A DNA stretch of 64,000 bases from Comamonadaceae bacterium. Its GTDB lineage: Bacteria > Pseudomonadota > Gammaproteobacteria > Burkholderiales > Burkholderiaceae_C. This document shows positions 1 to 64,000 of the stretch, piece after piece. The stretch is from assembly GCA_027488215.1 (NCBI GenBank), contig JAIYCB010000031.1, forward strand, positions 248,001-312,000. Reading direction: 5' to 3'. Position 1 is the stretch's first letter, and every line of letters begins with the position of its first letter. The translations under genes and the position numbers were made by a program. Under the pieces are notes generated by a model, which saw only the letters and a list, made by a program, of their open reading frames with translations, searched no databases and had not been told where the DNA came from.

Positions 1-202
1 GGTAAGAGCTGGTGGACATGATCGCTAGGGGCTTGTCAAAAATGCGCGAGAGGATGTCACCCGGGCGCATGCCGCCACGGGCCAAGCACAGGATGTTGTC
101 GAATTCCCAGCCGGACTGGTGGATTTTGATGGCGAGTTTTTCAATGAGGTTGTGGTACTCGTCGTAGCTCACGTACAGGTGCTTACCGTCTTCGGTCAAC
201 AT
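1..202 (-). CDS. Phosphoribosyltransferase, N-terminal part (cut by window edge)
   Basis: This is the start of a minus-strand gene that leaves the window at base 1; only about 67 residues are visible. The protein begins MLTEDGKHLYVSYDEYHNLI and continues through a GWEFDNILCLARGGMRPGD segment. That is the N-terminal PRPP-binding fold of type I phosphoribosyltransferases, in which a hydrophobic strand ends in an R-G-G turn. A GGAG ribosome site lies just upstream of the ATG at 202. It follows purA on the same strand with a gap of about 55 bases, so a role in purine salvage (hypoxanthine or xanthine type) is likely but inferred. The PRPP loop and substrate hood lie outside the window, so the exact substrate cannot be read. 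Confidence 0.8.
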   Translation of the reverse strand, partial: MLTEDGKHLYVSYDEYHNLIEKLAIKIHQSGWEFDNILCLARGGMRPGDILSRIFDKPLAIMSTSSY

Positions 203-257
203 GGGTTCACTCCAAAAAATCAGGGGTTGAGATCGATGTGTTAGCCTGAGCCCAGGC

Positions 258-2764
<2,507 letters not shown>

Positions 2765-2868
2765 GAAGGGATGGGGTGACGGTTAAAAGTGAGATTTTAC
2801 CGGGTTGGCAGGCGCATTTCCGGCAAAGAGAACGGCAAATAGTCCAAAACCAGCTTCAATACGAAGAA

Positions 2869-2891
2869 CGGGGCTGTACTTAGCAGCCCCG
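2869..2891 (-). terminator. Hairpin, candidate intrinsic terminator
   Basis: An 8-base perfect stem (CGGGGCTG pairing with CAGCCCCG) closes a 7-base loop in the gap between the DUF2065 gene and hisZ. On the minus strand it is followed by TTCTTCG, a weak T-rich tract. It may end or attenuate transcripts coming from the hflKC side before hisZ-purA. Confidence 0.5.
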
Positions 2892-2905
2892 CGAGCTCGA
2901 CGGTG

Positions 2906-3091
2906 TCAAGCCAGCAACCAAATCACCACCAAACCAAGCACCACCATGAGCATGCCAAAAAATCTAATTTGACCTTCCTGCAATTGGAGCATCTGCTCGA
3001 ACAGGGTGCGCCAAAGTCGTGGCGAGATCATGGGAAGCAAACCCTCCAGGATGAGCATGAGGCCCAATGCCATCAGGAGGGTATCGAGCAA
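2906..3091 (-). CDS. DUF2065 (YjeT-like) small membrane protein
   Basis: This is a small inner-membrane protein of about 61 residues with two hydrophobic segments separated by a short amphipathic stretch. The motif LEGLLPMISPRLWR matches the DUF2065 family, whose E. coli member YjeT also sits next to hflKC and purA. Function is unknown; association with the HflKC complex is suggested only by conserved neighbourhood. The most upstream start is TTG at 3091, supported by a GGAAG ribosome site that overlaps the end of hflC. The first in-frame ATG lies at 3073 and would give 55 residues. The gap to hflC is 3 bases, so translational coupling is likely. Confidence 0.85.
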   Translation of the reverse strand: MLDTLLMALGLMLILEGLLPMISPRLWRTLFEQMLQLQEGQIRFFGMLMVVLGLVVIWLLA

Positions 3092-3094
3092 GAT

Positions 3095-3994
3095 TTACTT
3101 CCGGGCAGGCGCACCGCTGGGCGTGCCAAGCATACCTTTGAAAAATTCAGAGCTGCCGGGGTCGAGCACCATCACATCTGACTTGCTGTTGAAGCTGGAT
3201 TTGTAGGCCTCCAGACTGCGGTAGAACTGGGCAAACTGTGGGTCGCGGCCAAAGGACTCGGCATACAAACGGGCAGCTTGGGCATCGCCCTCGCCTTTGA
3301 TCTTCTGCGCATCCCGGTAGGCATTGGCGATCGTTACTTCGCGTTGGCGATCCGCATCGGCACGGATTTTTTCACCCTCGGCACCACCTGTCGAGCGCAA
3401 CTCGTTGGCTACCCGCTTTCGTTCGGCTTCCATCCGGCGATAAACCGATTCCGTGATGGTGTCCACGTAATCAGCACGCGTGATGCGCACATCGACCACG
3501 TCAACACCCCAGGGTTTTGCACCACGCACAACCAACAGCACATCCTCTTTCACATCGTCCATGAGTTCCTCACGTTTGAGCGAGAGCAATTCCTTGACGG
3601 TGCGCTTGTTGATCTGCTCCTGGAAGGCATTGCGCACCACGCGGTTGAGCTGGTTTGTGCCGGCTTTCTCGTCCAGCCCCACGTTACGGATGTAGGCTTG
3701 GGGGTCGTTGATTCGCCAGCGCACATACCAGTCAATGACCACACGCTGCTTCTCAGCCGTGAGCATGGGCTCGTTGTCAGGGCTGTCGAGGGTGAGCAGT
3801 CGCTTGTCAATGTAATTGACGTTTTGCAATGGGGGAGGCAACTTGAAGTGCAAACCGGGTTCGGTGATCACTTCCTTGATTTGACCCAGCGCATAGACCA
3901 CGCCAAATTGACGCTGATCCACCACAAACAACGTCGAGCTGAGCAGTGCGAACACCACCAGCAAACTGGAAATCCACAATCCGATGCGATTCAT
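3095..3994 (-). CDS. hflC: HflC, subunit of the HflKC regulator of FtsH
   Basis: HflC is an SPFH/prohibitin-family membrane protein. With HflK it forms a large periplasmic cage around the FtsH protease and modulates degradation of membrane proteins. The 299-residue protein begins with one transmembrane helix (IGLWISSLLVVFALLSSTLF), followed directly by the SPFH domain (VDQRQFGVVYALG, EPGLHFKLPPPLQNV) and a charged helical region rich in RMEAERKRVANELRSTG and EGEKIRADADR. It is read 11 bases after hflK and nearly abuts the DUF2065 gene. The start is the ATG at 3994. Length and domain order are normal for the family. Confidence 0.97.
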   Translation of the reverse strand: MNRIGLWISSLLVVFALLSSTLFVVDQRQFGVVYALGQIKEVITEPGLHFKLPPPLQNVNYIDKRLLTLDSPDNEPMLTAEKQRVVIDWYVRWRINDPQAYIRNVGLDEKAGTNQLNRVVRNAFQEQINKRTVKELLSLKREELMDDVKEDVLLVVRGAKPWGVDVVDVRITRADYVDTITESVYRRMEAERKRVANELRSTGGAEGEKIRADADRQREVTIANAYRDAQKIKGEGDAQAARLYAESFGRDPQFAQFYRSLEAYKSSFNSKSDVMVLDPGSSEFFKGMLGTPSGAPARK

Positions 3995-4005
3995 TTTCTT
4001 GTTCC

Positions 4006-5385
4006 TTATCGTGGATCGCGGCTACGCGAACGCTCGAGGTCTCTTGAGCGGGTATCCACCGTGCCGTTGCTGGGTGTGCTGACGGGCGACGCGGGGGCAT
4101 CGACAGCAGGTGGGGGCACTTGGGTAACCTGCTGCATGATTTTGTCCAACGGTAAATACAAGAGGTTGGAGCCTTGCTTGCTGTCCACCAACACCTTGGT
4201 CACGTTGCTGTAGATCTGTTGCATGGTGTCGGTGTACATGCGGTCACGCATGACTTGAGGTGCCTTCTGGTACTCGGGCAAGATGGTCCTGAAACGCTGA
4301 GCATCACCTTCTGCTTGCGCAACGATGCGTTCACGATAGGCAGCCGCCTCTTCCTTCAGACGCGAAGCCGCACCCACAGCACGAGGAATCACATCGTTGG
4401 CGTAGGCTTGAGCCTCGTTCTTGGCGCGTTCGCGCTCCTGACCGGCTTTGAGCACATCATCAAAGGCTGCCTGGACCTGCTCAGGAGGGCGTACCCCGCC
4501 TTGCTGCAAGTTGATGCCCACCACCTCAATGCCCACTTTGTAACGGTCCAGAATAACCTGCATTTTTTCGCGTACACGGGGCGCGATTTGGTCGCGTTCT
4601 TCAGCAAGAGCCGAATCCATTCTCATTTTTCCCACCACCTCACGAACAGCAGTTTCTGCAGACTGAACCACAGCTTCTGTTGGATTGCGGCTTTCAAACA
4701 AATAAGCACGTGCATCGTTCAATCGGTACTGCACCGCAAACTTGATTTCAACGATGTTTTCATCCTCGGTCAGCATCGCAGACTCACGAAGGCCTGTGGC
4801 TTTGATGATGTTGTCACGACCAATGTCCACTGAGCGAATCTGGGTCACAAACACGAGTTCATGGCGCTGAACCGGGTAAGGCATGCGCCAGTTGAAACCA
4901 GCGCCCACGGTCGAGTGGTATTTGCCAAACTGGGTGATGACAGCCTGCTGACCTTCTTGCACGATGAAAAAGCCTGTGGCCAACCAGACCAGCAAGGCGC
5001 CGCCAAGAATGACGCCAATACCCAGGTTCTTGATGAAGGCCGGAATTTCAGGCCCTCCGGACCCACCGCCGGAACCGCTTGGACCCTGAGGACGCTGAGG
5101 ACCACCCTTACCACCGAAAATTTGGCCAAGTTTGCGGTTGAAGTCACGCCACAATTCGTCCAGATCAGGTGGTCCACTTTGCTGTTGCTGCGACCCGCGA
5201 CCAGGCGGTTGTTGCCAAGAATCGGGCTTGGGACCGGGTGGGGGCGTATCGCCCGATGGCTTGTTGCCTGAGTCACTGGAAGATTTGTCATCGTCGCGAC
5301 CCCAGCGTGGGTCGTTCAGATTGAACATGCCTCGTATCTTTGCAGGCAGCAAGGACCATCGCAGGGCGGGCAGTTGAAAATTCAT
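4006..5385 (-). CDS. hflK: HflK, subunit of the HflKC regulator of FtsH
   Basis: HflK is the partner of HflC in the FtsH-modulating membrane complex. The N-terminal region of about 110 residues is cytoplasmic and rich in Gly, Pro, Gln and Ser. It is followed by one transmembrane helix (IGVILGGALLVWLATGFFIV), the SPFH domain (EGQQAVITQFGKY) and the long helical tail (RAKNEAQAYANDVIPRA). The start is uncertain. The ATG at 5385 gives MNFQLPALRW and has only a weak AAAGA site. An internal ATG at 5328 gives MFNLNDPRWGRDDD, with a GAGG sitting too close to it. The RWGRDDD segment is typical of the beginning of betaproteobacterial HflK, so either is possible. Confidence 0.95.
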   Translation of the reverse strand: MNFQLPALRWSLLPAKIRGMFNLNDPRWGRDDDKSSSDSGNKPSGDTPPPGPKPDSWQQPPGRGSQQQQSGPPDLDELWRDFNRKLGQIFGGKGGPQRPQGPSGSGGGSGGPEIPAFIKNLGIGVILGGALLVWLATGFFIVQEGQQAVITQFGKYHSTVGAGFNWRMPYPVQRHELVFVTQIRSVDIGRDNIIKATGLRESAMLTEDENIVEIKFAVQYRLNDARAYLFESRNPTEAVVQSAETAVREVVGKMRMDSALAEERDQIAPRVREKMQVILDRYKVGIEVVGINLQQGGVRPPEQVQAAFDDVLKAGQERERAKNEAQAYANDVIPRAVGAASRLKEEAAAYRERIVAQAEGDAQRFRTILPEYQKAPQVMRDRMYTDTMQQIYSNVTKVLVDSKQGSNLLYLPLDKIMQQVTQVPPPAVDAPASPVSTPSNGTVDTRSRDLERSRSRDPR

Positions 5386-5441
5386 GATTCTTTGTCTTTT
5401 TCTGGATGACGAAGCAGCATTGTGCCGAATTTGAAGGCCAC

Positions 5442-6638
5442 TTAAGGCGAGTCACCGAGATATTCCCGGTTCAAGTCACGGGGATCAGCCTCTGGCAATG
5501 GGGCTGATGGCAGTGCCGCCTTGACGGTGTCGGACAAAACAGAGCGCAACTGGGCCAAACCCACGCCGGTTTTTGCACTCAGAAATACACGTGGCACTGG
5601 CACACCATCCAGTTCGAACTGGTCATGCATCTGCGAGGGGTAACGGTCTGCGGCCAAGACATCGACTTTGTTGAAAACAAGCAGCTGTGGCACTTGATCA
5701 GCCCCAATTTCAGTCAGCACTTTTTGCACCTCGGCCATCTGCTCTGGAAAATCCGGGTTGGCCGCGTCGACCACATGCAGCAACAAATCCGCCTCGGTCG
5801 CTTCTTGCAGTGTGGCCTGAAAGGCCTCGACCAGACCGTGCGGCAAATCACGGATGAAGCCCACCGTATCGGACAAAGACACCGATCGCCCTGCTTCACC
5901 CAGATACAACTGGCGGGTGGTGGTGTCCAACGTGGCAAACAGCTGGTCGGCCGCATAAGCACGGGCCTTCACCAGGGCATTGAAAAGGGTTGATTTGCCC
6001 GCATTGGTGTAACCCACCAGCGATATGTTGAAAGTGTCACGTCGGTCGCGTTGGCGTCGTTGGGTGTTGCGCTGTTTTTTGACCTTAACCAAGCGCTCTT
6101 TGATGCGCTTGATCGAGTCATTGATCATGCGGCGATCCAACTCGATTTGGGTTTCACCCGGGCCGCCGCGCATGCCAATGCCGCCGCTTTGCCGCTCAAG
6201 GTGTGACCAACGGCGCACCAAACGGGTGCTCAAATACTGCTGGCGAGCGAGCTCCACTTGCAGTTTGCCTTCATGGCTACGTGCGCGTTGACCAAAAATT
6301 TCCAGAATCAGCAAAGTGCGGTCATTGACAGGCAGGCCAATGTGCCGCTCCAGATTGCGCTGTTGGGCCGGACTGAGCGCCTGGTCAAACAAAACTTCGA
6401 CAGCTCCATGCATCAGGGCCAGTTCCTTGATTTCGTCGGCTTTGCCGCTACCGACAAAAAGCGCCGGATCGGGGGCTTTTCGTTTGCACGTCAGGCGAAC
6501 CACGGGCTTGAGGCCACCCGACTCCGCGAGTAAGCCCAGTTCTTGCAACTCGCCATCAAAATGCGGCAGCCCAAAGTCAACGCCGACCAATAAGGTCGGC
6601 GCGGGCTGGTTAAAAGATGATTCAGACAATGTCAACAA
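5442..6638 (-). CDS. hflX: Ribosome-associated GTPase HflX
   Basis: HflX is a GTPase that binds the 50S subunit and splits stalled or stressed 70S ribosomes. The protein has the N-terminal HflX domain (KRKAPDPALFVGSGKADEIKEL), the coiled linker with the GGxGxRGPGETQ signature (GGIGMRGGPGETQIELDRR), and a Ras-like G domain with G1 GYTNAGKSTLFNAL, G3 DTVGFI and G4 NKVD. No ATG is available upstream of the conserved region. The start is therefore a TTG, with candidates at 6638, 6635 and 6629, behind an AGCAGG ribosome site. It is 43 bases downstream of hfq, the usual hfq-hflX-hflKC order. The C-terminus is short after the G domain. Confidence 0.95.
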   Translation of the reverse strand: MLTLSESSFNQPAPTLLVGVDFGLPHFDGELQELGLLAESGGLKPVVRLTCKRKAPDPALFVGSGKADEIKELALMHGAVEVLFDQALSPAQQRNLERHIGLPVNDRTLLILEIFGQRARSHEGKLQVELARQQYLSTRLVRRWSHLERQSGGIGMRGGPGETQIELDRRMINDSIKRIKERLVKVKKQRNTQRRQRDRRDTFNISLVGYTNAGKSTLFNALVKARAYAADQLFATLDTTTRQLYLGEAGRSVSLSDTVGFIRDLPHGLVEAFQATLQEATEADLLLHVVDAANPDFPEQMAEVQKVLTEIGADQVPQLLVFNKVDVLAADRYPSQMHDQFELDGVPVPRVFLSAKTGVGLAQLRSVLSDTVKAALPSAPLPEADPRDLNREYLGDSP

Positions 6639-6647
6639 CCTGCTTCA

Positions 6648-6662
6648 GCGGAATCATTCCGC
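6648..6662. repeat. Perfect 15-base inverted repeat in the hfq-hflX gap
   Basis: GCGGAAT-C-ATTCCGC is a perfect palindrome with a one-base centre. It lies immediately upstream of the hflX ribosome site on the minus strand. It could be a small mRNA hairpin or a protein-binding site; nothing in the sequence decides between them. Confidence 0.4.
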
Positions 6663-6681
6663 CGTGCGAGCCAAAACCGCA

Positions 6682-6927
6682 TCAAGCGGTGATTTCACCC
6701 GTTTCGGGGGTACTGAAGGTGACGGATCGACCAGGAACGATGGTCGAGATGGCATGTTTGTAGACCATTTGAGTCACTGTGTTTCGCAAAAGAACCACGT
6801 ATTGATCAAAAGATTCGATCTGACCTTGCAGTTTGATGCCGTTGACAAGGTAAATCGACACCGGAACATGCTCTCGGCGCAACGCGTTCAGGAAGGGGTC
6901 TTGCAAAAGTTGACCTTTATTGCTCAC
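6682..6927 (-). CDS. hfq: RNA chaperone Hfq
   Basis: Hfq forms a hexameric Sm-like ring that pairs small RNAs with their mRNA targets. The 81-residue product carries Sm1 ([26 protein letters not shown] split over the first 35 residues), the [12 protein letters not shown] strand and the Sm2 signature [10 protein letters not shown]. The open frame reads upstream without an ATG. The start is a GTG at 6927 ([12 protein letters not shown]) behind a clear GGAG ribosome site six bases away. The C-terminal tail ([16 protein letters not shown]) is short, as usual in betaproteobacteria. It lies between der and hflX. Confidence 0.98.
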
Positions 6928-7015
6928 GATATTCTCCGTGTTCAGAAGTTTTGAAGCCTTGACCTTACCACAGGGAAAGGCTTGGACTTCCAGAAACAGA
7001 TGAATTCCACAAATC

Positions 7016-8356
7016 TCAGTTGAATTCTTTTTCCGCAAAAGGATTTGTGGATGTTTTCATTTCAATTCGCAATGGCGTACCGGACAAGTTGAAGGCCTTG
7101 CGAAAGCGCCCTTCCAGAAAGCGCTTGTAGGTGTCGGTAACGTGCTCCAGTGAATTGCCGTGGATCACGATCACTGGAGGGTTCATGCCGCCTTGGTGAG
7201 CGTAACGCATCTTGGGGCGAAACATGCCCCCGCGCTGAGGGCTCTGGAATTGCACGGCTTCCAGCAACAAACGGGTCAGGATAGGTGTACTCATCTTGCA
7301 CATCGCCGATTTATGCGCCTGAATGATAGAAGCCCAAACGGGACCCAGTCCTTGACGTTTTTTGGCCGAGATAAAGTGCATGTTGGCAAAGCCCAAAAAA
7401 GGCAGCCGGTTTTCAATGGAACGCTGAACCAACTGGCGCTGGTATTCGTCGACCGCATCCCATTTGTTCACCGCCAACACCATGGCGCGACCGCTTTCCA
7501 GCGCATAGCCGGCAATGTGGGCGTCTTGGTCGGTCACGCCCTGCTCAGCATCGAGCAGCAGCAAGACCACGTTGGCAGACTCGATGGCCTGCAGGGTTTT
7601 GACCACCGAGAACTTCTCGATGGCTTCAAACACCTTGCCTTTGCGGCGCAAGCCTGCAGTGTCGATCAACTCGAATTTCTGGCCTTGACGCTCAAACGGT
7701 ACCGAAATCGCATCACGAGTGGTACCCGGCATGTCAAAAGCCACCAGTCGTTCTTCCCCCAGCCATGTGTTGATCAAAGTGGATTTGCCCACATTGGGGC
7801 GTCCTGCTACGGCCAACTTGATGACCGTGGGATCATCTTCGGTTTCTTCGGGTTCTTCGGACAAATTCAACTGATCAAAAGCCAGCTCTACCAATCCACG
7901 GATGCCCTGGCCATGCGCTGCCGAGATAGCGATCACCTCACCCAAGCCTAGCTCATAAAAATCGGTCAGTTGAATGCCTTCCCGCATTCCTTCGGCTTTG
8001 TTGGCCACCAAAAGGCAAGGCTTGCCAATCTTGCGCAGGTATTTGGCGATGTCATGGTCTTGTGCAGACAAGCCGCCCCGGGCATCGACCACAAAAATCA
8101 CCACATCGGCTTCGGCCACCGCTTGCTGCGTTTGTTTGGCCATCTCTTTGTAAATGCCGCTACTGGCATCGGGCTCAAAGCCGCCCGTATCGATCACGAT
8201 GAATTCTTGCCGGCCTTGTTTGGCATTGCCGTAATGGCGGTCACGGGTCAAACCCGCAAAATCAGCCACGATGGCGTCCCGGCTTTTGGTGAGGCGGTTG
8301 AACAGCGTGGATTTACCCACATTCGGGCGGCCAACAAGGGCCAGTACTGGTTTCAC
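7016..8356 (-). CDS. der: Ribosome biogenesis GTPase Der (EngA)
   Basis: Der is an essential GTPase with two tandem G domains that acts in maturation of the 50S ribosomal subunit. The 446-residue protein shows two P-loops ([12 protein letters not shown] near residue 9 and [12 protein letters not shown] in the second half), two DTAG/DTGG switch motifs, NKAEG/NKWD guanine-specificity motifs and a C-terminal KH-like domain ([15 protein letters not shown]). The correct start is a GTG at 8356 ([17 protein letters not shown]). The longer frame to 8407 adds residues foreign to the family. It is 19 bases downstream of bamB in the conserved hisS-yfgM-bamB-der order. Confidence 0.97.
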
Positions 8357-8375
8357 GTAAAAATTTTCCGATCCA

Positions 8376-9509
8376 TCATTCAGGGCGAAATCCGAAGACA
8401 CCCCCACTGCGGGTCACCACCACCAAAATCTCGCCCACAGCAATGGGTCGTCCGGTGATGGCGCTGCCATCGGTCCCAATACGGTTCAGGACTTGCCCGT
8501 CTTTGGGTGAAATCGCATGCACCCAGCCCTCCTGATCCCCGACCACGAGACCTTGTCGCCATGCCAAAGGAAGACTCAGACCCCGAAAGCGTAAAGCGTC
8601 TTGCACCCATAGCGGTGCGCCCGAATTGCGTTGCCAGGCCAATAACTTGCCATCGGATTCGACGCCCCAAACGGTTTGCGCGTCACCTTCCAGACCTTGG
8701 TGCCCCTGAGCGGTACGACTCCAAACCATGCGACCATTCAAACCGTCCACACAAGCCACTGCAGACTGAAATGCTCGAACACAAACCGAGTTGCCAATGC
8801 GACTGGGTCCTGCTACCAAATCAACAAGGCGCTCCACTTCGTTGGTGCCACGGGTACTGCCCACCAGTGTTTCCCAGCGCACGGTGCCAGACAAGGGGTT
8901 CAAAGACACCAGACGCCCTCCCCAACCGACCAATAACTGATCGCCCAAAGACATCAGCAAACCGGCTTGACGCAACACCAGTGAGTCACCCGCGCGCTGC
9001 TGAGTCCAGAGCTTCTGACCTGTAGCCCCATCAAAGGCGCTTACGGCGCGGTCGCCGGTTAAAACAAACACACGTTCACCGGCCACCAAAGGCGGCGTAT
9101 TGGACAAAGCTGACAAGGTCTGACGCCAAATGACCCGACCGGACTCGACGGTCACCAGCTCATTGTTGCGTGTGACCACGGCAAATCGTTGACCATCACC
9201 ACCCACACCCGCTTGAATGGGTGCGCCCAGATTCAATCGCCACACTTCACGACCACTGACTGCATCGATCAAAACCAACTGGCCTGTTGTAGAGGCTATT
9301 GCCAATTGCTGACCATGCACCGATGCCATGAGCGGCGTGCTGACCTCACCAATTTGATGGGTCCAGGCCTTTTTGACATTCCAAGAACCACTGACATTGG
9401 GTAAAGGCGAGGACTGTGGTTTGTTGGGGGCACTGGAGCAAGCCGACAACAGGCACAAACTGGCCAAAGCCAAGAAGCGGCTGAATGCAGAGTTCAACAA
9501 TGGTCTCAC
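8376..9509 (-). CDS. bamB: Outer-membrane protein assembly lipoprotein BamB
   Basis: BamB is a periplasmic lipoprotein and an accessory part of the BAM complex that inserts beta-barrel proteins into the outer membrane. The 377-residue product has a lipoprotein signal ending in the lipobox LSAC near residue 24, followed by repeated PQQ-like beta-propeller blades (for example [51 protein letters not shown]). The start is a GTG at 9509 preceded by an AGGAAG ribosome site. It overlaps the stop of the preceding TPR gene by four bases (GTGA), which indicates translational coupling. Confidence 0.96.
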
Positions 9510-10186
9510 TTGGCGCTTCCTGTCGCAGTTGGGGGGCCGACAGCCTCTGGATCCACTCCCAATGCGTTGAGCTTGGCTTGCACCAAACGCCTGTAATCCG
9601 GACTGTCACTCAATTGTTGCCATGCAATTTGGTAAGCCGTAACAGCTTCACTTTTTTGGCCTTTGACTTGCAAGATATCGCCACGCAAATCAGCGGCCAG
9701 ACCCGCCATGGCCGGGGTAAATGGAGCGCTCAACTGGGTCAAGGCTTCGTCGTTGGATCCGGCATCCAGTAGAAGTGCTGACAGTCGCAGGCGCGCAATA
9801 TCGCGGTACGCGGGGTCTGGAGCCGACTCAGCGACCCACTTCAGAGCAGCCCGAGCGGCATCAGCCTTGTCTTTGGCCTGCAAAGATTTGGCTGACAGCA
9901 TGGCCGCTTGGTGGGCGTAATGCGTGCCACCAAACTTTTCTTTCATGTCGGCAAAACTGCGCTCTACACGGGCCACATCCCCGGCCATGACTGCGCGCTC
10001 CACTTCGTCGAACAACACAGCCGCTTTGGTTGCTTGATCGCGTTGCCAATATTGGTAACCATTCCAGGCCGCGTAACCGCCTAAAACGACAATCAGCAGC
10101 CATGAAATCAGGTTGCCGTATTTTTTCCAGAAATGCTTGAGCTGGTCAAGTTGTTCTTGTTCTTCGAGGTCGAGGGCTTTGGCCAT
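9506..10186 (-). CDS. yfgM: YfgM-type tetratricopeptide protein, SecYEG-associated
   Basis: YfgM is an inner-membrane protein with a periplasmic tetratricopeptide domain. It associates with SecYEG and periplasmic chaperones such as PpiD. The 226-residue product starts MAKALDLEEQEQLDQLKHFW, the conserved cytoplasmic head of the family, then has one membrane helix (LISWLLIVVLGGYAAW) and a helical repeat region. The open frame extends four codons to a TTG at 10198; the ATG at 10186 is preferred by homology. It sits between hisS and bamB as in enterobacteria, and its stop overlaps the bamB start. Confidence 0.92.
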   Translation of the reverse strand: MAKALDLEEQEQLDQLKHFWKKYGNLISWLLIVVLGGYAAWNGYQYWQRDQATKAAVLFDEVERAVMAGDVARVERSFADMKEKFGGTHYAHQAAMLSAKSLQAKDKADAARAALKWVAESAPDPAYRDIARLRLSALLLDAGSNDEALTQLSAPFTPAMAGLAADLRGDILQVKGQKSEAVTAYQIAWQQLSDSPDYRRLVQAKLNALGVDPEAVGPPTATGSAK

Positions 10187-10210
10187 GGTGTAAGTCAATG
10201 AATGAATGCT

Positions 10211-11548
10211 TCAAAGCGCGGATTGTAGGCTGTGGGCCCATGTGGCCACAGTGCTCAGCAACTCGGTACGCTGGGAACCTGCGCCGTCACGCAGCGATTT
10301 GACCGCGACCAGCCCCTGGCATAACTCTTCAGGGCCAAACACCAGGGCGAAACGCGCACCCGAGGCATCGGCTTTCTTGAATTGGGACTTCATGCTGCCC
10401 ATGCCGTCGCCACTGCCCGCGTGCATTTGCGCCGATACACCCTGCGCGCGCAAGGCTTGCAGCAGCTGCATGGCCACCGGCAAGGCGGCAGCATCAGGGA
10501 TGATGGCATAAACATCAGGGGCAAAATCGGGCAAAACCTCGCCCTGCTCCTTGATGAGTTCAAGCACACGCTCAACACCCAGGGCCCAGCCCACAGCAGG
10601 CGATGGTTTGCCACCCACTTGCTCCACCAAATAATCATATCGGCCACCGCCGCAGATGGTGCCCTGTGAACCCAATTGGGTGGTGATGAACTCGAACACT
10701 GTGAGGTTGTAGTAATCCATGCCCCGCACCAGGCGCGGGTTGATGCTGTAGGCCACGCCATTGGCGTCCAGAATGGCCTTGACCGCATTGAAGTGGGCCA
10801 GCGAAGCTTCGCCCAGGAAATCGAGCAATCGAGGCGCAGCCTCGACCACGCTTTGCATGGCCGGATTCTTGGTGTCGAGAATGCGCAGCGGGTTGCTGTG
10901 CAGACGGCGCTTGGCTTCTTCGTCCAGCAGATCGCTGTACTTTTCAAGGTGAGCAATCAGGGCGGCGCGATGGGCTTGGCGCTCTGCGGGTTGGCCTAAG
11001 CTGTTGAGTTCAAGGCGCACACCATGCAGGCCCAGAACCTTCCACAGATCATTGGCCAACAAAATGAGTTCGGCGTCCACCTCAGGACCCCCAAAACCCA
11101 GCACTTCGGCACCGACCTGATGGAACTGGCGGTAGCGGCCGCGCTGCGGGCGCTCATGACGGAACATCGGACCCATGTAATACAGACGCTTTCCGCCTTC
11201 GTAGAGCATGTTGTGCTCGACCACCGCACGAACCAGACCGGCCGTGCCTTCAGGGCGCAAGGTGAGTTGCTCACCGTTCAGGCGGTCTTCAAAGGAGTAC
11301 ATTTCCTTTTCGACGATGTCAGTCACTTCGCCCAGACCTCGCACAAACAGCGCTGTCGGCTCCACGATGGGCAAGCGCACATTGCGGTAGGCATAGCGAG
11401 CCATCAGATCGCGAACTTGGGCTTCCAGCCACTCCCAGCGCGCCGAGTCCGGCGGCAGGATGTCATTCATGCCTTTGACGCCGACCAGCTTCTGGGCCTT
11501 GGGCACCTTTTCAACCTTCGAAGCGTTTTCTTTGAGGAGTTCGCTCAT
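10211..11548 (-). CDS. hisS: Histidyl-tRNA synthetase HisS
   Basis: HisS charges tRNA-His. The 445-residue class II synthetase carries [10 protein letters not shown] near the N-terminus, motif 2 ([17 protein letters not shown]), the histidine-A signature [14 protein letters not shown], motif 3 ([13 protein letters not shown] ... [12 protein letters not shown]) and a C-terminal anticodon-binding domain ([25 protein letters not shown]). An N-terminal extension of about 20 residues rich in Lys and Glu precedes the conserved start. ATG at 11548; its first bases overlap the ispG stop (ATGA). HisZ at 1.6-2.8 kb is its regulatory paralogue. Confidence 0.98.
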
Positions 11549-12834
11549 TTTTTCTCAACAGATCCAGAACCAAAACGGTTCTCAATGTAGTTTTCAACCA
11601 GCCCCTGAAACTCCTGTGCAATGCCTTCGCCGCGCAAAGTCAGGCGCTTTTCACCGTCAATGAAGACCGGCGCAGCAGGCGCTTCACCCGTTCCAGGCAA
11701 GCTGATGCCAATGTCAGCGTGCTTACTTTCACCTGGGCCATTGACGATACAGCCCATCACCGCCACCTTGAGGCTTTCCACGCCTGGATAACGTGCACGC
11801 CAAACCGGCATCTGGGCACGCAAAAAGTCATCGATTTGTTTCGCAAGCTCCTGAAAGGTGCTGCTGGTGGTGCGGCCACAACCGGGGCAAGCTGTCACGC
11901 TGGGCACAAAAATGCGCAAGCCCAACGACTGCAAAATCTCTGAAGCGATCACCACTTCTTGCGTGCGGGACTCGCCCGGCTGCGGGGTGAGCGAGACGCG
12001 TATGGTGTCACCAATACCCTCTTGCAGCAAAACAGATAAGGCAGCAGCCGAGGCCACCGTACCTTTGGTGCCCATGCCCGCTTCGGTCAAGCCCAAGTGC
12101 AAAACATAGTCGGTGCGGCGTCCCAACTCGCGATAAACAGAGATCAAATCCTGCACCCCGGACACTTTGCAAGACAAGGTGATCTGTGAGCCAGACAGTC
12201 CCATTGCTTCGGCTCTTTGTGCAGAGGAAATGGCAGACGAAATCAACGCCTCGTACATGACTTGCCGGGATTCCCACGGAGCTGAACGCAGGCTGTTGGC
12301 ATCCATCAGTTCGGCCAAGAGTTCTTGGTCAAGGCTGCCCCAATTGACACCAATGCGGATCGGTTTGTTCCAGCGCATGGCCGCTTCAATCATTTGACCG
12401 AATTGAAGGTCACGCTTGTCACCTTTACCCACATTGCCAGGGTTGATGCGGTATTTGGACAACGCCTCTGCACAGGCTGGGTAGTCGGTCAGCAAACGGT
12501 GCCCGTTGTAATGGAAGTCACCGATCAAAGGGACATCGATGCCCATTTTGTCGAGCTGATCACGGATGTGCGGCACTGCCTCGGCAGCTTCAGGTGTGTT
12601 GACCGTGATGCGCACCATCTCGGAGCCTGCAATGGCCAGTTCCTTGACCTGGATGGCAGTGCCGATCACGTCCACCGTGTCGGTGTTGGTCATGGATTGC
12701 ACGCGCACAGGGGCGCCACCGCCCACGGTGACCACGCGCGAGCCCCAGACCACCTGGGACTGCCGGCTGCGACGTACAGCAGGACGGGCAATGGCAATGG
12801 GTTCAGGGCTCAGGGGCAAGTCTGTGGCGGACAT
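11545..12834 (-). CDS. ispG: 4-hydroxy-3-methylbut-2-enyl diphosphate synthase IspG
   Basis: IspG converts MEcPP to HMBPP with a [4Fe-4S] cluster, the sixth reaction of the MEP isoprenoid pathway. The 429-residue product has the conserved [16 protein letters not shown] start, the [11 protein letters not shown] barrel strand, the INPGNVG motif, the CPGCGRT cluster cysteines and [16 protein letters not shown] near the C-terminus. The ATG at 12834 has a GAAGGA ribosome site six bases upstream; a GTG two codons earlier is less likely. Only two bases separate it from the rodZ-like stop, and its own stop overlaps hisS by four bases. The order rlmN-rodZ-ispG-hisS is conserved in proteobacteria. Confidence 0.97.
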
Positions 12835-12836
12835 GT

Positions 12837-13820
12837 TCACTCCTTCACTTCAAAACGAGCCACCGTCACCTGGGTGTGGGGCTTGAGGTCAAAAGGTTGG
12901 CCACGAAGTGTCGCTGTGACGACCTGGGCACGGCCCACCACGACACTCACTGGCAAGGGACTCTGGATGCGCGTGCTTTCTCCGGCCTTGAGCACGCCAC
13001 TCCAGAGCACGGTCTTTTGGGCATTGCGTACCTCCAACCAGCTCTCGCCCGAGGCAGAAAACACCCATTCAGGGGAAACAGAAGGGTCGGCAGCAGGTAC
13101 AGGCAAAGCTGACGCGGGCATGGCAGGTGTGGCTTGTGAACTCGGTGCCGCAACGGGCGCAGTGACAAGTGTGGTCGTTTCAGCAGTGGTCACAGTGGAT
13201 GCAGCAGCAGCTGAAGACTGCGCAGCGGTTGCAGCAGAAGCTTCAAGGGAAGGCGCTGTCGTGCCCGACACGGGAACTGAAGCGACCACAATGGGCTCAG
13301 TGACCTCTTTTGAAACCACCTCATTGGCCATCAATGATTTGACGTCTTCCAACCAGACCCAGTGAGTCGGACCGGGCAGCCAAAGCAGAGCGCCTGTCAA
13401 AAACAACATGACAGCGGCACTCCAGATCACTTTAGAGGAGGCCATTTGTCGCCAAGGCAAGCGAGCGATGACCCCAGTGTCCTCAGTTGTTAAAGGTTGA
13501 ATGGAAGTACGCAGAGGCTCCAAATGAGAGGCCATTTGTGGCAACAAGGCCAAAATTGGCGCGGGATCGACATGCAAGTGACGGCAGACGCTGGATGCCA
13601 GGCCACGGTAAAAAACGGGGCCTTTACCCGGATCGAACTCGTCAGCCTCCAAAGCCTCAAGTTGGCGCACAGGTACTTTCAAGGTCACCGACAAAACAGC
13701 CAAGTGCACACCCGCCTTGAGACGCGCTTCTCGCAACAACTGTCCCGCTGTCGCGGCCAACACTTTGGGCTGAGAACTGCCAGTCTGCGGATCGGACTCA
13801 GCTTTAAAGCTTGGTGTCAT
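12837..13820 (-). CDS. rodZ: RodZ-like helix-turn-helix cytoskeletal/transmembrane protein
   Basis: This is a bitopic membrane protein of the RodZ family, which links the MreB cytoskeleton to the cell-wall elongation machinery. In the 327 residues I see a cytoplasmic helix-turn-helix domain (about 24-95, [20 protein letters not shown] ... [12 protein letters not shown]), one transmembrane helix (about 130-149, [20 protein letters not shown]), a long low-complexity linker rich in Ala, Ser, Thr and Val (about 170-245), and a C-terminal DUF4115 beta domain ([21 protein letters not shown]). The start at 13820 has a GGAG site and overlaps the end of rlmN by 17 bases. Family membership is firm; the exact cellular role here is inferred. 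Confidence 0.88.
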
Positions 13821-14964
13821 GTCGGAGCTCCGAATAGGTCATAGCGGTCACAGGTACCAGGGCGATGGTACGCTGTTCGGCCATTCTCAACTGCACTTGA
13901 GTGCGGTCTTTGACATCACCGGCCAATTGGCCACAGGCCGCATCGATGTCATCACCACGGGTTTTACGCACGGTAGTGACCAATCCGGCGTCTTGCAGTT
14001 GCTTGGCAAAAGCTTGAACGCGCGCAGGGGGTGAGCGCAACAGTCCCGAGGCCGGAAAGGGGTTAAACGGAATCAAATTGAACTTGCAGCGCAGTCCTTG
14101 ACGGGCATGGTATTGAACCAGATCAATCAACTGACTGGCGTGCTCGGACTGGTCATTCACGCCGTCGAGCATGCAGTATTCAAAGGTGATGAAATCACGT
14201 GGCGCATGAGCCAAGTAAGCAATGCACGATTGCATGAGTTCATCAAGCGGGTATTTGCGATTGAGCGGCACCAAATTGTCGCGCAGCCGGTCATTGGGTG
14301 CATGCAGCGACACCGCCAGCGCGACAGGACAATCGCCTGACAAGCGCCCAATCATGGGCACCACACCCGAAGTGGACACCGTGACGCGTCGCCGTGAAAG
14401 GCCATAGCCGTGGTCGTCAAGCATGGCACGCAAAGCAGGCACCAGAGCCGAGTAATTTTGAAGCGGCTCGCCCATGCCCATCATCACCACGTTGGAGATG
14501 ACACGGTCTTCTCTCTGCAAGTGCTTGCGAAGGAAATGCTCGGCAAACCACAGCTGCGCCAAGATCTCGCCCGTGGTGAGGTTACGGCTGAAGCCTTGGT
14601 GGCCAGTAGAACAAAAACGGCAACCAACGGCACAACCGGCTTGCGATGAAATGCACAAGGTGCCCCGGTCATCTTCAGGAATAAAAACCGATTCGATGGC
14701 GTTGCCATCGCCTACATCAAAGAGCCACTTGATGGTGCCGTCCGCAGAAATATGTTGGCTGATCACGGGCAGTGCCGTGACATGTGCATGAGATTTGAGC
14801 TTTTGGCGCAAGGACTTGGCCAGATCGCTCATCTGATCGAAATCAGAAGCGCCTCGCTGGTGGATCCACCGGAACAACTGGGTGGCCCGAAAGCGCTTTT
14901 CGCCCAAACCCTCACAAAAAGCGGCCAAACCTTCCAGGTCGAAATCAAGAAGGTTGTCCGTCAT
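13804..14964 (-). CDS. rlmN: Dual-specificity RNA methyltransferase RlmN
   Basis: RlmN is a radical-SAM enzyme that methylates C2 of A2503 in 23S rRNA and A37 of some tRNAs. The 386-residue product has the cluster motif at C111, C115 and C118 ([14 protein letters not shown]) and the GEPLQNY segment that binds SAM. The [11 protein letters not shown] and [15 protein letters not shown] regions and the late cysteine of the CGQL segment complete the mechanism. Start ATG at 14964. It lies 41 bases after ndk, and its end overlaps the rodZ-like start. Confidence 0.97.
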
Positions 14965-15005
14965 GGGTTCAGGGCGCAGGTGGGCGCGTGCGGTCCGCGA
15001 CGCGA

Positions 15006-15431
15006 TCAGCGTGCGTATACGTTCATGCCGGGGAAGAAGAAAGCAACTTCAGCGGCAGCGGTTTCGGGGGCATCAGAGCCGTGCACTGCGTTGGCGTCGA
15101 TGCTGTCGGCGAAGTCAGCACGGATGGTTCCCGCAGCCGCTTTTTTGGGATCGGTGGCGCCCATCAGGTCGCGGTTCTTGGAGATCGCGTTCTCGCCTTC
15201 CAGAGCCTGGATCATGACAGGGCCGGAGACCATGAAGTCCACCAGGTCCTTGAAGAAAGGACGCTCTTTGTGCACGCCATAGAACTGCTCAGCTTCGCCG
15301 CGCGAGAGATGAACCATCTTGGCTGCGACCACTTTGAGGCCAGCAGCTTCAAAACGGGCGTAGATCTGGCCGATGACGTTCTTGGCGACAGCGTCGGGCT
15401 TGATGATGGAGAGGGTGCGTTCGATGGCCAT
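15006..15431 (-). CDS. ndk: Nucleoside diphosphate kinase Ndk
   Basis: Ndk transfers the gamma phosphate between nucleoside di- and triphosphates through a phosphohistidine. The product is 141 residues when started at the ATG at 15431 ([15 protein letters not shown]), the standard family length, and that start has an AGGA site seven bases upstream. The active-site histidine is H117 in [10 protein letters not shown]. The frame runs 16 codons further upstream but those residues are not family-like. It is the first gene of the ndk-rlmN-rodZ-ispG cluster; the 160-base gap to rluB is where a promoter would lie. Confidence 0.98.
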
Positions 15432-15591
15432 TGGTTTTCCTGTACAAAAGTAATAAAAAGCATTTTTGCCTTGCGGCAAAGCCTGTTATTCTAACCTGAG
15501 CGGAGCATGCAAAAGACCTCTGCTCTAGAGGGTCAAGGGGGCTGAGGAGTCAACCTTACGCAGCTTGAAACCCCGCGCAAGATCCAACAAG

Positions 15592-16794
15592 TCAGCGGCT
15601 CCTACCGCCACCACGCCCGCCCCGGCCTGATACGCCCGGGTTTTTCTTCAGGCGGTTGAAACTTTCCGCACCGATGTATTTTGTCTCGCTTTTCACCGCA
15701 TCGGATTTGGCATGCAACCCAGAACCCCCAGGCGCTTGGTTGGGTTGGGCAGCGGGTTTGGCACGGGGCACAGCCGTCCCCGCCCTGCCCTGCCCGCCAG
15801 TGCGCGGACGGCGGTCGTTGCGGTTGGTACGCGCAGGCTGCTCGGTCACGGGGCGAGGGCGTTCCCTGGAGCCTGCTGCCCGCATCAGCAAGCGGATATC
15901 AGCCTCGTCCAGCTCCAGCCAGGCGCCCCGGCGTAAGCCGTGTGGCAGCACCATCGCGCCATAACGGATGCGAATGAGGCGACTGACCGCATGGCCCACA
16001 GCTTCCATCATGCGGCGTACCTCCCGGTTACGGCCTTCGGAGATGGTCACCCGGTACCAGCAGTTGGAGCCTTCTCCGCCACCATCTTCGATGGAGCCAA
16101 ACTGCGCTGGTCCGTCGTCGAGCATCAAGCCATCCAGCAGTTTTTGCTTTTCATCCTTGCTGAGTGCACCCAGAACACGCACGGCGTACTCGCGCTCCAG
16201 ACCAAAACGCGGGTGCATGAGTTGATTGGCCAATTCACCCGAACTGGTGAAGAGCAGCAAGCCTTCGGTGTTCAGGTCCAGCCGGCCCACCGACTGCCAT
16301 TTGCCGTTTTGCAGGCGCGGCAGCTTGCGAAACACCGAGGGGCGGTTTTGCGGGTCATCGTGGCTGACGATCTCGCCTGCGGGCTTGTGGTAGGCGATCA
16401 CGCGGGCCGGTGGCGGGTCGATTCGGATGCGGATCGGTTTGCCATCGACCTTGATTTGGTCGCCATATTGCACGCGCTGGCCGACGTGGGCAGGCTCGTT
16501 GTTCACGGCGATGCGGCCTTCGGAGATGAGTTTTTCCATCTCCAGTCGCGAGCCCATGCCCGCTTGGGCCAGCACCTTGTGCAGTTTGGGCGAGTCGGTC
16601 TGGGGGGCGAGCACGCGCTTGCCCAGGTCTTGAGCCACCTCTTCGACAGCGCCCTCGTCATCGAACTGGCCTGAGACCACATCGGCCAGTTCAATCGCCT
16701 TGTAGGGCGTGGAGGCTGCCGTGGCTGCGCCGGCTTTGCGGGCGGCGTACACGCCAGAGCGCTGACCAAGCGAGTTGGTGGTTGAATCGTTCAT
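15592..16794 (-). CDS. rluB: 23S rRNA pseudouridine synthase RluB-type
   Basis: RluB makes pseudouridine 2605 in 23S rRNA. The 400-residue protein has an N-terminal S4 domain (about 70-125, [20 protein letters not shown]) and the RsuA-family catalytic domain with the active aspartate in [16 protein letters not shown], followed by [21 protein letters not shown]. The N-terminal 65 residues and the C-terminal 90 residues are low-complexity (Arg, Gly and Pro-rich, ending [11 protein letters not shown]), which may help bind rRNA. The start overlaps the scpB stop by four bases (ATGA). The scpB-rluB order is common in proteobacteria. Confidence 0.95.
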
Positions 16795-17585
16795 TTGAGG
16801 ATGTTTTCTTGGCCGTGACCGGGGTTTCCAGGGCCCGCGTCAGGCAGCTCGGCGACGGGGTGGTGAGCACCGATAAGGGAGTTCGATGAGGGATCGTTTG
16901 AATCCCGAGTCAGATCACTCTGGTTGGCGCTTGGCGCGTCGTCAGATGGCGCAACATGGCTGGAACTGCCGGGCATCGTCATTTCGGCAGACTCGGCCAG
17001 GGCCTCTTCGAGCGACAAACTCGCTTGCGCCGGTGACTCATCCATCATGCTGGCCAGAGCCGACATCGGCGAATCCACTTGCGAAAGCAAGGGCAACTGG
17101 TCCAAGGACGACAGGCCCAGATCGTCCAAGAACTGACGGGTCGTGGCAAACAAGCTCGGCCGCCCCACGGTTTCCCGGTGACCAATGACTTCCACCCAGC
17201 CACGGTCCTCTAACTGTTTGATGATTTGCGAGCCAATGGTCACGCCGCGAATGTCTTCCATGTCACCCCGTGTGACGGGCTGGCGGTAGGCAATGATGGC
17301 CAACGTCTCCAACACGGCACGGGTGTATTTGGGTGGCTTTTCAGGGTGCAGGCGGTCCAGGAAGGTCCGCAGCTCCGGCCGGCTCTGGAAGCGCCATCCG
17401 CTGGCGACGCGGACCAACTCAAGGCCTTTGTCAGCCCATTCAAATTCCAGGTCTTGCAGCATGAGCCGCAGGGTGTCAGCCCCGAGCGCATCGTCAAACA
17501 GCACGCGCAAGTCGCGCAAAGACAATGGCTGGCCCGCTGTGAGCAGGGCTGTCTCCAGGACACGCTTGGCTTGCGCCGTATTCAT
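16791..17585 (-). CDS. scpB: Segregation and condensation protein ScpB
   Basis: ScpB is the dimeric winged-helix partner of ScpA in the SMC condensin complex that compacts the chromosome. The 264-residue product shows the two winged-helix domains with [21 protein letters not shown] at the start, then [29 protein letters not shown] and [29 protein letters not shown]. The last 75 residues are an acidic, Ser-rich tail of low complexity. ATG at 17585, directly followed by rluB with translational overlap. scpA is not in the window. Confidence 0.95.
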
Positions 17586-17604
17586 GGTGTCGGTCTTTCG
17601 GAAA

Positions 17605-17643
17605 AAAACGCCTCACGGCGAGGTAGCAAAACGCCTCACGGCG
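17605..17643. repeat. Two direct copies of a 16-base hairpin-forming unit
   Basis: AAAACGCCTCACGGCG occurs at 17605-17620 and again at 17628-17643, 23 bases apart. Each copy can fold into a short CGCC/GGCG stem, extended to 5 base pairs in the second copy. They lie between the rluD 3' end and the scpB start. On the minus strand the units are followed by T-tracts, so they may act as tandem weak terminators after rluD. Confidence 0.5.
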
Positions 17644-17715
17644 TGTCGAAATGAAGCCATCGGTTCGGACACAGGACAAAGCCAAAGACATGAATCCAGC
17701 GTAACCAACGGTCCT

Positions 17716-18708
17716 TTAAGGAGCCAAATTGTAACTGAGGCCTAAATTTTGCATGGCAAAGTCCATATCCTCAGGCAAAGCCGATGTCAGGTTGATGCGC
17801 TCGCCGGTGATCGGGTGCTCAAAGGCCAGACGCCAAGCGTGCAAGGCTTGGCGCTTCATGCCACCCAAAGGCACACCGCCATACACGGCGTCGCCCAACA
17901 AGGGATGCCCCAAGTGCGCCATGTGGACCCGGATCTGGTGCGTTCGACCGGTGTGCAAAGTGCATTGCACCAGGCAGCAGCGCTCACCTTGGGCCAGCAA
18001 ATCAAAGGTGGTGGCAGCCGTTTTGCCCGATTGGTGGGCAAGATCCACCACAGCCATGCGCAGGCGGTTGGAAGGGTCACGGCCGATGGCGGCTTCGAGC
18101 GTGCGCGGTGAAGCACCTGTCCAGTTTTTGTGTCCCAAAGCCAGGTACTGGCGGTGCACCTCACGCGCAGCAATCCGGGCCACCAGCGCATCCATGGCCT
18201 GGCGCGTGCGGGCCACCACCATCAAGCCGCTGGTGTCCTTGTCCAAGCGATGCACGATGCCTGCCCGGGGCACTTCACTGGCTTGTGGATCAAGCGCCAG
18301 TAAGCCATTGAGTAAGGTTCCTCGCCAGTTGCCTGAGGCCGGGTGCACTACCAAACCGGCAGGTTTGTGAATCACGCGCAGGTGAGCGTCTTCGTACACC
18401 ACGTCAATCGGCATGGATTCGGGCACAAAGGCCTGTGACTGCGGCGTGGCCCGCAAGGTGATTTGCAGCTGGTGCCCCAGACGGACCTTGGCCGACACCT
18501 TGGTGGTGACACGCCCATCGATGAGCGCTTCGCCTTGCTCAATGAGTTGCTGCAAGTAACTGCGTGAAAACTCCGGCACCAGCTGCGCCAACACCCGATC
18601 CAGACGCTGACCGTGCAAAGCCACAGGGACTGCGGCCGAACGCACTTCTTGTTGCATCGACTCCAGAGAGGGATCGACATCCTCGGACAGTTCTGAAGAG
18701 TCATGCAT
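17716..18708 (-). CDS. rluD: 23S rRNA pseudouridine synthase RluD
   Basis: RluD makes pseudouridines 1911, 1915 and 1917 in helix 69 of 23S rRNA. The sequence has an S4 domain (RLDRVLAQLVPEFSRSYLQQLIEQGEALIDG split over about 45-75) and a RluA-family catalytic domain with the active aspartate in HRLDKDTSGLMV, then HTGRTHQIRVHMAHLGHPLLGD. The start is ambiguous. The longest frame begins with TTG at 18744 and overlaps the bamD promoter region. ATG at 18708 is chosen here, and an internal ATG nearer the S4 domain is also possible. It diverges from bamD, the usual arrangement for rluD and bamD. Confidence 0.94.
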   Translation of the reverse strand: MHDSSELSEDVDPSLESMQQEVRSAAVPVALHGQRLDRVLAQLVPEFSRSYLQQLIEQGEALIDGRVTTKVSAKVRLGHQLQITLRATPQSQAFVPESMPIDVVYEDAHLRVIHKPAGLVVHPASGNWRGTLLNGLLALDPQASEVPRAGIVHRLDKDTSGLMVVARTRQAMDALVARIAAREVHRQYLALGHKNWTGASPRTLEAAIGRDPSNRLRMAVVDLAHQSGKTAATTFDLLAQGERCCLVQCTLHTGRTHQIRVHMAHLGHPLLGDAVYGGVPLGGMKRQALHAWRLAFEHPITGERINLTSALPEDMDFAMQNLGLSYNLAP

Positions 18709-18723
18709 TTCAGGGTCGGTCGA

Positions 18724-18729
18724 TATAAT
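18724..18729 (+). promoter_or_regulatory. Candidate -10 box (TATAAT) for bamD
   Basis: A consensus TATAAT stands about 30 bases before the bamD ATG in the short rluD/bamD divergent gap. No good -35 hexamer is seen at 17-18 bases, so the promoter is tentative. Confidence 0.4.
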
Positions 18730-18758
18730 CAAAGTGTTCAACAATCAAGGTGTCACAG

Positions 18759-19568
18759 ATGCAAAGCAACAGATTATCGATGGTTCCAGTCGGCCTGATT
18801 TTGGCCACAGGACTCCTTCTGAGCGGCTGCGCCAACACACCCAAGGACCCTACTGCAGGCTGGACCCCTGAGAAAATTTACAGCGAAGCCCGCGACGAAG
18901 TGAATGCCGGGGCCTGGGACAAGGCGATTGGCTACTTCGAAAAGCTCGAAGGCCGTGCTGCTGGAACGGCGCTCGCCCAACAAGCCCAGATCGATAAAGC
19001 TTTTGCCCAGTACAAAGCAGGCGACAAGATCCAAGCTATTGCCACTCTGGACCGTTTTATCCGACTACATCCCACCAGCCCGGCCATTGACTATGCTTTT
19101 TACCTCAAGGGCTTGGTCAACTTCAACGACAACCTCGGCTTGTTCTCCTTCATCACGCGGCAAGACCTATCCGAGCGAGACCAAAAGGCAGCCAAAGACT
19201 CCTACGAGGCCTTTCGCGAGTTGAGCACACGCTTTCCGGACTCCAAATACACCGCCGATGCACGTCAACGCATGACGCACATCGTCAACTCGCTGGCCGC
19301 TTACGAGGTGCATGTGGCCCGCTACTATGCCAGCAGGGGCGCGCATGTGGCCGCCATCAACCGGGCTCAGCAGGCCATTGCCGATTACCAAGGCGTACCT
19401 GCCCTTGAAGAGGCATTGGCCATTTTGGTTAGCTCTTACAAGGCCATGGGCATGTCAGCGCTGAGCAACGATGCCAGACGGGTGCTGCAAACCAACTTCC
19501 CGAAGTCGGCCTTTTTGCAAAACGATGGCGCAGAACTTAAGCGCCGTGGTGGTTGGCGTCTGTGGTGA
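18759..19568 (+). CDS. bamD: Outer-membrane protein assembly lipoprotein BamD
   Basis: BamD is the essential lipoprotein of the BAM complex and works with BamA in outer-membrane protein insertion. The product has a lipoprotein signal (LILATGLLLSGC) with lipidated cysteine, then tetratricopeptide repeats (WDKAIGYFEKLEGR, IQAIATLDRFIRLHP, AYEVHVARYYASRGAHVAAINR) typical of BamD. The ATG at 18759 has an AAGG site eight bases upstream; a GTG three codons earlier is possible. Its last 32 bases overlap the end of the convergent dinG gene. Length (about 269 residues) matches the family. Confidence 0.96.
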   Translation: MQSNRLSMVPVGLILATGLLLSGCANTPKDPTAGWTPEKIYSEARDEVNAGAWDKAIGYFEKLEGRAAGTALAQQAQIDKAFAQYKAGDKIQAIATLDRFIRLHPTSPAIDYAFYLKGLVNFNDNLGLFSFITRQDLSERDQKAAKDSYEAFRELSTRFPDSKYTADARQRMTHIVNSLAAYEVHVARYYASRGAHVAAINRAQQAIADYQGVPALEEALAILVSSYKAMGMSALSNDARRVLQTNFPKSAFLQNDGAELKRRGGWRLW

Positions 19569-21660
19569 GTTGACGCAAGGCATCCAGGAATGCCGCATGG
19601 TCTTCCAGACGGCGCATCGCGGGCAAGCTCCGCAACAAGCGGCGACCATAAGACATGGTGCTCAGGCGACTGTCGCAAACCACCAAAATACCTCGATCGG
19701 TTTCGCTGCGGATCAAGCGTCCAGCCCCTTGTTTGAGTGAAACGGCTGCTTCAGGCAGGGCATGGTCTGCAAAAGCGCTCTTGCCCTGCTGCGTGATGCG
19801 CTGGCTGCGCGCCTCAAAAAGCGGATCGCCAGGCGGGGGGAAGGGCAACTTGTCGATGACCACCAATTGCAGCGCATCACCGGGCACATCAAAGCCTTCC
19901 CAGAAAGAAGCTGAAGCCACCAGCACGCAACCCTTTCGAGCGTACGCATCCCCTGCTCCGCCACCTTCGCGAAAGCGCTCCATCAAACGTCGTTTGGGAC
20001 TTTGCCCCTGTACGAGCACCTCCACTTCCCCATCTCCATGCGCCAGCAAATGCTCGCCAATGCTGCGCATCGCATTCAGGGTTGTGGTCAACACCAGCGT
20101 GCTGCCGCCCAAAATCGTCAGGGCTTCCAGAACCAGCTCGGCCACCTGGCTGGCGTGCTCCGGTGCCCCCGGTCGTGGCAGGTGCGGCGGCACATAAAGG
20201 GCCGCTTGCTGTGCATAGTCAAATGGGCTGCTGACCTGCATGACCTCGGCCGAGTTCAGGCCGCAAGGCTCGGTGAACCAACGCAAGCTCGGCTCGTCGC
20301 CCAAGGTGGCTGAGGTGAATATCCAGGCCCGCTGACCCACACCGGCTGCAGGCACTGGCGTGGCCACCTCGCCCAAAGCGTGCCGCGGATCACCCGCCAT
20401 CAAGGCTTCAAGCGAATCGGGATCGTCGGGGGTCTCGGTTGCTTTACCCGGCGTCGCTGACAGAGGACGGGTCAAGGCAGAAAAAGCCTGTGCAATGTCC
20501 AAGGGCGACTCCACCAGACGCAGCTGCGCGCTGACCTCTGCCCAGCGCACGCCCTCGGGGTTGGGCGGGTCAGCAAACAAAGCAGCACGCTGCATCAGCT
20601 CACGGGTGCGTTCGGCCAATCGCTGGAAATCAGGAGCCAGTTCACTGACCATGTCGAGACCCGTTTGCAAATCGGCCAATGCCTTAGTCACCGCATGCAA
20701 AGCACCCGCCCAATCGCTGGGCTCCACGCCCTCGGGTTGAAGCCCAATCCAGCGCAGTCTGACCGAACCGCGGTGCATGCCAGCAGCCAGACGCCAATCA
20801 CGAGCGGCTTTTTCCAGACTCGAGCTCAATGTTTGCCAATCGACCAAGCCGCGCGCCAGTTGCAAACCTGTGGCCAAGACGTCTCGAACCAACTCGTGCA
20901 ATTGCACTGTCGACAATTGCTGGCCCAGAAAATTAACCCCGATTTCATTGAGCTGGTGCGCCTCGTCGAAGACGGTAACACGCACCGTGGGCAACAACTC
21001 TGCCACGCCAGACTCGCGCACCGACAGATCGGCAAAAAACAGATGGTGGTTGATGACCACCACATCCGCGGCCATGGCCTCTTTACGTGCGAGGTTGACA
21101 TGGCAAGCACGGTAACGTGGACAGGTGGACCCCAGGCAATTGTCGCGGGTGGAGGTGACCAGTGGCCACAGGGACGAGCGTTCATCCAAGCCCGTCAACT
21201 CGGCCATATCGCCCATTCGGGTGGATTGCGCCCAACTTTCGATTTTGGCCAGCGCCTTTAGAGCACCAGGCTGGGCCGACTCAGGACTGTGCCGGGCTTG
21301 CTCCATGCGGTGCAAGCAAAGGTAGTTCGATCGCCCCTTGAGCAAAGCAATGCGAACGGGCAAACCGAGCACCTCCACCAGACGTGGAATATCACGCGAA
21401 AACAATTGGTCTTGCAGCGCCTTGGTGGCCGTCGATACCAACGCCCGCTGACCGCTGAGCAAGACCGGCACCAAATAGGCATAGGTTTTCCCGGTGCCCG
21501 TGCCTGCCTCCACCACCAACTGGCCGCCTTCCTGAACAATGCGGCTGACCGCCATGGCCATGTCGGTCTGACCTTGCCGAGGTTGAAATCCTGGCACTGT
21601 CTGCGCCAGCACCCCCCGGCTGGAGAGGATTTCGGCCACCCGCTGGTCAAGCAAATTCAA
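19537..21660 (-). CDS. dinG: DinG/YoaA-type ATP-dependent DNA helicase
   Basis: This is a superfamily 2, XPD-like 5'-3' helicase with an iron-sulfur domain, acting in DNA repair and R-loop removal. The 707 residues show Walker A VEAGTGTGKTYAYL (about 50-63), Walker B VFDEAHQLNEIG, and cysteines for an Fe-S cluster (SNYLCLHRM, LGSTCPRYRACHV). Helicase motifs near the C-terminus include SASFWEGFDVPGD and QGAGRLIRSETDRG. The start is TTG at 21660 behind an AAGGAA ribosome site, overlapping the stop of the YdcH-like gene (TTGA). YoaA is the closest alternative name. Tail-to-tail overlap with bamD is unusual. Confidence 0.9.
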   Translation of the reverse strand: MNLLDQRVAEILSSRGVLAQTVPGFQPRQGQTDMAMAVSRIVQEGGQLVVEAGTGTGKTYAYLVPVLLSGQRALVSTATKALQDQLFSRDIPRLVEVLGLPVRIALLKGRSNYLCLHRMEQARHSPESAQPGALKALAKIESWAQSTRMGDMAELTGLDERSSLWPLVTSTRDNCLGSTCPRYRACHVNLARKEAMAADVVVINHHLFFADLSVRESGVAELLPTVRVTVFDEAHQLNEIGVNFLGQQLSTVQLHELVRDVLATGLQLARGLVDWQTLSSSLEKAARDWRLAAGMHRGSVRLRWIGLQPEGVEPSDWAGALHAVTKALADLQTGLDMVSELAPDFQRLAERTRELMQRAALFADPPNPEGVRWAEVSAQLRLVESPLDIAQAFSALTRPLSATPGKATETPDDPDSLEALMAGDPRHALGEVATPVPAAGVGQRAWIFTSATLGDEPSLRWFTEPCGLNSAEVMQVSSPFDYAQQAALYVPPHLPRPGAPEHASQVAELVLEALTILGGSTLVLTTTLNAMRSIGEHLLAHGDGEVEVLVQGQSPKRRLMERFREGGGAGDAYARKGCVLVASASFWEGFDVPGDALQLVVIDKLPFPPPGDPLFEARSQRITQQGKSAFADHALPEAAVSLKQGAGRLIRSETDRGILVVCDSRLSTMSYGRRLLRSLPAMRRLEDHAAFLDALRQLTTDANHHGA

Positions 21661-21899
21661 GCGGGTTCCTTAGGGGACAACTGCGCATGCAGTTTCACGA
21701 TCTGATCGCGCAGGGCCAGGCGGCGTTTTTTCATTCGACGCAAGCTCAGCTCATCGATTGGACCTGGGGCAGAGACCGCTTGATCTATCAGCGCATTCAA
21801 GTCAGCGTGCTCGATTTGCCATTCGATCATTTGGCGTTGCGGAGAGTGCAAATCGTATGCCGCTGTCTTGGAATCATCACCAGGACTGTCTTGGCTCAT
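21657..21899 (-). CDS. YdcH/DUF465 family small protein
   Basis: This is an 80-residue, charged, probably helical-hairpin protein with the DUF465 pattern H-x3-I near position 30 (WQIEHADLNALIDQAV) and a C-terminal LRRMKKRRLALRDQIVKLHAQL. Function is unknown; family members are small cytosolic proteins. The ATG at 21899 has an AGGAT site. It overlaps the preceding exported-protein gene by four bases (ATGA) and the dinG start by four bases (TTGA), so it is translationally coupled on both sides. Confidence 0.85.
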   Translation of the reverse strand: MSQDSPGDDSKTAAYDLHSPQRQMIEWQIEHADLNALIDQAVSAPGPIDELSLRRMKKRRLALRDQIVKLHAQLSPKEPA

Positions 21900-22351
21900 G
21901 GCAAATCCTGAGTGTCGCTTTGTTTGATTTGCAAACGCCACTCGCGTTGCTCACTGCGCCACATACGCTCTTGGGCATTCAAGGCCAGTTCCTGCTGGCG
22001 CAAAGGTTCCAAGGCTTGTCTTCGCGCGCGACGCGCATCACTCAAGCAAACATTGACGGCAAATTTTTGCCAACATGCCGCTTGTTGTGTCTCCTCGGCT
22101 TGCGCAATGGCGCGGCGTTTTACTGCCAATGCCTGACGTTGTCGCGCAATGCCCTCGAGCAACTCATCCAGCTCGGATTTCGGAGTCAGTGGTTTCTGCG
22201 ATGCCTGAGAAGACCCGACTGGGCTGACCGCATCCCCCAAGGGGGCAGCCAAGGTTGTGGTCTGGGATGATTGCGCCTGAACGACACAGTGCCCCAACAG
22301 ACTCAGTGTTAAGACGCAACACCCACGCCATCCCGAAAGTCTGCGATTCAT
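21896..22351 (-). CDS. Small exported coiled-coil protein, function unknown
   Basis: I do not recognise this 151-residue protein. It begins with a Sec-type signal peptide (RRLSGWRGCCVLTLSLLGHCVVQAQ, cut likely after AQA), has a Ser/Thr/Pro-rich stretch, then long charged helices rich in Gln, Arg and Glu (IARQRQALAVKRRAIAQAEE, RRQALEPLRQQELALNAQER), probably a coiled coil. Two cysteines (C near WQKFAVNVCLSDA) sit between helices. It overlaps zapE upstream and the YdcH-like gene downstream by four bases each (ATGA twice). The frame runs 102 codons further upstream inside zapE but only the ATG at 22351 makes sense. Confidence 0.8.
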   Translation of the reverse strand: MNRRLSGWRGCCVLTLSLLGHCVVQAQSSQTTTLAAPLGDAVSPVGSSQASQKPLTPKSELDELLEGIARQRQALAVKRRAIAQAEETQQAACWQKFAVNVCLSDARRARRQALEPLRQQELALNAQERMWRSEQREWRLQIKQSDTQDLP

Positions 22352-23445
22352 GTGATGTGCGTGTCTACAGTGCGGTGTTCCAGCGCCAAAAACTCGCTGG
22401 ACTGCATTTCGTGCAGGCGCGAGACCGTGCGAGGAAACTCGTGTGACATGGGCCCCGACGTGTACAACCCTTCGGGCGGAACAGCGGCAGACATGATCAA
22501 CTTGACCCGGCGGTCGTACAGCACGTCGACCAGCCAGGTGAAGCGCCGCGCTTCCGAAGCCATGCTGACGGGCATGTGAGGCACATTGCTGAGCAGCACC
22601 GTGTGGTGCTGGGTGGCGATTTCGAGGTAATCGTTCTGCGAACGTGGCCCGCCACAAATAGCACGGAAGTCAAACCACACCACATCGCCTGCACGGCGTT
22701 TGGAAGTGATCTCGCGCGCTTCGATGTGCAACATCGGATCTTCATCAGGGCCGGTAGCCAGGCGGTTGAAGGCGTCGTTCATCTCAGCGTCAGCCTGCTC
22801 ACCCAGGGGCGAGTGGTAGAGCTTGACCATCTCCAGGGTACGACGACGGTAATCGGTGCCGTTGTCCACATTGAGCACCTGCATGCGCTCGTTGAGCAAG
22901 GCAATCGCGGGCAAGATGCGGTCGCGGTGCAGACCATCCGGGTACAAACCGTTGGGCTCAAAATTCGACGTGGTAACAAAACCCACGCCGTTGTCAAACA
23001 GCGCCACCAAAAGGCGGTGAAGGATCATCGCGTCGGTGATGTCAGCCACATGGAACTCGTCAAAGCAAATCAGCTGGTAACGCTTGGCCATGCGTTTGCC
23101 CAGTTCATCGAGCGGGTTGACAGTGCCTTGAATGGCGGCCAGTTCGCGGTGCACCTCGCGCATGAACTCGTGAAAGTGCAATCGGGTCTTGCGCTCAATG
23201 GGCACCGACGCAAAAAAGCAGTCCATCAAAAAGCTCTTGCCCCGCCCTACCCCGCCGAACATGTAGACCCCCTTGGGAATTTCAGATCGGCTGAGGAATT
23301 TTCCAAGCAAGCCAGAGCGCTTGGACTTGTAAGCAGCCCATTCGCTGGCACAGCGCTCCAGCGCTTCAATCGCGCGCAGTTGCGCGGGATCGCTTTGGTA
23401 ACCACGCTTAAAAAGTTCTTCTTCGTAAACTGCACGAACGGACAT
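22348..23445 (-). CDS. zapE: Cell division protein ZapE (AFG1-like ATPase)
   Basis: ZapE is an AFG1-family AAA-type ATPase that binds the Z ring and helps constriction, especially under stress. The 365 residues show Walker A GGVGRGKS at about 64-71, Walker B LICFDEFHVADITDAM, and arginine-rich C-terminal sensor regions (SEARRFTWLVDVLYDRRVKL). Start ATG at 23445. It lies downstream of odhL, separated by a strong terminator, as in many Burkholderiales. It begins the coupled chain zapE - exported protein - YdcH-like - dinG. Confidence 0.95.
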   Translation of the reverse strand: MSVRAVYEEELFKRGYQSDPAQLRAIEALERCASEWAAYKSKRSGLLGKFLSRSEIPKGVYMFGGVGRGKSFLMDCFFASVPIERKTRLHFHEFMREVHRELAAIQGTVNPLDELGKRMAKRYQLICFDEFHVADITDAMILHRLLVALFDNGVGFVTTSNFEPNGLYPDGLHRDRILPAIALLNERMQVLNVDNGTDYRRRTLEMVKLYHSPLGEQADAEMNDAFNRLATGPDEDPMLHIEAREITSKRRAGDVVWFDFRAICGGPRSQNDYLEIATQHHTVLLSNVPHMPVSMASEARRFTWLVDVLYDRRVKLIMSAAVPPEGLYTSGPMSHEFPRTVSRLHEMQSSEFLALEHRTVDTHIT

Positions 23446-23469
23446 GGTGGCTTGCTCATCATTTCAAAT

Positions 23470-23495
23470 AAAACCCGGGACCAAGCCCGGGTTTT
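23470..23495. terminator. Symmetric (bidirectional) intrinsic terminator after odhL
   Basis: A perfect 10-base stem (AAAACCCGGG pairing with CCCGGGTTTT) closes a 6-base loop. Because A-runs and T-runs flank both arms, it could terminate transcripts in either direction. It lies 60 bases past the odhL stop and 25 bases before the zapE start. Confidence 0.8.
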
Positions 23496-23555
23496 CAGGG
23501 AAACTGAACTTTAACCCAACTCACCCGAAACCGCCGTTCTGGGCGGGTCAAGGGC

Positions 23556-24983
23556 TCAGAAGTTCAGGGTGCGCTTGTCCACCGCCAAAGCGGCTTCCTT
23601 CGTCGCTTCGCTCAAAGACGGGTGCGCGTGGCAGATGCGGGCGATGTCTTCCGACGAAGCCTTGAACTCCATGGCCACCACGGCCTCGGCAATCAACTCA
23701 GAGGCTTGTGGGCCCACGATGTGAACGCCAAGGATCTCGTCGGTTTTGGCGTCGGCCAGCATCTTGACCATGCCGGTGGTGTCGCCCAAGGCGCGGGCGC
23801 GACCGTTGGCGAGGAACGGGAACGAGCCGGCCTTGTACGCCACGCCATCGGCCTTGAGCTGCTGCTCAGTGCGACCCACCCAAGCGATTTCGGGGCTGGT
23901 GTAAATGACCCAGGGGATGGTGTTGAAGTTGACGTGACCGTGTTGGCCCGCAATGCGCTCGGCCACCGCCACGCCCTCTTCCTCGGCTTTATGTGCCAGC
24001 ATCGGGCCACGCACCACATCGCCCACCGCCCATACGCCAGGCACGTTGGTGCGGCAATCGCCGTCGACCACCACCGCGCCGCGCTCGTCGAGCTGCAGGC
24101 CAATGGCCTCCACGTTCAGGCCGATGGTGTTGGGCACGCGACCGATCGAGACGATCAGCTTGTCAGAGTCGAGCTTCATGGCTTCGCCTTTGGCAGTGGT
24201 GTAGTTGACCGTGACGCCTTTTTTACCGTTGACGATCTCGCCTACTTTTACGCCGAGTTCGATCTTCAAGCCTTGCTTGTCAAAAGCCTTCTTGGCTTCT
24301 TTGGCGATTTGCTCGTCCACAGCGCCCAAGAAGGTGGGCAAGCCTTCGAGGATGGTGACGTCAGCACCCAAACGACGCCATACCGATCCCATTTCCAGGC
24401 CGATAACGCCCGAGCCGATGACGGCCAGTTTCTTGGGCACAGCGCCCACGCGCAAAGCGCCGTCGTTGGACAGCACATTGACCTCGTCAAACGGGGTGCC
24501 GGGCAAGGCGCGAGCGTTGGAGCCGGTGGCGATGATGACTTGCTTGGCGGTGATAGCCTCTTCGGTCTTACCGGCCACGTTGATGGTGTAGCCGCCTTCA
24601 GCCTTACCCGCAAAGCTGCCGCGTCCATGGAAGAAAGTGACCTTGTTTTTCTTGAGCAGATAAAGAATACCGTCGTTGTTTTGCTTCACGACGGTGTCTT
24701 TGCGGGCAATCATCTTGGCCACGTCCATCTTCACGTCCTTGACGCTGATGCCGTGCTCCGCAAAGTGGTGGTTGGCGTGCTCAAAATGCTCGCTGGACTG
24801 CAGCAAGGCTTTGGACGGGATGCAGCCAACGTTGGTGCAGGTGCCGCCGGGCGCGGGGCCACCGGCTGCGTTTTTCCACTCGTCGATGCAAGCGACTTGG
24901 AAACCGAGTTGCGCGGCGCGGATGGCGGCGATGTAGCCACCAGGGCCACCGCCGATGACGACGACGTCGAATTGTTTGCTCAT
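23556..24983 (-). CDS. lpdA: Dihydrolipoamide dehydrogenase, 2-oxoglutarate dehydrogenase E3 (OdhL)
   Basis: This FAD enzyme reoxidises dihydrolipoyl groups and passes electrons to NAD, here as E3 of the 2-oxoglutarate dehydrogenase complex. The 475-residue product starts [20 protein letters not shown] (FAD dinucleotide fold). It has the redox pair C49 and C54 ([13 protein letters not shown]), a second nucleotide fold ([15 protein letters not shown]) and the C-terminal HAHPSLSE active-site base. It lacks a lipoyl domain, unlike the second E3 at 54.5-56.4 kb. The start is the ATG at 24983. It follows odhB after a 59-base gap that holds a hairpin, so its level may be tuned separately. Confidence 0.96.
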
Positions 24984-25001
24984 GGTATGGGTCTTCTGGA
25001 T

Positions 25002-25026
25002 GAAAAACGCCCCCTGGGCAGGGGGC
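25002..25026 (-). terminator. Intercistronic hairpin with T-run between odhB and odhL
   Basis: A 7-base stem (GCCCCCT pairing with AGGGGGC, loop GGGC) at 25009-25026 is followed on the minus strand by GTTTTTC. It has the form of an intrinsic terminator inside the odhABL operon and may reduce read-through from odhB to odhL. Confidence 0.55.
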
Positions 25027-25042
25027 ATTCAAAACAAGGGGT

Positions 25043-26290
25043 TTAGATGTCGAACAAGAGGCGGGCTGGATCTTCCAGCGCTTCCTTCATGGCGACCAGG
25101 CCCAGCACGGCTTCGCGGCCGTCGATGATGCGGTGGTCATAAGACATGGCGAAGTAGTTCATGGGGCGAACCACCACCTGGCCGTTTTCCACCATGGCGC
25201 GGTCTTTGGTCGCGTGAACGCCCAAAATGGCCGACTGAGGTGGGTTGATGATGGGTGTCGACATCATCGACCCGAAGGTACCGCCGTTCGAGATCGAGAA
25301 TGTGCCACCGGTCATCTCTTCGATGCCAAGTTTGCCGTCTTTGGCCTTTTGACCAAATTCAGCGATCTTCTTTTCGATGTCGGCAAAGCTCATCTGGTCA
25401 GCGTTGCGCAGGATAGGCACAACCAAACCACGGGGCGATCCCACCGCGATACCGATGTCGAAGTAGCCGTGGTAAACGATGTCGTTGCCATCCACCGAAG
25501 CGTTGAGCACGGGGAATTTCTTCAGGGCGTGCACTGCAGCCTTAACGAAGAAGCTCATGAAACCCAGCTTGCAACCATGTTCTTTTTCGAAACGCTCTTG
25601 CATGCGTTTGCGCATGTCCATGACCGGGGCCATGTTGATTTCGTTGAAGGTGGTCAGGATGGCGTTGGTCGACTGCGACTGCAGCAATCGCTCGGCCACA
25701 CGGGCGCGCAGACGGGTCATGGGCACACGCTGCTCGGGGCGGTCGCCCAAGTTCACAGCAGGTGCAGCCACTTGAACCAAGGCTTTGGTGGGCACGCCTG
25801 TGGGGATCACCGCGGCAGTGGACTTCACGCCTCCGGCTACCGCAGACAGCACATCACCTTTGGTCACGCGGCCATCTTTGCCGGTGCCGGGAACCGAGCC
25901 AGCGGCCAGGTTGTTGTCAGCCATCAGCTTGGCAGCAGCGGGCATAGCGACACCTGCCATGCTGATGCTGCTCGCTGCAGGCGCAGCAGCTGGAGCCGCG
26001 CTGCCTGCAGGTGCAGCCGTTGCAGCAGGCGCAGCGGCTGCCACTTTGCCGTCGGTGTCGATGCGTGCAATCAGTTGATCGGCCGCCACGGTGCCACCAT
26101 CACCCACCAGGATTTCGGACAGCACGCCAGCCGAAGGGGCAGGCACTTCCAACACCACCTTGTCGGTTTCGATCTCAATCAGGATCTCATCCGCTGCAAC
26201 GGTATCACCGACTTTTTTCTTCCACTGCAGCATGGTGGCTTCGGCCACGGACTCGGACAGTTGGGGAACTTTGACTTCTACGATAGCCAT
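25043..26290 (-). CDS. odhB: Dihydrolipoyl succinyltransferase, 2-oxoglutarate dehydrogenase E2
   Basis: E2 (OdhB/SucB) transfers the succinyl group from lipoate to CoA and forms the core of the complex. In the 415 residues: lipoyl domain (about 1-77, lipoylated K44 in [11 protein letters not shown]), Ala/Pro linker, peripheral subunit-binding domain ([18 protein letters not shown] ... GRVTKGDVL), another linker, and the acyltransferase domain with H386 and D390 in [13 protein letters not shown]. Start ATG at 26290, between odhA (45-base gap) and odhL. The linker here is ordinary Ala/Pro sequence, in contrast to the repeat-derived linkers of AceF. Confidence 0.97.
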
Positions 26291-26335
26291 GTTGAATTCT
26301 CTTTAAAGTTTGTAACGCGAGGTTGTTCGGGTGAA

Positions 26336-29203
26336 TCACTTGGTCAGCACAAAGCCCTTGAGCTTGGAGAAAGCGGCTTCAATGAGCGCTTTTTGCTGGT
26401 CCTGATGCAGGTGCGAATAGCCCACGGCCGGCGATGCGGAAGCAGCGCGGCCTGCATAGCCCAGTCGCTGACTGCTTTGCATGTTTTCGTGGATGTTGTG
26501 CTGAATAAAGAACCAAGCGCCCTGGTTCTGTGGTTCGTCCTGGCACCACACCACGTCCGTGGCATTGGGGTATTTCTTGAGCTCTGAAGCAAACGCCTTG
26601 TGCGGGAAGGGGTAGAGCTGCTCCACACGGATGATGGCCACGTCGTCAGCACCTTTGGTGTCACGGTTCTTGACCAGGTCGTAGTAAACCTTGCCAGAGC
26701 AAGCGATCACACGTTTGACCTTATCGGCCCTGATGTCCTTGGTCTCGCCAATGACCGTCTGGAAGTTGCCCTTGGTGAACTCTGACACAGGCGATGTGGC
26801 GTCCTTGTTGCGGAGCAGCGACTTGGGTGTGAAGATCACCAGCGGCTTGCGCAGGTCTCGCACCATCTGGCGGCGCAGCGCATGGAAAATCTGGCTGGCC
26901 GTGGTGGGCTGAACCAGCTGCATGTTGGTGTCAGCCGCCAACTGCATGAAACGCTCCACACGGGCCGAGCTGTGCTCCGGGCCCTGTCCTTCGTAGCCGT
27001 GCGGCAGCATCAGGGTGATGCCGTTGACACGTCCCCACTTGACTTCTCCCGAGGCAATGAACTGGTCAATCACCACTTGCGCGCCGTTGGCGAAGTCACC
27101 GAACTGGGCTTCCCAAACCACCAAAGTGTTGGGATCGTTCGAGGCATAGCCATACTCATAGGCCAGAACTGCTTCCTCGGAGAGGATCGAGTCAATCACC
27201 ACAAACGGAGCCTGTTTGTCCGACACATTTTGCAGGGCCACATAGGTGCCTGTGTCCCACTTTTCACGCTTTTGATCATGGATCACGGCATGGCGGTGCG
27301 TGAAGGTGCCACGGCCGCAGTCTTCACCTGACAAACGCACGGGGTAGCCACTGGCCACTAAAGAGGCAAAAGCCATGTGCTCGCCCATGCCCCAATCGAC
27401 AGGGATGTCCCCCCGACCCATAGCGGCGCGGTCGTCATAGACCTTCTTGACCAATTGGTGGGGAGTGACCGAGTCGGGGATGGTTGAGATTTTCTCGGCC
27501 AGGCGCTTCCAGTCTGCCAAGGGGATCGAGGTGTCGCCCGCATCGGTCCACTTCTTGCCCATGAAGGGCGCCCAATCCACGGTGAACTGGGTCTTGAAGT
27601 TCGTCAAGACAGGTTCGGTGGTATTCTTGCCTGCATCCAAAGCGGCGCGGTAAGTCTTGGCCATGTCGTCACCCAAGGTGTCGCCCAGACCTTGTGCCGC
27701 CAATTTGTCGGCAAACAGCTTGCGCGTGCCAGGGTGCGCTGCGATCTTCTTGTACATCAGCGGCTGGGTCAGCGCAGGTGTGTCCTGCTCGTTGTGGCCC
27801 AGTTTGCGGAAGCAGACCACATCCAGCACCACATCCTTGCGGAAGGTCATGCGGTATTCGAGCGCGAGCTGCGTGGCCATGACCACGGCTTCGGGGTCGT
27901 CACCATTAACGTGCAAAACAGGGGCTTCAACCATCTTGACGATGTCGGTGCAAAACACGCTCGAGCGCATGTCACGTGGGTCCGAAGTGGTGAAACCAAT
28001 CTGGTTGTTGATGATGATGTGTACCGTGCCCCCGGTGGAGTAACCACGGGTTTGTGCCAGCGCAAAAGTTTCCTGGTTGACTCCCTGGCCACCGAAAGCG
28101 GCGTCGCCGTGCACCAATACAGGCAAAACTTGCTTACCCAGCGGATCGCCACGGCGGTCCATGCGGGCTCGCACAGAACCTTCGACCACGGGGTTCACGA
28201 TTTCCAAGTGCGAAGGGTTGAAAGCCAGCGACAGGTGAACGGGGCCGCCTGCAGTATTCACGTCGGAGCTGAAGCCTTGATGGTATTTCACGTCACCGGC
28301 TGGCAGGTCTTCGGGAGCGGTGTGGTCGAATTCGGCAAAAAGGTCAGCAGGCAATTTGCCCATGGTGTTGACCAATACGTTCAGGCGACCACGGTGGGCC
28401 ATGCCGATCACCACCTCTTGCACGCCTTGCGCACCCGCGGACTGGATCAACTCGTCCATGGCGGCGATGAAGCTCTCGCCACCTTCCAAGGAGAAACGCT
28501 TTTGGCCAACATATTTGGTGTGAAGGTAGCGCTCCAGGCCCTCGGCAGCGGTCAGACGGTCCAGGATTTGCTTTTTCTTCTCGGCCGTGAAGTTGGGCTT
28601 GCTGCGGATGCTTTCGAGCTTCTGCTGCCACCAGCGCTTTTCAGCCTGATCTGTTGCGTACATGTACTCAGCGCCCAAAGTGCCGCAATAGGTCTCGCGC
28701 AGGGCATTGAGCAGCTCGCGCAGGGACATGTTGTTCTTGCCGAAGAACGTGTTGCTGGTGTCGAACACGGTTTCTTGGTCAGCATCCGTGAAACCATAGA
28801 AAGCGGGATCCAGATCAGGAATATTGGGACGCTCAGTGCGCTTGAGGGGATCCAAATCGGCCCAGCGCTGACCCACGTTGCGATAAGCGGCGATCAGCTG
28901 CTGCACGGCAGTGCGCTTGCGCCCCATCTCGACGTTTTCGCTGGCCATGACGACCTTGGTGCCACCTGCTTTGGCACGCTCTGCGAAAGCATTGATGACC
29001 GGCAAATGGGGCACGTCTTTGGCGTTGGAGCCGTCGACTGCGGGAACGTGCTGGAGGGCGTCGAAATATTCACGCCAGGAATCGGGAACGCTACCGGGGT
29101 TCGCCAGGTAGTTCTCGTACATCTCTTCGACGTACGGGCCGTTACCTCCGAAAAGGTGGGTGTTGCCTGAGTAGGCAGCGTAGACGGAATTTGTCTCGCT
29201 CAT
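26336..29203 (-). CDS. odhA: 2-oxoglutarate dehydrogenase E1 component
   Basis: OdhA/SucA is the thiamine-diphosphate E1 that decarboxylates 2-oxoglutarate in the TCA cycle and succinylates E2. The 955-residue protein has the N-terminal E2-binding peptide region (YVEEMYENYLANPGSVPDSW), the MAHRGRLNVLVN loop, the GDAAFGGQGVNQETF cofactor site and the C-terminal transketolase-like half (LPHGYEGQGPEHSSARVERF). A GGAGG ribosome site lies 10 bases before the ATG at 29203, with a stable hairpin just upstream of it. It is the first gene of odhA-odhB-odhL. Confidence 0.98.
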   Translation of the reverse strand: MSETNSVYAAYSGNTHLFGGNGPYVEEMYENYLANPGSVPDSWREYFDALQHVPAVDGSNAKDVPHLPVINAFAERAKAGGTKVVMASENVEMGRKRTAVQQLIAAYRNVGQRWADLDPLKRTERPNIPDLDPAFYGFTDADQETVFDTSNTFFGKNNMSLRELLNALRETYCGTLGAEYMYATDQAEKRWWQQKLESIRSKPNFTAEKKKQILDRLTAAEGLERYLHTKYVGQKRFSLEGGESFIAAMDELIQSAGAQGVQEVVIGMAHRGRLNVLVNTMGKLPADLFAEFDHTAPEDLPAGDVKYHQGFSSDVNTAGGPVHLSLAFNPSHLEIVNPVVEGSVRARMDRRGDPLGKQVLPVLVHGDAAFGGQGVNQETFALAQTRGYSTGGTVHIIINNQIGFTTSDPRDMRSSVFCTDIVKMVEAPVLHVNGDDPEAVVMATQLALEYRMTFRKDVVLDVVCFRKLGHNEQDTPALTQPLMYKKIAAHPGTRKLFADKLAAQGLGDTLGDDMAKTYRAALDAGKNTTEPVLTNFKTQFTVDWAPFMGKKWTDAGDTSIPLADWKRLAEKISTIPDSVTPHQLVKKVYDDRAAMGRGDIPVDWGMGEHMAFASLVASGYPVRLSGEDCGRGTFTHRHAVIHDQKREKWDTGTYVALQNVSDKQAPFVVIDSILSEEAVLAYEYGYASNDPNTLVVWEAQFGDFANGAQVVIDQFIASGEVKWGRVNGITLMLPHGYEGQGPEHSSARVERFMQLAADTNMQLVQPTTASQIFHALRRQMVRDLRKPLVIFTPKSLLRNKDATSPVSEFTKGNFQTVIGETKDIRADKVKRVIACSGKVYYDLVKNRDTKGADDVAIIRVEQLYPFPHKAFASELKKYPNATDVVWCQDEPQNQGAWFFIQHNIHENMQSSQRLGYAGRAASASPAVGYSHLHQDQQKALIEAAFSKLKGFVLTK

Positions 29204-29218
29204 ATTTCGCTGACCTCC

Positions 29219-29235
29219 GTTTCCCTCTGGGAAAC
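29219..29235 (-). promoter_or_regulatory. 5' leader hairpin abutting the odhA ribosome site
   Basis: GTTTCCC-AGA-GGGAAAC (minus strand) is a perfect 7-base stem with a 3-base loop. It is directly followed by the GGAGG of odhA. It may stabilise the mRNA 5' end or affect ribosome access; this is inference from position only. Confidence 0.45.
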
Positions 29236-29377
29236 ATAAGTTGGTTGAGTTTTACCTTCCGCGACACGGCTGAACCGGTTGGCGGATGCGACTGTGGCAG
29301 GGGAAGGGCCTGAGTACACCGTACATTGTGCCATGGCTTTGCCAATGACTAACTTACATGCGCATCAAGTCCTGATG

Positions 29378-29403
29378 AAAAAAGACCCCGCCAAGGCAGG
29401 GTC
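29378..29403 (-). terminator. Intrinsic terminator after prpE
   Basis: On the minus strand a GACCC/GGGTC stem with an inner GCC/GGC stem is followed by TTTTTT. It lies 20 bases past the prpE stop and upstream of the odhA leader, separating the two units. Confidence 0.85.
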
Positions 29404-29421
29404 CTGATGAGAAGCGTGACT

Positions 29422-31320
29422 TCAGCCCTTGACCTGATCCACGATCTGCTGCAAAGCGGCCGGATCGTCCATGGTGGTCAGGTCGCCGGGATCGCGCCCC
29501 TCAGCCACGGCTTGAATGGCCCGGCGCAGCAGCTTGCCGCTGCGCGTCTTGGGCAGAGCCGAAACAAAGAACACACGAGATGGTCGTGCCACAGCGCCCA
29601 GTTGGCTGTCCACCACTTTCATGACTTCGCCCTCGAGCTTCAAGCGCGCCGCTGCATCGGTCAGGCCCGAGGTGTCCTTGGCAATGGCAAACGCCATGGC
29701 CACCTGCCCTTTAAGCTGGTCGGCCACACCCACCACCGCCACTTCGGCCACATTGGGGTGGCTGGAGATACTTTCCTCAATCTCGCGGGTGCCCAAACGG
29801 TGCCCGGCGACGTTGATCACGTCATCGGTACGGCCCAGGATGAAGTAATACCCGTCTTCGTCTCGCACCGCCCAGTCAAACGTGCTGTAAACCAGTTTGT
29901 TCGGCACGGTTTTCCAGTAGGTTTTGACGAAACGGGCGTCGTCACCCCAAATGGTCTGCAGGTTGCCAGGTGGCAATGGCCCTTCGATGGTCAACACGCC
30001 CTTTTGGTTGGCACCTGTGAGCTCTTCGCCTGTCTGGTCGTCCACCAGCTTGACGTTGTAGCCGTAGATGGCTTTACCGGGTGAGCCGAACTTGCTTAGG
30101 GCCTTTTCAACACCGTTGCAAATACTCAAGATTGGCCACCCGGTCTCGGTCTGCCAATAGTTGTCGATGATGGCTTTGCCATTGAGGCCTTCCGAAATCC
30201 ACTTGGCAGTGGGCTCATCAAGGGGCTCACCCGCCAGAAAGAGGGCTTGTAGGCTCGACAGATCGTATTTGGTCAATAGCGCGGGATCTTGCTTTTTGAG
30301 CACACGGATGGCCGTGGGCGCGCTGAACATCACGTTGACCTTGTACTTTTCGACCAGGCTCCACCAGATACCGCCATCGGGACGGATAGGCAGGCCTTCG
30401 TACATGATGGTGGCCATGCCGCCGATCAAGGGGCCGTAGATGATGTAGCTGTGGCCCACCACCCAACCAATGTCGCTGGTGCAAAAAAATGTGCCGCCGG
30501 GTTTGCCTTCAAAAATATTGGGCATGCTGGCGGCCAAGGCCACGGTGTAACCCCCGGTGTCGCGCTGCACGCCTTTGGGTTTGCCCGTGGTGCCTGAGGT
30601 GTAGAGCGTGTAGCTGGGGTGGGTGGCATCGACCCAAACGCAAGGCACCACGGCATCCATGTGCTTGGCGCGCTCGGTGGCGTAATCCACATCCCGGTCA
30701 GCCACGGGCGTAAAAGGCGCGAGTTTGCGGTCCACCATGATCACGTTGGCGGGTTTGTGGGCCGACAAGTTGATGGCTTCGTCCAGCAAAGGCTTGTAGG
30801 GCACGCCCTTACCGCCGCGCGAACCGGCGTCGGCGCTGATGATGACTTTGGGCGAGGCGTCTTCGATGCGAGTGGCCAGCGAGTGAGACGCAAAACCGCC
30901 AAATACCACCGAGTGGATCGCACCCAGGCGCACACAGGCCAGCATGGCGAAAGCGGCTTCCGCGATCATGGGCATGTAAATCAACACACGATCGCCTTTG
31001 ACGACGCCCAAACTTTGCAAAATGGCCGCCATGCGCTGCACTTCGGCGTGCAGCTCACGGTAGGTGTAGGTTTTTTCTTGATCAGTTTCGGTCGATACAA
31101 AGATCAATGCAGGCTGATCGGCGCGTCCGGCCAAATGGCGGTCCACAGCGTTGTGGCACAGGTTGGTCTGCCCGCCCATGAACCATTTGGCAAAAGGCGG
31201 GTTGCTGTAATCGCAAATTTGCTGGGGCTGGACTTTCCAGTCCACCAGTTTGGCCTGTTCGGCCCAAAAAGCATCGCGGTCGTTGATCGAGCGCGCATGA
31301 AATTCAGCAAAATTGCCCAT
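29422..31320 (-). CDS. prpE: Propionyl-CoA synthetase PrpE
   Basis: PrpE activates propionate to propionyl-CoA through an acyl-adenylate, the entry to the methylcitrate cycle. The 632-residue sequence fits PrpE better than acetyl-CoA synthetase. It begins MGNFAEFHARSINDRDAFWA and has SNPPFAKWF, TNLCHNAVDRHL, and YTSGTTGKPKGVQRDTGGYT. DNYWQTETGWPI and HRLGTREIEESISSHP follow, and the catalytic lysine in KTRSGKLLRR (K596) is near the end, followed by RDPGDLTTMDDP. The ATG at 31320 has a CAGGAG site. No prpB, prpC or prpD is nearby. The 181-base leader includes a CATAATTATG palindrome that could belong to a promoter. Confidence 0.93.
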   Translation of the reverse strand: MGNFAEFHARSINDRDAFWAEQAKLVDWKVQPQQICDYSNPPFAKWFMGGQTNLCHNAVDRHLAGRADQPALIFVSTETDQEKTYTYRELHAEVQRMAAILQSLGVVKGDRVLIYMPMIAEAAFAMLACVRLGAIHSVVFGGFASHSLATRIEDASPKVIISADAGSRGGKGVPYKPLLDEAINLSAHKPANVIMVDRKLAPFTPVADRDVDYATERAKHMDAVVPCVWVDATHPSYTLYTSGTTGKPKGVQRDTGGYTVALAASMPNIFEGKPGGTFFCTSDIGWVVGHSYIIYGPLIGGMATIMYEGLPIRPDGGIWWSLVEKYKVNVMFSAPTAIRVLKKQDPALLTKYDLSSLQALFLAGEPLDEPTAKWISEGLNGKAIIDNYWQTETGWPILSICNGVEKALSKFGSPGKAIYGYNVKLVDDQTGEELTGANQKGVLTIEGPLPPGNLQTIWGDDARFVKTYWKTVPNKLVYSTFDWAVRDEDGYYFILGRTDDVINVAGHRLGTREIEESISSHPNVAEVAVVGVADQLKGQVAMAFAIAKDTSGLTDAAARLKLEGEVMKVVDSQLGAVARPSRVFFVSALPKTRSGKLLRRAIQAVAEGRDPGDLTTMDDPAALQQIVDQVKG

Positions 31321-31501
31321 GAAAGTCTCCTGATGTCACAAAATGAAACAGCAAAGCTAGGCCCACCCGTGCAATGCTCGCCTCTTCTGAATTCATAATT
31401 ATGGAGGCTGGACTTGCAACAAGCTGACTCTGTCACGCATTGGACAGCTGAAAGCAACGAACAAAAAACCTAACCCGACTCGTCAAAGACCGGTGTAGGC
31501 G

Positions 31502-32107
31502 TTACTTGAAAAGGCTTTGCATCAATTTGAAGCTGGGGTGTTCTGCGGTGCGAATCCATTCAAACGCCACCATCTCGGCGGTCACCAACTCAGCGCCGGC
31601 ACCTGCCAGGCGATCGTAGGCAGCATCTCGGTTGCGCTCTGTGCGTGAGCTGCAGGCATCGGTCACCACCCACACCTCGAACTCTTCTTCAAGCAAATCC
31701 AGGGCCGTCTGCATCAAACAGATGTGGGCTTCGCACCCAGCCAGCACGATGGTTTTTCGCACCTCGGCACTCGCTTGGGGCTTTTGCAAGTGGCGTGGCA
31801 GGCTGCGGGCATTACCTCGGGGAGCCTGAGCAGGCTCCGGCTGCAGCCATTCACCGAGACCCTCCTCCACCGCGCTGAACTGCATTTTGGCCAACACTTT
31901 GCGGCAGTGGCTGCGGATCTCGGCAGGCATTTCGCCCAAACGCGAAGGATTTTGCTCGGTGCCCCAGGTGGGCACATCCAGAGCTTGGGCCAAAGTGGCC
32001 AGGCGGGCTGCGTTGGCCCACACCACATCGGCGTCCAACATGGCGGGCTTCAAACGGGATTGGTAATCCACCAGCACCAACTGACTTTCATCCACATCGA
32101 TCAACAT
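31502..32107 (-). CDS. Isochorismatase-like cysteine hydrolase
   Basis: This is a 201-residue member of the isochorismatase-like hydrolase superfamily, which includes nicotinamidases and related amidases. The catalytic triad can be placed at D14 (VLVDYQSRL), K74 (LAKMQFSA) and C130 (AGCEAHICLMQTALDLL). The protein is longest-type with an insertion around residues 85-112. Substrate is unknown; ycaC-like proteins resemble it. It lies upstream of prpE on the same strand and diverges from the NlpC/P60 gene, so it probably has its own promoter in the 135-base divergent gap. Confidence 0.85.
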   Translation of the reverse strand: MLIDVDESQLVLVDYQSRLKPAMLDADVVWANAARLATLAQALDVPTWGTEQNPSRLGEMPAEIRSHCRKVLAKMQFSAVEEGLGEWLQPEPAQAPRGNARSLPRHLQKPQASAEVRKTIVLAGCEAHICLMQTALDLLEEEFEVWVVTDACSSRTERNRDAAYDRLAGAGAELVTAEMVAFEWIRTAEHPSFKLMQSLFK

Positions 32108-32242
32108 GTTCAGTCCTCATATTTTCTTGTCCAAGATTGTCGCAGCAGCAACGACACCCGAAAAAAATGGACTGGTTGAACAAAACACACCCCACAGAAA
32201 ACCCCTCTTTTAATTCAAAAATATCCGTTATGCTGTTAAGTT

Positions 32243-32806
32243 ATGCGTTGGCTCATTTTTTTATCACTCGCTGTAGCCCTGAACCAGCCCGTGTGGTCTT
32301 CCCCGACAGAAGAAACACCTGCAACAAGCTTGGTCGAACGAAGTCTGGTCTCACAGTTGAGCACCCAATTGAGCGCGGTCAAAGGCAAAGCCAGCGACCA
32401 GGCCGCAGGCATGGTAGAGCAGGCGATGGATTTGCTGGGTGTTCCTTACCGCCGGGGTGGTAACAGTGAAAGCACAGGTTTTGATTGCAGCGGCTTTGTG
32501 CGCCACTTGTACGAGAAATCAGTCGGACAAATTTTGCCGCGCCGTGCGGTTGATCAAGCACGCGCCACCGAAGTCATCGACCGCGAAGAACTGAAACCGG
32601 GCGATTTGGTGTTTTTCAATACCATGCGCCGTGCCTTCAGTCATGTGGGCATTTACGTGGGTGATGGCAAATTCATCCACGCCCCGCGCGCAGGCAAATC
32701 GGTCAACGTCGATGACATGCGCAGCGCTTATTGGCAAAAACGCTTCAACGGCGCACGCCGCGTGCCCGTGAACGATAACAATCCAAAAAATGAAAACTCA
32801 AATTGA
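32243..32806 (+). CDS. NlpC/P60 peptidoglycan hydrolase
   Basis: This is a secreted or lipoprotein-like cell-wall hydrolase that cleaves D-Glu-mDAP-type peptide bonds. The 187 residues start with a short signal peptide (MRWLIFLSLAVALNQPVWS), then a Thr/Ser/Gln linker and an NlpC/P60 domain. The domain has catalytic C82 (GFDCSGFVRHLY), H134 (AFSHVGIYVGDG) and H146 (KFIHAPRAG). No lipobox cysteine is seen in the signal. Its last 17 bases overlap the start of the following glyoxalase-like gene, so the two may be co-expressed. Confidence 0.9.
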   Translation: MRWLIFLSLAVALNQPVWSSPTEETPATSLVERSLVSQLSTQLSAVKGKASDQAAGMVEQAMDLLGVPYRRGGNSESTGFDCSGFVRHLYEKSVGQILPRRAVDQARATEVIDREELKPGDLVFFNTMRRAFSHVGIYVGDGKFIHAPRAGKSVNVDDMRSAYWQKRFNGARRVPVNDNNPKNENSN

Positions 32807-33497
32807 TCACCTCGTGGTGATGGCTGCATCCCTAGAACAAGGAGTGCAATGGTGCGAAGACACCCTCGGCATCACACCCGGCCCCGGAGGTGAACATGAA
32901 AAATACGGCACCCATAACCGCCTCTTCAAGATTGCCACGCCCGAATTTCCCTTGGCTTATTTCGAAATCATCGCGATCAACCCCGCGGCCGTGATTCCAA
33001 AACGCTCTCAAGTTCCGCGCTGGTTCGACATGGACAACGCCGCTTTGCAAAAGGCTGTGGCGCAAGGCCCCCGTCTCATCCACTTTGTCAGCAGCACCGA
33101 AGACGTCAAGGCCGCTCGGCATGTGCTGCGAACCCAGGGCATCGAGCGCGGTCAGGTGGTGCATGCCAGCCGCAAATCGAGCAAAGGCATGATCAACTGG
33201 CAAATCACCGTGCGCGAAGACGGCGAACGCATGTTCAACGGTTGCTTGCCCACCTTGATTCAGTGGGGCAAGCCCGAAGCGACTGACCCACTGCGTCTTC
33301 ACCCGCGCAACAGCCTGCCTCGCTCCGGCGTGACGCTGCAAAGTCTGACCGTGAATCACCCCAGCGGTGCCAAGCTGCAAGCCGCCTTTGACGCCATCGG
33401 TTTGGCCAACATTGCCATCGAAACCGGCCCAGCCAACTTGGTGGCCAACTTGCAAACCCCCAAAGGCCTGGTGCAGCTGCAAAGTCTGGGGATTTAG
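32790..33497 (+). CDS. Glyoxalase-like (VOC superfamily) protein
   Basis: The 235-residue protein begins MKTQIDHLVVMAASLEQGVQWCEDTLG, the beta-alpha-beta opening of a VOC/glyoxalase-like domain (Glyoxalase_3 type). It continues with HNRLFKIATPEFPLAYFEIIAINP, a metal-site-like strand. Substrate is unknown. It overlaps the NlpC/P60 gene by 17 bases. Its stop overlaps the stop of the convergent MFS gene by four bases. Confidence 0.8.
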   Translation: MKTQIDHLVVMAASLEQGVQWCEDTLGITPGPGGEHEKYGTHNRLFKIATPEFPLAYFEIIAINPAAVIPKRSQVPRWFDMDNAALQKAVAQGPRLIHFVSSTEDVKAARHVLRTQGIERGQVVHASRKSSKGMINWQITVREDGERMFNGCLPTLIQWGKPEATDPLRLHPRNSLPRSGVTLQSLTVNHPSGAKLQAAFDAIGLANIAIETGPANLVANLQTPKGLVQLQSLGI

Positions 33498-34669
33498 GTC
33501 TCTTTGGGCAAAGCCAGCAGCAGCGCCATGCCCACAAGCATCACCACGGCTGTCAGCCACAAAGCACCTTTGAAACTGCCCGTGGCCTGCGCCATGGCCC
33601 CAGCCACGACGGGCGCAATCATTTGCGCAGCGCCATAACTCAGGGTCAAACGGGCCATGGCCTTGCCCGGGTTGTGGGGCGCACGTCGGCCCACCAAGGC
33701 CAAGGTCAGGCTGACAATGCCAATGAAGGTTGCGCCATAACCCACAGCCCCTGCCAAGGCGGCCACCAGTGATCCCGACAAAGCCGGTAACACAATGGAC
33801 ACGGTCTGCAAACCAAACGCCAGCAGCAAAGCGGGAATATCGCCCAGCTTTCGGGCCACGCGGTCCCACAAAAAAACGGCAGGCATGGCCGCCAATCCCA
33901 CCAGCGCCCAAACCAATGCGCCTTGCCCTGCCAAAGCCGGTTCGCGCTCCACAATGGCCACAGTGAAGGTGGCGCTGATGACAAATCCCCAGCCCGCCGC
34001 AAAATAGCTCAGTGCCATGGTCGCCATCCAGCGGCGCGAGACCTGCGGCTGCGCCTGGTTGACCACTGCAGCGGTGGGCAAGGGCGGCACCGGCGGGCGC
34101 CACAACCAAGCCGGTACAAAAAACACCAAGCCCAGCGCGGTAAAAGCCAACCACTGGTCCGACCACAGCGTCCAGATGCCAGACAGAACCCATGCGCCCA
34201 GCGCCGACACCACAATGCCCAGCCCCAAGCCGATGAACAACACCCCCAGCTCGGGCCTGCGACCCTCGCGCATCAGCCAACCCAGCACCAGGCCCGATCC
34301 GAGCAACATGCCTGAGGCCCCGCACAAACCACCCAAAAAGCGCCACAGCCCCCAAGCAGGCAACCAGCTCGACAGCGCCATGGCCGCTGTGGTGAGCAAG
34401 GCCATCCATAGACCCGCGCTGTAGAAACGGTGACGCCAACGGACATCGTCCATCCAGGCGGTCACCAAGGCACCGACAATGTAGCCCGCGTAATTGACCG
34501 CTGCCAATCCCCCAGCGGCCGCATCGTTCAAACCGGTTTGCGCCTGCATGGCGGGCAACAAGGGGGTGTAGGCAAAGCGGGCCAGGCCGATGGTCAGGAC
34601 CAGACCACTAATGCCCCCGACCATGACTTGCCAAGGGTGCAGCGAACGGGGAATGGAAGTGACTTGCAT
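33494..34669 (-). CDS. YbfB/YjiJ-type major facilitator transporter
   Basis: This is a 391-residue inner-membrane protein with about 12 hydrophobic helices. The N-terminal SLHPWQVMVGGISGLVLTIGLARFAYTPLLPAMQAQ is the YbfB/YjiJ family hallmark (GLARFAYTPLLP), followed by NYAGYIVGAL and RFLGGLCGASGMLLGSGLVL. The ATG at 34669 is preferred over a longer frame to 34786, whose first 39 residues are not family-like. Substrate is unknown. It diverges from a Bug receptor gene and converges on the VOC gene. Confidence 0.85.
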   Translation of the reverse strand: MQVTSIPRSLHPWQVMVGGISGLVLTIGLARFAYTPLLPAMQAQTGLNDAAAGGLAAVNYAGYIVGALVTAWMDDVRWRHRFYSAGLWMALLTTAAMALSSWLPAWGLWRFLGGLCGASGMLLGSGLVLGWLMREGRRPELGVLFIGLGLGIVVSALGAWVLSGIWTLWSDQWLAFTALGLVFFVPAWLWRPPVPPLPTAAVVNQAQPQVSRRWMATMALSYFAAGWGFVISATFTVAIVEREPALAGQGALVWALVGLAAMPAVFLWDRVARKLGDIPALLLAFGLQTVSIVLPALSGSLVAALAGAVGYGATFIGIVSLTLALVGRRAPHNPGKAMARLTLSYGAAQMIAPVVAGAMAQATGSFKGALWLTAVVMLVGMALLLALPKET

Positions 34670-34851
34670 CGCAGGGCCAAGTATCCACGCATTTAGGACT
34701 TGCGACGAAGTCACAGCAAGTCGAGCGCTGATGCTGGGGCAACAGCGGGAGACGTCCCGAACATGACACCCAGCCCCCTCTGACAAAGGGTTTTCACCAT
34801 CCCCAGCCAGACAGGCAGGCCCCTAAAGTGAAAGAACAAGGAGAAATGTTC

Positions 34852-35886
34852 ATGCCCACTCGTTCCGCCACACCTCAAGCATCCACGCTGTCCACACCCT
34901 GGTCTGCCCGTCGTATCGCCAACCCCCTTCGCCGCGGCCTTGGTGGCCTGTTGTTGGGACTGGGCGCTTTGAGCGCCATCGGAGTTTCGGCACAAACTTT
35001 CCCCACCAAACCCGTGCGCCTGGTGGTCACTTTCCCATCCGGTGGTGCGCCCGACATCCTGGCACGGCTGTTCAGCGAAAAAGCCCAACTGGGCTTTCCC
35101 GTGGTGGTGGACAACCGTCCCGGCGCGGGTGGCAACATCGGTGCCGACAACGTCGCCAAATCCCCAGGCGATGGTCACACCATCGTGATGGGCACTGTGG
35201 GCACCCATTCCATCAATGGCGCCCTCTACGAAAAAATGCCCTACGACATGGTCAAGGACTTCAGCCCCATCTCGCTGATCGCCTCCGCCCCCAACTTGCT
35301 GGTGGTGAACAACGCCCTGCCCGTCAAAAACGTGCCTGAGCTGATCGCCTACATGAAGGCCAACCCCAACAAGTTGTCGTTTGGCTCCCCTGGCATTGGC
35401 ACCTCGGTGCACGTCTCGGGCGAGTTGTTCAAATCCCTCACGGGCACAAGCATGACGCACGTGCCCTACAAAGGCCGTCAATTCGCCATCCCCGACCTGA
35501 TTGGCGGCAGCATCCAGGTGATGTTTGACAACATGCCATCGGCCCTGCCGATGGCCAAAGAGGGAAAGATCCGGGCCTTGGCACAAACCACGGCCAGGCG
35601 CTCACCCGCCGCACCCGATGTGCCCACCGTGGCCGAGTCGGTGCCGGGCTTTGAAGCCACCACCTGGTTTGCCATGTTTGCACCCGCCAACGTGCCGCGC
35701 CCCGTGATCGACCGCTTGAACGCAGAAGTGCTGCGCGTATTCAGACTGCCCGATGTGCAAGAACGCCTGAAAACACTGGGCCTGGATGCCATCTTGTCCA
35801 CCCCGGAAGAGTTGGCCCGCTACCAAGCGACCGAAATCACCAAGTGGGCCAAGGTGGTCAAAGAATCGGGTGCCAAAGCAGAATAA
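34852..35886 (+). CDS. Bug-family tripartite tricarboxylate receptor
   Basis: This is a periplasmic solute-binding protein of the Bug (TctC-like) family. The 344-residue product has an N-terminal export signal with a hydrophobic core (GLGGLLLGLGALSAIG) and a cut site near VSAQTFPTKPVRLVV. The family motifs FPSGGAPDILAR, VVDNRPGAGGNIGADNVAKS and MTHVPYKGRQFAIPDLIGG follow. The ATG at 34852 has a GGAG site eight bases upstream; earlier GTG/ATG codons lack a spaced site. No TctA/TctB transporter genes are nearby, as is usual for orphan Bug proteins. Ligand unknown. Confidence 0.9.
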   Translation: MPTRSATPQASTLSTPWSARRIANPLRRGLGGLLLGLGALSAIGVSAQTFPTKPVRLVVTFPSGGAPDILARLFSEKAQLGFPVVVDNRPGAGGNIGADNVAKSPGDGHTIVMGTVGTHSINGALYEKMPYDMVKDFSPISLIASAPNLLVVNNALPVKNVPELIAYMKANPNKLSFGSPGIGTSVHVSGELFKSLTGTSMTHVPYKGRQFAIPDLIGGSIQVMFDNMPSALPMAKEGKIRALAQTTARRSPAAPDVPTVAESVPGFEATTWFAMFAPANVPRPVIDRLNAEVLRVFRLPDVQERLKTLGLDAILSTPEELARYQATEITKWAKVVKESGAKAE

Positions 35887-35903
35887 GCCGGCCAAGGCCA
35901 GTC

Positions 35904-37973
35904 TTAGGGCTGCAAATGCAGCGCCAGCAGCAACACCTGTGAAGCGCCCTGCTCGCGCAACAGGGTTGCGGCCAGGGTGGCGGTCCAACGGCTTCGGACA
36001 ACCGTACCTACCAAGAGCACAGGACCCGGGGGCATGAACGGGTCGGCCGTCATTACAACGGCCTTTTCCAGATGGGCCACCACGGGCGTGGCAGACGAGT
36101 CATCGGGCGCGGGCCCACCCACCCAACTGAACACATCGTGCAAAGGCAAGCGGCCCTTATGGGCGATGTGCTGGGCCAAGGTGCGGTTGGCGGCCATGTC
36201 GGGCGCGGGCAGCGGTACCACGCAAACCGGACGAGCAGGCCAGCTTTTGGCCCAGCGGCCAAGGGTGGCCACAGCCCCCGCCAGCAGCGCAGGGGGCAGC
36301 TCACCGCTGGCGCCGCGCTGAAGGGCTTGCAACTCGGCCACCCAAGCTGGGTCATCAGCAAAAGCCACGGCACGGCCCGAGTCAAACCCGCGAATCTTGC
36401 CTTTGCGCCCGACCTCACTTGGCCAGCGCTTGCGCGGCTCGATGTCTACGTCCATGCCGCGCAAGAAATCACGGGCCGCGATCAGTTTGTCTTGAGATGG
36501 CGTCAGACCCGGAAACGGCAGCCGCCCAGTGCACACCGAGCAGCGCCCACACGGCGCAGGCGACGGGTCGTCCAAGGCTGTCTGCAAATACGACATCAGG
36601 CAGCCTTGGCCGTGCGCGTATTGGCGCATGATGCCCGCCTCTTGCTGGCGCACCTGGGCCAAAGCCGTCCACTTGGCCGTGTCGTGCAGATAGGGCACAC
36701 CCGTGGCGCGCCACGCCGTGCCGTCTTTGTCCACCACGCCCTCCACTGCCAAAATTTTGAGCAGCGCCTCCAAACGCCCCCGGCGCACGCCCGTGTCGGC
36801 TTCGATCTCGATCAGGCTGCGCTCATCACGACCCAAGCTGGCGAGCACTTTGGCAGCCGTAGCGGCATCGGGTGTGGAAGCCGTGGCGAAGTAATCCCAA
36901 ATGCGCTCATCGGCGTCGGAGGGCAGCAACACGCCTTCGGCATGCGACACCGCCCTGCCCGCTCGCCCCACCTGCTGGTAATAGGCCACCGGGGTCGAAG
37001 GCGAGCCCACATGCACGCAAAAACCCAGGTCGGGCTTGTCATAACCCATGCCCAGTGCCGATGTCGCCACCACCGCCTTGACCTGGTTGTGACGCAAACG
37101 GTCTTCCACTTTCAGGCGTGTGTCGGCATCGGTTTGTCCGCTGTAAGCGTCCACCGCATGGCCGCAACTGCGCAAAAACGCGGCAAGACGCTCGGCCTCG
37201 GCCACCGTCAGCACATACACAATGCCCGATCCGGGCAACTGCTCCAGCGCGTCGGCAATCCAGGCGTAGCGCTGCAAGGGCGAGAGCCCCGGCACTACCG
37301 ACAACGTGAGCGAGGTGCGCGCCAGCGTGCCGCGAAACGTCACCGTGTTCGCGCCCAATTGCTTGCCGATGTCCAAAGTGACCCGCTCGTTGGCCGTGGC
37401 CGTAGTAGCCAGCACGCTGGCCGTCGGCGTGGACAACAGCGCCCGCGCCAAGCGCTGGTAATCAGGCCGAAAGTCAAATCCCCAATCACTGATGCAATGC
37501 GCCTCGTCGATGACGATCAGGCCCACCCGCGCCAGCAAAGCGCCCAGCCGCGCGGCAAATCGCGGGTTACCCAACCGCTCAGGTGAGACCAGCAGCACAT
37601 CGATGGCGTCATCGTCCAGCCGCTGGAACACCTCGTCCCAGTCGTCGATGTTGGTGGAATTGACCGTGGCGGCCTTCAAGCCCGCCCGCTCGGCCGCGCT
37701 CACCTGGTCGCGCATGAGGGCCAAGAGCGGCGACACCACGAGCGTGGGGCCCGCGCCCATGTTGCGGATGGCGTGTGTGGCCGCCCAATACACCGCCGAC
37801 TTTCCCCAGCCCGTGGCCTGCACCACCAGCACACGCGAGGCGGGTTGCAGCAAGGCATGCACGGCGTCCACCTGATCGGGTCGCGGCGCAGCACCCGATC
37901 CGGCCAGTCGGGCCAGCACGGTGTTCATGTGGGTTTGCGCAAAGGCGCGGTCTTTGGCGTGGTAAGTGTGCAT
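35904..37973 (-). CDS. RecQ-like helicase with C-terminal phosphoribosyltransferase-like domain
   Basis: This is a superfamily 2 DNA helicase of 689 residues. It shows Walker A ATGWGKS (53-59), DEAH at 156-159 (VIDEAHCISDWGFDFRPDY), the RecA2 motif QQVGRAGRA, and a RecQ zinc cysteine cluster (GCLMSYLQ ... CGRCSVC). After about residue 540 it continues into a segment like those fused to actinobacterial RecQ proteins (PVCVVPLPAPDMA, VLLVGTVVRSRWTATLAATLL). There a PRPP loop would read VLLVDD-x-TGWT, but here the two acidic residues are G and T. The ATG at 37973 has a GGGAG site. It diverges from the RbgA gene. It is not the canonical RecQ because the HRDC domain is absent. Confidence 0.85.
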   Translation of the reverse strand: MHTYHAKDRAFAQTHMNTVLARLAGSGAAPRPDQVDAVHALLQPASRVLVVQATGWGKSAVYWAATHAIRNMGAGPTLVVSPLLALMRDQVSAAERAGLKAATVNSTNIDDWDEVFQRLDDDAIDVLLVSPERLGNPRFAARLGALLARVGLIVIDEAHCISDWGFDFRPDYQRLARALLSTPTASVLATTATANERVTLDIGKQLGANTVTFRGTLARTSLTLSVVPGLSPLQRYAWIADALEQLPGSGIVYVLTVAEAERLAAFLRSCGHAVDAYSGQTDADTRLKVEDRLRHNQVKAVVATSALGMGYDKPDLGFCVHVGSPSTPVAYYQQVGRAGRAVSHAEGVLLPSDADERIWDYFATASTPDAATAAKVLASLGRDERSLIEIEADTGVRRGRLEALLKILAVEGVVDKDGTAWRATGVPYLHDTAKWTALAQVRQQEAGIMRQYAHGQGCLMSYLQTALDDPSPAPCGRCSVCTGRLPFPGLTPSQDKLIAARDFLRGMDVDIEPRKRWPSEVGRKGKIRGFDSGRAVAFADDPAWVAELQALQRGASGELPPALLAGAVATLGRWAKSWPARPVCVVPLPAPDMAANRTLAQHIAHKGRLPLHDVFSWVGGPAPDDSSATPVVAHLEKAVVMTADPFMPPGPVLLVGTVVRSRWTATLAATLLREQGASQVLLLALHLQP

Positions 37974-38078
37974 AGCGTTCTCCCTGAAATTTTGTTTGTG
38001 GCATTTTGCGACCAAGTGGGGCCGTCGAGAAGTCAAGGACAATCACCATCTTTGACATCTGGTCTTCAGCGGCTTTCT

Positions 38079-39005
38079 ATGGCGATTCAATGGTTCCCCG
38101 GACACATGCACCTCACGCGCAAGGCGATCGGGGAGCGCATCAAAGACATCGACGTTGTCATCGAGATGCTGGATGCTCGCCTGCCCGGCTCGAGCGCCAA
38201 CCCCATGCTGGCCGAGTTGATCAAGGGCAAGCCCGCTCTCAAGATCTTGAGCAAGCAAGACCTGGCCGACCCAGCCCGCACCGCACAGTGGCTGGCCCAC
38301 TACAACGCCCTGCCCGGCGTGAGCGCCCTTGGCCTCGACACCAGCATGAGCTCGCCCGCCAATGCACTGATCGACGCCTGTAAGCAGTTAGCCCCCAACC
38401 GGGGCGGCATGGTCAAGCCCATGCGGGTGCTCATTTGTGGCATCCCCAACGTGGGCAAGTCCACCCTGATCAACACCCTCAAAGGCAAACGCGCTGCCAA
38501 GACGGGCGACGAAGCGGGTGTGACCAAGCAGGAAGCAAGGGTCGCCCTGGCCGACGACTTTTACCTGTATGACACCCCCGGCGTGCTGTGGCCGCGCATC
38601 ATCGTGGAGCAAAGTGGCTTCAACCTGGCCGCCAGCGGTGCGATTGGCGTGAACGCGTTTGACGAAGAGGTGGTAGCGCTGGAGTTGCTGAATTACCTGA
38701 TTCCACATTACCCGCAAGCCCTGTCCGAGCGCTACAAGGTGCAAGACGTGGCCAGCCACACCGACGAAAGCCTGCTCGAAGCCATCGCCCGCCAACGCGG
38801 TGCCATCCAAAGCGGTGGGCGAGTGAACACCACCAAAGCCGCCGAAATCGTGATTCATGACTTCCGGAGCGCTGCCTTGGGACGACTGACGCTGGAAACC
38901 CCTGAAGAATTTGCCCTTTGGCTGGCCGAAGGTAAAAGAGCCGATGCCGATCGGGCGCAGCGCAAAAAACCTGCAACGCCACCCAAAAATTCCCAACGCC
39001 GCTGA
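38079..39005 (+). CDS. rbgA: Ribosome biogenesis GTPase YlqF/RbgA-type
   Basis: This is a circularly permuted GTPase of the YlqF/RbgA family that assists late assembly of the large ribosomal subunit. In the 308 residues the motif order is G4 (LSKQDLAD, 57-63), G1 (GIPNVGKST, 121-129) and G3 (DTPG, 165-168), which proves the permutation. It opens MAIQWFPGHMHLTRKAI, the family signature. The C-terminal part is the ANTAR-like helical domain, with a Lys/Arg-rich tail. The frame runs upstream through recQ, but the ATG at 38079 is clearly the start. Confidence 0.94.
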   Translation: MAIQWFPGHMHLTRKAIGERIKDIDVVIEMLDARLPGSSANPMLAELIKGKPALKILSKQDLADPARTAQWLAHYNALPGVSALGLDTSMSSPANALIDACKQLAPNRGGMVKPMRVLICGIPNVGKSTLINTLKGKRAAKTGDEAGVTKQEARVALADDFYLYDTPGVLWPRIIVEQSGFNLAASGAIGVNAFDEEVVALELLNYLIPHYPQALSERYKVQDVASHTDESLLEAIARQRGAIQSGGRVNTTKAAEIVIHDFRSAALGRLTLETPEEFALWLAEGKRADADRAQRKKPATPPKNSQRR

Positions 39006-39038
39006 GCCTCGCGAGACGTTTTTTGAACTCCTGACCGC

Positions 39039-39503
39039 TCAGACTGCGGCCATCCTGCTCATTTGCGCAGCACGCTGGACAGCGCGGATGATGCGTTCGT
39101 GCGCACCACAGCGACACAGGTGTTTGTCCAGTGCCTGACAAATCTGCGCCCGAGTGGGCTCGGGGGTGTTTTGCAGCAAAGCGCTGGCAGTGACCAAAAT
39201 GCCGCTCAGACAATAGCCGCACTGGCCCGCGTTTTCTTCCACAAAGGCTTGTTGCAAAACATGGGGTTTTTCGGGCGTGCCCAGCCCCTCCAGCGTGGTC
39301 ACGGCATGGCCTTTCACCGCCCACAGCGGCAAATTGCAGGACGTTTGGGGACGCCTGTCAACCAGCACCACGCAAGCGCCACACTCGCCTTCACCACAGC
39401 CCAACTTGGGGCCCGACAAACCCAACTCATCACGCAAAATACTGAGCAAAGGGGTTTTTTCTGGCGCAGCGATGGCGATGTTCCTGGCGTTGATGTTGAG
39501 CAT
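39039..39503 (-). CDS. 2Fe-2S subunit of a molybdenum hydroxylase (IorA-like)
   Basis: This is the small electron-transfer subunit of an IorAB-type (isoquinoline 1-oxidoreductase or aldehyde oxidase-like) enzyme. The 154 residues carry both [2Fe-2S] sites: C36, C41, C44 and C56 (plant-ferredoxin type, GCGEGECGACVV) and C95, C98, C130 and C132 (QCGYCLSG, CRCG). A GGAG site precedes the ATG at 39503. It is the last gene of the Bug-large subunit-ModA-like-small subunit cluster. Real substrate is unknown; isoquinoline oxidation is only the founding example. Confidence 0.92.
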   Translation of the reverse strand: MLNINARNIAIAAPEKTPLLSILRDELGLSGPKLGCGEGECGACVVLVDRRPQTSCNLPLWAVKGHAVTTLEGLGTPEKPHVLQQAFVEENAGQCGYCLSGILVTASALLQNTPEPTRAQICQALDKHLCRCGAHERIIRAVQRAAQMSRMAAV

Positions 39504-39521
39504 CGGCTGTCTCCGGTTATT

Positions 39522-40283
39522 TCAGGACACACACGCAAAACCGAGCGCTGATCGCATGGCTTGCTGACTGGGTGAGCACAAGTAACGACCTAGATCGCAT
39601 GCCACCGACCAAGCTGTTTGTGTCTCCGAATCTTGGTTGTCAGGGTGTGACCGAATGGCAGCCACGGCGTATTCGGTGGACAGAGCGTAAGGGGCCGGAA
39701 AAGCGCCCAAGTAATGGGCATGAGGCGCCGTTTGAACCTCGGTCGACTGGGCGCATGCCATCACGCGTTGACCAGCATGAGCGGACAAGGCAGCCACCGC
39801 TTGAGCGCCCCCAGCGAAGGACTCCACGGCGGGCATGTCCGATGGAGGGATGGCCAGTTCGTCGAGCACACGCTGCAAATGCCGCCCACCCGAAGACTGC
39901 TGCAGATCCGGCACCAGCAATACATCCAAGGAGATCAGGGACTGACGCAAAGCCTCAACTGTTTCGACGCAATAGGCTTGGCCATCGCCAGCCGCTGCCA
40001 CCCAACCGGTGTCTGCTTGCCCCAAGGACCCCAGCCACTCGATGCGATGGGGCCAGCGGCTTTGCAAACTGCGGATGGCGTCGGGTGTGAGTACGCACAG
40101 GTGGCAGTCCTGCCCTTCTGTCAATCGGCGGTCCAACTCGTCCAACGTGCTTTGCAAAGCTGCATAACGCGTCCGGTACTGGGCCTTTGGCGACCATTGA
40201 GGCAAGGCCAGGCATTGATCGATCCAGACACGTCCGGCACCGGCGCTGCAAATTTCCACCAGAGGTAATGTCCATGAGCTCAT
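39522..40283 (-). CDS. ModA-like substrate-binding protein without signal peptide
   Basis: The 253 residues resemble periplasmic binding proteins of the molybdate/ModA type (LCVLTPDAIRSL, LDVLLVPDLQQSSGGRHLQRVLDELAI, VMACAQSTEV). They start directly MSSWTLPLVEICSAGAG without a hydrophobic signal, so the protein is probably cytoplasmic. It lies between the large and small subunit genes of a molybdenum hydroxylase, one base after the large subunit stop and 18 bases before the small subunit start. A role in cofactor supply or regulation is possible, but unproven. Relatives near iorAB genes are known to me only as uncharacterised. Confidence 0.7.
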   Translation of the reverse strand: MSSWTLPLVEICSAGAGRVWIDQCLALPQWSPKAQYRTRYAALQSTLDELDRRLTEGQDCHLCVLTPDAIRSLQSRWPHRIEWLGSLGQADTGWVAAAGDGQAYCVETVEALRQSLISLDVLLVPDLQQSSGGRHLQRVLDELAIPPSDMPAVESFAGGAQAVAALSAHAGQRVMACAQSTEVQTAPHAHYLGAFPAPYALSTEYAVAAIRSHPDNQDSETQTAWSVACDLGRYLCSPSQQAMRSALGFACVS

Positions 40284-40284
40284 G

Positions 40285-42465
40285 TCAGTTGGGCAGGTTC
40301 AGCGCCTGAAGGATGTGGTCTTGCGACAAGGGTAGATGGCGAACACGGACCCCCAGGGCATCAAACAAGGCATTGCCCAAGGCGGCAGCGACAGGGCCTT
40401 GCACCGACTCACCGGCCCCCAGCGACGATTGATCAGGCTGATCCAGCACGTGGATGGTCAATTCGGGCACTTCGCTGAAACGCAAGATTGGATAATCGGC
40501 CCAGCTTTGGGTAGTGATGCGGGTTCGGTCAAACTTCACCGACTCTTTCAGAGCCCAGCTCATGCCTTGCAATGCGCCGCCTTCGGTCTGGTTGATCACT
40601 CCGTCCAGATCCACCACACGGCCCACATCGACGGCCACATCGAGCTGCAACACACGCAAGGTTTCGCCGGCCTGAACGCGTGCCAGAACAGCGCACCAAG
40701 CAGAGGTGTTTTTGTATCGCGCCCAGGCCAGGCCATGGCCCTCCCCCTCGACTTTGGGCAGTTGCCACCAAGTGCTGCGATCCACCACGGCATTCAAAAC
40801 GGCGAGGCTTCTAGGGTCCTCCATGTGCAGTTTGCGAAACTGCAAAGGGTCTTGCCCACTGGCATGGGCCAGCTCGTCCATGAAGGACTCGATGGCAAAC
40901 ACATTTGCAAATGCTCCCAGTGCCCGCATGGCCGAGGTTCTAATCGGCATGACCATGAGTCGGTGGTTCACCACATGGGTGTTGTCAAATGAATAAGCTG
41001 GGATCGCATTGCGGTCCGAGCCTCCCCCTGCGGCCAACGGCGGGTTGATGGCCAGGGGCATGGGCTGCCCCTGGGCGCGCTGCGAAGCCCCCAACAAAGT
41101 GGGGACCAGGGAACGACCAGGGCGGGAGCTGTACCCATTGGCCCACAGTTCGTGGTGCCAATGGCTGATGCGCCCTTGCTCGTTTAACCGCGCCCTGAGA
41201 GAGACCAAGTGGGCGCTGCCCAGCGGCGCTTGCGACAACTCGTCAGCGCGTGACCACACGACCCGAACAGGATCACCCGGCTGGGCCATGGCCAGAACAG
41301 CGGCATCAAACGCCACATCGTCGGCACCGTTGTGGCCATAACAACCGGAGCCTTCGACATGCCGCATGACGATGGCCTGTTTGTCCAGACTCAGGGCCTT
41401 GGTGAGGTCATCGCGCAGATTCTGGATGCCTTGACTGTGGGTCCAAACCTGCAAGGTCTGGCCGTCCCATTGGGCCAGCGCGCAGCAAAGACCAATCGAG
41501 GCATGGGCTATGTAGGGCTTGAAGTACTCGCGCGACAGGCTCACCCCGGCATCTTCGGCACCAAGGACTTCCCCTTTTTGGAGGGGATAAGTGGTTTCAT
41601 GCGGCGCATTGCGCAGAAAGTCAGCCAAGTCATGCATCTCGGGCAAGGATGCCGACTCGCTCCAAGCCACGTGCTCTTGCAGCCGGGCCATTGCGGCATC
41701 TGCCTCGCGCTCGGTGGCGGCCACGATGCCGATGAAGCGCCCATCCACCACCAAGTCAATGGAAGACAAATCCAACACATCAACCGGCACGGGTTGATCA
41801 GGATGGACCAATTGGGCGGTCAGCGACGGCGCGCGATGGACCCGCCCATGGCGCATGCCCGGCAACCGCAGATCGTGGATGAAGCGGGGCTGCCCCATGA
41901 TCTTTTCAGGAAGGTCAATTCGACGGACTTTGCCGTGACCGTGCAGCTTGAGCGATTGAATGGGTTTAGGTGTGGACAAGCCCTGGTATTCACGATGCAG
42001 GGAGATTTTTTTGAGCCAATGCCAATAATCGCCCAGCGCCCGCCCTTGGAGATCGGAAAAGCGTCCTTGCTCAACGCACAAGGCTTGTGCGGGCAGGCCA
42101 TGGTGACTGGCCGCTTGCTGAAGGGCCAGAAAACGCACTTCTGCACAAGCGTGGCGAATGGCCGATCCTGAATCCTGCACTGAAATGCTGCTGCTGGTCA
42201 TGCCCTCGTCAGGCCCTTCCAAGGTCGTGGCGCTGACGATGTGCACTTGGTCCAAACTCAGATCCAGTTCATCGGCCGCAATGATGGACAAAGCCGTGAG
42301 AATGCCCTGCCCCAGTTCCACCTTGCCTGTGAACACCCGCACCCGACCAGGCTGAGAAAAATCAAGCCATTGCGCAAGCTGTCGGTTGGTGTGCAAATTA
42401 CCGGGCAGTACCGGACGACCATCGTTTCGGTCAAATGTGAAACCACGAGGCGCCGCAGCAGTCAT
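40285..42465 (-). CDS. Molybdopterin-binding large subunit of a molybdenum hydroxylase (IorB-like)
   Basis: This is the catalytic Mo-MCD subunit of an IorAB-type oxidoreductase. The 726 residues show the KVELGQGILTALSIIAADELD motif, DEGMTSSSISVQDSGSA, the RTSAMRALGAFANVFAIESFMDELA segment and the late GAGESVQGPVAAALGNAL, whose Glu is the proposed catalytic base. No signal peptide is visible, whereas some IorB enzymes are Tat-exported. The start (ATG at 42465) overlaps the stop of the Bug gene by four bases (ATGA). Substrate is not predictable; N-heterocycles and aldehydes are family substrates. Confidence 0.92.
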   Translation of the reverse strand: MTAAAPRGFTFDRNDGRPVLPGNLHTNRQLAQWLDFSQPGRVRVFTGKVELGQGILTALSIIAADELDLSLDQVHIVSATTLEGPDEGMTSSSISVQDSGSAIRHACAEVRFLALQQAASHHGLPAQALCVEQGRFSDLQGRALGDYWHWLKKISLHREYQGLSTPKPIQSLKLHGHGKVRRIDLPEKIMGQPRFIHDLRLPGMRHGRVHRAPSLTAQLVHPDQPVPVDVLDLSSIDLVVDGRFIGIVAATEREADAAMARLQEHVAWSESASLPEMHDLADFLRNAPHETTYPLQKGEVLGAEDAGVSLSREYFKPYIAHASIGLCCALAQWDGQTLQVWTHSQGIQNLRDDLTKALSLDKQAIVMRHVEGSGCYGHNGADDVAFDAAVLAMAQPGDPVRVVWSRADELSQAPLGSAHLVSLRARLNEQGRISHWHHELWANGYSSRPGRSLVPTLLGASQRAQGQPMPLAINPPLAAGGGSDRNAIPAYSFDNTHVVNHRLMVMPIRTSAMRALGAFANVFAIESFMDELAHASGQDPLQFRKLHMEDPRSLAVLNAVVDRSTWWQLPKVEGEGHGLAWARYKNTSAWCAVLARVQAGETLRVLQLDVAVDVGRVVDLDGVINQTEGGALQGMSWALKESVKFDRTRITTQSWADYPILRFSEVPELTIHVLDQPDQSSLGAGESVQGPVAAALGNALFDALGVRVRHLPLSQDHILQALNLPN

Positions 42466-43439
42466 TGGACGCGTCCGATGCGCTGGATGGTGACAGATGT
42501 GCGGGCCAGATCAGCCTTCCAGAAAGCCTCCAGCTCGCTGCCGTCCAAGTAAGCAATCTCTCCGGCCGAGCTTTTACCGACCGTCTCGACAAATTGGTTG
42601 TCTTGAGATGCAACCCTCAAGGCCCTGCGCAGAGTTGCCAAAACATCGGCGGGCGTACCCGAGGGGGCAAACAAACCGGTCCAAGGCACAAAATCAATCG
42701 GAACCCCCAGTTCGGCGAGGGTCGGTACATCCGGTGCCTGCGCCCAGCGCTTGGCACCGTACATGGCCAAATAGCGAAGGCGACCGCTTTGAACGTGAGG
42801 CAAAGCGAGGGTACGAACCGGCACGTTGAAGTCAACTTGTCCCCCCATCAAGGCCGTCAACATGGGCGCGCCGCCCGCATAAGGAATGTGACGTGCCTCG
42901 GTTTGCGTGGCAGCCAGCAGCATCTCGGCGGGAAAATGGCTGATGCCGTAGTTGCCGCTGGACGAATACGTCAAGCCTTTTGGGTTGGCGCGCAGTGCGG
43001 CCGCAAAATCCTGGTAAGTTTTGTAGGGGCTGTCAGCACGCACCACCAAGCTGACCACATCCACCGTGACCCTGGCCACGGGTACGAATTGATCTAGCGT
43101 GAATGGTGCCTTTTGGCCGTTGAGAACGGCCTGTTCAGGAACACTGGCAACACTGGACAGGGTATACATCAAGGTGTAGCCATCTGGATTGGCATTGGCG
43201 ACCGCTGCAGCACCAATGGCACCCGATGCGCCTGGTCGGTTCACGATCAAAACCGGCTGGCCCAAAGCTTTATCAAGAGAGGGCTTGAGCGCACGGGCCG
43301 ATAAATCAGCGATACCGCCAGCAGGAAATGGCACGATCAAGGTGACGGGTTTTTGGGGATACGCCCCCTGCGCCCAAGTTGCCAATGACAACCCGAGGGC
43401 CATCACCATGGAAAGTCCTTTGAAAAATTTCATCAGCAT
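42462..43439 (-). CDS. Bug-family tripartite tricarboxylate receptor in the hydroxylase operon
   Basis: This is a 325-residue periplasmic solute receptor of the Bug family with a clear Sec signal (FFKGLSMVMALGLSLATWAQG) and the motifs PVTLIVPFPAGGIADLSAR, VNRPGASGAIGAAAVANA and ARHIPYAGGAPMLTALMGGQ. An AGGAG site precedes the ATG at 43439; a second ATG stands two codons later. It is the first gene of the operon followed by the molybdenum hydroxylase large subunit, so it may capture that enzyme's substrate. This link is inferred from operon order. Confidence 0.9.
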   Translation of the reverse strand: MLMKFFKGLSMVMALGLSLATWAQGAYPQKPVTLIVPFPAGGIADLSARALKPSLDKALGQPVLIVNRPGASGAIGAAAVANANPDGYTLMYTLSSVASVPEQAVLNGQKAPFTLDQFVPVARVTVDVVSLVVRADSPYKTYQDFAAALRANPKGLTYSSSGNYGISHFPAEMLLAATQTEARHIPYAGGAPMLTALMGGQVDFNVPVRTLALPHVQSGRLRYLAMYGAKRWAQAPDVPTLAELGVPIDFVPWTGLFAPSGTPADVLATLRRALRVASQDNQFVETVGKSSAGEIAYLDGSELEAFWKADLARTSVTIQRIGRVQ

Positions 43440-43588
43440 GACACGTCTCCTGACTCGGTCGAATGAACAAACTTCACCATTAACTCCCTTCGCTCATTAT
43501 TCAGCCAGGTCTATCAGGCAAGTGTCACCTTGGTTTTGCGATACCCCGAGCGCACAACATCTATGATGTGCTGCACACTTGAAACACC

Positions 43589-44182
43589 ATGTCCATCCAT
43601 CACCCCACACCCGACAAAGACGCCATCGCCTTGCTGCCCCCTTTTGAGCGACTGGGACTGGATCGCATCAGCCTCGTCAATACAGGCGCTCAGGCGCAAA
43701 GTGCTTCGGATGCGCTGATGAAAGCGAGTGCCTGGGGTTTTGACACAGAGTCCAAGCCCACTTTCCGTGTGGGTGAAGAGTCTGACGGACCGCATATCCT
43801 GCAGTTGTCCACCGCTGAGCGGGCCTGGGTGTTTCAGTTGCATGAACCAGAATGCCGGGCTGTCGCTGCTCAATTGTTGGCCTGCAGAGGCATTGTCAAA
43901 GCTGGTTTTGGCCTGGGCGATGACCGCAAGCGCATCGTGCACAAGTTAAGCACCGAGCCCCAGGGCATTTTGGAGCTCAACACCATCTTTCGCGAGCGCG
44001 GTTACCGCAAGGACATGGGCGTCAAAGGTGCCGTGGCGGTGTTGTTCAACCAGCGCTTCATCAAGTCGAAAAAAGCCGCCACCAGCAACTGGGCCAACAT
44101 GAAGCTGAGCGAAGCGCAACTGGTGTACGCTGCCAATGACGCTTATGCTGCCATACGGGTCTGGCAGGCGCTGGGGCTTTGA
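43589..44182 (+). CDS. 3'-5' exonuclease, DEDDy family (RNase D-like domain)
   Basis: This is a 197-residue single-domain exonuclease. The DEDDy catalytic residues can be placed at D52 and E54 (GFDTESKPTF), D111 (GFGLGDDRK), Y180 and D184 (YAANDAYAAIRVW). The KKAATSNWANMKLSEAQ stretch is the usual region preceding the Exo III motif. It lacks the HRDC domains of full RNase D. The ATG at 43589 diverges from the Bug-hydroxylase operon across a 149-base gap. Substrate (RNA or DNA) is unknown. Confidence 0.85.
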   Translation: MSIHHPTPDKDAIALLPPFERLGLDRISLVNTGAQAQSASDALMKASAWGFDTESKPTFRVGEESDGPHILQLSTAERAWVFQLHEPECRAVAAQLLACRGIVKAGFGLGDDRKRIVHKLSTEPQGILELNTIFRERGYRKDMGVKGAVAVLFNQRFIKSKKAATSNWANMKLSEAQLVYAANDAYAAIRVWQALGL

Positions 44183-44266
44183 CTCCTTTGTTCACCTGAC
44201 CCGCCTTTGCCATTGGGCAGGTCAGTTGAATCCATGCAAACAGGCCGTCCAGCAATGGTTAAAAAT

Positions 44267-44296
44267 TCAATAAATTAAATTCATTTAATTTGTTGA
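44267..44296. promoter_or_regulatory. 30-base AT-rich inverted repeat
   Basis: AAATTAAAT and ATTTAATTT face each other across a 2-base TC centre. After one mismatch the arms continue with TCAA/TTGA, giving 14-base arms with one mismatch. It lies about 120 bases upstream of the sensor kinase. It could be a regulator-binding site or a terminator for the preceding exonuclease gene; no GC clamp argues for the former. Confidence 0.5.
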
Positions 44297-44416
44297 GTGA
44301 AATTTGTTGCTGCAGGAATGATTCCGAATTGAAGCACCCATGACGCGTGCCGGTGATTTGCATTAACGGCAAATGACATGACCGGTGCCGCCAGCCCTGG
44401 CGGTGACAATACAAAA

Positions 44417-46081
44417 ATGTTCCGAAAACAACTCAGTTGGGTTCTCATTTTTTTAGCCGCCAGCATCGTCTTGCAAGGCGTGGGGGCTGTATTGGCGCTT
44501 CATGAAGCCGAACGGCAGGTGGTGCGCGGTCGCATCGCCAGCGACATCCACCAGGGCTTTGTACAGTTGTCGGCCACCAAACAGCATCTGCGGGCCTGGG
44601 TGACTCAACACAAAATTGGCGCAGGTGGCAACCCGCAAGCCCGCGATGGTTTGCTGCAGGACATGAACAGCACGCTGGCCACCTTGACCCGACTGACGCA
44701 ATCAGCCTCCAGTCTGGGTCTGGACGGCCCGGGAAGCCAAGAACACAGTGCCCGCCTGGAGGCCTTGCGGGTGTTGGGACACAGCGTGCAAAACCTAGGA
44801 GAGATGCTTGGCCAACTCAAAACTTTGCCACCTGACGTGCCCGCGCGCCTGGGCTGGGATACCCTGACCGAAGTGTTTGACCGATCAGAAGGCCGGGATT
44901 TACGGGAACTGATCGCGCAAAGCATCGATCGAGAAAGCCTGGCCATGCAACGCGAGCGCAAAGCCGCAGACACCACGCTCACGCGCATTCGCTGGCTCTG
45001 GATCGGCATGGCCCTGTCACTGGGCATGTTGTCGCTGGGGGCCACGGTGTACTTTGCCAAGGCATTGCGCCGACCCATCGATGAATTGGTCAAGGGCGCT
45101 CACACACTGCGACAAGGCCTCCTCCAACACCGCATCCAGCTGAATGGACAAGACGAGTTTTCTGACGTGGCGCGAAGCATGAATGAGATGGCCACAGCGC
45201 TGGAAAAACACAGCCAACAAGAAGCCGAGCAACGCCATAGGCTGGAGTCCGAAGTGCGAGAACGCACCAGCGCTCTGCACGAAGCCAACCGCTCATTGCA
45301 ACAAACCGATACGCGCCGGCGTCAACTGCTGGCCGACATCAGCCACGAGCTGCGAACGCCCACAACCGCCATCAGGGGCGAAGCAGAAATCACTTTGCGT
45401 GGTGGTGAGCGCAGCGCCCAAGAGTACCGAGAAGCCCTGCAACGCATTGTTTCAACCACCCGCCAGTTGGGCACCGTCATCGACGATTTGCTGGCCATGG
45501 CACGCAGCGACATGGAAACCCTGAGCATCGTGCATCAGGTCGTGGATTTATCCGAACCCCTGGCTGAAGCCTTGTCGCAAGCGAGCGCCCTGGCCGGTGA
45601 AAACCGGGTGCGCATCGAATCGCCCAGCCTGGCCCAAGGCACTTTTTACGTCATGGGCGATGCCCAGCGCCTGAGCCAGTTGCTCTTGCTGCTGCTGGAC
45701 AACGCGGTGCGCTACTCCCTCCCCGGCGGGGTGGTCAGCGTCAGCTGTTCACCCATCCATGAAGACCCGCCCTCGTTCAAGATTCAGGTGCGCGACCAGG
45801 GTATCGGCATACCCGCCGAAGAACTGCACCAGGTGTTTGACCGGCATTTCCGTGGCAGTGCTGCACGTTTGCACCGCGCAGCCGGCAGCGGCTTGGGGCT
45901 ACCGATTGCCAAAGCGCTGGCCTTGGCACATGGCGGCAGCCTGGCACTGCAAAGCCCCGCCGACGAAAACACGGGCGCAGGCACCCGAGTTGAACTCCAC
46001 CTGCCCATGTGGCGCTCGAATGCGATCTGCACCACCGAAAAGGGTGCGGCGCAGGCAGAGCATGGGCGCCCTTCACTTTGA
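44417..46081 (+). CDS. Sensor histidine kinase (HAMP, HisKA, HATPase)
   Basis: This is an inner-membrane sensor of a two-component system. The open frame reaches 44378; ATG at 44417 (MFRKQLSWVLIFLAASIVL) is chosen, but both starts have weak ribosome sites. The domains are a first membrane helix, a periplasmic sensor region of about 150 residues, a second membrane helix (IRWLWIGMALSLGMLSLGATVYF) and HAMP. They are followed by HisKA with the phosphorylated His in LLADISHELRTP (H310 from this start) and HATPase (LLDNAVRYS, RDQGIGIP, GSGLGLPIAKAL). It is 35 bases upstream of the cognate regulator. Signal unknown. Confidence 0.9.
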   Translation: MFRKQLSWVLIFLAASIVLQGVGAVLALHEAERQVVRGRIASDIHQGFVQLSATKQHLRAWVTQHKIGAGGNPQARDGLLQDMNSTLATLTRLTQSASSLGLDGPGSQEHSARLEALRVLGHSVQNLGEMLGQLKTLPPDVPARLGWDTLTEVFDRSEGRDLRELIAQSIDRESLAMQRERKAADTTLTRIRWLWIGMALSLGMLSLGATVYFAKALRRPIDELVKGAHTLRQGLLQHRIQLNGQDEFSDVARSMNEMATALEKHSQQEAEQRHRLESEVRERTSALHEANRSLQQTDTRRRQLLADISHELRTPTTAIRGEAEITLRGGERSAQEYREALQRIVSTTRQLGTVIDDLLAMARSDMETLSIVHQVVDLSEPLAEALSQASALAGENRVRIESPSLAQGTFYVMGDAQRLSQLLLLLLDNAVRYSLPGGVVSVSCSPIHEDPPSFKIQVRDQGIGIPAEELHQVFDRHFRGSAARLHRAAGSGLGLPIAKALALAHGGSLALQSPADENTGAGTRVELHLPMWRSNAICTTEKGAAQAEHGRPSL

Positions 46082-46116
46082 CCACCCACCGATTGCAAAG
46101 CCATCACATCCCAGCC

Positions 46117-46848
46117 ATGAACACCATCCTGATCGAAGATGACCCGCGCATCGCAGATTTTTTACAACGCGGATTGCGCGCCGAAGGCTTAAAGGTACAA
46201 CGCGCTGCCACCGGACCCGAAGGCCTGAGCTTGGTGCAAGACGCCGCTCGCCAAGCGCGTGAAGGTCAGACCAGTACGGTGGTGGTGCTCGATTTGATGT
46301 TGCCAGGCATGAATGGCATGGACATTTGCCAGACACTGCGCAGCCAAGGCGTGACATTTCCCATCTTGATGCTGACCGCGCTGAGCACGCTGGAAGAGCG
46401 CATCGCAGGATTACGCATGGGCGCCGACGACTACCTGTGTAAACCCTTTGAGTTCGAAGAACTTTTAGCCCGACTGGAGGCCTTGGGACGGCGCTCGCAT
46501 GGACTGCAGGCGCTGCGCCCAGCCCACTTGCGCGTGGCTGATGTCGTGCTCGACCGCGAAAGCATGCGGGCCAGTCGGGCGGGTCAGGCACTCAATTTGA
46601 CAGCGCGTGAATTGGCCTTGCTCGAGTTGTTGATGAGCGCACCAGGTCGCCTGTTCAGCCGCGAGCAAATTTTGTCCAGCGTCTGGGGCCTCAACGAAGA
46701 CCCCCTGACCAATGTGGTGGACGTTTACATCCGCCGCCTGAGAAGCAAAATAGACGAGGGTCGAACCGCCCCCCTCATCCAAACCATGCGCGGCCTGGGC
46801 TATCGGCTGGAGGCACCGGACGAGTCCTCACCCAACCCAGCGCACTGA
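46117..46848 (+). CDS. OmpR-type response regulator
   Basis: This is a DNA-binding regulator of 243 residues that pairs with the kinase just upstream. The receiver domain has an acidic pocket (IEDDPRIADF), phosphoacceptor D59 (VVVLDLMLPGMNGMD) and K109 (LCKPFEFEELLARL). The C-terminal winged helix has LTARELALLELLMSAPGRLFSR and VVDVYIRRLRSKID, typical of OmpR/PhoB regulators. The ATG at 46117 is the family-consistent start. The kinase and regulator have no named counterpart that I recognise. The next two genes, both membrane proteins, could be targets. Confidence 0.92.
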   Translation: MNTILIEDDPRIADFLQRGLRAEGLKVQRAATGPEGLSLVQDAARQAREGQTSTVVVLDLMLPGMNGMDICQTLRSQGVTFPILMLTALSTLEERIAGLRMGADDYLCKPFEFEELLARLEALGRRSHGLQALRPAHLRVADVVLDRESMRASRAGQALNLTARELALLELLMSAPGRLFSREQILSSVWGLNEDPLTNVVDVYIRRLRSKIDEGRTAPLIQTMRGLGYRLEAPDESSPNPAH

Positions 46849-46901
46849 AAAAAAGCACTTAATCTCCACGCCTTGGCCACACACAGAATGGATCCCACCT
46901 C

Positions 46902-47297
46902 ATGAAACCCGCACTTTGGTCGGTATTTGGATTGCTCGTGCTTGTTTGGACAGGCCTGATCGGAATCGCTGAACAACTGACGGAATGGCTATTGGCCGCC
47001 ATGGCTTCAGGCCAGGTCGGAGACCTGGCGAATCAAGCCCTGCAATGGCCCGTGCCCGTCTGGTTAAGCCCCTGGGTGGACACGGCCTGGATCAAAACAG
47101 TGCAAGACTCTTCCCTTGGCCTCGTGCAGTGGCTGGGTCAAGTACTGCCAGCGACCAGTCGTTTGATGGACTGGGTGTCCCCACTCATTTGGGCGCTTTT
47201 GGCTTTGGGCTTGGCTTTCTTGCTGGCGCTTGCGGTGGCAGGCCACTGGATGCTGCGACGCCGATCCCGCCATGCGCTGCGCCATGCCCAGTTCTGA
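46902..47297 (+). CDS. Small membrane protein, function unknown
   Basis: I do not recognise this 131-residue protein. It has an N-terminal hydrophobic helix (LWSVFGLLVLVWTGLIGIA) and a strong C-terminal one (SPLIWALLALGLAFLLALAVAGHW) followed by an Arg/His-rich tail, with several Trp residues between. It overlaps the ExoD-like gene that follows by about 14 bases, so they are probably translated together. It lies 53 bases after the response regulator and could belong to the same transcription unit. Confidence 0.75.
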   Translation: MKPALWSVFGLLVLVWTGLIGIAEQLTEWLLAAMASGQVGDLANQALQWPVPVWLSPWVDTAWIKTVQDSSLGLVQWLGQVLPATSRLMDWVSPLIWALLALGLAFLLALAVAGHWMLRRRSRHALRHAQF

Positions 47298-47934
47298 CAA
47301 GCCATTCGACATGCGCAGTCCTTTGGCGCAACGGCTGCGCGATGCGGCCGAGCAACACCGCGCTGCGGACAGTGCAGCGCCCACGAAGCGTCTGGACTTT
47401 TCTCAGCTGATCAACCTGCATGGGGAGTCGTCTGTTGCCGTGCTGCTGATGCTGCTGGCAGTGGTCAGCGTGCTTCCGGTCGCAGGCGCTGGGACCATCA
47501 TGAGCCTGGGCATTTGGGCCATCGCCTGGGCATGGCTGCGCGCGCACAGCAGCGTTCAGCTGCCCACCCGCTTGGGACAGATCAAACTCAGTGCACGCTG
47601 GAGCGGCCGCTGCCTGCAAGGTTTGGCCTGGATTTACGAGCAGAGCAACCGGTTCATGCGTCCGCGCTGGACCTTGTGGTCACACACGGGCACGCGGATG
47701 TGGTGGGGCAGCTGGATCGCCTTGATGGGTCTGGTCATTTTCTTGCCCCTGCCCCTGGGCAATGTGCTGCCTGCTCTGAGCCTGATCCTGCTGAGCCTGG
47801 GATGGATGTTCCGCGATGGCCTGGCTTTGCTGCTGTCATGTGCCACCGGCGCTGCGGCCTTGGCCTATGTGATTTGGCTGTGGGAGTTGGTGAGCAACTC
47901 AGCGCTTGCGGCTTGGACGGCCTTGCCTTGGTAA
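47284..47934 (+). CDS. ExoD family membrane protein
   Basis: The product has about 216 residues from the ATG at 47284; earlier and later ATGs are possible because no ribosome site is clear. It belongs to the ExoD family (named from Rhizobium exopolysaccharide synthesis). A cytoplasmic N-terminus contains FSQLINLHGESSVAVLLMLLAVVSVLPVAGAGTIMSLGI, the region most typical of the family. Further hydrophobic segments follow (WIALMGLVIFLPLPLGNVLPALSLILLSLGWMFRDGLALLL). The biochemical role of ExoD proteins is unknown. Its start overlaps the preceding membrane protein gene. Confidence 0.82.
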   Translation: MPSSDKPFDMRSPLAQRLRDAAEQHRAADSAAPTKRLDFSQLINLHGESSVAVLLMLLAVVSVLPVAGAGTIMSLGIWAIAWAWLRAHSSVQLPTRLGQIKLSARWSGRCLQGLAWIYEQSNRFMRPRWTLWSHTGTRMWWGSWIALMGLVIFLPLPLGNVLPALSLILLSLGWMFRDGLALLLSCATGAAALAYVIWLWELVSNSALAAWTALPW

Positions 47935-48056
47935 TACACGTTGCCCGTCTCATGTGTTGATCCAGACACCATCCTGTTGCACTTGCCGCACAAGTGACAG
48001 GCACACAGGCTCAGGGTGCCTAGAGTACAAGTCAGTTCCACCCGTGAAAGCCTCCC

Positions 48057-48839
48057 ATGTCATCCGCTTCAGCCACAGCCCAAGCCCGATCAACTTCACA
48101 AGACGATCCCGTATGGCAAGCCAAGGTGCACCTGGCCGCCGCTTTGCGTTTGGCGGTGCTGCACGATTTCGACGAGGGCATCGACAACCACTTCACTGTC
48201 GCCGTGCCGGGGCGTGAAGACCAATACCTGATATCGCCCTTTGGCGTGCACTGGTCCGAGGCCCGTGCCAGCACCATGATGGTCTTCAACGAAGCCGGCG
48301 AAACACTGGAGGGCACAGGCGTGGTGGAGTTGTCAGCGCAGTCGATCCACGCCCCGGTGCACCGCCTGACCGGGGCCAAAGTGGTGCTGCACACCCACCA
48401 GCCCTGGGCCTTGGCTTTGAACATGCTCAAGGCCAACCGCTTGTTGCCCGCCACCCAAACCGCTGCCTTTTTTGACGGCGCCATTGCCTACGACGACCAT
48501 TACACCGGGCTGGCAGCAGACTTGTCAGAAGGTGAGCGTTTGTCGCAGCTCATGAGCGGTGGCAAAACCGTGCTCTTCATGAAAAACCATGGCGTGATGA
48601 CGGTTGGCGACACCGTGGCGCAGGCCTACCGACGCTTGTACAAACTCGAGAAAGCTTGTCGCACCCAAGTGCTGGCCATGGGCACAGGCCAGCCCCTGAA
48701 TGTGCTGACCGAATCGGTGATCCAGCGCATCAAAAACCCCAGTCCACAAGACCGTCACCCCCGCAGCGAACGCGAGCGCCTGTTTTTTGAAGCCATGATG
48801 CGCGTGGTCGACCGGGTGAACCCGGGCTATGCCGATTGA
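48057..48839 (+). CDS. Class II aldolase/adducin-like protein
   Basis: The 260-residue protein has the class II aldolase fold, with zinc ligands placed at H112 and H114 (VVLHTHQPWALAL) and H178 (FMKNHGVMT). The region that usually carries the catalytic Glu reads ELSAQSIHAPVH, where Gln (about Q95) stands in the equivalent place. Aldolase activity is therefore uncertain, as in several adducin-type members. The Ala/Ser-rich N-terminus of about 18 residues is likely flexible. It converges on the EamA gene (45-base gap). Substrate unknown. Confidence 0.82.
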   Translation: MSSASATAQARSTSQDDPVWQAKVHLAAALRLAVLHDFDEGIDNHFTVAVPGREDQYLISPFGVHWSEARASTMMVFNEAGETLEGTGVVELSAQSIHAPVHRLTGAKVVLHTHQPWALALNMLKANRLLPATQTAAFFDGAIAYDDHYTGLAADLSEGERLSQLMSGGKTVLFMKNHGVMTVGDTVAQAYRRLYKLEKACRTQVLAMGTGQPLNVLTESVIQRIKNPSPQDRHPRSERERLFFEAMMRVVDRVNPGYAD

Positions 48840-48884
48840 CCCTGTGAACTAACCAGGACGCTGAAGAAGCGCAAGGTGACACCA

Positions 48885-49787
48885 TCATTGGCCATCCAGC
48901 GTCCGTGCGCTTTCACGCCACAGGGTGTACAAGCCCGCACCCACCACCAAAAGCGCGCCCCACCACACATGCGCACCCGGCCACTCGTGCCAAAAAACCC
49001 AACCGAACAAAGCCGCCCACAGCAACTCGCTGTAATGGAACGGCGCCACCACGCCCACCGGAGCCAGACGCAAGGCCCGGAAGGTGAAGCGCTGTCCCAG
49101 CAACACCAATACAGCCATCAAGGCAATGACGGGCCACATGCCTGGCGCCACCTCCAGGGGCACAAACAACAGCCCCACCGCACCCGCCAAGCCCATCGTC
49201 AAGTTCTGCCAGACCATCATCGACAAGTCGCTCTCGGTGGGCGAAAGCCAACGCACACAAGTCATAGAGGCGGCATAAAACAGCGAGGCCAACAAGGCCA
49301 GCCACGCCCCCAATCCCAAATCGCCGTCCAGAGCTTGCGGCCCGACGATCAGGCCCACACCCACAAACCCCGCCAACAACGCGCCCCAACGGTGCACCCC
49401 GACACGTTCCTTGAGCAGCGGCACCGACAACAGCGTCATGAACAGCGGCGCCGCAAAACTGATCGCAATCACAGTAGCCAACGGCAACAAGCGCAAGCTC
49501 TCAAAAAAAGCCAGCATCGAGCACACGGCGAACAAGCCGCGCACCCCAAGTGCCCACGGACGGCGCGTGCGCAAGGCCGACCACCCCCCGCTGCGCAGCA
49601 CCCAAGGCGTCAGCAAAACCAGCACCATCGCCGAGCGCGCGGCAATCAATACTGGAATCGACAACTGGGACACCGCATGCTTGGACAAGGCATCCATCAC
49701 CGACAGCAAGAACACCCCCGCCACCATCCAAGCAATGCCTTGCAGCGGGTGATCGGCCCGCGCAGGGGCAACAGATGGTGAGTTCAT
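48885..49787 (-). CDS. EamA/DMT family transporter
   Basis: This is a 300-residue inner-membrane transporter with ten hydrophobic helices in two EamA repeats: GIAWMVAGVFLLSVMDALSKH and LAALASLFYAA-type starts, and LPLATVIAISFAAPLFMTLLSVPLL as the helix 4-5 signature. The ATG at 49787 begins just where the EamA domain requires. A longer frame to 49961 is not family-like. Ligand unknown; it may export metabolites or amino acids. It diverges from the unknown Fe-site-like protein. Confidence 0.88.
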   Translation of the reverse strand: MNSPSVAPARADHPLQGIAWMVAGVFLLSVMDALSKHAVSQLSIPVLIAARSAMVLVLLTPWVLRSGGWSALRTRRPWALGVRGLFAVCSMLAFFESLRLLPLATVIAISFAAPLFMTLLSVPLLKERVGVHRWGALLAGFVGVGLIVGPQALDGDLGLGAWLALLASLFYAASMTCVRWLSPTESDLSMMVWQNLTMGLAGAVGLLFVPLEVAPGMWPVIALMAVLVLLGQRFTFRALRLAPVGVVAPFHYSELLWAALFGWVFWHEWPGAHVWWGALLVVGAGLYTLWRESARTLDGQ

Positions 49788-49963
49788 GGGTTCAAATATG
49801 GGTCGGGCTGTCAAAGAGGGGCAAATCCGCGCGGTTATACAGGCCAGCGCATGGCACCAAGTGCAATTTACAGGGACTGCGACATGACGGCAGTCACCTG
49901 CATGGCCGCAAGGTCCAGCGGGTGCCCGATATTGAGCCGTGCGAACCCCTAAAATCACCACCC

Positions 49964-50848
49964 ATGCCCTCTTCCACGGCCCACCCTGCCCCCAACCACT
50001 CGGTCATGAACTTTGCGCAACGCCAATGGCGGGTGCGCCGACCCAAACCTTTTGTGTTGGTGATTGAAGGTGAAGTGGGTCAAGAGGGCAACGAGCCCAG
50101 CGACTACCTGCACGACCAACTGCTCTTGCCCGAATGGCGCGAGGCCTTTTACCAACTGGTCGATGCCACGGGCTTGGTGGTGTGCCTGAATGTGCACACC
50201 CAGCACCCGACCTACCGCGATGTGCGCGGGCGCTCCAGCAAAGGGCGGCTGAGCCAAGGCGAGTATTACCACCACGACGGCTGCACAGGCCCCGTCAAGC
50301 CGCGCTTTGTGGAAATCCGCTGCCCCATCCAACCACAAACACGTGGTGTGGCCACCGCTGTGGCACCCCACCGCGACGTGGTCAAAGCCATGGTGCAAGT
50401 GCTGCCCGCCGAGTTGGCTGCCACGCCTGCACTGGCCGAACTAGACAAGAGCCTGGCCACCATCAGCCAGATGGACGCTGCCGCGCTCGACCACTTGCAA
50501 GGCCTCATCACCCGCACCGTGCGTAAGAAGCTCAACGCTGAAGGTGCACGCCGCTACTTTCGCCATGTGGACGCCGCCGCCAACGCTTACTTTGAACCCT
50601 GGGCCTTGGGCGAAAGCCGCTTCATTGCCAACGCCAACAGCGGCGTGACCATGCAACACCGACGCGCCTACCAAGCCCCACACAACGGCGGCGTGGCCAA
50701 TGGCCACTTGGTCAAGCGCTGGACGAATGAAGAGTTGCTGCTACCCGGCCAAGTGGTGGACCAAGCCTTGATTGCTGCGCTGTGCAGCGAAGAAAGTGAT
50801 GAGGCGCAGGGGAATCGGGCTGAGGGGTGTTACCTTGGGGCGCATTGA
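49964..50848 (+). CDS. Unrecognised protein, possible Fe(II)/2-oxoglutarate-type fold
   Basis: I do not recognise this 294-residue protein with confidence. It is soluble with no signal peptide. Visible conserved-looking motifs are EYYHHDGCTGPVKPRF (an HxD pair at H103-D105) and GVTMQHRRAYQ (H232) followed by KRW. That is the pattern H-x-D ... H ... R of Fe(II)/2-oxoglutarate oxygenases such as TauD or PAHX types. This is inference from spacing only. The ATG at 49964 begins MPSSTAHPAP; a second Met at residue 15 starts the more ordered part. It diverges from the EamA transporter and converges on the ccdAB pair. Confidence 0.6.
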   Translation: MPSSTAHPAPNHSVMNFAQRQWRVRRPKPFVLVIEGEVGQEGNEPSDYLHDQLLLPEWREAFYQLVDATGLVVCLNVHTQHPTYRDVRGRSSKGRLSQGEYYHHDGCTGPVKPRFVEIRCPIQPQTRGVATAVAPHRDVVKAMVQVLPAELAATPALAELDKSLATISQMDAAALDHLQGLITRTVRKKLNAEGARRYFRHVDAAANAYFEPWALGESRFIANANSGVTMQHRRAYQAPHNGGVANGHLVKRWTNEELLLPGQVVDQALIAALCSEESDEAQGNRAEGCYLGAH

Positions 50849-50873
50849 GGTTCGCGTCTATTGCGCCAAGACA

Positions 50874-51197
50874 TCAATGCCAAGATCGCGTCAGCAATTC
50901 ATCCAAAGCATCCGCAATCTCTTGCCCGCTCTCGGCCAAGGAACCCACGCACTCCCCCAGCAGATCGAGCGCCACTGAAACCATATCGAGTGGGTGCAGG
51001 ACCAACACAGCACCACGCACTTTGAAGCTGGGATTCATGCGCGTACCAGCAATACCTGCAGGCAGCACACTGCGCTTGACCAAAGGCACAACCACTCGAC
51101 GTCGATAGCCATCAAACAAGGAAGACTGAACCACCACGACGTAAGGAATGGTGTCCTTCAATGGGCCTTTGTTTTGATGAAGGTCGAACTGAGCCAT
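50874..51197 (-). CDS. ccdB: CcdB-family toxin
   Basis: This is a 107-residue toxin of the CcdB/PemK-like fold that poisons DNA gyrase when free of its antitoxin. It begins MAQFDLHQNKG and has YVVVVQSSLFDGYRRRVVVPLV (membrane-free beta strands) and the C-terminal EIADALDELLTRSW helix typical of CcdB. Its start overlaps the stop of the antitoxin by one base (TGATG), the standard coupling of a ccdAB operon. The gyrase-contacting C-terminal residues (WGI in plasmid F CcdB) are here replaced by RSWH, so target activity should not be assumed. Confidence 0.88.
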   Translation of the reverse strand: MAQFDLHQNKGPLKDTIPYVVVVQSSLFDGYRRRVVVPLVKRSVLPAGIAGTRMNPSFKVRGAVLVLHPLDMVSVALDLLGECVGSLAESGQEIADALDELLTRSWH

Positions 51198-51454
51198 CAG
51201 AGTGTGGAGTGCTCATCGGCAAATGAGCCTACTTGTGCATACAAAGCGTTCCAACCCGCAACGGTTTGGTCTGCCTGTTGTTGACGGCTTGTACGTGCCT
51301 GCTTTTGTTCCTCAACATAAGCCGTGAGTAATTCTTCAGCAGTGGCCGACAAATTAGAGGTGTAGCCCCTGAGCTCGGTGACCAAACTCTCACTCAACGT
51401 GAGGTTGACTGGGCGCTTTCGCGATATGGGCTTGGCCGTGTGGATGCTTGGCAT
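51197..51454 (-). CDS. ccdA: CcdA-family antitoxin
   Basis: This is an 85-residue antitoxin. The N-terminal half resembles a ribbon-helix-helix DNA-binding domain (KRPVNLTLSESLVTELRGY) and the C-terminal half is a helical toxin-neutralising tail (LLTAYVEEQKQARTSRQQQ, ADQTVAGWNALYAQVGSFADE). CcdA proteins neutralise CcdB and repress their own operon. The ATG at 51454 is 18 bases from a palindromic operator-like element. It is a chromosomal copy with no plasmid or phage genes next to it. Confidence 0.9.
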   Translation of the reverse strand: MPSIHTAKPISRKRPVNLTLSESLVTELRGYTSNLSATAEELLTAYVEEQKQARTSRQQQADQTVAGWNALYAQVGSFADEHSTL

Positions 51455-51472
51455 ATGGGAATCCGTTGAAGC

Positions 51473-51491
51473 ATGCGCATATTATGCGCAT
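51473..51491 (-). promoter_or_regulatory. Candidate ccdAB operator/promoter
   Basis: Two copies of the palindrome ATGCGCAT stand 3 bases apart (51473-51480 and 51484-51491), and the AATAT between them resembles a -10 region. The element lies 18 bases upstream of ccdA, where a CcdAB autorepression site is expected. Confidence 0.55.
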
Positions 51492-51712
51492 TCAATGAAG
51501 TCATGTCACCTCAAGTCACAGATAAGGTCGCAATGTTTTGCACCGAGGCGTAAGCCTGTAATGGTTGACCAACCCGCCATGCCAATGCATTCGCCCAGCG
51601 TGCTGTGAACATGACACAAGAGAAGCCTAGAAAGCCGAATTTTCAGGACGTGTCTAAACTAAGGGTGTAAATTGCTGAAAGCTTCAAACCCGCTTGAAAA
51701 GGAACACTGCGC

Positions 51713-53059
51713 ATGCATGCTACCTATCTGGCATCCCATCGATTTGGTTATTCGCAGCCCCAGCTGCAAACCCTCGCCAATGATCCAAGGTCTTGGGTCT
51801 TGGCGCAGTTTGAGGGTCCCGCCGCTTTTGACACAGAAGGTCTGATTGACAGTGCGAAAGCTTGGCAAATCACGCGCGATGTGTTGCAAGCCGCACTCAA
51901 CCCAACGACCCCACCTAACACCAACTCGGCCCAAGACGCCTTGGGTCCCATGACCCCGGCGCGGCAGGTACTTCGCCAAACCAATCTGAATGGGCTGGGT
52001 AAACGCTGGCAACACATGACGCAAACGACGACGCCTGTGGCAGAGCGCTGGGTGCAGTTTTGGGCTAATCATTTTTGTGTGGCCGCGACCAAAGGAACCA
52101 CTTTGGCCTTGGTCTGGCCGCACGAATACGAGGCCATTCGCCCGAATGCATGGGGCTCATACAAATCGCTTTTGCGCGCAGCCATCGTGCATCCCGCCAT
52201 GTTGCTCTATTTGGACAACGCGCAATCGATCGGCCCGCAATCCACGGCAGGGCGCAGACGCGATAGGGGTCTGAACGAAAACCTTGCCCGAGAGCTGCTC
52301 GAATTGCACACCTTGGGAGTGAAGGCGGGCTATACCCAAGACGATGTGACCCAGACCGCCAAATTGTTAACCGGCTGGACCGTGGGCCCCAACACCGCAG
52401 GTGTGACGCGGTTCATGGACAACCTGCATCAGCCAGGCAAAAAAATCATTTTAGGCAACGCCTATCCCGAAGGCCCTCAAGCGCTGGATCTGCTGCTCAC
52501 CGACCTGGCCAGGCACCCCGCATGCGCTGATTTCATGGCCAACAAACTGTGTCGTCACTTTGTCACCGATGCGCCACCGGCGGCGCTGGTTCAAGCCGTT
52601 GCTGCGGAATTTCGCCGTACCGATGGCGACCTCAAAGCCGTGGCTGTGGCCTTGTTCAGCCATGATTTGACATGGCAAGAAGATCTTCCCCCCAAATTCA
52701 AGCGCCCCGAAGAATGCTTGGTCTCGGCCCATCGCCTGATGCAAAAGAAAGTTATCAACGTCGAAAATTCTGCTTATTGGGTGCAAACCATGGGGCAAGC
52801 ATTGGCGCGTGCGCCTTCACCTCAAGGCTGGCCAGACCTGAGCGCAGATTGGCTCTCGCCAGATGCTGTCATCAAACGGATTCAGTGGGCTGAGCGGTAT
52901 GGCGAGTTGTATGGCAAAGACGTTGATGCCAGAGACTTGATGCAACAAGCCTTCGGCTCCATATTGAGCACAAGCACCGCGCAAACCATCGCCCGCGCCG
53001 AAAGTGGCGCACAAGCGCTGGCGTTTGCATTGGCCAGTCCAGAACTGATGCGGAGATAA
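51713..53059 (+). CDS. DUF1800 family protein
   Basis: This is a 448-residue protein of the DUF1800 family, whose function is unknown. Typical stretches are RWVQFWANHFCV, NENLARELLELHTLGVKAGYTQDDVTQTAKLLTGW and FMANKLCRHFVTD. An AAGGA site precedes the ATG at 51713. It begins directly with MHATYLASHRFGYSQ and shows no export signal, whereas its partner DUF1501 protein 4 bases downstream has a twin-arginine signal. DUF1800 and DUF1501 genes occur together widely and are often assumed to be co-exported or to act together. Confidence 0.9.
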   Translation: MHATYLASHRFGYSQPQLQTLANDPRSWVLAQFEGPAAFDTEGLIDSAKAWQITRDVLQAALNPTTPPNTNSAQDALGPMTPARQVLRQTNLNGLGKRWQHMTQTTTPVAERWVQFWANHFCVAATKGTTLALVWPHEYEAIRPNAWGSYKSLLRAAIVHPAMLLYLDNAQSIGPQSTAGRRRDRGLNENLARELLELHTLGVKAGYTQDDVTQTAKLLTGWTVGPNTAGVTRFMDNLHQPGKKIILGNAYPEGPQALDLLLTDLARHPACADFMANKLCRHFVTDAPPAALVQAVAAEFRRTDGDLKAVAVALFSHDLTWQEDLPPKFKRPEECLVSAHRLMQKKVINVENSAYWVQTMGQALARAPSPQGWPDLSADWLSPDAVIKRIQWAERYGELYGKDVDARDLMQQAFGSILSTSTAQTIARAESGAQALAFALASPELMRR

Positions 53060-53063
53060 GCCC

Positions 53064-54227
53064 ATGACAAGTCCAACATTTTCACGCCGCGCACACCTGC
53101 AACAACTGGCCCTGGGGGCTGGGCTCGCAGCAACTGGCCTGTTACCGGCGCGACTCGTCTTGGCTGCCCAAGCTGAGAACAATCCGTCGGAGCAGCGCTT
53201 GGTGGTGGTGCTGCTCAGGGGCGCTTTGGACGGCTTGTCTGCCGTGCCTGCACTGGGCGACCCCGCTTGGACGGCTTTGCGCGGCGGTGCAGAAACACCC
53301 ACGGCGCTGCCCTTGGACAGCACCTTTGGCATGCACCCCGGATTGGCCCATTTGCACCGCTGGTTCCTCAACAAAGAATTGGCCGTTGTGCATGCCGTGG
53401 CCAGCCCTTACCGTGAACGGTCACACTTCGATGCCCAACAGCTACTCGAAAGTGGCGGCGAGCGGCCCTTTGTGCTCAGCACCGGATGGTTGGCACGCGC
53501 CCTGCAAGCTTCGCAGCATTCTGCGGTGGCCATGACACCCGCTATGCCCTTGGCCCTGCGCGGCGCTGACCGTGCCAATACCTGGACGCCCAGCCGCAGG
53601 CCCAATAAATCGAAAGACACGCTCGACCGCATCGCCGCCATGTATGCCGATGATGTCCCTTTGGCAAGCGCCTTGGCCCATGCCATGGAGCAGCAAAATA
53701 ATTCCATGGGTGCAGAACCTGCAACGGGTTCAGGCTTGACCGCTTTGGCCAAACAAGCAGGTACTTTTTTGTCCGCACCTCGTGGCCCGCGCGTCGCTTG
53801 GCTTGAAGTGGATGGATGGGACACACACAGCCAACAAACAGCACGCCTGGGCCGGTTGCTGCCAGCATTGGACCAAGCGCTGGCGGGTTTGCGTGAATCG
53901 CTCTCGGTTCACTGGGCCACCACCACGGTCTTGGTGATGACTGAATTTGGCCGTTCCGCCGCCATGAATGGCAGCCAAGGTACTGACCACGGCACTGCAG
54001 GTGTGGCGTTTGTCGCGGGTGGACAAGTTGCCGGTGGTCAAGTCCTCACCGATTGGCCGGGGCTGGAACGCCACCACTTGCTGGACGGTCGGGATTTGCG
54101 GCCAACGATGGACATTCGCTCACTCATCATGCCCCTTGTGCAAAGGCAATTTCAATTGGGCGCAGGTGCGATGAACACTGTGCTCCCTGGCGTAACGCAG
54201 CCCCTCGACCATTTGTGGCGGGTCTGA
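53064..54227 (+). CDS. DUF1501 family protein, twin-arginine exported
   Basis: This is a 387-residue protein of the DUF1501 family (alkaline-phosphatase-like sulfatase fold assumed for the family). The N-terminus has a Tat signal: SRRAHLQQLALGAGLAATGLL with cleavage near VLAAQA. Typical motifs are LLRGALDGLSAVPALGDP, ERSHFDAQQLLESG, VAWLEVDGWDTHSQQ and MTEFGRSAAMNGSQGTDHGT. It follows the DUF1800 gene with a 4-base gap, an obvious operon. Export of the pair by piggy-backing is a possibility. Function unknown. Confidence 0.92.
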   Translation: MTSPTFSRRAHLQQLALGAGLAATGLLPARLVLAAQAENNPSEQRLVVVLLRGALDGLSAVPALGDPAWTALRGGAETPTALPLDSTFGMHPGLAHLHRWFLNKELAVVHAVASPYRERSHFDAQQLLESGGERPFVLSTGWLARALQASQHSAVAMTPAMPLALRGADRANTWTPSRRPNKSKDTLDRIAAMYADDVPLASALAHAMEQQNNSMGAEPATGSGLTALAKQAGTFLSAPRGPRVAWLEVDGWDTHSQQTARLGRLLPALDQALAGLRESLSVHWATTTVLVMTEFGRSAAMNGSQGTDHGTAGVAFVAGGQVAGGQVLTDWPGLERHHLLDGRDLRPTMDIRSLIMPLVQRQFQLGAGAMNTVLPGVTQPLDHLWRV

Positions 54228-54240
54228 GCACACCCCAAAA

Positions 54241-54476
54241 TAAGCCGAACTGGCAGGGCTGTCGCCGTTCGATAAAACCCAAAAGTAAAGCGCCGTTTGC
54301 TTGGAGGCACCGGCTGGGTCAACTCAGCTAGGGTTGACAAAGGGTTGATGACCCCAAGTGAGCCCAGGCTGGTACTGGCTTGTCCTGCAACTGCGGCGCT
54401 TGTTCGAGCGCGTAAAGCTCTGAGCCCGGTCCGTTGCCGAATCGGGCTTTTGCATTTTGGGTCTCAGTTCGGCTTA
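54241..54476. repeat. 12-base inverted repeat flanking the DUF1501/lpdA gap
   Basis: TAAGCCGAACTG at 54241-54252 reappears inverted (CAGTTCGGCTTA) at 54465-54476, where it includes the lpdA stop codon. The copies bracket the 246-base convergent gap. Chance matching of 12 bases in so short a stretch is unlikely, but the meaning is not clear. The rest of the gap shows no gene. Confidence 0.4.
54423..54451 (+). terminator. Weak candidate terminator after the DUF1501 gene
   Basis: An AGCCCG/CGGGCT stem with a 14-base loop is followed by TTT on the plus strand. It lies near the end of the convergent gap, 200 bases past DUF1501. The T-run is short. Confidence 0.3.
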
Positions 54477-56372
54477 CTTCTTCACAGGCGGTAAATCGGT
54501 ACACGACCCATGCGCCACCTCAGCCGCCATGCCGATGCTTTCGCCCAGCGTGGGGTGGGGGTGGATGGTTTTGCCGATGTCCACGGCGTCTGCGCCCATC
54601 TCAATCGCCAAAGCGATCTCGCCAATCATGTCGCCCGCGTGCGTGCCCACCATGCCACCGCCCAAGATTTTGCCGTGGCCATGGGCCTCGGGGGAATCGT
54701 CAAACAGCAGCTTGGTCACACCCTCGTCGCGGCCGTTGGCAATGGCTCGGCCCGAGGCAGTCCAAGGGAACAAGCCCTTTTTCACCTTGATGCCTTGCGC
54801 TTTGGCTTGGTCTTCGGTCAAGCCCACCCAGGCCACTTCGGGGTCGGTGTAGGCCACGCTCGGGATAACGCGGGCATTGAACGCAGCGGCTGCCAGCTCT
54901 TTGTTGCCTTGCAGTTCGCCCGCAATCACTTCGGCCGCCACGTGGGCTTCGTGCACCGCTTTGTGCGCCAACATGGGCTGGCCCACGATGTCGCCAATGG
55001 CAAAGATGTGCGGCACGTTGGTGCGCATTTGAATGTCAACGTTGATGAAGCCACGCTCGGTCACTACCACGCCTGCTTTTTCGGCGGCGAGTTTTTTGCC
55101 ATTGGGCGTGCGGCCCACGGCTTGCAACACAAGGTCGTACACCTGCGGCGCGGGGGCAGTGCCGCCCTCTTCTGCCGGTGCAAACGTGACTTCAATGCCT
55201 TCGGGCAAGGCGCGTGCGGACACGGTCTTGGTCTTGAGCATGATGTTGTCAAAGCGCTTGGCGTTCATCTTTTGCCAGATCTTCACCAGGTCGCGGTCAG
55301 CGCCTTGCATGAGGCCGTCCATCATTTCCACCACGTCCAGGCGTGCGCCCAGCGTGCTGTAAACGGTGCCCATTTCAAGGCCGATGATGCCGCCACCCAA
55401 GATGAGCATGCGCTTGGGCACTTCTTTGAGTGCCAAGGCACCTGTGCTGTCCACCACGCGCGGGTCATTGGGCATGAAAGGCAAACGCACGGCTTGCGAG
55501 CCTGCAGCGATGATGGCGCGTTTGAAGGCGATCACCTTTTTGCTGCCAGTTTGCTCCTGCGCCGTGCCGCTGGTCTCCGACACTTCGAGGTGGTTGGCAC
55601 CCACGAACTGACCCAAGCCACGCACGGTGGTGACCTTGCGCATCTTGGCCATGGCAGCCAAGCCGCCAGTGAGTTTGCCGATGACCTTTTCTTTGTGGCC
55701 GCGCAGCTTGTCGATGTTGACCACCGGCTTGCCGAAATCCACGCCGAGGTCGGCCATGTGGCTGACTTCATCCATCACCGCTGCAACGTGCAGCAGCGCT
55801 TTGGAGGGGATGCAACCCACGTTCAGGCACACGCCGCCCAAGGTGGCGTAACGCTCAACCATGACCACGTTCAAACCGAGGTCAGCGGCGCGGAACGCGG
55901 CTGAATAACCGCCGGGGCCACCGCCGAGCACGAGCACGTCGCACTCGATGTCGGCAGAGCCGCCGAAGCTGGCAGCATTGGGCGCAGGGCCGTCATCGCG
56001 AGGTACGAAGCGATCCATGGATTGCCGCGCTTCTGTCACTGCGAGCCCGCTTGCGGGCGTGGCAGTCGCAATGACGGGAGCGGGACTTGCCGAGGCCGAA
56101 GAAGCAGACGCAGCAGCCGGGGCCGCAGCAGCGCCCTCGCCGTCCAGCACCAACACCACCGAGCCTTGCTTGACCTTGTCGCCCAGCTTGACTTTGAGCT
56201 CCTTCACCACGCCAGCGTGCGAGGAAGGGATTTCCATCGAGGCTTTATCAGACTCGACGGTGATAAGCGACTGCTCGGCCTTGACGGTGTCGCCGAGTTT
56301 GACCAGCAACTCGATCACGGCCACTTCGTCGAAGTCACCAATGTCAGGGACTTGAATGTCAATCAGTGCCAT
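54474..56372 (-). CDS. lpdA: Dihydrolipoamide dehydrogenase with N-terminal lipoyl domain, pyruvate dehydrogenase E3
   Basis: This E3 of the pyruvate dehydrogenase complex has its own lipoyl domain, as in several betaproteobacteria. In the 632 residues: lipoyl domain (1-76, lipoylated K43 in [14 protein letters not shown]), a linker, then the FAD domain ([17 protein letters not shown]). The redox pair is C182 and C187 ([11 protein letters not shown]), followed by the NAD domain ([16 protein letters not shown]) and HPHPTLGES. The linker (about V100-D127) is encoded by REP-like repeats and includes [19 protein letters not shown], also present in AceF. The start is the ATG at 56372, nine bases after aceF. 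The second E3, of 2-oxoglutarate dehydrogenase, has no lipoyl domain. Confidence 0.97.
55991..56075. repeat. REP-like repeat pair inside the lpdA linker
   Basis: A plus-strand unit begins CGTCATCGCGAGG and ends AAGCGATCC at 55991-56016. It is followed by a minus-strand unit at 56018-56075 whose minus-strand ends read GTCATTGCGA and GCGGCAATCCA. The GTCATTGCGA...GCAATCC pattern is that of REP-like palindromes common between genes in many proteobacteria. The second unit (58 bases) is identical to the one at 57764-57821. Both are read in frame as the LpdA linker. Confidence 0.85.
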
Positions 56373-56381
56373 ACCCAGTCC

Positions 56382-58127
56382 TTAGAGCAACACACGACGG
56401 AAGTCGCTGAGGATTTGACCCAGGAACGCGTTGAAGCGTGCCGCTGCGGCGCCGTCGATGACGCGGTGGTCCCACGTCAAAGACAAGGGCAGCATCAGGC
56501 GAGGCTGGAAGGCCTTGCCGTCCCAGACGGGTTCCATGGTGCTCTTGCACACGCCGAGGATGGCCACTTCGGGCGCATTGATGATGGGCGTGAAGTACTT
56601 GCCACCGATGCCGCCCAGGCTGGAAATGGTGAAGGTTGCGCCCGACATGTCGGCGGGGCCGAGCTTGCCGTCGCGGGCTTTCTTGGCCAGCTCACCCATT
56701 TCCTGGCTGATCTGCAAGACGCCTTTTTTGTCGGCGTCCTTGATCACGGGCACCACCAGGCCGTTCGGCGTGTCCGCCGCAAAACCGATGTGGTAGTAAT
56801 GTTTGTAGATCAGCGCATCGCCGTCGAGCGAGCTGTTGAACTCGGGGAATTTTTTCAGCGCTGCCACGCAGGCCTTGATCAAGAAGGCCAGCATGGTCAC
56901 CTTAACGCCGCTCTTCTCGTTCTCTTTGTTTGTGGAGACTCGGAAGGCTTCGAGGTCGGTGATGTCGGCATCGTCGTGGTTGGTGACGGCCGGAATCATG
57001 ATGGCGTTGCGCAGCAAGTTGGCGCCGCTGATCTTCTTGATCCGCGACATTTCCTTGCGCTCGATCGGGCCAAACTTGGCGAAGTCCACCTTGGGCCAGG
57101 GGATCAGGCCCAGTTCAGAACCGCCACTACCTGCAGGGGCCTTGGCCGCTTGCGCTTTGGTCTGCGCGGCGCCCGACATGACGGCCTTGGTGAAGGCCTG
57201 CACGTCGTCCGCCGTGATGCGGCCTTTGAGGCCGGAGCCTTTGACTTCGTCGAGCGGAACGCCCAACTCGCGGGCGAACTTGCGCACCGAGGGTGACGCG
57301 TGGGGCAAGCCGACAGAAGGGGTCACGGTCGGGTTGTGGGCTGAGGCAACACTGGCTGCATCATTGCGAGCGCCGTCAGCCCGTGGCAATCCCAACGCAG
57401 ATGTGGGTGCCTGAGATTGCTTCGCTTCGCTCGCAATGACAGCAGTGGGTGTAGCCGTCGCCAACGCGGCAGCAGCAACGGGGGATGCAACGGAAGAAAC
57501 AGCACCTTCCAAAATGGCGAGCAGGTCACCGATGTTGACCGTGTCGCCCACTTTGACTTTGAGCTCTTTGAGCACGCCAGCGGCCGAGGACGGGATTTCC
57601 ATCGAGGCTTTGTCGGACTCGACGGTGATCAGCGATTGCTCGACCTTGATGGTGTCGCCGGGCTTGACCATGACTTCGATCACGGCCACGTCTTTGAAGT
57701 CGCCTATATCGGGCACGCGCACTTGCACGGGGCCGGAGGCTGCTGGGGTGGCGGGCGCTGCACTGGATTGCCGCGCTTCTGTCACTGCGAGCCCGCTTGC
57801 GGGCGTGGCAGTCGCAATGACAGAGGATGGGCTCGCCATGACGGGTGGCGTGCTCGCCGCTGCGGTAGCAGAAGGAGCAGCCGCCGCACCAGCGGCTTCC
57901 ACCACCAGCACGATCGAACCTTGCTTGACCTTGTCACCCAGCGCCACGCGCATTTCCTTGACCACGCCCGCCGTGCTCGACGGGATCTCCATCGAGGCTT
58001 TGTCAGACTCCACCGTGATCAGCGATTGCTCGGCCTTGACCGTGTCGCCCACTTTGACCATCAACTCAATGACGGTCACTTCATCGAAATCCCCGATGTC
58101 CGGGACTTGTACTTCTACCAATGCCAT
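56382..58127 (-). CDS. aceF: Dihydrolipoyl acetyltransferase, pyruvate dehydrogenase E2
   Basis: E2 of the pyruvate dehydrogenase complex, transferring acetyl from lipoate to CoA. In the 581 residues: lipoyl domain 1 (1-77, K43), linker 1 (about 80-132), lipoyl domain 2 (133-208, K173), linker 2 (about 210-272), subunit-binding domain (about 275-312, VRKFARELGVPLDEVKGSG), a third Ala/Gly-rich linker and the acetyltransferase domain ending in DHRVIDG with H554 and D558. Linker 1 contains [19 protein letters not shown] (about V103-S121) and linker 2 VIASEAKQS (about 230-238), both encoded by REP-like repeats. The start (ATG at 58127) lies 40 bases after aceE. Lipoyl domains are nearly identical to each other and to LpdA's. 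Confidence 0.97.
   Translation of the reverse strand: MALVEVQVPDIGDFDEVTVIELMVKVGDTVKAEQSLITVESDKASMEIPSSTAGVVKEMRVALGDKVKQGSIVLVVEAAGAAAAPSATAAASTPPVMASPSSVIATATPASGLAVTEARQSSAAPATPAASGPVQVRVPDIGDFKDVAVIEVMVKPGDTIKVEQSLITVESDKASMEIPSSAAGVLKELKVKVGDTVNIGDLLAILEGAVSSVASPVAAAALATATPTAVIASEAKQSQAPTSALGLPRADGARNDAASVASAHNPTVTPSVGLPHASPSVRKFARELGVPLDEVKGSGLKGRITADDVQAFTKAVMSGAAQTKAQAAKAPAGSGGSELGLIPWPKVDFAKFGPIERKEMSRIKKISGANLLRNAIMIPAVTNHDDADITDLEAFRVSTNKENEKSGVKVTMLAFLIKACVAALKKFPEFNSSLDGDALIYKHYYHIGFAADTPNGLVVPVIKDADKKGVLQISQEMGELAKKARDGKLGPADMSGATFTISSLGGIGGKYFTPIINAPEVAILGVCKSTMEPVWDGKAFQPRLMLPLSLTWDHRVIDGAAAARFNAFLGQILSDFRRVLL
57361..57440. repeat. Inverted pair of REP-like units inside aceF linker 2
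   Basis: A unit at 57361-57393 (TCATTGCGAG ... GGCAATCCC, plus strand) faces a unit at 57413-57440 (minus-strand GTCATTGCGAGCGAAGCGAA then GCAATCTC), with about 20 bases between. The facing pair has the layout of a bacterial interspersed mosaic element. It is read in frame as the second AceF linker (VIASEAKQS ... ADGARNDA). Confidence 0.85.
57764..57821 (-). repeat. REP-like unit inside aceF linker 1, identical to the lpdA copy
   Basis: This 58-base unit is base-for-base identical to 56018-56075 in lpdA. It lies in the same orientation and the same reading phase, and both encode [19 protein letters not shown]. Its minus-strand ends are GTCATTGCGA and GCGGCAATCCA. Flanks outside the 58 bases differ between the two sites. 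Confidence 0.9.
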
Positions 58128-58167
58128 GTGTGTCTCACTTTCCTGATGAGTGAATCTTGTTTTCCGC

Positions 58168-60864
58168 TTACGCGTAAAGGGGATTCACTTTTTCGGTCTT
58201 GATGCCGTATTTTTTGATGGCTTCTGCCACTTGAGCGACCGGCACTTTGCTCTCTTCGCTCAAAGCCTTGAGGGCCGCGACCACGATGTAGTGGCGGTTG
58301 ACCTCAAAGTGCTCGCGAAGCTTGCTGCGGAAGTCAGAGCGGCCAAAACCGTCGGTGCCCAGCACTTTGTAGGTGCGGTCTTTCGGAATGAAAGGACGGA
58401 TCTGCTCGGCATAGGCCTTCATGTAGTCGGTGGATGCGACCACGGGGCCGCTGTGCTTGGCCAGCTGTTGGCCCACAAACGACACACGCGGTGTTTCCAT
58501 GGGGTGCAGCATGTTGTGGCGCTCGGCGTCTTGACCGTCGCGGGTCAGTTCGTTGAAGCTTGGGCAGCTCCACACGTCGGCCTGGATGCCCCAGTCGGTG
58601 GCCAGCAGGGTCTGTGCGGCAATGGATTCGCGCAGGATGGTGCCCGAGCCCAGCAGTTGAACGCGCTTGTCACCGGCAGCGCCAGGCTTGCACAGGTACA
58701 TGCCCTTGATGATCTGCTCTTCGGTGCCGGGTGTCAGGCCAGGCATCGCGTAGTTTTCGTTCAGCAGCGTCAGGTAATAAAAGACGTTGTCTTGCTTCTC
58801 GACCATGCGCTTCAAACCGTGGTGCAGGATGACGCCGACTTCGTGTGCGAAGGTGGGGTCATAAGACACGCAGTTGGGGATGGTGTTGGCCATGAGGTGG
58901 CTGTGACCGTCTTCGTGTTGCAGGCCTTCGCCGTTCAAAGTGGTGCGACCCGAGGTGCCGCCCAACAAGAAGCCGCGCGCCTGCATGTCGCCTGCAGCCC
59001 AAGCCAAATCGCCAATGCGCTGGAAGCCGAACATCGAGTAGTACACATAGAACGGCACCATGATGCGGTTGCTGGTGGAGTAGCTGGTGGCCGCCGCAAT
59101 CCAGCTGGACATGCCGCCGGCTTCGTTGATGCCTTCTTGCAGGATCTGACCCGCCACATCTTCCTTGTAGTACATGACCTGGTCTTTGTCGACCGGGGTG
59201 TACTGCTGGCCTGCAGGGTTGTAAATACCGATCTGACGGAACAGGCCTTCCATACCAAAGGTGCGGGCTTCGTCCACAAGAATAGGCACCACGCGTGGGC
59301 CCAAGGCTTGGTCACGAAGCAGCTGGGTCAAAAAGCGCACATAGGCCTGGGTGGTGGAGATTTCACGGCCTTCGGCGGTGGGCTCCATCACGGCTTTGAA
59401 GGTGTCGAGTGAGGGCACGGTGAAGTTTTCATCGGCCTTGGTGCGGCGGTGCGGCAGGTAACCGCCCAGCGCCTGGCGGCGCTCGTGCAGGTAACGCATC
59501 TCGGGCGTGTCGTCTGCAGGCTTGTAAAAAGGAATCTTGGACAACTCGCTGTCCGGGATCGGGATGTTGAAGCGGTCACGCATGTACTTGATGTCATCGT
59601 CCGTGAGCTTCTTGGTCTGGTGCACCGTGTTCTTGCCCTCACCGGCTTTGCCCATGCCAAAACCCTTGACAGTTTTGATGAGCAGCACGGTGGGCTGACC
59701 CTTGTGATTGACCGCCTGGTGGTATGCGGCATAAACCTTTTGGGGGTCATGACCGCCGCGCTTGAGGTTCCAGATGTCGTTGTCCGAGAGGTGCGACACC
59801 ATCTCCAGCGTGCGTGGGTCACGGCCAAAGAAATGCTTGCGCACATAGGCACCATCGTTGGCTTTGAAGGCCTGGTAGTCGCCGTCCAAGGTGTCCATCA
59901 TCAGCTTGCGCAGCGCGCCGTCCTTGTCGCGGGCCAGCAGGCTGTCCCATTCGCTGCCCCAAAGCAGTTTGATGACGTTCCAGCCGGAGCCACGGAACTC
60001 GCCTTCGAGTTCTTGCACGATTTTGCCGTTGCCACGCACTGGGCCATCCAGGCGCTGCAGGTTGCAGTTGACGACAAAAATCAGGTTGTCCAGGTTTTCG
60101 CGCGCGGCCAAGCCGATGGCGCCCAGTGATTCGACTTCGTCCATTTCGCCGTCACCGCAGAACACCCAGACCTTGCGGTTTTCGGTGTTGGCGATGCCAC
60201 GGGCGTCCAGGTATTTCAGGAATCGGGCTTGGTAAATTGCCATCAAGGGGCCGAGGCCCATCGACACCGTGGGGAACTGCCAGAACTCGGGCATCAGCTT
60301 GGGGTGCGGGTAGCTGGACAGGCCTTTACCGTCCACCTCTTGTCGGAAGTTGAGCAATTGCTCTTCGGTCAAACGGCCTTCCAGATAAGCGCGGGCATAG
60401 ACGCCGGGCGACACGTGGCCTTGGATATAAAGGCAGTCGCCGCCGTGGTTTTCGCTCTCGGCGTGCCAAAAATGGTTGAATCCGGCCCCAAACATGTGAG
60501 CCAGCGATGCAAATGAACCGATGTGCCCGCCCAAATCGCCACCGTCAGCGGGGTTGTGGCGGTTGGCCTTGACGACCATGGCCATGGCGTTCCAGCGCAT
60601 GTAGGCGCGCAGGCGCTCTTCGATTTCGATGTTGCCGGGGCATCGGGCTTCTTCGGTGGGCTCAATCGTGTTGACGTAACCCGTCGTGGCCGAGAACGGC
60701 AAGTCGATGCTGTGTTGGCGCGCTTCTTCCAACAACTCTTCGAGCAAAAAGTGAGCGCGCTCAGGGCCCGCCTTTTCAATCACGGCGGACAGGGCGTCCA
60801 TCCATTCTCGGGTTTCCTGGGTGTCCAGGTCACGGACCGGTTGTTGTGGTGTTGCCGCTGTCAT
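58168..60864 (-). CDS. aceE: Pyruvate dehydrogenase E1 component, homodimeric
   Basis: AceE is the homodimeric thiamine-diphosphate E1 that decarboxylates pyruvate and acetylates lipoate on AceF. The 898-residue product contains HIGSFASLAHMFGAGFNHFW, the ThDP motif GDGEMDEVESLGAIGLAARENLDN ... NCNLQ and the EGGMSSW-like catalytic loop region (INEAGGMSSWIAAATSYS), then GRTTLNGEGLQHEDGHSH. The ATG at 60864 has a CAGGAGA site; the frame to 60945 reads into the leader. It is the first gene of aceE-aceF-lpdA. A PAS-type sensor kinase diverges from it across 176 AT-rich bases. Confidence 0.98.
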   Translation of the reverse strand: MTAATPQQPVRDLDTQETREWMDALSAVIEKAGPERAHFLLEELLEEARQHSIDLPFSATTGYVNTIEPTEEARCPGNIEIEERLRAYMRWNAMAMVVKANRHNPADGGDLGGHIGSFASLAHMFGAGFNHFWHAESENHGGDCLYIQGHVSPGVYARAYLEGRLTEEQLLNFRQEVDGKGLSSYPHPKLMPEFWQFPTVSMGLGPLMAIYQARFLKYLDARGIANTENRKVWVFCGDGEMDEVESLGAIGLAARENLDNLIFVVNCNLQRLDGPVRGNGKIVQELEGEFRGSGWNVIKLLWGSEWDSLLARDKDGALRKLMMDTLDGDYQAFKANDGAYVRKHFFGRDPRTLEMVSHLSDNDIWNLKRGGHDPQKVYAAYHQAVNHKGQPTVLLIKTVKGFGMGKAGEGKNTVHQTKKLTDDDIKYMRDRFNIPIPDSELSKIPFYKPADDTPEMRYLHERRQALGGYLPHRRTKADENFTVPSLDTFKAVMEPTAEGREISTTQAYVRFLTQLLRDQALGPRVVPILVDEARTFGMEGLFRQIGIYNPAGQQYTPVDKDQVMYYKEDVAGQILQEGINEAGGMSSWIAAATSYSTSNRIMVPFYVYYSMFGFQRIGDLAWAAGDMQARGFLLGGTSGRTTLNGEGLQHEDGHSHLMANTIPNCVSYDPTFAHEVGVILHHGLKRMVEKQDNVFYYLTLLNENYAMPGLTPGTEEQIIKGMYLCKPGAAGDKRVQLLGSGTILRESIAAQTLLATDWGIQADVWSCPSFNELTRDGQDAERHNMLHPMETPRVSFVGQQLAKHSGPVVASTDYMKAYAEQIRPFIPKDRTYKVLGTDGFGRSDFRSKLREHFEVNRHYIVVAALKALSEESKVPVAQVAEAIKKYGIKTEKVNPLYA

Positions 60865-61040
60865 GCTTGTCTCCTGCAATGTTTGTCTCGAATTAAATGA
60901 TGCCAGAATTTTCCCATGATTCCGAAAAAATTTCAAATAGTGCACATATGTTTTGTATTATGAAATTTAATGAGCGACAGAAGTTAAGAATTGAGTTCGT
61001 TAGAAATCAGGAAGACAAGCCTGTCCTCTAAACTTAGGAC

Positions 61041-63539
61041 ATGGAATTGAACAAAGCAGCATCGGTCGTGACCAAAGTCGGGCCATGGGCCTGGTGGCTG
61101 TCGTGGTGGCGCAGCCAATCGCCCAATCGGCAGGACCGTTTTGCCAACCTGGCCCCTGTGGCTGCGGTGGTGCTTTTTTTGGCTGCCATTGCCAGCGCTT
61201 TTTGGTACTTGCGCGTCGAAGAAATGGAACGCGAGCAAGAAGCCATCAAACGCGATGTGGAATACGCCCAGCAACGTCTGCGCCTGAGGTTGCTGGAGAG
61301 GCAAGAACAAGTCATGCGCTTGGCGCGGGATGTGTCCAACAAAGAAATCCGTGGTGAGCAATTTTTATCGCGTGCCGAGGCTCTGGTGCAGCAATACCCT
61401 GAATTTTTGTCATTGACCTGGATCGATGACCGTCGCCGAATCATTGCCAACCAAAGCATCTCCAGCATTCCACCCAGCCAGCAACTGCGAGCGGGAACGG
61501 TACTGAAAATTGGGGAAACCGAAAGCCATTTCAGTCTGGCACGCGACCTGATGCAACCGATTTACGGTCAATCAAAAACCGAAGCCGATCGCGACACCCA
61601 GTTGTCGGTGCTGCAACTGCATACCCCATTGACCAACGACCAAGGGCGCTTCAGCGGGGTGATCCTGGCCGAATACAGCATGGAAGGTTTGCTGCGTTAC
61701 GGTATCCCCACCGAAGTATTGGCCAAGTATGCGGTGGCCCTGCAGGACGGCAGCAGTCGCTTGTTGGCAGGACAGGTTATCCCTGAACGAATCGCCCTGT
61801 GGCGCTTGCTGCCGGGCAGTGACAGGCGAAACAACGATTACGAAGTCCCTGTCTCCCCGGTGGGTAACGATCTGGTCTTGCGAGCGCAGGCATGGCGGAC
61901 CTCGCAAGGCCTTGTGGGCAGCGGTCTTTTCTGGCTGGTCAGCGTGCTCAGCGTCATGACGGCGTGGATGCTGATCGGCAATTGGCGTCACACCCGCAGA
62001 CGGCTGCAGGCGCAAAAGGCCCTGGTGGCCGAAACCAATTTCCGCCGCGCCATGGAGAACTCCATGCTCACAGGCATGCGCGCCCTGGACTTGCGCGGAC
62101 GCATCACCTACGTCAACCCTGCGTTCTGTCAGATGACGGGCTGGAGCGAAGCCGACTTGGTCGGGGCAGTGGCGCCCTTTCCCTATTGGCCCGATCAGGA
62201 CCGCGAGTTGCTGATGAAGCGGCTGGAAGAAGAAATCAGTGGCCAACACTCTGCCGGGGGCTTTCAGGTGCGGGTCAAACGCAAAAACGGCCAGTTGTTT
62301 GATGCCCGCATGTATGTTTCACCCCTGATCGACGCCTCCGGCAAGCAAACCGGCTGGATGACTTCGATGACCGACATCACCGAGCCGAACCGAATTCGGG
62401 AACAGCTGGCCAGCTCACACGAGCGATTTACCATCGTGCTCGAAGCGCTGGATGCCTCGGTTTCGGTGGCCCCGCTGGGCAGCCAGGAGTTGCTGTTTGC
62501 CAACAAACTCTACCGGCTTTGGTTTGGACAGAACACCGAAGGCCACTTACGTCTGGTTCAGCAAGCCGGCGCCTACAGCGGCGAGCAAGCATCCGAAGAT
62601 GTCGATGACCTGGCCGGCTTGCCCACCGAAAACCTGACGGTTGCCTCCTCAGAAAACGCAGAGATATTCCTGCCCGATCTGGGGAAATGGCTGGAAGTGC
62701 GCTCGCGCTATATCAACTGGGCCGATGGCCGTCTGGCACAAATGGTGATCGCCAGCGACATCACGCCACGCCGTCAGGCTGAAGAGCTTGCCGAGCAGCA
62801 AGCCGAGCGCGCGCAGACCGCCAGTCGCCTGATCACCATGGGCGAGATGGCCTCCAGCGTCGCGCATGAGTTGAACCAGCCCCTGACGGCCATCAGCAAT
62901 TACTGCAGTGGCATGATCTCTCGCATCAAGACACAACAAGTCAACGAAGAAGACCTTTTGTCGGCACTGGACAAAACGGCCCGTCAAGCCCAAAGAGCCG
63001 GTCAAATCATTTTGCGCATTCGCAGTTTCGTCAAACGCAGTGAACCCAACCGCACACTGTCCGATGTTTCGGCCATGGTCAACGAATCGCTGGAGCTGGC
63101 CGAGATCGAGATGCGCCGGCGCAACGTGCGGCTGACCCACCACGTGGCCGCTCGCCTGCCTCAACTGATGGTGGACCCAATCCTGATTGAGCAGGTGCTG
63201 ATCAACCTCATGAAGAACGCTGCCGAATCCATCGACAATGCCGAGCGCCCCACCGGGCAGCGCCAGGTTGAATTGCGCATCGTCCCCAAGCAAATCGACC
63301 AGCAATCGGTGGTTGAATTCTCTGTAAGTGACACCGGCCAGGGCTTGCCAGTGGAGGACACCGAGCGGGTGTACGAAGCCTTTTTCTCGACCAAGGTCGA
63401 AGGCATGGGCATTGGCCTGAATTTATGCCGAAGCATCATCGAATCCCACCAGGGCAGGATCACTTCCGAGAACCTCTACAATTCGGGCGAGGTGACCGGA
63501 TGTCGATTCTCCTTCTGGATACCGGTCCAAGCCGGTTGA
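61041..63539 (+). CDS. PAS-domain sensor histidine kinase
   Basis: This is an 832-residue membrane sensor kinase. Domains: TM1 (about 36-58, ANLAPVAAVVLFLAAIASAFW), an extracytoplasmic sensor of about 230 residues, TM2 (about 291-313), PAS 1 (about 335-448, MRALDLRGRITYVNPAFCQMTGW), PAS 2 (about 460-575), HisKA with H609 (MGEMASSVAHELNQPLTAISN), and HATPase (LINLMKNAAESIDNA, DTGQGLP, GMGIGLNLCRSIIESHQG). The kinase core is of the FixL/DctB-like, H-E-L-N-Q-P-L type. It lies 28 bases before a FixJ-like regulator and diverges from aceE. A regulatory link to pyruvate dehydrogenase or carbon source use is a guess from position. Confidence 0.9.
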   Translation: MELNKAASVVTKVGPWAWWLSWWRSQSPNRQDRFANLAPVAAVVLFLAAIASAFWYLRVEEMEREQEAIKRDVEYAQQRLRLRLLERQEQVMRLARDVSNKEIRGEQFLSRAEALVQQYPEFLSLTWIDDRRRIIANQSISSIPPSQQLRAGTVLKIGETESHFSLARDLMQPIYGQSKTEADRDTQLSVLQLHTPLTNDQGRFSGVILAEYSMEGLLRYGIPTEVLAKYAVALQDGSSRLLAGQVIPERIALWRLLPGSDRRNNDYEVPVSPVGNDLVLRAQAWRTSQGLVGSGLFWLVSVLSVMTAWMLIGNWRHTRRRLQAQKALVAETNFRRAMENSMLTGMRALDLRGRITYVNPAFCQMTGWSEADLVGAVAPFPYWPDQDRELLMKRLEEEISGQHSAGGFQVRVKRKNGQLFDARMYVSPLIDASGKQTGWMTSMTDITEPNRIREQLASSHERFTIVLEALDASVSVAPLGSQELLFANKLYRLWFGQNTEGHLRLVQQAGAYSGEQASEDVDDLAGLPTENLTVASSENAEIFLPDLGKWLEVRSRYINWADGRLAQMVIASDITPRRQAEELAEQQAERAQTASRLITMGEMASSVAHELNQPLTAISNYCSGMISRIKTQQVNEEDLLSALDKTARQAQRAGQIILRIRSFVKRSEPNRTLSDVSAMVNESLELAEIEMRRRNVRLTHHVAARLPQLMVDPILIEQVLINLMKNAAESIDNAERPTGQRQVELRIVPKQIDQQSVVEFSVSDTGQGLPVEDTERVYEAFFSTKVEGMGIGLNLCRSIIESHQGRITSENLYNSGEVTGCRFSFWIPVQAG

Positions 63540-63567
63540 CCACACAACAACCCACTGGGGTAAGCGA

Positions 63568-64000
63568 ATGAGTTTGATACCAAAAAAAGGCACAGTTTAT
63601 GTTGTCGATGACGATGAAGCGGTGCGCGATTCCTTGCAGTGGCTGCTCGAAGGCAAGGATTACCGGGTGAGGTGCTTTGACAGCGCCGAATCCTTCATCA
63701 GCCGCTACGATCCAAGAGAAGTCGCCTGCCTGATCGCCGACATCCGGATGGGTGGCATGACCGGTCTGGAATTGCAAGACCGCCTGATTGAGCGCAAATC
63801 TCCACTGCCCATCGTGTTCATCACCGGCCACGGCGACGTGCCCATGGCTGTGAACACCATGAAAAAAGGCGCGATGGACTTCATCCAGAAACCCTTCAAG
63901 GAAGAAGAATTATTGAGTTTGGTCGAGCGTATGCTGGACGAGGCCCGTGAGGCATTTGCGGGCTACCAGCAAGCGGCCAGTCGCGATGCCCTGCTGTCTA
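63568..64000 (+). CDS. FixJ-family response regulator, N-terminal part (cut by window edge)
   Basis: This is the receiver domain of a response regulator that runs off the window; about 144 residues are visible. It begins MSLIPKKGTVYVVDDDEAVRD (acidic pocket D14-D16), has phosphoacceptor D58 (CLIADIRMGGMTGLEL), VFITGHGDVPMAV with the switch Thr, and the lysine in FIQKPFKEEELL. The wording of the receiver (TGHGDVPMAVNTMKKGAMDF) is that of the FixJ/TodT group, which usually ends in a LuxR-type helix-turn-helix. A GGGGTAAG ribosome site precedes the ATG. It pairs with the PAS kinase upstream. Confidence 0.9.
   Translation, partial: MSLIPKKGTVYVVDDDEAVRDSLQWLLEGKDYRVRCFDSAESFISRYDPREVACLIADIRMGGMTGLELQDRLIERKSPLPIVFITGHGDVPMAVNTMKKGAMDFIQKPFKEEELLSLVERMLDEAREAFAGYQQAASRDALLS

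Follow-up and report, generated by a model that had tools for sequence, protein, structure and literature searches.

How have aceF and lpdA, two genes of the same pyruvate dehydrogenase (PDH) operon, come to hold exactly the same 58 bases in the linkers between their protein domains, when the lipoyl domains next to these linkers are so much less alike? The two genes lie in a window of 64,000 nucleotides (the whole stretch of DNA that was analysed) from a Comamonadaceae bacterium, here termed G000. Its genus is probably Limnohabitans, as named Limnohabitans loci are found among its relatives, and its habitat is probably freshwater. The features around which the question turns are the following.

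54474..56372, minus strand: lpdA, encoding a lipoyl domain, a linker and dihydrolipoamide dehydrogenase, 632 aa (ORF list, linker comparison)
56018..56075, minus strand: 58-base nested REP in the lpdA linker, a 19-aa peptide in the coding frame (sequence comparison)
56382..58127, minus strand: aceF, encoding two lipoyl domains, two linkers, a binding domain and the acetyltransferase core, 581 aa (ORF list)
57764..57821, minus strand: 58-base nested REP in aceF linker 1, where congeners have a plain 27-base REP (VIASEARQS or VIASEAKQS)
58168..60945, minus strand: aceE, the operon's upstream gene (ORF list)

Positions 57764-57821 of aceF and 56018-56075 of lpdA agree at 58 of 58 bases, and both blocks lie on the coding (minus) strand in one frame, leaving the ORFs intact, just as the first-pass annotation of this DNA had described. 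The block is the longest run that aceF and lpdA have in common; the second longest comprises 20 bases and joins lipoyl-domain codons of the two genes. Since the lipoyl domains adjoining the blocks agree at just 186 of 240 bases (46 of 80 third positions), the identity is local and is not ordinary paralogy. Besides, each gene has its own flanks, and we therefore concur with the annotation that the block is not simply a duplicated domain. Within the 64-kb window, all eight matches to the REP head GTCATTGCGAG (at most one mismatch; shuffle mean 1.44) fall into the aceF and lpdA linkers. A scan of aceE for GTCATTGCGAG heads returned no match, and the REP tail motif alone was not enriched in the window (13 matches vs 10.3 expected, with one mismatch).

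While the annotation had taken the 58 bases as the unit, the base unit of the family is 27 bases long (GTCATTGCGAGCGAAGCGCGGCAATCC), is the commonest among the units read, with 15 occurrences, and is found as VIASEARQS at the same sites in congeners. The 58-mer is a nested variant of it, in which an inner unit of opposite orientation interrupts the outer one (GTCATTGCGA...GAAGCGCGGCAATCC), and its peptide VIA[[11 protein letters not shown]]EARQS compares with VIA[S]EARQS for the plain unit. This nested make-up had been missed at first, as had the inverted partner in lpdA, the REP pair in aceF linker 2 and a decayed head, which are located as follows.

55992..56016, plus strand: inverted REP-like partner in the lpdA linker, a 10-aa peptide on the coding strand, 3' of the nested unit there
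57360..57392, plus strand: inverted REP completing the aceF linker 2 pair, with GLPRADGARND as its coding-strand peptide (head matching)
57414..57440, minus strand: complete 27-base REP in aceF linker 2, VIASEAKQS (head matching, translation)
57781..57813, plus strand: inner unit of the nested REP in aceF, GTCACTGCGAGCCCGCTTGCGGGCGTGGCAGTC, oriented against the outer unit
57825..57842, minus strand: decayed REP head, GTCATGGCGAGCCCATCC, VMASPS, adjoining the aceF linker 1 unit

The inner unit is arranged in lpdA as it is in aceF, starting there at 56035. The 10-aa peptide of the lpdA inverted partner is identical in lpdA of the congeners G102 and G029, with V in place of F in G028. In aceF linker 2, the REP pair spans 57360-57440 and is separate from the 58-mer.

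Exact GTCATTGCGAG heads number 83 in the 3.07-Mb assembly of G000, compared with a single one in the reversed control, and they lie mostly outside recognised genes. A genome-wide search of this assembly (53 contigs, 90% complete) found no third copy of the exact 58-mer. Allowing up to three mismatches, we observed the inner sequence in two of the 90 genus genomes: G000 has two copies and G029 has seven, one of the latter in lpdA and the remaining six in two arrays without an overlying coding-like ORF. According to the first-pass annotation, a lack of other genomic copies would have made a mobile repeat unlikely. Such a lack applies to the exact 58-mer in G000 and does not extend to its family, which is dispersed across the genome, nor to the nested form, which recurs in G029.

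The head statistics refer to the surroundings of 82 of the 83 heads, the remaining head being situated in the window. GTC is preceded by C in 49 cases and by T in 26 (75 of 82 together), and by G or A in seven. Tails matching our pattern accompany 53 of the 82 heads (52 of them 27 bases long; 35 ending in CCA and 18 being variants), while 29 heads had no tail under the pattern used. Neighbouring elements are paired as HH most often (35), followed by HT (27) and TT (26). The commonest unit folds through ATTGC/GCAAT and GCG/CGC pairing with an internal loop, and a common variant folds otherwise.

In Di Nocera 2013 (PMC3733652), CGTC REPs are defined by a terminal CGTC (or TGTC) tag and a CCA tail, have an 8-9 bp stem that starts with AT pairs and a loop of 4-5 bases, and occur predominantly as HH dimers, with TT and HT pairs and clusters being rare and no transposase gene being associated. 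The same paper describes some CGTC REPs as intragenic, including in uvrA, suggests flexible linkers and loops as tolerant sites, and equates the Rickettsia palindromic elements RPE-4 and RPE-6 with CGTC-4 and CGTC-1, respectively. Measured against this description, the present family largely fits the CGTC superfamily: it shares the CGTC/TGTC tag, for the most part the CCA tail, the ATTGC/GCAAT ends, HH as the commonest pairing, the missing transposase association (as examined for PF01797) and the presence of some units in genes, uvrA among them. On the other hand, neither clusters nor TT and HT pairs are rare here, and the fit in stem geometry is uncertain. Further differences concern the host genus (probably Limnohabitans), the genes involved (aceF, lpdA, purL, hrpA, uvrA and rmlB), and the nested and seemingly converted copies traced in this study. 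As in-frame palindromes within genes for known proteins, these REPs also resemble RPE-4 and RPE-6 by analogy; in this sense, the annotation's comparison with the Rickettsia elements may be upheld in principle. Those elements belong to another lineage, whereas here the same sites are empty in some congeners and occupied in others. With GTAG REPs/REPINs, the family has in common that short palindromes are dispersed and occur in paired arrays, yet unlike those with RAYT, it carries the C/T-GTC tag in 75 of 82 heads and has no member within 3.3 kb around the Y1 gene of G000.

As for a candidate mover, PF01797 genes are present in 85 of the 90 genus genomes, including 57 of the 60 that lack the REP, and one was found in G000. 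This distribution, together with the fact that the single G000 gene is flanked by repeats of another, GGGGTCAGATCCCAATTA-type kind, led us to reject a RAYT as the mover; REP heads of the family were not found in the 3.3 kb around that gene. Neither a target-site duplication nor a transposition or insertion event was seen. The Y1-type transposase itself (L111:1402-2226) is a 257-aa open frame between GGGGTCAGATCCCAATTA-type inverted repeats and resembles the TIR-flanked transposases with GGGGWSAS ends that are described in PMC3733652.

In 30 of the 90 same-genus genomes, the REP pattern is matched once or more with up to two mismatches, amounting to 338 matches in total and 287 outside G000. 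One or more PDH linkers were readable in 76 genomes, and all three in 61. Comparing the aceF and lpdA linkers with those of relatives, as the annotation had proposed, showed that most of them lack the REP: it is present in 9 of the 76 genomes (G000, G004, G007, G026, G028, G029, G033, G068 and G102) and was found in none of 80 loci from named relatives, including 26 lipoyl stretches of unassigned linker type that were scanned as well. By linker, occupancy is 7/67 for aceF linker 1, 1/74 for aceF linker 2 (G000; the G029 linker is broken off by a contig end) and 7/71 for lpdA. Occupied linkers exceed empty ones by about 6-14 aa on average (rows below 40 aa left out here, but retained in the occupancy counts). 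The earlier idea of a mobile palindrome that was inserted and kept as the linker holds as far as a dispersed family in the reading frame is concerned, but the linker does not owe its origin to the repeat, being A/P-rich already in empty relatives.

On a tree of the PDH genes (77 rows, linkers excluded), the fewest changes that account for occupancy are six for aceF linker 1, one for aceF linker 2 and seven for lpdA, which argues for a patchy pattern brought about by repeated gain, loss or exchange. G029 is not sister to G000 on this tree, and of the five rows nearest to G000 by path, G004 alone has a linker REP. The PDH linkers hold 12 of the 287 pattern matches outside G000 (13 of 338 with G000), compared with an expectation of about 0.04 if matches were uniform and of 0.4 if a tenth of the genome were permissive; since the events are non-independent and the test was post hoc, we take this excess just as a sign of strong concentration.

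Several loci met in this survey were left uncounted or concern other sequences. In a Comamonadaceae MAG, a REP pair (L053:6671-6751) that had been considered as an intragenic aceF case proved upon translation to lie in the aceF-lpdA intergenic spacer, and matches with six mismatches in L036 and L095 were regarded as background. G026 (L119) has QRSALSVERE and ERSAVSVERE segments, derived from another repeat, in its aceF linker 2 and lpdA linker. Besides, a contig labelled Akkermansia muciniphila (L037; CALQKH020000001.1) carries an aceF 78% identical to that of G000 and probably belongs to a mislabelled or contaminated MAG.

Inside genes, forward units read VIASEA(R/K)QS or close variants, and the forward heads examined there are read as GTC ATT GCG (VIA, or VMA and VVA where decayed). 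All eight units scored in coding sequence (8/8) are forward and stand in phase 0, with the units of the PDH linkers, purL, uvrA and rmlB in agreement. For about 12 distinct sites, counted by hand and perhaps not fully independent, the chance of a single phase is roughly 2 in a million. Because five of the six frames of the REP unit are open, this bias does not reflect stop avoidance alone, and it probably stems from selection favouring a peptide that is small, soluble and flexible. With 27 bases equalling nine codons, an insert keeps the frame, and the intact frames suggest that REP codons would be translated as extra linker peptide.

What, then, made the two copies identical? At the site of the 58-mer in aceF linker 1, plain REPs are found in G026, G029, G102, G028 and G004, and a decayed one in G068 (VVASEAQPSS), the codons just 3' of which equal those of G000 (AGT GCA GCG CCC GCC ACC CCA GCA GCC TCC GGC CCC). 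In lpdA, G028 and G102 carry two REPs in direct orientation and then an inverted MDR.VPRDDG unit. The order in G029 is nested unit, plain REP, inverted unit, and G000 has the nested and the inverted unit only. Since this aceF site bears a REP, plain or decayed, in six congeners, the perfect identity most likely results from gene conversion between REPs that pre-existed in both genes. It is also the simplest account, as both sites bear REPs in relatives, each gene of G000 has kept its own flanks, and just the REP interior is common. The event looks recent, given that the two G000 copies differ at 0 of 58 bases, while the nested unit in lpdA of G029 differs from that of G000 at 4 of 57. Conversion probably ran from lpdA to aceF; G029 has the nested form in lpdA and not in aceF linker 1. 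Along these lines, the 58-mer would have originated when one REP was opened by another and would then have been homogenised in aceF and lpdA, possibly accompanied by a deletion between the direct repeats in lpdA.

The identity might instead reflect two independent insertions of the entire 58-mer in G000, and the nested form does exist as a repeat with seven copies in G029. We consider this unlikely, however, as the 58-mer sits where congeners have the plain REP, with the own flanks of each gene kept, as aceF linker 1 of G000 retains no second plain REP, and as the 58-mer has no other copy in this genome. That a linker segment was merely duplicated, with no mobile repeat involved and the likeness to REPs being incidental, would agree with the 58-mer occurring just twice in G000, yet is hardly credible given that the family has 83 heads in the genome, most of them outside recognised genes, and that G029 has the nested form in intergenic arrays.

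Taking both genes together, we consider it very likely that CGTC-type REPs entered the interdomain linkers of aceF (E2) and lpdA (E3), thereby lengthening the peptide, and that the 58-mer arose by nesting and was then shared through conversion. Insertions that broke a protein would have been purged, so that survivors would be confined to flexible linkers and loops and to a harmless phase. A competing explanation has REP-bearing PDH linker segments spreading between species through homologous recombination of the operon, with local insertion being rare. It would accommodate the patchy occupancy on the PDH tree, the lpdA MDR.VPRDDG arrangement that is common to G000, G028, G102 and G029 without these forming one clade, and the two hrpA sites shared by G000 and G065, which are apart on that tree. 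Against it, the flanks in lpdA fall into three types (G007/G068, G033 and the MDR.VPRDDG group), and G000 alone carries this REP in aceF linker 2 (1/74), which still calls for several separate insertions. As a full account we find it rather doubtful, but given the patchy occupancy and the position of G029, which is not sister to G000, part of the pattern may be due to interspecies exchange of linker DNA and not to fresh insertion. Very improbable, in turn, is that the inserts were kept for an mRNA hairpin that tunes translation or the E2:E3 ratio. While the four REP stretches examined fold better than shuffles (z -2.4 to -4.0), most congeners have no linker REP, and mean best 60-nt energies are not lower in occupied than in empty linkers (aceF linker 1, -30.4 vs -31.8; lpdA, -27.3 vs -28.3; aceF linker 2, -24.6 vs -30.9); with occupied and empty linkers alike in folding energy, we dropped the hairpin as a selected feature.

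Returning to the insertion of REPs into coding sequence, G000 has 45 REP clusters outside the window, five of which lie in frame inside conserved genes (purL, hrpA at two sites, uvrA and rmlB). Relative to solved homologues, the inserts are left unaligned in RmlB (query 166-190, at chain residue 124), PurL (query 619-677, at 602-606), UvrA (query 478-528, at 619-630) and HrpA (query 491-562, at 567-571, and 1004-1053, at 1009-1019). For uvrA and hrpA, the insert status rests on this comparison, and for purL and rmlB also on short sites in congeners, 16 of which were examined. G065 has two REP matches, both in hrpA at the sites of G000. An L219 head in an ABC-transporter-like ORF was considered a chance match, and L206 as well as one L198 cluster, possible N-termini, were ambiguous; all three were left uncounted.

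In purL, the site is empty (LVLEDKGQESPVDMPMD-like) in 10 of the 16 congeners, and is occupied by the same REP in G028, G102 and G029. G069 and G026 have a TTCAGCG/TTGAGCG repeat there, while G084 has other sequence. The rmlB loop contains the same REP in G028, G102 and G068; in G029, G070, G035 and G033 it has palindrome-like sequences of different kinds, and in G017 other sequence. It is short in G026, G084, G013, G007, G065, G069, G060 and G004, as it is in a second gene of G028. The rmlB palindrome of G070 is dispersed, with 11 matches in a 200-kb sample (none in a like sample of G026 or in the reversed control). Dispersal of the TTGAGCG repeat is weakly shown, as the 200-kb sample of G026 contains, outside purL, one place with six overlapping matches. 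Across rmlB (L217; congeners L259-L278) and purL (L196; congeners L279-L294), the same codons hold different repeats or none.

With other repeats at these positions in congeners, the purL and rmlB sites look like shared landing pads. Tentatively, and leaning slightly against it, we extend this to a set of permissive codon positions (the PDH linkers, the PurL loop, the RmlB loop and the two HrpA sites) that unrelated palindromic families would fill, empty and rewrite by gene conversion throughout the genus. If so, mobile repeats would be a continuing raw material of protein linkers. Intragenic REPs as such are already known; new is their recurrence, phase lock and multi-family occupancy. A search of open-licence PMC text found VIASEAKQS and VIASEARQS in no paper, and no title or abstract among the matches listed dealt with REPs in PDH linkers. 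Catalogued intragenic REPs may be accidents, or they may be a way for proteins to acquire sequence; on this question, a single genus offers occupied, empty, decayed, nested and apparently converted states, as well as different repeats at the same codons. Such states allow tolerance, choice of target and turnover to be tested in core enzymes of bacteria that are probably harmless inhabitants of freshwater.

Two more REP-derived stretches were observed in frame in other congeners. G033 carries VVASEAKQS in a 406-aa ORF (L229:1557-1582), and G067 has two REP units in a 1066-aa ORF (L237:1579-1658), which may encode a large exoprotein.
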